This document shows positions 1 to 17,083 of a stretch of DNA of 17,083 nucleotides, one piece after another. This DNA comes from an uncultured Angelakisella sp. Its GTDB lineage: Bacteria > Bacillota > Clostridia > Oscillospirales > Ruminococcaceae. A model generated the notes under the pieces. The model searched no databases. It had not been told where the DNA came from and saw only the letters and a list, made by a program, of their open reading frames with translations. Made by a program: the position numbers and the translations under genes. The stretch is taken from the NCBI GenBank assembly GCA_904420255.1, contig CAJFUT010000192.1, positions 1-17,083 on the forward strand, written 5' to 3'. The first letter of the stretch is position 1; every line of letters begins with the position of its first letter.

Positions 1-25
1 ATCGGCAGAAAGGAAGTGGGGCAGA

Positions 26-508
26 GTGGCGGAAGCCAAGACCAACGCCATGCGGATGCTGGACCGTGCCGGCATCCCCTACGGCACCTATCATTACGAC
101 CACGGGGACGGCCTCATCGACGGCCTCAGCGTGGCGGCCAAGCTGGGGCAGGACCCGGACCGGGTGTTCAAGACCCTGGTGACCCGGGGAGCCTCGGGGG
201 GATATTTCGTCTTTGTCATCCCGGTGGCCCTGGAGCTGGACCTGAAAAAGGCCGCCCGGGCGGTGGGGGAGAAGTCGGTGGCCATGATCCATGTCAGCGA
301 GATCAACAAGGTCACCGGGTATATCCGGGGCGGGTGCAGCCCGGTGGGGATGAAAAAGCAGTATCCCACCGTCTTTGACCGCCGGGCCCTGGGGCTGCCC
401 GCCGTCATCGTCAGCGGCGGGCGGATCGGCACCCAGGTGGAGGCGGAGCCGGGGGCCCTGATGAAGCTGGTGGGGGCCTCCTCCGCCGACCTGACGGCGG
501 AAAACTGA
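26..508 (+). CDS. ybaK: YbaK-type Cys-tRNA(Pro)/Cys-tRNA(Cys) deacylase
   Basis: This 160-residue protein is a single-domain YbaK, a trans-editing factor that hydrolyses Cys (and some Ala) wrongly attached to tRNA(Pro) in the cytoplasm. Seen in the sequence: full family length, the VFKTLV stretch with the lysine (K49) that the family uses in catalysis, and the conserved GYIRGGCSPVGMKK segment at about 99-111, followed by GRIGTQVE near the C terminus. The GTG start at 26 is chosen because AGGAAG lies at 11-16, nine bases upstream. The gene is complete but its promoter lies outside the window. It ends just before a terminator shared with the convergent hinT gene. A second, more distant YbaK-fold protein is encoded at 5351. 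The family assignment is firm; the exact tRNA preference is inferred from the family. Confidence 0.93.
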   Translation: MAEAKTNAMRMLDRAGIPYGTYHYDHGDGLIDGLSVAAKLGQDPDRVFKTLVTRGASGGYFVFVIPVALELDLKKAARAVGEKSVAMIHVSEINKVTGYIRGGCSPVGMKKQYPTVFDRRALGLPAVIVSGGRIGTQVEAEPGALMKLVGASSADLTAEN

Positions 509-516
509 CCGGAAGC

Positions 517-549
517 AAAAAAAGAAGGGCCAGCGGCCCCTCTTTTTTT
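517..549. terminator. Bidirectional intrinsic terminator between ybaK and hinT
   Basis: A short GC stem (AGGGCC / GGCCCCT, loop AGC) is flanked by an A-run on the left (517-523) and a T-run on the right (543-549). It can therefore terminate ybaK on the plus strand and hinT on the minus strand. It lies between the two convergent stop codons. Confidence 0.85.
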
Positions 550-565
550 GCGCTTTTTCGGGATG

Positions 566-910
566 TCAGTCGGCGGGATGCCAGCCCATGGCCTTGCCTC
601 CCAGGACGTGGAAATGGAGGTGGGGCACCGTCTGGCCGCCGTCGGCGCCGATGTTGGTGATGACCCGGTAGCCGCCGGTGACCCCCAGCTCCTTCATGAT
701 GCCGGGGATGGCCTCAAAGATGTGGGCCACCACGGCGCTGTTCTCCGGGGTGACGGCGTCCACGCTCTGGATGTGCTCCTTGGGAACCACCAGGATGTGG
801 GTGGGCGCCTTGGGGTCCAGGTCCCGGAAGGCCAGGCATTGGCCGTCCTCATAGACCTTGGTGGAGGGGATTTCCCCGGCGATGATCTTGCAGAAAACGC
901 AGTCGGACAT
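566..910 (-). CDS. hinT: HIT-family nucleotide-binding protein (HinT-like)
   Basis: This 114-residue cytoplasmic histidine-triad protein belongs to the branch of purine nucleoside phosphoramidate hydrolases. Seen: the N-terminal CVFCKIIAGEIPS segment, the central PTHILVVPKEHI stretch, and the histidine triad HLHFHVL at about 97-103, with the typical LGGKAMGW tail. Length is normal for the family. AAGGAGG lies about eight bases upstream of the ATG at 910. It starts 21 bases after the alaS stop codon, so it is very probably the second gene of an alaS-hinT transcript. In HinT proteins, aminoacyl-adenylates are known substrates, which makes a tRNA-synthetase neighbour sensible. The family is certain; the physiological substrate is not. 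Confidence 0.95.
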   Translation of the reverse strand: MSDCVFCKIIAGEIPSTKVYEDGQCLAFRDLDPKAPTHILVVPKEHIQSVDAVTPENSAVVAHIFEAIPGIMKELGVTGGYRVITNIGADGGQTVPHLHFHVLGGKAMGWHPAD

Positions 911-931
911 GATGAGAGCCTCCTTTTTCGG

Positions 932-3580
932 TCATTTGAGCATGGCCAGGATGACGTCGGGAGCCTGGGCCATGGCCTCGTCGATGCGGAAGATGTCCTT
1001 GGCGCTGCCCATGGCGCTGTCGGGCCGGCCGCCGCCGCTGCCCCCGGTGAGGGAGCAGAGGGCCTTGACGATCTTGCCGGCGTGGGCCCCGGCGGCCACG
1101 GCGTCGGCGCCGCAGGCCACGCAGATGGTACCCTTGCCGTCGGAGGTGGAGGTGAGGATGGCGATGGCCTTGGCGTTGCGGCTCTTCACCTCGTCGCAGA
1201 GGGTGCGGAGGGTTTCGGGCTTGCTGCCCACAAAGCCCGCCGCCAGCAGCTTCAGGTCACCGATGGGCCGGGCGTCGGCAAAGAGCCCGTCCACCTGGAG
1301 GGCGGCCAGCTTCTGCTCCTCCTCGGCGATGCGGCGGTCCTTCTGCCGCAGCTCCGCCACCATCTGGACGGTTTTTTCCGCCAGCTCGGAGGGGCTGCCC
1401 AGCTTCAGGTTCTGGGCGGCGGTATTCAGGATGCCGGCGGTTTCGTCCATATACCGCAGGACCCCCCAGCCGGTGGTGGCCTCGATGCGGCGCACCCCGG
1501 CGGCCACCGAGGATTCCTTCAGGATCCGGAACAGCCCCAGCTTGGCGGTGTTGTCCACATGGGTGCCGCCGCAGAGTTCCATGGAGCGGCCGTTCATATC
1601 CACCACCCGGACGGTGTCGCCGTATTTCTCGCCGAACAGGGCCATGGCGCCCAGCTTTTTGGCCTCCTCGATGGGCATTTCGGAGGCGGTGACGGGGTTG
1701 GCCTCCAGGATCATCCGGTTCACCAGCTCCTCGGTCTGATGGATCTCCTCGGGGGTCATGGCGGAGAAGTGGGAGAAGTCGAAGCGGCAGACCTGGTCGT
1801 CCACATAGGAGCCGGCCTGGTGGACATGGTCCCCCAGCACCTGGCGCAGGGCGGACTGGAGCAGATGGCAGGCGGAGTGGTTCCGCATGATGGAAGCCCG
1901 GCGCTCCGGGTCCACATGGGCCTCCACCCGGTCCCCCTTGGAGAGGACGCCGGCCTTCATCCGGCCCCGGTGGACAAAGTGGCCCGTGGGGCTCTTGCGG
2001 CAGTCCAGCACCTCAAAGACGGCGGAGCCGCAGGTGATGACGCCGGTGTCCCCCACCTGGCCGCCCATTTCGGCGTAGAAGGGGGTCTGGTCCAGCACCA
2101 CGGTGGCTTCCTCCCCCTCGCCCAGGCTGTCGGTGAGCTCGTCATTGTAGATGATGGCCAGCACCTCCCCCTGGCTGTCCAGGGTATCGTAGCCCACAAA
2201 CTGGGTGTGGATGTCCATATCCTTGAGGACGTCCTCGGTCCAGCCCATGTCCCCCAGGGCCTTCCGGGCCTCCCGGGCCCGGGTGCGCTGCTCCTCCATG
2301 TTGGCTTTGTAGGCATCCTCGTCCACGGTCAGGCCCTTTTCGGCGCAGATTTCCCGGGTCAGGTCGATGGGGAAGCCGAAGGTGTCGTAGAGCTTGAAGG
2401 CCTCGGCCCCGGGGAAGATTTTGCGGCCCTCGGCGATGGAGGCGGTGGCCAGGCTGTCGATGATGGAGTTGAGGAGGGAAAGGCCCCCGTCGATGGTCTT
2501 GGCGAACCGCTCCTCCTCCATCCGGATCACCTTGACGATGTAATCCCGGTTCTGGACAAGGTCGGGGTAGGCGGTTTTGTTCTCCCCGATGACGGTGTCC
2601 GCCACCTGGTAGAGGAAGGGTTCCTGGATGCCCAGCAGGCGCCCGTGGCGGGCGGCCCGGCGGAGGAGCCGCCGCAGGACGTAGCCCCGGCCCTCGTTCT
2701 GGGGGACCACCCCGTCCCCGATCATCATGGTGGTGCTGCGGACGTGGTCGGTGATGACCCGCAGGGAGATGTCCTTGACGGGGTCGTCATGGTAATGGAC
2801 GCCGGCGATGCGGCTGATGTGCTTCATGATGTTCTGGACGGTGTCCACCTCGAAGAGGTTGTCCACATCCTGCATGACGCAGGCCAGCCGCTCCAGCCCC
2901 ATGCCGGTGTCGATGTTGGGATGGGCCATGGGGGTGTAGTGGCCGTTCCCGTCGGAATCGAACTGGCTGAACACCAGGTTCCAGACCTCCATGTAGCGGT
3001 CGCAGTCGCACCCAACCTTGCAGTCGGGCTTGCCGCAGCCCTTGTCGGGGCCCCGGTCAAAGTAGATTTCGGAGCAGGGGCCGCAGGGGCCGGAGCCGAT
3101 CTCCCAGAAGTTGTCCTCCCGGCCGAAGCGGACCATGTGGCTGGGGTCCACCCCCACCTCCTTGACCCAGATGTCGTAGGCCTCGTCGTCGGTTTCAAAC
3201 ACCGAAACATAGAGGCGCTCCTTGGGGATCTCCAGCACCTGGGTGAGGAACTCCCAGGCCCAGGCGGTGGCCTCGTGCTTGAAGTAATCCCCGAAGGAGA
3301 AGTTCCCCAGCATCTCAAAATAGGTGCCGTGGCGGGCGGTTTTGCCCACGTTCTCGATGTCCGGGGTGCGGATGCACTTCTGGCAGGTGGTGACCCGCTT
3401 GTTGGGCGGGGTGGCAAGGCCCAGGAAGTATTTCTTCATGGGGGCCATGCCGGAGTTGATGAGGAGGAGGCTGGCGTCGTCCTGGGGGATCAGGGGGTAG
3501 GAGGGCAGGCGGGTGTGCCCCTTGCCCTCAAAAAAGCTGAGGAATTTTTCGCGCAGTTCGTTGAGTCCGGTCCATTCCAT
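932..3580 (-). CDS. alaS: Alanine-tRNA ligase
   Basis: This 882-residue protein charges tRNA(Ala) with alanine and is of normal family length. Domains in order: class II catalytic core with the tRNA-recognition region (about 1-450); a linker; an editing domain with zinc-binding HxxxH at 568-572 (HSACH) and CxxxH at 670-674 (CGGTH), which removes mischarged Ser and Gly; and a C-Ala domain with GGSGGGRPDSAMGSA at 846-860. A Cys-rich insertion at 182-193 (CGKPDCKVGCDC) follows GPCGPCSEIYFDRG, as in many bacterial AlaRS. All key residues are present. The ribosome binding site is only a GAAAGAGAG tract. No sigma-A promoter is visible in the 214 bases upstream on the minus strand; the nearest same-strand promoter lies at 5219-5247 in front of an Ala-type T-box. 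hinT follows within 21 bases. Confidence 0.98.
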   Translation of the reverse strand: MEWTGLNELREKFLSFFEGKGHTRLPSYPLIPQDDASLLLINSGMAPMKKYFLGLATPPNKRVTTCQKCIRTPDIENVGKTARHGTYFEMLGNFSFGDYFKHEATAWAWEFLTQVLEIPKERLYVSVFETDDEAYDIWVKEVGVDPSHMVRFGREDNFWEIGSGPCGPCSEIYFDRGPDKGCGKPDCKVGCDCDRYMEVWNLVFSQFDSDGNGHYTPMAHPNIDTGMGLERLACVMQDVDNLFEVDTVQNIMKHISRIAGVHYHDDPVKDISLRVITDHVRSTTMMIGDGVVPQNEGRGYVLRRLLRRAARHGRLLGIQEPFLYQVADTVIGENKTAYPDLVQNRDYIVKVIRMEEERFAKTIDGGLSLLNSIIDSLATASIAEGRKIFPGAEAFKLYDTFGFPIDLTREICAEKGLTVDEDAYKANMEEQRTRAREARKALGDMGWTEDVLKDMDIHTQFVGYDTLDSQGEVLAIIYNDELTDSLGEGEEATVVLDQTPFYAEMGGQVGDTGVITCGSAVFEVLDCRKSPTGHFVHRGRMKAGVLSKGDRVEAHVDPERRASIMRNHSACHLLQSALRQVLGDHVHQAGSYVDDQVCRFDFSHFSAMTPEEIHQTEELVNRMILEANPVTASEMPIEEAKKLGAMALFGEKYGDTVRVVDMNGRSMELCGGTHVDNTAKLGLFRILKESSVAAGVRRIEATTGWGVLRYMDETAGILNTAAQNLKLGSPSELAEKTVQMVAELRQKDRRIAEEEQKLAALQVDGLFADARPIGDLKLLAAGFVGSKPETLRTLCDEVKSRNAKAIAILTSTSDGKGTICVACGADAVAAGAHAGKIVKALCSLTGGSGGGRPDSAMGSAKDIFRIDEAMAQAPDVILAMLK

Positions 3581-3794
3581 GTTTTTTTACTCTCTTTCTT
3601 TTTGGTTTTAACCTTTTTATCTGAAAAGCCGCGGGGCCCGCGGGGCCCGGGGCTGTGGCGCCGGGAGGGGGATCTTCATAGGATGGCCTAGGGTCGGGGG
3701 CGGGTGCGGATAGCCCCTTCCCCGGCGGACCCTGCCGCATTGCCCTGCCCCTCGGGGCGGATGGGCGCGGCCATAGAAAGGAGTACCCGTTCAA
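3581..3794. other. Intergenic region between divergent alaS and cotJA
   Basis: This non-coding stretch contains a GC-rich inverted repeat around 3629-3650 (repeated GCGGGGCCC units) and an AT-rich strip at 3583-3620 that becomes the alaS 5' leader. A CATAGGAT at 3677-3684 resembles the -10 box of mother-cell sigma factors (CATA core), as expected for cotJ, but no convincing -35 partner is visible. The cotJA ribosome binding site AAAGGAG lies at 3778-3784. I see no good sigma-A promoter for alaS here. Confidence 0.5.
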
Positions 3795-4043
3795 ATGTCT
3801 GAGAGAATGAATAACCGGCAGCCCTACCGCCGGCCCGCCGTCCAGCAGGCCTCCGGCCGGTCGCCTGCCGCCGAGCTGGCCCGCGCCGTGCTGGACCGGG
3901 AGGGAGCCTTTGACCAGTTCCCGGTGGCCATGACCTACACACCCTGGCAGCGGTGGTGTGAGCCCTACTGCGCCCAGAAGGGTCTGGAGCGGGGGACCAT
4001 TTTCCCCGATCTGGACCTCCCCTTCGCGGGAAGGAGGTGCTGA
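3795..4043 (+). CDS. cotJA: Spore coat associated protein CotJA
   Basis: This 82-residue protein is the first gene of the cotJABC operon, made in the mother cell and needed for assembling the inner-coat CotJ proteins. Seen: the CotJA core FPVAMTYTPWQRWCEPY...GLERGTIFPDLDLPF at about 40-77, following a variable Arg/Pro-rich N terminus. The ATG at 3795 follows AAAGGAG at 3778-3784. Its stop codon at 4041-4043 lies directly before the cotJB start, which indicates translational coupling. CotJA is often longer in other clostridia through a variable N terminus; this copy is short but complete. The family is confident from the core motif and the operon context. Confidence 0.92.
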   Translation: MSERMNNRQPYRRPAVQQASGRSPAAELARAVLDREGAFDQFPVAMTYTPWQRWCEPYCAQKGLERGTIFPDLDLPFAGRRC

Positions 4044-4045
4044 CT

Positions 4046-4300
4046 GTGTGCAATGAGGAAATGAGGCTTTGGACCCAGCTTCAGGAGGCCAGCTTTGCCA
4101 TTGACGACCTGAAGCTCTATCTGGATACCCATTGTGAGGAGCCCGCCGCCATGGCCCTGTACCAGCAGTACCGCCTCCAGCGGCAGAACGCCATGGAGGA
4201 GTTGGCCCTCCGCTACAGCCCGGTGACCGCGGACCAGGTGCTTTCCCCGTCCAAGTGGACCTGGACCTGCGCCCCCTGGCCTTGGGAAGGAGAGGTGTGA
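4046..4300 (+). CDS. cotJB: Spore coat protein CotJB
   Basis: This 84-residue protein is the second gene of the cotJ operon and acts with CotJA and CotJC in the spore coat. Seen: the family core LQEASFAIDDLKLYLDTH at about 12-29 and the C-terminal tryptophan-rich KWTWTCAPWPWE signature. The GTG at 4046 is preferred over the in-frame GTG at 4037 because AAGGAGG occupies 4031-4037, giving a normal spacing to 4046. The gene starts two bases after cotJA ends and is followed by cotJC after three bases, so the three are one transcript. It is predicted to be helical, without a signal peptide. Identification is firm from motif and context. Confidence 0.92.
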   Translation: MCNEEMRLWTQLQEASFAIDDLKLYLDTHCEEPAAMALYQQYRLQRQNAMEELALRYSPVTADQVLSPSKWTWTCAPWPWEGEV

Positions 4301-4303
4301 CCT

Positions 4304-4903
4304 ATGTGGAATTATGAAAGACGCCTGCAATACCCGGTGAAGATCTGCAAGCCCGACGCCAACGCGGCCCAAATCATCATCAGCCAGCTGGGCGGCCCGG
4401 ACGGGGAACTTGCCGCCAGCATGAGATACCTGAACCAGCGATACTCCATGACCGACCGGAAGGTGGCCGGCGTCCTCACCGACATCGGCACCGAGGAGCT
4501 GGCCCACCTGGAGATGATCGGGGCCATCCTCCATCAGCTCACCCGGAATCTTTCCATGGAGCAGATCGAGAAATCCCCCTTCGCCGCCTATTTTGTGGAC
4601 CATACCGTAGGGGTCTGGCCCTCGGCGGCCTCGGGGATGCCCTTCACCTCGGTGGCTTTCGCCTGCAAGGGCGACCCCATCACCGACCTTGTGGAGGATA
4701 TGGCCGCGGAGCAGAAGGCCCGCACCACCTACGACAACATCCTGCGGATGGTGGATGACCCGGAGGTCCGGGACCCCATCAAGTTCCTCCGGGAGCGGGA
4801 GATCGTCCACTTCCAGCGGTTCGGGGAGAGCCTTCGCCGGGTCACCGACAGCCTGGACAGCAAAAACTTCTACGCCGTCAACCCCTCCTTCGACAGGAAG
4901 TGA
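4304..4903 (+). CDS. cotJC: Spore coat protein CotJC, manganese-catalase family
   Basis: This 199-residue protein is a ferritin-like four-helix coat protein of the manganese catalase family. Seen: the carboxylate and His ligand pattern of dimanganese catalases, with E35 (GEL), E65-x-x-H68 (EELAH), E136 (AAEQKAR) and E166-x-x-H169 (EIVHF). The N terminus MWNYERRLQYPV is typical of CotJC. All ligand positions are kept, so catalase activity in the spore is plausible, as reported for some family members. It is the last gene of cotJABC, has AAGGAGAGG upstream of its ATG, and is followed at once by an intrinsic terminator. An antisense transcript from the T-box promoter at 5219-5247 would cover it. 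Confidence 0.95.
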   Translation: MWNYERRLQYPVKICKPDANAAQIIISQLGGPDGELAASMRYLNQRYSMTDRKVAGVLTDIGTEELAHLEMIGAILHQLTRNLSMEQIEKSPFAAYFVDHTVGVWPSAASGMPFTSVAFACKGDPITDLVEDMAAEQKARTTYDNILRMVDDPEVRDPIKFLREREIVHFQRFGESLRRVTDSLDSKNFYAVNPSFDRK

Positions 4904-4914
4904 GGCCGGGGAAA

Positions 4915-4944
4915 ACGGGGGCGCCGGGCGCTCCCGTTTTTTTG
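4915..4944 (+). terminator. Intrinsic terminator of cotJABC
   Basis: A 10-bp stem (4915-4924 with 4928-4937, one G-T pair, loop CGG) is followed by a run of seven T (4937-4943). Read on the minus strand the same stem is followed by only four T, so it may stop the opposing T-box transcript only weakly. Confidence 0.85.
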
Positions 4945-4951
4945 TTTGCGC

Positions 4952-5212
4952 GGAAAAAGAAAAGACCCCCGCCCCCGTGCAAAAACAGGGACGAAGGATC
5001 CGGCTTCCTCCGCGGTACCACCCAGGTTGCAGGCCGCCCGAAGCGGCCGCCGCTTTCCAGGCGGTAACGTGCCTGTGGTCCGCCGGGCCTTGTTTCGGCC
5101 CGGAGCTCCGGGACGGCGTCCTCCCCCTGCCGCAGAAGGCTTTCAGCCGCGGCCTTCCTCTCTGAGGCGGTGGGCAGAGGTTCTTTCCCATCGGCGCTTG
5201 TTTCCATATTCC
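4952..5212 (-). promoter_or_regulatory. T-box riboswitch leader, probable alanine (GCC) specificity
   Basis: On the minus strand the region carries the T-box core GGGTGGTACCGCGG (5023-5010). Upstream are Stem I elements: GATGGGAAAGAAC near 5190 facing TCCCGGAGC near 5110 (K-turn side), AGAGAG at 5163-5158 followed by an apical hairpin GAAGGC/GCCTTC. The probable specifier is GCC at 5117-5115, flanked by GAC and G, which reads alanine. The terminator is CCTTCGTCCC (4997-4988) paired with GGGGGCGGGG (4976-4967), a 10-bp stem with several G-T pairs, followed by a T-rich tract. Uncharged tRNA(Ala) would stabilise the antiterminator. The first same-strand gene downstream is alaS, 1.4 kb away. Class is certain, specificity likely, target inferred. 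Confidence 0.92.
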
Positions 5213-5218
5213 GCAGAT

Positions 5219-5247
5219 ATTATACACTCCCCGGCAGCTTCTGTCAA
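5219..5247 (-). promoter_or_regulatory. Sigma-A promoter of the T-box leader
   Basis: On the minus strand there is a perfect TTGACA (5247-5242), a 17-base spacer and a perfect TATAAT (5224-5219). Transcription would begin near 5212 and enter Stem I of the T-box. Confidence 0.92.
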
Positions 5248-5261
5248 CGACCTCCGGCGGC

Positions 5262-5290
5262 TTGCGAAGGGCGGTGTTTTGTAGTATGAT
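5262..5290 (+). promoter_or_regulatory. Sigma-A promoter for the second YbaK-family gene
   Basis: TTGCGA (5262-5267), a 17-base spacer and TATGAT (5285-5290) form a good promoter, 61 bases before the ATG at 5351. It is divergent from the T-box promoter, with the two -35 boxes 14 bases apart. Confidence 0.7.
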
Positions 5291-5350
5291 AAGGCTGTTA
5301 TGGGGGCGGGAGCCGCCCCAGAAGAAAATCATGCAAAGGAGCAGACGATC

Positions 5351-5830
5351 ATGGGAATGGAATCCGCCCGGGCCTGGCTTGCCGCCCGGGGTTTTGAGGA
5401 CCGCATCCGGGAGTTTGACGTCAGCAGCGCCACGGTGGAGCTGGCCGCTCAGGCCCTGGGGGTGGAGCCGGGCTGCATCGCCAAGACCATCTCCCTCTAC
5501 GACGGGGACAGCGCCATGCTGATCCTGGCCGCCGGGGACGCCAAAATCGACAACCACAAGTTCAAGGAGCAGTTCGGCTTCAAGGCCAAGATGCTTTCCC
5601 CCGAGGACGCCCTCCGGTTTACGGGGCACGCCGTGGGGGGCATCTGCCCCTTCGGCCTGGCGAGGGAGCTCCGGGTCTTCCTGGACGTTTCCCTCCAGCG
5701 GTTCCCGGTGGTCTATCCCGCCTGCGGCACCGCCAGCAGCGCCGTGCGCCTCACCTGCAGCGAGCTGGAAGAGGCCAGCGAGGCCATGGCCTGGGTGGAC
5801 GTCTGCAAGCTGCCGGAAAAGGCGGAGTAA
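5351..5830 (+). CDS. YbaK/EbsC-family aminoacyl-tRNA deacylase-like protein
   Basis: This 159-residue cytoplasmic protein has the YbaK/ProXp fold used for hydrolysing mischarged tRNA. Seen: the GCIAKTISLY strand with the likely catalytic lysine K45, DAKIDNHKFKEQFGFKAKML, GHAVGGICPFGL at about 92-103 and VYPACGTASSAVRLT at about 121-135. These match the general YbaK/EbsC family but differ clearly from the Cys-tRNA(Pro) deacylase at 26-508. The ATG at 5351 is preferred over an upstream in-frame ATG at 5300, because AAAGGAG lies at 5335-5341 and the shorter form has the normal family length. A promoter lies at 5262-5290. The substrate (Ala-, Cys- or Ser-tRNA) cannot be read from the sequence. 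A LysR gene follows after 34 bases. Confidence 0.88.
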   Translation: MGMESARAWLAARGFEDRIREFDVSSATVELAAQALGVEPGCIAKTISLYDGDSAMLILAAGDAKIDNHKFKEQFGFKAKMLSPEDALRFTGHAVGGICPFGLARELRVFLDVSLQRFPVVYPACGTASSAVRLTCSELEEASEAMAWVDVCKLPEKAE

Positions 5831-5864
5831 AGGAAGCTGCCGGTCGGGAAGGGAGGAAGGCGCC

Positions 5865-6857
5865 GTGACCCAGCGGGAGCTGATCTATGTCAAAACCATC
5901 GCCGACGAGGGGAGCATCTCCAAGGCGGCCCAGAAGCTGTACGTCACCCAGCCCTCCCTGAGCCACTGCGTCCAGCGCATCGAGGAGTCCCTGGGGACCA
6001 AGCTTTTCGTCCGCAACCCCACCGGCCTCACCCTCACCTATGTGGGGGAGCGGTACTACAGCGTGGCCACCGAGATCCTCCAGATTTACAACGACTTCGA
6101 GCTGGAGGTGGGGGAGATCAGCAGCCTGCGCACCGGCCGCCTCACCATCGGCATGACCACCTACCTGGCCACCTGGCTGCTGCCCCAGATCCTGCCGGAG
6201 TTCCGCCGCCAGTACCCCAACGTCAATATCGTCCTGGTGGAGAAAAGCTCCACCCAGCTGGAGGCGGAACTGACCGCCCGGCACCTGGATTTCGCGGTGA
6301 TGCACAGCTTTGCCAACAGCTCCCACCAGGAAAAGAGCCGGATCACCTTCTACCCCATCAGCCGCAGCGACTTTGTCCTGGTTGCCCCCAAGGGGACCCC
6401 CCTGGCCCGGCACGCCAGGCCCAACCCCGCCGGCGGCCTGCCCATCATCGACCTGAAAAAGCTGGAGGGCCAGCCCTTTGTCATGGTGGACCAGGGGCGC
6501 CGGATCCGCCAGATCAGCGACCATATCCTCTGGCAGGCGGGGATCACCCCGGAGGTGGTCATCACCACAGTCAGCTACGAAACGGCCCACCGTCTGGCCT
6601 GCTGCGGGGTCGGCCTCACCTTCATCCCCCAGCAGTACGGGGAGATTTTCCAGGGGCCCTACCAGGGGGAATACTTCGCCATCGATCAGGAATATTCCCC
6701 CTACTGGGACCTCTGCGTGGCGGTGGCCAAGGACAGCTACATCGCCAACGCCGCCCAGGTGTTTATCCATATGCTGAATCTGCAGCTGGGGGGCAGCGTG
6801 CCCATCCCCCGGGAGGAGGAGCCGGGCAAAAAGGCCGAGGGCCCGGAGGAGGAATGA
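5865..6857 (+). CDS. LysR-family transcriptional regulator
   Basis: This 330-residue protein is a full LysR-type regulator: an N-terminal winged helix-turn-helix (about 2-60, with GSISKAAQKLYVTQPSLSHCVQRIEESLGTKLFVR) and a two-lobe periplasmic-binding-like effector domain (about 88-300). The highly charged tail (EEEPGKKAEGPEEE) is dispensable-looking. The GTG at 5865 follows GGGAGGAAGG. It lies 34 bases after the YbaK-family gene in the same direction and probably shares its promoter, which is unusual because LysR regulators are commonly divergent from their target. No typical T-N11-A operator was pinned down. Effector and targets are unknown; neither neighbour gives a metabolic hint. A strong terminator separates it from the genes to the right. 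Confidence 0.93.
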   Translation: MTQRELIYVKTIADEGSISKAAQKLYVTQPSLSHCVQRIEESLGTKLFVRNPTGLTLTYVGERYYSVATEILQIYNDFELEVGEISSLRTGRLTIGMTTYLATWLLPQILPEFRRQYPNVNIVLVEKSSTQLEAELTARHLDFAVMHSFANSSHQEKSRITFYPISRSDFVLVAPKGTPLARHARPNPAGGLPIIDLKKLEGQPFVMVDQGRRIRQISDHILWQAGITPEVVITTVSYETAHRLACCGVGLTFIPQQYGEIFQGPYQGEYFAIDQEYSPYWDLCVAVAKDSYIANAAQVFIHMLNLQLGGSVPIPREEEPGKKAEGPEEE

Positions 6858-6905
6858 GGACCGGACGAAGGGGTCCCCCTTCGCCGCACAATACACAATA
6901 GAAAT

Positions 6906-6937
6906 GCGCAGGTCCAAGCAGGGCCCGCGCGTTTTTT
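6906..6937 (+). terminator. Intrinsic terminator after the LysR gene
   Basis: GCGC-A-GGTCC pairs with GGGCC-C-GCGC around the loop AAGCA, followed by six T at 6932-6937. A separate perfect hairpin CGAAGGGG/CCCCTTCG lies at 6866-6883, just after the stop codon, without a T-run. Confidence 0.82.
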
Positions 6938-7089
6938 GCATTCGGCGGTCAAAGGCAGCCTGCCGAGCCAGCGGGCGGTCAAGATGAACGGCGCATACGC
7001 GCCGCCGCCCTTCCGCCTCTTTTCAAATGTGTCCGGGCATCGTATCGTGGAATCAAGTCAACGACAAATCAGATTTGCGGGTAAGAGAA
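6938..7089. other. Non-coding stretch with repeated GGCGGTCAA units and a palindrome
   Basis: GGCGGTCAA occurs twice within about 35 bases (near 6945 and 6975), and CGGCGC-ATAC-GCGCCG at 6989-7004 is a perfect six-bp inverted repeat. Composition switches from GC-rich to AT-rich near 7025. It resembles a dispersed intergenic repeat, but only one copy is in the window, so this is a suspicion. Confidence 0.35.
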
Positions 7090-7416
7090 ATGGAGCTATA
7101 TGAAATCATAGATACCATACAAAAGTGGGTCAGAACGATCCAGGAAAAGCATCGTGAGGAAATAAAGATAGAATTTCTGATAGAGCAGGAAGTTTATTTG
7201 CGATACGTGATTGAGAGTACAAATTATCTTGCTGAATTGGTGGTTGAACCAGAAGGATTCCATCCATACCGTTTTGTTTGTTTTGAGATTTTAGATAAAA
7301 GAAAGGATCCATTACAAGAGCCATGCTTTTATCTGGATGGAGAAAATAGTTCCATAGAAAGCATTTTGGAAAATCTTGACCGAGGGCTGTCTTATATGCT
7401 GGAACGGCCAGAATAA
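7090..7416 (+). CDS. AT-rich orphan protein of unknown function
   Basis: I do not recognise this protein. From the ATG at 7090 it is 108 residues long (an in-frame ATG at 7027 would add 21 residues with a less protein-like start and no ribosome binding site). It is acidic and appears mixed alpha/beta: an N-terminal helix MELYEIIDTIQKWVRTIQEKH, strands such as IKIEFLIEQEVYLRYVIES and YRFVCFEILD, and a C-terminal helix SSIESILENLDRGLSYML. There is no signal peptide or membrane segment. Its low GC and A/T-ending codons (AAA, GAA, ATA, TTT) contrast strongly with every neighbour, which suggests recent transfer. No partner gene lies beside it. Coding is supported by normal amino-acid use over more than 100 codons. 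Confidence 0.68.
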   Translation: MELYEIIDTIQKWVRTIQEKHREEIKIEFLIEQEVYLRYVIESTNYLAELVVEPEGFHPYRFVCFEILDKRKDPLQEPCFYLDGENSSIESILENLDRGLSYMLERPE

Positions 7417-7492
7417 AAATGGCCCCGGCTGGGATCCCCCAATTCGCCCAACCTGCACAAAAAGGAGCCCAGGAAATTGGCGAAGCCGCCTA

Positions 7493-7521
7493 TTGCCCCG
7501 AGCTCCCTCCTGTGGTACACT
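7493..7521 (+). promoter_or_regulatory. Promoter of the GntR-family gene
   Basis: TTGCCC (7493-7498), a 17-base spacer and TACACT (7516-7521) fit a moderate sigma-A promoter. Its start site would fall inside the palindrome at 7522-7542, the geometry expected for autorepression. Confidence 0.55.
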
Positions 7522-7542
7522 TTTTGTATCCAAGATACAAAA
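7522..7542. promoter_or_regulatory. Operator palindrome upstream of the GntR gene
   Basis: A perfect inverted repeat, TTTTGTATC and GATACAAAA separated by CAA, starts one base after the -10 box and ends 15 bases before the ribosome binding site. GntR/FCD regulators commonly bind short A/T-flanked dyads of the TTGTATAC-AA kind. A near copy occurs at 9461-9481 (18 of 21 positions identical). Confidence 0.8.
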
Positions 7543-7571
7543 TGAAGTGCCAGAAAGAAGGAGGAAAGCGG

Positions 7572-8261
7572 GTGAAACGGCTGTCCGAACAACGGATGCG
7601 GCCCATCCGGGACGAAGTCTACGACCTGATCCGCCAGGCCATTATTAACGGCCAGTACCGCCCCGGCGATAAGCTCCCGGAGGAGGAGCTGGCCGAGGAG
7701 CTGGGGGTCAGCCGCACCCCGGTGCGGGAGGCCCTGCGGAAGCTGGAGGTGGAGAACTTCGTCCAGCATTTTTCCCACCGGGGGGTGGTGGTTTCCCAGG
7801 TGAACACCGCCGAGATCCTGGACCTTTACGAGGTGCGCACCCACCTGGAGTGCATGCTCATCCGCAAGGCGGCCCAGCGGGCCACAGCGGCGGATATCGT
7901 CCTGCTGCGGAAAAAGCTGGACCAGGCCGACGCCGCCCAGACCGTCAGCCGCCGGCTGGAGGCGGTGGAGGAGTTCAACGACCTGCTGCTGCGGCTTTCC
8001 GGCAGCCAGCAGGTGCTGGAGCTCCAGAAGCGCACCCGGGAGATGCTCCAGCGGGCGGTGGTGTCCGGCCACGCCGACCCGGTGCGGAGCAAAACCGCTG
8101 CGGCGGAGCACCGGGCCATTGTGGACGCCCTGGAGGCCCGGGACCCGGACCTGGCCGAGCGCCTGGTGCGGGAGCATCTGAGCAATTCCAGCGGCCTCAT
8201 TGCCGCCCGGGAGCGGGAGAAGGAGGGCGGGGAGCCCCCTGCCCCGGAGAAATCAGAATAG
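7572..8261 (+). CDS. GntR-family regulator, FCD subfamily
   Basis: This 229-residue protein is a FadR/FCD-type GntR regulator. Seen: the N-terminal winged helix-turn-helix (about 8-75) with GDKLPEEELAEELGVSRTPVREALRKLE and the HRGVVV wing, then an all-helical effector domain (about 85-212) with the FCD-like pattern R-x-x-LE (VRTHLECMLIRKAA) and a final HRAIVDALEARDPDLAERLVREHL segment carrying a metal-ligand histidine. FCD domains usually bind small organic acids, which fits the tricarboxylate genes that follow. The GTG at 7572 is chosen for AAGGAGG at 7558-7564; the longer open frame from 7419 runs through promoter and operator. prpF starts 17 bases downstream. It probably represses itself and the locus. 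Confidence 0.93.
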   Translation: MKRLSEQRMRPIRDEVYDLIRQAIINGQYRPGDKLPEEELAEELGVSRTPVREALRKLEVENFVQHFSHRGVVVSQVNTAEILDLYEVRTHLECMLIRKAAQRATAADIVLLRKKLDQADAAQTVSRRLEAVEEFNDLLLRLSGSQQVLELQKRTREMLQRAVVSGHADPVRSKTAAAEHRAIVDALEARDPDLAERLVREHLSNSSGLIAAREREKEGGEPPAPEKSE

Positions 8262-8278
8262 AAAAGGAGAAGAACGCC

Positions 8279-9415
8279 ATGCTTCAGTCCATTCCCTGCC
8301 AGATTTACCGGGGCGGCACCAGCAAGGGGGTCTTTTTTGCCGAAAAGGACCTTCCCCCCGCCGGCCCGGTCCGGGACAACGCCATCCTGGCCATTATGGG
8401 CAGCCCCGACGTCCGCCAGATCGACGGCCTGGGGGGCTCGGTTTCCACCACCAGCAAAATCGCCATCATCGCCCCCTCAAAAATGCCGGGCTGCGATGTG
8501 GACTACACCTTCGGCCAGGTTTCCCTGGATGTGCCCCTGGTGGATTACAAATCCAACTGCGGCAATATCCTTTCCGCCGTGGGGCCCTACGCCGTGGATA
8601 ACGGCCTGGTTCCGGCGGCGGGGGAAACCACCCTGGTGCGCATCTATAACACCAACACCAAAAAGGTTATCAATTCCTACGTCCCCACCCCCGACGGCGT
8701 GGTGGAATACGCCGGGGACTGCGTCATCCCGGGGGTGCCCGGCAGCGCCGCCCCCATCCGCATCGCCTTTGTCCACCCGGCCGGGGCGGTGACCGGCAGG
8801 CTCCTGCCCACCGGCAGCCCCAGGGATATCCTGGAGGTGCCGGGGCTGGGGAAGCTGGAGGTGTCCTTTGTGGATTCCACCAACCCCCTGGTCTTTGTCC
8901 GGGCCTCGGACCTGGGCCTTGCCGGCTGCGAGCTGCCGGACCAGATCGACGGTGACAAGGAGCTGAGCGCCCTGCTGGAAACCATCCGGGGGGTGGCGGC
9001 GGTGCGGCTGGGCTTCCTTGCCGACCGGAAGGACTCGGTGGCCAAAAGCCCCGCGGTGCCCAAGCTCACCCTGGTTTCGCCCCCCATGGATTACCCCACC
9101 GTTTCCGGCGGCAGGGTGCGGAAGGAGGACTGCGACATCGTCAGCCGGATGATGAGTATGCAGCGGGCCCACAAGACCCACGCCTTCAGCGGCGCCCTCT
9201 GTGAGGCCACGGCGGCGGCGATCCCCGGCACCATCGTCAGCGACATTGTGGGGGAGGGCCACACCCAGATCCGCCTGGGCCACACCGACGGGGTGATGAT
9301 CGCCGGGGTGACCCTGGAGGAGGGGGAGGGGGGCCTTCCCGGCATCCGGGAGGCCTACGGCCTGCGCACCGCCCGCCGCCTCATGACCGGCACCGCCTAT
9401 TACCTGCCCCGCTAA
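8279..9415 (+). CDS. PrpF-family isomerase (copy 1), probable aconitate or methylaconitate isomerase
   Basis: This 378-residue protein has the PrpF fold (two diaminopimelate-epimerase-like halves). The family moves double bonds or switches cis/trans forms in unsaturated di- and tricarboxylates such as 2-methylaconitate, trans-aconitate, 3-methylitaconate and 4-oxalomesaconate. Seen: YRGGTSKGVFF (10-20), QIDGLGGSVSTTSKIAII (47-64), SNCGN (92-96) and GRLLPTG. K60 and C94 lie 34 residues apart, the same spacing as the active-site Lys73 and Cys107 that I recall for Shewanella PrpF. AAAAGGAGAAG precedes the ATG, 17 bases after gntR. There is no prpB/C/D here, so the methylcitrate cycle is unlikely; the next genes, aconitase and isocitrate dehydrogenase, point to aconitate as substrate. 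Substrate is inference. Confidence 0.9.
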   Translation: MLQSIPCQIYRGGTSKGVFFAEKDLPPAGPVRDNAILAIMGSPDVRQIDGLGGSVSTTSKIAIIAPSKMPGCDVDYTFGQVSLDVPLVDYKSNCGNILSAVGPYAVDNGLVPAAGETTLVRIYNTNTKKVINSYVPTPDGVVEYAGDCVIPGVPGSAAPIRIAFVHPAGAVTGRLLPTGSPRDILEVPGLGKLEVSFVDSTNPLVFVRASDLGLAGCELPDQIDGDKELSALLETIRGVAAVRLGFLADRKDSVAKSPAVPKLTLVSPPMDYPTVSGGRVRKEDCDIVSRMMSMQRAHKTHAFSGALCEATAAAIPGTIVSDIVGEGHTQIRLGHTDGVMIAGVTLEEGEGGLPGIREAYGLRTARRLMTGTAYYLPR

Positions 9416-9422
9416 GCCTGTC

Positions 9423-9447
9423 CCGGCCTTCCCGGAGGGAGGGCCGG
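9423..9447 (+). repeat. Intercistronic GC-rich hairpin after prpF copy 1
   Basis: An 11-bp stem (9423-9433 with 9437-9447, one G-T pair) has a GGA loop and no T-run, so it is not a standard intrinsic terminator. It may stabilise the upstream mRNA end or attenuate reading into the aconitase gene. Confidence 0.6.
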
Positions 9448-9460
9448 AGGCTGTTCCTTG

Positions 9461-9481
9461 CTTTGTATCCAGTATACAAAA
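9461..9481. promoter_or_regulatory. Second operator palindrome, upstream of the aconitase gene
   Basis: The dyad TTTGTAT / ATACAAA (9462-9468 and 9474-9480) is centred at 9471 and matches the site at 7522-7542 in 18 of 21 positions. It lies about 37 bases before the aconitase AAGGAGG. A TATACA inside it (9473-9478) could be a -10 box, but no good -35 is visible. Confidence 0.72.
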
Positions 9482-9533
9482 ATAGAAGCACGAAAAGAGA
9501 AAAGCAAACCGACAAAAAAGGAGGCAGCATCCC

Positions 9534-11483
9534 ATGGGAAAGACAATGACCCGCAAGATTCTGGAGGCCCACTACGTTTCCGGCAGCATGGAGCCGGGGG
9601 AGGAGGTGGCCATCCGCATCGACCACACCATCACCCACGACGTCACCGGGACCCCCGCCTACCTGGCCTTTGAAACCCTGGGCATTCCCCGGGTGAAGAC
9701 CCAGGTTTCCGCCAGCTACATCGACCACAACCTGCTCTACGCCGACAACAAGAACCCCGACGACCACCTTTATCTCCAGACGGTGGCGGCAAAGTACGGC
9801 GTCTATCTCTCCAAGGCCGGCAACGGCATCCTCCACACCGTCCATTTCGAGCGGTTCAGTAAGCCCGGCATCACCCTCCTGGGGTCGGACAGCCATACCC
9901 CCACCGGCGGGGCCATCGGGGCCTTCGCCATGGGGGCCGGCGGCCTGGATGTGGCCCTGGCCATGGCCGGGGAGCCCACCTATCTGAAGATGCCCCGGGT
10001 CATCAACGTCCGCCTCACCGGGAAGCTCCGCCCCGGCGTCTCCGCCAAGGACGTCATCCTGGAGATGCTCCGCCGGGAAACGGTGAAGGGGGGCCTTGGC
10101 AAGGTTTACGAGTACACCGGCCCCGGGGTGGACACCATCAGCGTCCGGGACCGCTCCACCATCGCCAATATGGGGGCGGAGATGGGCGCCACCACCTCCA
10201 TCTTCCCCAGCGACGAGGTGGTGCGCCGGTTCTTCATCGACGAGGGGAGGGAGGAGGACTGGACCCCCCTGGCCCCCGACCCCGACGCGGAATACGACGG
10301 CGTCATCGACATCGACCTCTCCGCCCTGGAGCCCCTGGTGGCCATGCCGGATATGCCGGACAAGGTGGCCCCCGCCCGCTCCTGCAAAGACGTGAAGATC
10401 AACCAGGTTTTCCTGGGAAGCTGCACCAACGCCAGCTACACCGACTTCGCCAAGGCCGCCGCCATCCTGGAAGGCCATAAGGTGAACCCCTGGGTCAGCT
10501 TTGTGGCGGCCCCCGGCAGCCGCCAGCTCTACCTGATGCTGCTGCGGGACGGCATCATCGAGAAGCTGGTGCTGGCCGGCGCCCGGATTCTGGAATGCGG
10601 CTGCGGCGCCTGCTGCGGCATCGGCCAGGCCCCCAACACCGGCGGCATCTCCCTGCGTACCTCCAACCGCAACTTCAAGGGCCGCAGCGGCATCCTGGAC
10701 GCCCAGATTTACCTCTCCAGCCCCGAGGTGGCCGCCGCCAGCGCCGTCACCGGCTATATCACCGACCCCCGGGACTTTGGGGATATGTCCGTCCTGGAGG
10801 GCATCCGGGAGCCTCACGATTTCATCATCGACGACACCCTCCTGCTGGCGCCCCCCGAGGACGGCAGCAAGGTGGAGATCATCCGCGGGCCCAACATCAA
10901 GCCCATGCCCATCAACGACCCCATGCCCCAGACCCTCCAGGCCAAGGTGGTGGCGGTGCGGGGGGACAACATCACCACCGACGACATCACCCCCGCCAAC
11001 GCCCAGTTCTCCGCCCTGCGCTCCAATATCCCGGAGATCAGCAAATACGCCTTCAGCCGCATCGACCCCGGCTTCGCCGAGCGGTGCCGGGAGCTGGGGA
11101 AGAGCATCATCGTAGGCGGGGAGAACTACGGCCAGGGCTCCAGCCGGGAGCACGCCGCCATCGCCCCCATGTACCTGGGGGTCAAGGCGGTGCTGGCCAA
11201 GAGCATGGCCCGCATCCACAAGAATAACCTGGTGAACCACGGGGTGATCCCCCTCCTTTTCGAGGACCCCGCCGACTACGACGGTATCTCCCAGCTGGAT
11301 GAGCTGCGCATCGCCGATATCCAGGACCAGATCAAGACCCGCCGCCTGACGGTGGAGAACCTCACCAAAGGCACATCCTTCCCCGTCAAGGTGGACCTGA
11401 CCGACCGGGAGATCAGCGTCCTCATCGCCGGGGGCCAGCTCCGGTATGTGGCGGACAAGAACGCGAAGAAGGCCCAGGGCTGA
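9534..11483 (+). CDS. Aconitate hydratase (short, about 650-residue type)
   Basis: This 649-residue enzyme interconverts citrate, cis-aconitate and isocitrate through a [4Fe-4S] cluster. It is the compact aconitase type in which the cluster domains (about 1-420) are followed by the swivelling domain (about 465-640). Seen: D64-H65 (SYIDHNLLY), GSDSHTPTGG (117-126), cluster cysteines C297 (GSCTNAS), C357 and C360 (CGACCG), substrate arginines R379 and R384 (NRNFKGR), TTDDITPA in the swivel domain, and the catalytic serine loop GQGSSREHAA (533-542). All catalytic positions are intact. AAAAGGAGG precedes the ATG; an alternative ATG lies at 9546. The operator at 9461-9481 precedes it and an isocitrate-dehydrogenase gene follows after 15 bases. 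Homoaconitase-type specificity cannot be excluded. Confidence 0.94.
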   Translation: MGKTMTRKILEAHYVSGSMEPGEEVAIRIDHTITHDVTGTPAYLAFETLGIPRVKTQVSASYIDHNLLYADNKNPDDHLYLQTVAAKYGVYLSKAGNGILHTVHFERFSKPGITLLGSDSHTPTGGAIGAFAMGAGGLDVALAMAGEPTYLKMPRVINVRLTGKLRPGVSAKDVILEMLRRETVKGGLGKVYEYTGPGVDTISVRDRSTIANMGAEMGATTSIFPSDEVVRRFFIDEGREEDWTPLAPDPDAEYDGVIDIDLSALEPLVAMPDMPDKVAPARSCKDVKINQVFLGSCTNASYTDFAKAAAILEGHKVNPWVSFVAAPGSRQLYLMLLRDGIIEKLVLAGARILECGCGACCGIGQAPNTGGISLRTSNRNFKGRSGILDAQIYLSSPEVAAASAVTGYITDPRDFGDMSVLEGIREPHDFIIDDTLLLAPPEDGSKVEIIRGPNIKPMPINDPMPQTLQAKVVAVRGDNITTDDITPANAQFSALRSNIPEISKYAFSRIDPGFAERCRELGKSIIVGGENYGQGSSREHAAIAPMYLGVKAVLAKSMARIHKNNLVNHGVIPLLFEDPADYDGISQLDELRIADIQDQIKTRRLTVENLTKGTSFPVKVDLTDREISVLIAGGQLRYVADKNAKKAQG

Positions 11484-11498
11484 GAAAGGAAGGGAACC

Positions 11499-12656
11499 AT
11501 GGACGAGAATATCCGCCTGGCCCAGGAAAAATTCGGCCAGCTCATTGAAAGCGAATACGCCCGCATCCAGCGGATGAAGGAGGACACCGAGGTCACCGAT
11601 TTCACCAAGCTGGATAAAATCATCGTGGGGGTGCTCCCCGGGGACGGCATCGGCCCCATCATCATGAAGGAAGCCCTCCGGGTGCTGCGGTACCTCATGG
11701 CCCCGGAGCTGGAGAGCGGGCGGCTGGAGATCCGCGTCATCCCCGGCATGACCATCGAGGAGCGGGCCGCCCAGAATGAGAGCCTCCCCCCCAAGGTGCT
11801 GGAGGAGGTCAAAAAGTGCAACGTCATCCTCAAGGGGCCCATGGTGACCCCCCGGGCCGGGGACCCCTGGCCCAACCTGGTGAGTGCCAACAGCCTCCTG
11901 CGCCGGAACCTGGAGCTCTTCGCCGCGGTGCGCCCGGTGAAGATCCCAGAAAAGGGCATCGACTGGGCTTTCTTCCGGGAGAACATCGAAGGGGAGTATA
12001 TCTGGGGCAACAAGGGCATCCAGGTGAACGACGACCTGGCGGTGGACTTTAAGGTCCAGACCCGCCAGGGCAGCCGCCGCATCGCCCGGGCCGCCTTCGA
12101 TTACGCCCGGAAAAACGGCAAGCACAACGTCACCGTGGTCACCAAGGCCAACATTGTGAAGCTGGCCGACGGCAACTTCATCAAGGCCGTCCGGGAGGTG
12201 GGGGAGGAGTACCCCGAGATCGAGATTCAGGAGCGGCTGGTGGACGCCATGTGCGCCAAGATGATGGACCCGGAGTTCAACGCCGGCTGCGAGGTCTTTG
12301 TCCTCCCCAACCTCTACGGCGATATCGTCACCGACGTGGCCGCCGAGCACCAGGGGGGGCTGGGCACCGCCTCCAGCAGCAACATCGGCAACCGCTACGC
12401 CATGTTTGAGGCCATCCACGGCACCGCCCCCTATCTCATCTCCCACGGCCGGGGGGAGTACGCCGACCCCTGCAGCCTCATCCGGGCCGCCGGGATGCTC
12501 ATGGCCCACATCGGCTACGGGGACCGGAAGGAGCGCCTGGACAAGGCCCTGGACATTTGCACCGTCACCGAGCGGAAGGTGGTGGTCACCACCCTGCCGG
12601 AGGACGCCTCCGCCAAGGAATTCACCGACTACCTCCTGGAAGTCCTGGCAAGGTGA
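11499..12656 (+). CDS. Isocitrate/isopropylmalate dehydrogenase family protein, probable isocitrate dehydrogenase
   Basis: This 385-residue enzyme is a beta-decarboxylating dehydrogenase, probably isocitrate to 2-oxoglutarate. Seen: GVLPGDGIGP (44-53), the phosphate/substrate loop with S129-x-N131 and R135 (VSANSLLRRN) characteristic of isocitrate rather than isopropylmalate enzymes, R145 (VRP), R160 and Y167 (FRENIEGEY), K216 (VTKANIVK), metal ligands D275 and D279 (LYGDIVTD), and HGTAP (307-311). About 38 residues precede the usual first strand. The residues after HGTAP (YLISHGRGEY) are neither the clear NAD nor the clear NADP type, so the cofactor is open. It sits 15 bases after aconitase, its direct metabolic supplier. 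Homoisocitrate or other 3-substituted malates are possible alternative substrates. Confidence 0.88.
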   Translation: MDENIRLAQEKFGQLIESEYARIQRMKEDTEVTDFTKLDKIIVGVLPGDGIGPIIMKEALRVLRYLMAPELESGRLEIRVIPGMTIEERAAQNESLPPKVLEEVKKCNVILKGPMVTPRAGDPWPNLVSANSLLRRNLELFAAVRPVKIPEKGIDWAFFRENIEGEYIWGNKGIQVNDDLAVDFKVQTRQGSRRIARAAFDYARKNGKHNVTVVTKANIVKLADGNFIKAVREVGEEYPEIEIQERLVDAMCAKMMDPEFNAGCEVFVLPNLYGDIVTDVAAEHQGGLGTASSSNIGNRYAMFEAIHGTAPYLISHGRGEYADPCSLIRAAGMLMAHIGYGDRKERLDKALDICTVTERKVVVTTLPEDASAKEFTDYLLEVLAR

Positions 12657-12693
12657 TCCCGGCGCCCCACCGAAAAGAAAACAGCATCCCGGG

Positions 12694-12722
12694 CCCGGCC
12701 CCGGGAAGTCTCCCGGGCCGGG
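12694..12722 (+). repeat. Intercistronic GC-rich hairpin before the DUF1847 gene
   Basis: CCCGGCCCCGGGA pairs with TCCCGGGCCGGG (12 bp, one bulged C) around a short AGTC loop. No T-run follows. It fills the 128-base gap between the dehydrogenase and the DUF1847 gene, the largest gap in the right part of the operon. Confidence 0.6.
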
Positions 12723-12784
12723 GGCGGGTCAGCCGCCTCCGGCCCTCCGCGCTCCAAATAACATAAAAGGAGGGGGAAGCTCTG

Positions 12785-13396
12785 ATGTCCGGCTATTTCT
12801 GCGCCGCCTGCGGCGTCAAGAACTGCATCAAGAAGATGGGGGAGGAGGGGGAATACCCCCGCTCCTGCCCCTCCACCGCCCCGGAGATGGCGGAATACCG
12901 GGCCATGTATGACCGGCCGGAGGACTATCATCTGGCCCGGATCTCCACCCTCTGCAGCCCGGACCACAGCGAATGCCGGGTCCTCAAGACCATCCGCTTC
13001 GCCAAGAAGTGCGGCTTCCATCGGCTGGGCCTCGCCTTCTGCACCACCCTGCGGGAGGACGCCCGGGAGGTGGACCGGCTCCTGCGGGAGGCGGGCTTCC
13101 AGGTGGAGAGCCTCATCTGCAAGGTGGGACACCTGGACCGGAGCTTCCTGGACGTGGCCCCCAGCAGCAAGTGCATGTGCAATCCCATCGCCCAGGCGGA
13201 GATGCTCAACCGGGCCGGGACCGAGCTCAACATCCTCCTGGGCCTCTGCGTAGGCCACGATACCCTGTTCATCAAACATTCCGCGGCCCCGGTGACGGTG
13301 CTGGCGGTGAAGGACCATGTCTACAACAATGCGCCCATGGAGTACCTCAGGGAGCTCCGGGAGGCGCGGGAGAAAGAAAAGGAGGCAAAGCCATGA
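12785..13396 (+). CDS. DUF1847 Cys-rich metal-binding protein
   Basis: This 203-residue protein matches the DUF1847 family as I know it: an N-terminal CxxCxxxxC (C6, C9, C14), CPST at 28, RFAKKCGFHRLGLAFCTTLREDA (71-93), LICKVGHLDRSFL (110-122), KCMCNPIAQAEMLNRAGTELNI (129-150) and LCVGHDTLFIKHSAAPVTVLAVKD (154-177). It has twelve cysteines in all, suggesting a metal or iron-sulphur site, and no membrane segment. No function is established for the family. The ATG at 12785 follows AAAGGAGG. It ends four bases inside the start of the second prpF, so the two are translationally coupled. Its place between two isomerase/hydratase pairs suggests a role in maturing the Fe-S hydratases or in the pathway itself; that is a guess from context. 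Confidence 0.87.
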   Translation: MSGYFCAACGVKNCIKKMGEEGEYPRSCPSTAPEMAEYRAMYDRPEDYHLARISTLCSPDHSECRVLKTIRFAKKCGFHRLGLAFCTTLREDAREVDRLLREAGFQVESLICKVGHLDRSFLDVAPSSKCMCNPIAQAEMLNRAGTELNILLGLCVGHDTLFIKHSAAPVTVLAVKDHVYNNAPMEYLRELREAREKEKEAKP

Positions 13397-14526
13397 GAAA
13401 ATTCCCGGTGATCTATATGCGGGGCGGCACCAGCAAGGGGTGCATGTTCCTGAAGAAGGACCTGCCCGAGGACCGCAGCCAGTGGGACCACATCTTCCTC
13501 CAGGTGATGGGCGGCCCCGACCCCAAGCAGATCGACGGCCTGGGGGGCACCGTTTCCTCCAACAACAAGATTCTCATTGTTTCCCCCAGCAGCCGCCCCG
13601 ACGCCGATGTGGACTACCTGGTGGCCCAGGTGGTGGTGGGCCAGCCCATTGTGGACTATTCCGCCAACTGCGGCAACATGACCGCCGCCGTGGGGCCCTT
13701 CGCCGTCATGACCGGCCTGGTGCCGGCGGCGGAGCCGGTGACCAAGGTGCGGATGTACAATGAAAATTCCGGCAAGGTCATCGAGGAGTTCGTCCCGGTG
13801 AAGGACGGCCAGGTGGAGGAGGAGGGGGACTGCGCCATCGCCGGCATCGACGGCACCGGCGCCGAGCTGAAGGTGAATTTCCTGAGTCCCGCCGGGGCCA
13901 AGACCGGCAAGCTCCTCCCCACCGGTTCGGTCCGGGACGAGGTGCTGGTGGAGGGCCTGGGGAAAACCATCCAGGTTTCCGCCGTGGATATCTCCAATAT
14001 CTTTGTATTCATCCGGGCCTCCGACCTGGGGATGCGGGGGGATGAGCTTCCCGCCGAGATCGCCGGCAGCAAGGCCCTGCTGGAAAACATCGAATGCGTC
14101 CGGGGGAAGATCGCCCAGAAGTGCGGCCTGGTGGAGGACTGGCGGGACGCCGCCGCCAAAACCGCCGGCTCCCCCAAGGTGGTGCTGTTTTCCGAGCCCC
14201 GGGATTACACCGACATCGCCGGGCGCCCGGTGAAGGCGGAGGATATGGACATCTGCGTCCGGGTTATCTCGGTGGGACAGCCCCACAAGGCCAGCCCCAT
14301 GACCGCCGCCACCGCCATCGGCGGTGCCGCCTTCCTCGACGGCTGCGTCATGTCCTCCTGCCTGCGGCCCCTTTCCGGGGAGGCGGTGCGCATCGCCCAC
14401 CCCAGCGGCACCATGAAGGTCTATGTGGACCGGGAGGGCAGCGGGGAGGGAATCCGCTTCCGGGGCATCGCCGGCCAGCGCACCGCCCGCAAAATCATGG
14501 ACGGCACCGTTTATATTAAGGATTGA
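13393..14526 (+). CDS. PrpF-family isomerase (copy 2), YbhH-like
   Basis: This 377-residue protein is a paralogue of the one at 8279, with the same order of motifs: MRGGTSKGCMF (9-19), QIDGLGGTVSSNNKILIV (46-63), ANCGN (91-95), GKLLPTG and FIRASDLG. K59 and C93 keep the 34-residue active-site spacing. Unlike copy 1 it has the family-typical GQPHKASPMTAA segment, where copy 1 reads QRAHKTHAFSGA. It overlaps the DUF1847 stop codon by four bases and precedes the YbhJ-like hydratase by three bases. E. coli has the same two families as neighbours, ybhH and ybhJ, around a carboxylate transporter ybhI that is absent here. The pairing suggests the isomerase feeds the YbhJ-like enzyme. The substrate is unknown. 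Confidence 0.9.
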   Translation: MRKFPVIYMRGGTSKGCMFLKKDLPEDRSQWDHIFLQVMGGPDPKQIDGLGGTVSSNNKILIVSPSSRPDADVDYLVAQVVVGQPIVDYSANCGNMTAAVGPFAVMTGLVPAAEPVTKVRMYNENSGKVIEEFVPVKDGQVEEEGDCAIAGIDGTGAELKVNFLSPAGAKTGKLLPTGSVRDEVLVEGLGKTIQVSAVDISNIFVFIRASDLGMRGDELPAEIAGSKALLENIECVRGKIAQKCGLVEDWRDAAAKTAGSPKVVLFSEPRDYTDIAGRPVKAEDMDICVRVISVGQPHKASPMTAATAIGGAAFLDGCVMSSCLRPLSGEAVRIAHPSGTMKVYVDREGSGEGIRFRGIAGQRTARKIMDGTVYIKD

Positions 14527-14529
14527 CAG

Positions 14530-16794
14530 GTGGTGAAGGAAATGGTTACGCTCCACGAGGGAGGATATTATCTTCTGGGGGGCCGGGAATGGGTCCCCGA
14601 CGGGGAAGCCGCCCGGCGGCAGGGCCTCCCCCCGAAAAAGGAGGCGGAGCTGGGGGGCATCGCCCGGCGCATCCTCCGGGACCACAACAAAGGGGAGGGG
14701 GAGGACCTGCTGCGCCTCACCTTCGACAGCCTGGTTTCCCCGGACAACAACTACACCAGCATCCTCCAGACCGCCCGGGCCTCGGGCCTCCGGGAATTCC
14801 CGGTGCCCTATGTCCTTTCCAACTGCCACAATACCCTCTGCGCCGTGGGGGGCACCACCAGTGAGGACGACCACGCCTTCGGCCTCTCCTGCGCCAAGCG
14901 GTACGGCGGCATCTTCGTCCCCCGCTACCGGGGGGTGCTCCACCAGTATATGCGGGAGCGGATGGCCGGCGGCGGCAGGATGATCCTGGGCTCGGACAGC
15001 CACACCCGCTACGGCGCCCTGGGCACCCTGGGCTTCGGGGAAGGGGGCGGCGAGGTGGCAAAGCAGCTCCTGGGCCAGACCTACGACATCGCCCCGCCCC
15101 AGGTGGTGGCGGTGTGGCTCACCGGCTCCCCCCGCCCGGGGGTGGGCCCCATGGACGTGGCCCTGGCCCTGGTGGGGGCCACCTTCCGCAACGGCTTCCA
15201 TAAAAACAAGGTCCTGGAGTTTCTGGGGGACGGCATCGGCGGCCTTTCGGTGGAGTACCGCATGGGCATCGACGTCATGACCACCGAATCCGCCGCCCTT
15301 TCCAGCGTCTGGCGCACCGATGAGAAGGTCCGCCGGTGGCTGGCCCTCCACGGCCGGGAGGAGGACTTCCGCCTTCTGGAGCCCGCCGCCTGCGCCCATT
15401 ACGACGCCCTGGTGGAGATCGATCTTTCCCGGGTGGAGCCCATGATCGCCCTGCCCTTCCATCCCAGCAACGTCCGGACCATCCGGGAGTTCAGCGCCGC
15501 CCCCCGGGAGATCCTGGCGGAGGTGGAGGAGGAGGGCCGGAAGCTCTACGGCGGGGGCTTTTCCCTTTCGGACAAAATCCGGGACGGCCGCCTGATGGCG
15601 GACCAGGCCCTGATCTCCGGCTGCGCCGGGGGGATGTTTGAAAACCTCTGCGCCGTCCGGGATATCCTGGATGGGTACGTCATCCCCGGGGACAGCCTGG
15701 GCCTGGGGGTGAACCCCGCCAGCCAGCCCATCGCCGCCGAGCTGATGCGCCAAGGCATCGCCCAGGACCTGACCCTTTCCGGGGCGGTGGTGCGCCCCGC
15801 CATCTGCGGCCCCTGCTTCGGGGTCACCGACGTCCCCGCCAGCGGCCAGCTGAGCATCCGACACGTCACCCGGAATTACCCCGGCCGGGAGGGGGCCCAG
15901 AAGAACCGGGGCCAGTGGTCCTGCGCCGCCCTCATGGACGCCAGGAGCATCGCCGCCACCGTCCGCCGGGGCGGGCGGATCACCGGCGCCGATGAGCTGG
16001 AGGTTTCCTACCGGGAATATGACTACCATTATAATCCGGAAATCTATGAGAAGCAGGTCTATTCCGGCTGGGGCCGTCCCGTGGCGGAGGAGCCCATCCG
16101 CCTGGGGCCCGGCATCGCCGACTGGCCCCGGATGTATCCCCTGGGGGACCACCTGATCCTCCGGGTCACCGGGGCTTATGAGGGCTCGGTGACCACCGAC
16201 GACCTGATCCCTTCCGGCGAGGCCTCCGCCCACCGCAGCGACCCCAACCGTATTTCGGAGTATCTCCTGGTAAACAAGGACCGGGAGCTGGTGGGCCGGG
16301 CCAAGGCGGTCCGGGAGGAGGAGCGCCGCCGCCGGGAGGAAGACCGCCTGGAGGACCAGGACCTGGCGGAGGCCTTCCGCTGGCTCCGGGAAAAGACCGG
16401 CGCCGGTTTGAGCCAAGTGACCATCGGCGGCCTGCTGGCGGCGCCCCTCCTGGGGGACGGCTCCAGCCGGGAGCAGGCGGCCAGCAGCCAGAAGGTGCTG
16501 GGAGGCTGGGCCAACCTGGCGGAGGAATACGCCACCAAGCGGTACCGTTCCAACCTGATCAACTGGGGGCTGCTGCCCTTTACGGCGGAAGAGCTGCCAT
16601 CCCTGGCGCCGGGCCAGCTTCTGGTGGTGCCCCATATCCGTCAATGTTTGGCGGAAGGGAAAGCCCAGGTGGAAGGATACCTGGTTTCGGAGGGGATGAA
16701 GCCCATCCTCCTGGGGCTGGGCGCCCTGACTTCCACCGAGCGGGAAATCCTTTTGAAAGGCTGCGTCATCAATTATTACCGACGGGAGCAGTGA
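14530..16794 (+). CDS. YbhJ-like aconitase-family hydratase
   Basis: This 754-residue protein is a diverged aconitase homologue, close in length to E. coli YbhJ. Seen: GSDSHTRYGALG (154-165), cluster cysteines C365 (SGCAGG), C426 and C429 (CGPCFG), arginines R448 and R453 (TRNYPGR), TTDDLIPSG in the swivel domain and GDGSSREQA (643-650) with the catalytic serine loop. The Fe-S site and both substrate-carboxylate binding elements are kept. The Asp-His pair of aconitase is here C99-H100 (LSNCHNTL), and there is a long charged helix at about 590-622 (EEERRRREEDRLEDQ). The GTG at 14530 is used; GTG 14533 or ATG 14542 are possible. Probably it hydrates or dehydrates the product of the preceding isomerase. 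Its reaction is not known in any organism to my knowledge. Confidence 0.88.
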   Translation: MVKEMVTLHEGGYYLLGGREWVPDGEAARRQGLPPKKEAELGGIARRILRDHNKGEGEDLLRLTFDSLVSPDNNYTSILQTARASGLREFPVPYVLSNCHNTLCAVGGTTSEDDHAFGLSCAKRYGGIFVPRYRGVLHQYMRERMAGGGRMILGSDSHTRYGALGTLGFGEGGGEVAKQLLGQTYDIAPPQVVAVWLTGSPRPGVGPMDVALALVGATFRNGFHKNKVLEFLGDGIGGLSVEYRMGIDVMTTESAALSSVWRTDEKVRRWLALHGREEDFRLLEPAACAHYDALVEIDLSRVEPMIALPFHPSNVRTIREFSAAPREILAEVEEEGRKLYGGGFSLSDKIRDGRLMADQALISGCAGGMFENLCAVRDILDGYVIPGDSLGLGVNPASQPIAAELMRQGIAQDLTLSGAVVRPAICGPCFGVTDVPASGQLSIRHVTRNYPGREGAQKNRGQWSCAALMDARSIAATVRRGGRITGADELEVSYREYDYHYNPEIYEKQVYSGWGRPVAEEPIRLGPGIADWPRMYPLGDHLILRVTGAYEGSVTTDDLIPSGEASAHRSDPNRISEYLLVNKDRELVGRAKAVREEERRRREEDRLEDQDLAEAFRWLREKTGAGLSQVTIGGLLAAPLLGDGSSREQAASSQKVLGGWANLAEEYATKRYRSNLINWGLLPFTAEELPSLAPGQLLVVPHIRQCLAEGKAQVEGYLVSEGMKPILLGLGALTSTEREILLKGCVINYYRREQ

Positions 16795-16810
16795 TCCCAG
16801 CGGGTGTTTT

Positions 16811-16842
16811 CCGGGGAGCCCTCTCTTACAGGGGCTCCCCGG
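16811..16842 (+). terminator. GC-rich hairpin at the 3' end of the tricarboxylate locus
   Basis: An 11-bp perfect stem (CCGGGGAGCCC, 16811-16821, with its complement at 16832-16842) follows the stop codon by 16 bases. No T-run follows, so it is either a weak or factor-assisted terminator or an mRNA-end stabiliser. Confidence 0.5.
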
Positions 16843-16902
16843 TCCTGCAAAACCACGTCCTCCAATGAAGGACAAAATCCACTGAATACGGAATGGACGC
16901 AC

Positions 16903-16935
16903 TACAAATTGTATCATCCGAAACGAGGTATACAA
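16903..16935. promoter_or_regulatory. Widely spaced TTGTAT/ATACAA half-sites (possible operator)
   Basis: TTGTAT (16909-16914) and ATACAA (16930-16935) are the half-sites of the palindromes at 7522 and 9461, but separated by 15 instead of 5 bases. The left half also forms TACAAATTGTA (16903-16913). It is a weak match, recorded because it flanks the same locus. Confidence 0.3.
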
Positions 16936-17005
16936 CCTGTTGTCGGCGCCCAAAAAAGAAGAAAAAATTCAGGTAAATTGCACCGAAAAAATTTGTAAAA
17001 AGGTG

Positions 17006-17035
17006 TTGACAGTAGGGGAGGGGGTGTGGTATTAT
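17006..17035 (+). promoter_or_regulatory. Sigma-A promoter reading out of the right edge
   Basis: A perfect TTGACA (17006-17011), an 18-base spacer and TATTAT (17030-17035) lie in an AT-rich stretch. Transcription would start near 17042. Confidence 0.8.
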
Positions 17036-17041
17036 AACAAA

Positions 17042-17083
17042 GCCGTTCGGGCGGGGGAAACCGCCGGACGGGCTCGCACCTTG
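17042..17083 (+). ncRNA. 5' part of a structured RNA or structured leader, cut by the window edge
   Basis: Directly after the promoter, CCGTTCGG-G-CGG pairs with CCGCCGGACGG (11 bp with one bulge) around a GGGAAA loop, then GGCTCGCACCTTG runs off the edge. No start codon or ribosome binding site is visible. A small stable RNA such as SRP RNA, or a regulatory leader, is possible; too little is present to decide. Confidence 0.35.

Follow-up and report, generated by a model that had tools for sequence, protein, structure and literature searches.

A candidate GntR-controlled gene block for the use of aconitate in an uncultured Angelakisella species

Why would a bacterium encode two PrpF-family isomerases, an aconitase, an isocitrate-dehydrogenase-type enzyme and a second aconitase-like hydratase side by side? 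The question is raised by a 17,083-nt stretch of DNA from an uncultured Angelakisella sp., here called the window, in which the seven genes gntR, prpF1, acn, idh, a DUF1847 gene, prpF2 and ybhJ all point in one direction (Table 1). Judging from the sequence, we consider it fairly probable that they form part of a regulon under GntR control that lets the cell grow on aconitate, with trans-aconitate as the likeliest form. In sugar cane and sweet sorghum, no other six-carbon organic acid is as prevalent as aconitic acid (PMC8871043).

The original prediction described six genes that follow a GntR regulator in one direction with small gaps, and the coordinates together with the Pfam and NCBIfam matches confirm this. 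The part from prpF1 to ybhJ spans 8279-16794 on one strand with intergenic gaps of 118, 15, 128, -4 and 3 nt, and a gap of 17 nt separates gntR from prpF1. Judged by eye, gntR starts at the GTG at 7572, after a GGAGG Shine-Dalgarno sequence and just 3' of a palindrome, and not at 7419, where the mechanical ORF listing begins. Neither a carrier nor a citrate lyase gene was found on the block's own contig.

Table 1. Features of the gene block, with positions in the window.
Feature	Position	Strand	Evidence
Palindrome TTTGTATCCAAGATACAAA preceding gntR, predicted GntR operator	7523..7541	.	0 mismatches
gntR, FCD-type GntR regulator, 229 aa	7572..8261	+	Pfam GntR + FCD (matched in the longer listed ORF, from 7419)
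prpF1, PrpF-family isomerase, predicted aconitate isomerase	8279..9415	+	PF04303, 405 bits
Palindrome TTTGTATCCAGTATACAAA preceding acn, predicted GntR operator	9462..9480	.	Perfect site; the bin has four in all
acn, single-chain aconitate hydratase	9534..11483	+	Pfam Aconitase + Aconitase_C; PRK07229, 917 bits vs cut-off 612
idh, isocitrate-dehydrogenase-type enzyme, distinct subclade	11499..12656	+	PF00180 (Iso_dh), 211 bits
DUF1847 protein, cysteine-rich	12785..13396	+	PF08901, 153 bits
prpF2, second PrpF-family isomerase	13393..14526	+	PF04303, 401 bits
ybhJ, aconitase-superfamily hydratase	14530..16794	+	Pfam Aconitase + Aconitase_C; PRK11413 'hydratase' (YbhJ-type), 981 bits vs cut-off 641
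GC-rich hairpin 3' of ybhJ, possible transcript end	16811..16842	+	Fold z-score -3.94 for 16795-16860; without a T-run after it

PrpF1 and PrpF2 are 46% identical, and both match PF04303 over its full length (cut-off 27). Equivalents of Lys73 and Cys107, the active-site residues of S. oneidensis PrpF (PMC5690661), are kept in the alignment of PrpF1, for which the query ran from residue 4 (8288), three residues short of the start at 8279, and also in PrpF2, aligned via 3g7k. Aconitate isomerase activity is known for PrpF-family enzymes (PMC11495376; PMC5690661); it was demonstrated for Bacillus members of the family, where the reaction runs both ways (PMC11495376). PrpF1, PrpF2 or both are predicted to isomerise aconitate, with substrates and a division of labour that we infer from sequence. 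In the PrpF tree, prpF1 falls into a clade of 23 rows (SH-aLRT 98) and prpF2 into one of seven (SH-aLRT 97); neither groups with the Bacillus TarA orthologue, which sits in a separate clade, and viral contigs gave no match for PrpF2. In the two window clades, ybhJ and genes for tricarboxylate carriers are frequent neighbours of prpF, and citrate lyase genes are occasional ones. A ybhJ gene lies within 6 kb of prpF in 14 of the 26 named loci of these clades, compared with 0 of the 54 other named loci, and each of the six other rows of the prpF2 clade comes from a locus that also carries ybhJ or an aconitase-like gene.

Among solved structures, 3-methylitaconate isomerase is the one closest to both proteins, and their best NCBIfam match is oxalomesaconate tautomerase, below the cut-off; neither passes any NCBIfam equivalog cut-off. 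RraA-like genes, whose family includes CHA/HMG aldolases, furthermore adjoin ybhJ in two loci, L075 (Pfam), where prpF2 is adjoined as well, and L077 (68% identical, tblastn). These observations favour a reading in which PrpF and YbhJ together act on a different unsaturated acid, such as methylaconitate, methylitaconate, 4-oxalomesaconate or a similar compound, and acn-idh only drains a C6 product. We consider this unlikely. Both PrpFs fall outside the clade of the E. barkeri methylitaconate isomerase Mii, which groups with L163 alone (SH-aLRT 99), and there the PrpF-family gene is adjoined by a LeuC/LeuD-like pair (tblastn and inspection by eye). A dimethylmaleate route would have such a two-subunit hydratase pair; the window hydratases are single-chain, and methylitaconate isomerisation within a nicotinate-type fermentation was rejected on these grounds. 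The 2-methylcitrate (prp) cycle was rejected as well: the AcnD model scores 167 vs 1420 bits, and PF00285, the domain expected for methylcitrate synthase, is absent from the bin (81% complete). Homoaconitate was discarded by the same combination of models and tree that was applied to methylitaconate and methylcitrate. An oxalomesaconate route normally begins with ring-cleaving dioxygenases, a requirement that may speak against this acid.

Acn, well above its aconitate hydratase cut-off, has the Fe-S cysteines and active-site residues in an alignment to pig aconitase that leaves out the stretch around R580. For the IDH, all NCBIfam equivalog scores stay below their cut-offs (229 vs 509 and 226 vs 510 bits at best), and its name therefore rests on motif residues. 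It keeps the S-x-N-x-x-x-R motif, with SANSLLRR aligned to solved IDHs, and the Ser and Asn are those of the isocitrate-binding helix, which we take to correspond to E. coli S113 and N115. The common clostridial type has different residues after the motif and another cofactor loop, and just one other of 391 class genomes belongs to the subclade above 57% identity. Because the same bin encodes a second, different IDH on contig C166 (55% identical), the enzyme in the window is additional to it; other genus members have no IDH closer to it than 37%.

Could acn-idh simply be ordinary 2-oxoglutarate/glutamate genes, with PrpF, DUF1847 and YbhJ as chance neighbours? Their adjacency is indeed common in Clostridia: among the 29 best IDH loci of the same class, 15 have acn in the flank and five a GntR-type gene. 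By contrast, prpF seldom lies near these two genes, with an Acn-like gene within 6 kb of prpF in 7 of 80 named loci and an IDH-like gene in one (L075). We nevertheless regard chance neighbourhood as quite improbable, given that acn shares its palindrome with gntR-prpF1, that the IDH is of a rare type and accompanied by a different one elsewhere in the bin, and that L075 again combines acn and idh with ybhJ and prpF2. Moreover, the domain PF00285 of Si-citrate synthase, the type that the search covered, was not found in any of ten genus genomes (own and nine relatives). The earlier statement that citrate synthase and methylcitrate genes are lacking is supported in that none were found, and the proposed refutation, a gltA gene always beside acn-idh, does not apply to this genus, since none of the ten genomes has PF00285.

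How is the block controlled? The two palindromes in the window are both 19 bp long with the pattern TTTGTAT-N5-ATACAAA. Only 0.07 matches with up to three mismatches are expected by chance, the whole 1.98-Mb bin contains four perfect copies, and a reversed control gave none. Their position before both gntR and acn points to one regulon, with GntR predicted to bind at both sites. A third inverted pair of half-sites is present at the right edge (17083). A third perfect copy lies on another contig, 46 nt upstream of the called start of a CitMHS-family (citrate-transporter-family) gene, and this would be a carboxylate transporter of the kind that the original prediction had proposed to look for. 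One perfect copy precedes a gene for LarA, which passes the lactate-racemase model; the regulon may hence be wider than the aconitate genes, or a different GntR may act at the LarA site.

YbhJ belongs to a four-row clade (SH-aLRT 100) in which all four genes lie in PrpF clusters. Across the YbhJ rows, the Fe-S cysteines 358, 421 and 424 and the arginines 447, 452, 580 and 644 (pig aconitase numbering) are kept in 41 of 41, D100 is replaced by C in all 39 rows with a letter, and N446 and S571 have become T and I in 41 of 41; the aconitase residues H569 and H646 are also missing. With D100, N446 and S571 changed, the full catalytic set of pig aconitase is not present, and YbhJ as a true aconitase was rejected. 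In the library searched, a single paper names both YbhJ and YbhH, and its available passages report no tested enzyme function for either. PrpF, a carrier, ybhJ and citDEF form a single run in Oribacterium (L046) and in Paenibacillaceae (L047), a genome of the same genus (G009) has the order tctCBA-ybhJ-citF-prpF-citDE, and our own bin encodes CitF (contig C315, E 5.9e-195) and TctA. Matches to ybaK and LysR had hinted at a common chromosomal site with the ybhJ-cit operon of G002; the gene order did not confirm it. Within the order, ybhJ is mostly solitary and adjoined by citrate-lyase genes in 3 of 24 stretches (L138-L161, own C197 included), so that YbhJ is not tied to citrate lyase everywhere. 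The repeated linkage to PrpF and, at times, to citrate lyase ties this orphan family to tricarboxylate use, and YbhJ probably provides a second exit to citrate and then to citrate lyase. This branch, suggested by the neighbourhoods, was absent from the earlier interpretation. One may go further and speculate that YbhJ is a second kind of aconitase that feeds citrate lyase (or hydrates trans-aconitate), that trans-aconitate in this regulon flows partly through Acn and the specialised IDH to an oxidative exit and partly to a citrate-lyase exit, and that prpF-ybhJ cassettes including ybhHIJ are trans-aconitate genes generally. We hold this extended picture to be tentative and somewhat unlikely; if true, the orphan YbhJ family, also found in E. 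coli, would be devoted to passing aconitate on to citrate lyase.

For DUF1847 a search of the literature library returned nothing, no solved relative is better than E 0.15, the predicted structure (pLDDT 93) has no fold match at E <= 0.001, and the neighbours in nine other loci share no common theme by eye. Any part that it plays in the pathway would be putative.

Taken together, the CitMHS-family carrier would import the acid, PrpF1 and/or PrpF2 would shift the double bond from trans- to cis-aconitate, Acn would form isocitrate, and the IDH-type enzyme would convert this to 2-oxoglutarate and CO2 and so give reducing power. YbhJ would probably open the second exit, from aconitate to citrate, which citrate lyase, encoded on another contig, would cleave into oxaloacetate and acetate. 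The palindromes upstream of gntR and acn would be occupied by GntR, and binding of the acid or a product would make it let go. The idea of a catabolic tricarboxylate locus with trans-aconitate as the likeliest substrate is supported. That the block merely detoxifies trans-aconitate, an aconitase inhibitor, by turning it back to cis-aconitate would suit the reversible PrpF aconitate isomerases (PMC11495376) and two aconitase-type genes within the block, but is very improbable, as detoxification would hardly call for joint control of a carrier, an IDH and another hydratase, and the prpF of G009 sits inside a citrate-lyase operon.

How does this aconitate block compare with known systems? The original prediction knew of no described anaerobe pathway with this gene set, a view that is not supported: the anaerobe Acidaminococcus fermentans ferments trans-aconitate (PMC3035267), and PrpF aconitate isomerases were described in Bacillus (PMC11495376). 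According to the table in the A. fermentans paper, an IDH, a carrier and two aconitase-type genes are among Acfer_1968-1973, with citrate lyase elsewhere; the described route ends in citrate lyase, and the available part of the paper names no isomerase (PMC3035267). Citrate lyase in the genome is a trait shared by our bin, with CitF on C315. The tar system of Bacillus velezensis (tarR, the PrpF-family TarA and the MFS carrier TarB) likewise combines isomerase, regulator and carrier to convert trans- to cis-aconitate; it differs in its LysR regulator, its single isomerase and an operon without aconitase or IDH (PMC11495376). The Bacillus siamensis protein (L074), taken as TarA orthologue, is 48% identical to PrpF1 and belongs to another clade. 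In the available part of a 2026 paper on trans-aconitate producers (PMC13188880), neither PrpF nor anaerobes nor Clostridia are named. E. coli ybhD-ybhH-ybhI-ybhJ also joins a PrpF-family gene to a carrier and YbhJ, but has a LysR regulator and no adjoining acn, idh or second prpF; a malate phenotype has been connected with YbhD (PMC9068703). In Clostridiales bacterium BH.7_2 (L075), a single strand encodes all four of acn, idh, ybhJ and prpF2, with identities of 58% (Acn), 79% (IDH), 63% (YbhJ) and 56% (PrpF2). Its order differs, acn-idh-ybhJ-RraA-prpF2, with ybhJ and the RraA-like gene ahead of prpF2; it has neither prpF1 nor DUF1847, and shows LysR regulators, a 2HCT carrier and citDE 9 kb away. 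The chemistry is mostly known, but the way in which these genes are combined, together with a switch of their own, seems to be new. The block offers a testable gene set, switch included, for aconitate use by anaerobes.

The block from gntR to ybhJ (see the table) is real, and it is probably co-regulated. The DUF1847 gene overlaps prpF2 by 4 nt, a gap of 3 nt separates prpF2 from ybhJ, and a strong hairpin (fold z -3.94) lies 3' of ybhJ. The 128-nt gap between idh and the DUF1847 gene (12657-12784) holds a GC-rich stem (z -2.24), possibly a processing or attenuation point. The window is the entire contig C192 of a 1.98 Mb genome bin (331 contigs, 81% complete). Elsewhere in it we saw two YbaK/tRNA-editing-type genes, one at 5300-5830 (Pfam) and one at 26-508 (own match and by eye), the latter 72% identical to the gene ending the cit operon of the same-genus genome G002. 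At 3795-4903 lie three small genes, the last matching manganese catalase below the cut-off; we take this trio to resemble the cotJABC spore-coat set, hinting at a spore-forming host.

Genes of the block in the window
Gene	Position	Strand
gntR	7572-8261	+
prpF1	8279-9415	+
acn	9534-11483	+
idh	11499-12656	+
DUF1847 gene	12785-13396	+
prpF2	13393-14526	+
ybhJ	14530-16794	+

Our argument for the block rests on a shared palindrome, not on the prpF-acn-idh linkage, which is rare. The window has two exact copies of the predicted GntR operator TTTGTAT-N5-ATACAAA, one 30 nt 5' of the gntR start and the other 53 nt 5' of acn. At up to three mismatches 0.07 occurrences are expected in the window, and none of 200 shuffles contained two; we regard this pair as solid. 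At up to two mismatches the bin contains eight matches, of which four are exact and the other four each have two mismatches, while the reversed pattern gave no match in the bin at the same setting; perfect copies are expected about 0.0001 times under a first-order model built on 66 kb of own-bin DNA (65% GC) and 0.04 times under a 60% AT model. The third perfect copy is on contig C7, 46 nt 5' of where a transporter gene of the CitMHS family is called to begin (172 bits to the family). This transporter scores below the cut-offs of the DASS and ArsB-type NCBIfam models, its best solved relative being a DASS carrier (E 1e-8), and it likely belongs with the window palindromes. The fourth, on contig C313 (L214, 1490-1508), precedes larA (1452-157) by 37 nt from the mechanical start or 55 nt from a TTG that comes after GGAGG, and the encoded protein passes the lactate racemase model (576 bits vs a cut-off of 460). 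The larA site points either to a broader regulon or to a second GntR that recognises a similar sequence; a GntR-FCD gene on contig C301, 31% identical to the window GntR, has two two-mismatch palindromes 5' of its start. Near the right contig end (16909-16935) there is one more pair of TTGTAT...ATACAA half-sites, the third in the window, here spaced by 15 nt; shuffles expect none, and the pair may belong to a gene lying past the contig end.

PrpF1, a predicted aconitate isomerase, and PrpF2 both keep K73 and C107 of Shewanella PrpF in the alignment. In PMC5690661, variants at these positions did not support growth on propionate, and statements on the role of C107 are mixed. A quick tree was built on 59 sequences, left from 91 after keeping one in five of L087-L125 and removing any below 330 aa. 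In it PrpF1 belongs to a clade of 23 rows (SH-aLRT 98) and PrpF2 to one of 7 rows (97); the E. barkeri methylitaconate isomerase pairs with L163 (support 99), and L074, the Bacillus TarA orthologue, clusters with bacilli. By eye, L074 shows the order tarR-tarA-tarB, and its 1131-bp gene has the published tarA length (PMC11495376). In Streptococcus orisasini, ratti and devriesei (L056, L060, L065), prpF is accompanied by genes for a CitMHS-type carrier and a LysR regulator, possibly a tar-like system. PrpF is rare in the order: PrpF1 homologues at E <= 1e-60 occur in 2 of 394 genomes, own included, in an even draw that missed genus members with PrpF found later (3 of 10 genus genomes at E <= 0.001, own included).

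Neighbours were counted in 80 named loci, several cut by contig ends (21 in the PrpF1 clade, 5 in the PrpF2 clade, 54 other). In that order, the loci with YbhJ no more than 6 kb from PrpF number 10, 4 and 0; those with a CitMHS/DASS-type carrier at up to 6 kb, 18, 1 and 11; those with citrate lyase at up to 12 kb, 2, 1 and 0; those with an Acn-like gene at up to 6 kb, 3, 2 and 2; and those with an IDH-like gene at the same range, 0, 1 and 0. PrpF, YbhJ and a carrier thus form a recurrent set, and PrpF with acn-idh is known here solely from the window and L075 (Clostridiales bacterium BH.7_2).

The window YbhJ falls with L075 and the first copies of L046 (Oribacterium) and L077 in a clade of 4 rows (100) among 41, all four from PrpF clusters. 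Compared with pig aconitase, YbhJ keeps the three cysteines of the Fe-S cluster and the four arginines of the substrate site; D100 is Cys in all 39 rows that have a residue there, N446 is Thr and S571 Ile in all 41, H569 and H646 are replaced in every row, and S643 is Ser in 4 and Ala in 37. From the kept ligands and the changes at D100, N446, S571 and other positions, we infer that YbhJ would take a tricarboxylate at a 4Fe-4S cluster, but with altered acid-base residues. In L046 and L047 (Paenibacillaceae), PrpF, carrier, YbhJ, citDEF and citrate-lyase accessory genes are consecutive, the carrier leading in L047. Within the genus, G009 has tctC-tctB-tctA-ybhJ-citF-prpF-citD-citE on contig C339, and G002 and G005 have ybhJ-citDEF and tct genes with prpF not adjoining; the own bin carries CitF, TctA and a second YbhJ on contigs C315, C105 and C197. 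An RraA-like gene adjoins ybhJ in L075 (9254-9901) and L077 (3066-3686); RraA-like proteins can decarboxylate oxaloacetate, which would fit a citrate-lyase route.

The window Acn exceeds the aconitase model cut-off. Since Acn commonly adjoins IDH (15 of the best 29 class loci), this adjacency alone tells us little. In G009, two tandem Acn homologues lie 3' of a LysR gene and 5' of tctC and tctA, showing that Acn homologues in the genus do occupy tricarboxylate loci; a LarA-type gene (L202, 14295-15578; best model malate racemase, below cut-off) lies downstream. IDH occurs at E <= 1e-100 in 93 of 391 class genomes, own included; the window copy aside, only that of G680 (73%) exceeds 57% identity to the window IDH. 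Common clostridial enzymes carry SANVAMRKELDLFANVRPV and HGSAPRMV. In the window type these stretches are SANSLLRRNLELFAAVRPV and HGTAPYLI, and L075 and G680 have closely similar versions; a second own-bin IDH of a different kind (C166; SANLTIRK, HGSAPDLM) is 55% identical. The best 120 database matches are mostly 82-85% identical, and seven bear an organism name, one being Clostridium sp. and the other six presumably Lachnospiraceae or genera placed there. DUF1847 members occur in 10 of 100 genomes, own included; identities in the window subfamily run from 98% to about 50%, then step to about 47% (fragments aside), and conserved cysteines point to metal binding. An IDH 95% identical to the window copy and a DUF1847 protein at 84% identity are each listed on 10,020-base contigs that share their sources; these are probably one and the same contig from a close relative.

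In summary, we favour reading the block as a regulon for aconitate catabolism that has an oxidative exit and possibly a citrate exit too. Among the matches listed, titles and abstract openings on PrpF and citrate lyase, gut aconitate isomerase, and trans-aconitate with citrate lyase or the rumen held no such operon except for the A. fermentans genome. A. fermentans takes trans-aconitate to citrate, oxaloacetate and pyruvate (PMC3035267, which cites enzyme work from 1996), TarA/TbrA are described and trans-aconitate use is predicted for an Acidaminococcus (PMC11495376), and E. coli ybhHIJ is treated in PMC9068703. The chemistry is mostly known already and the gene arrangement appears to be new, with YbhJ the component most deserving of experiment.
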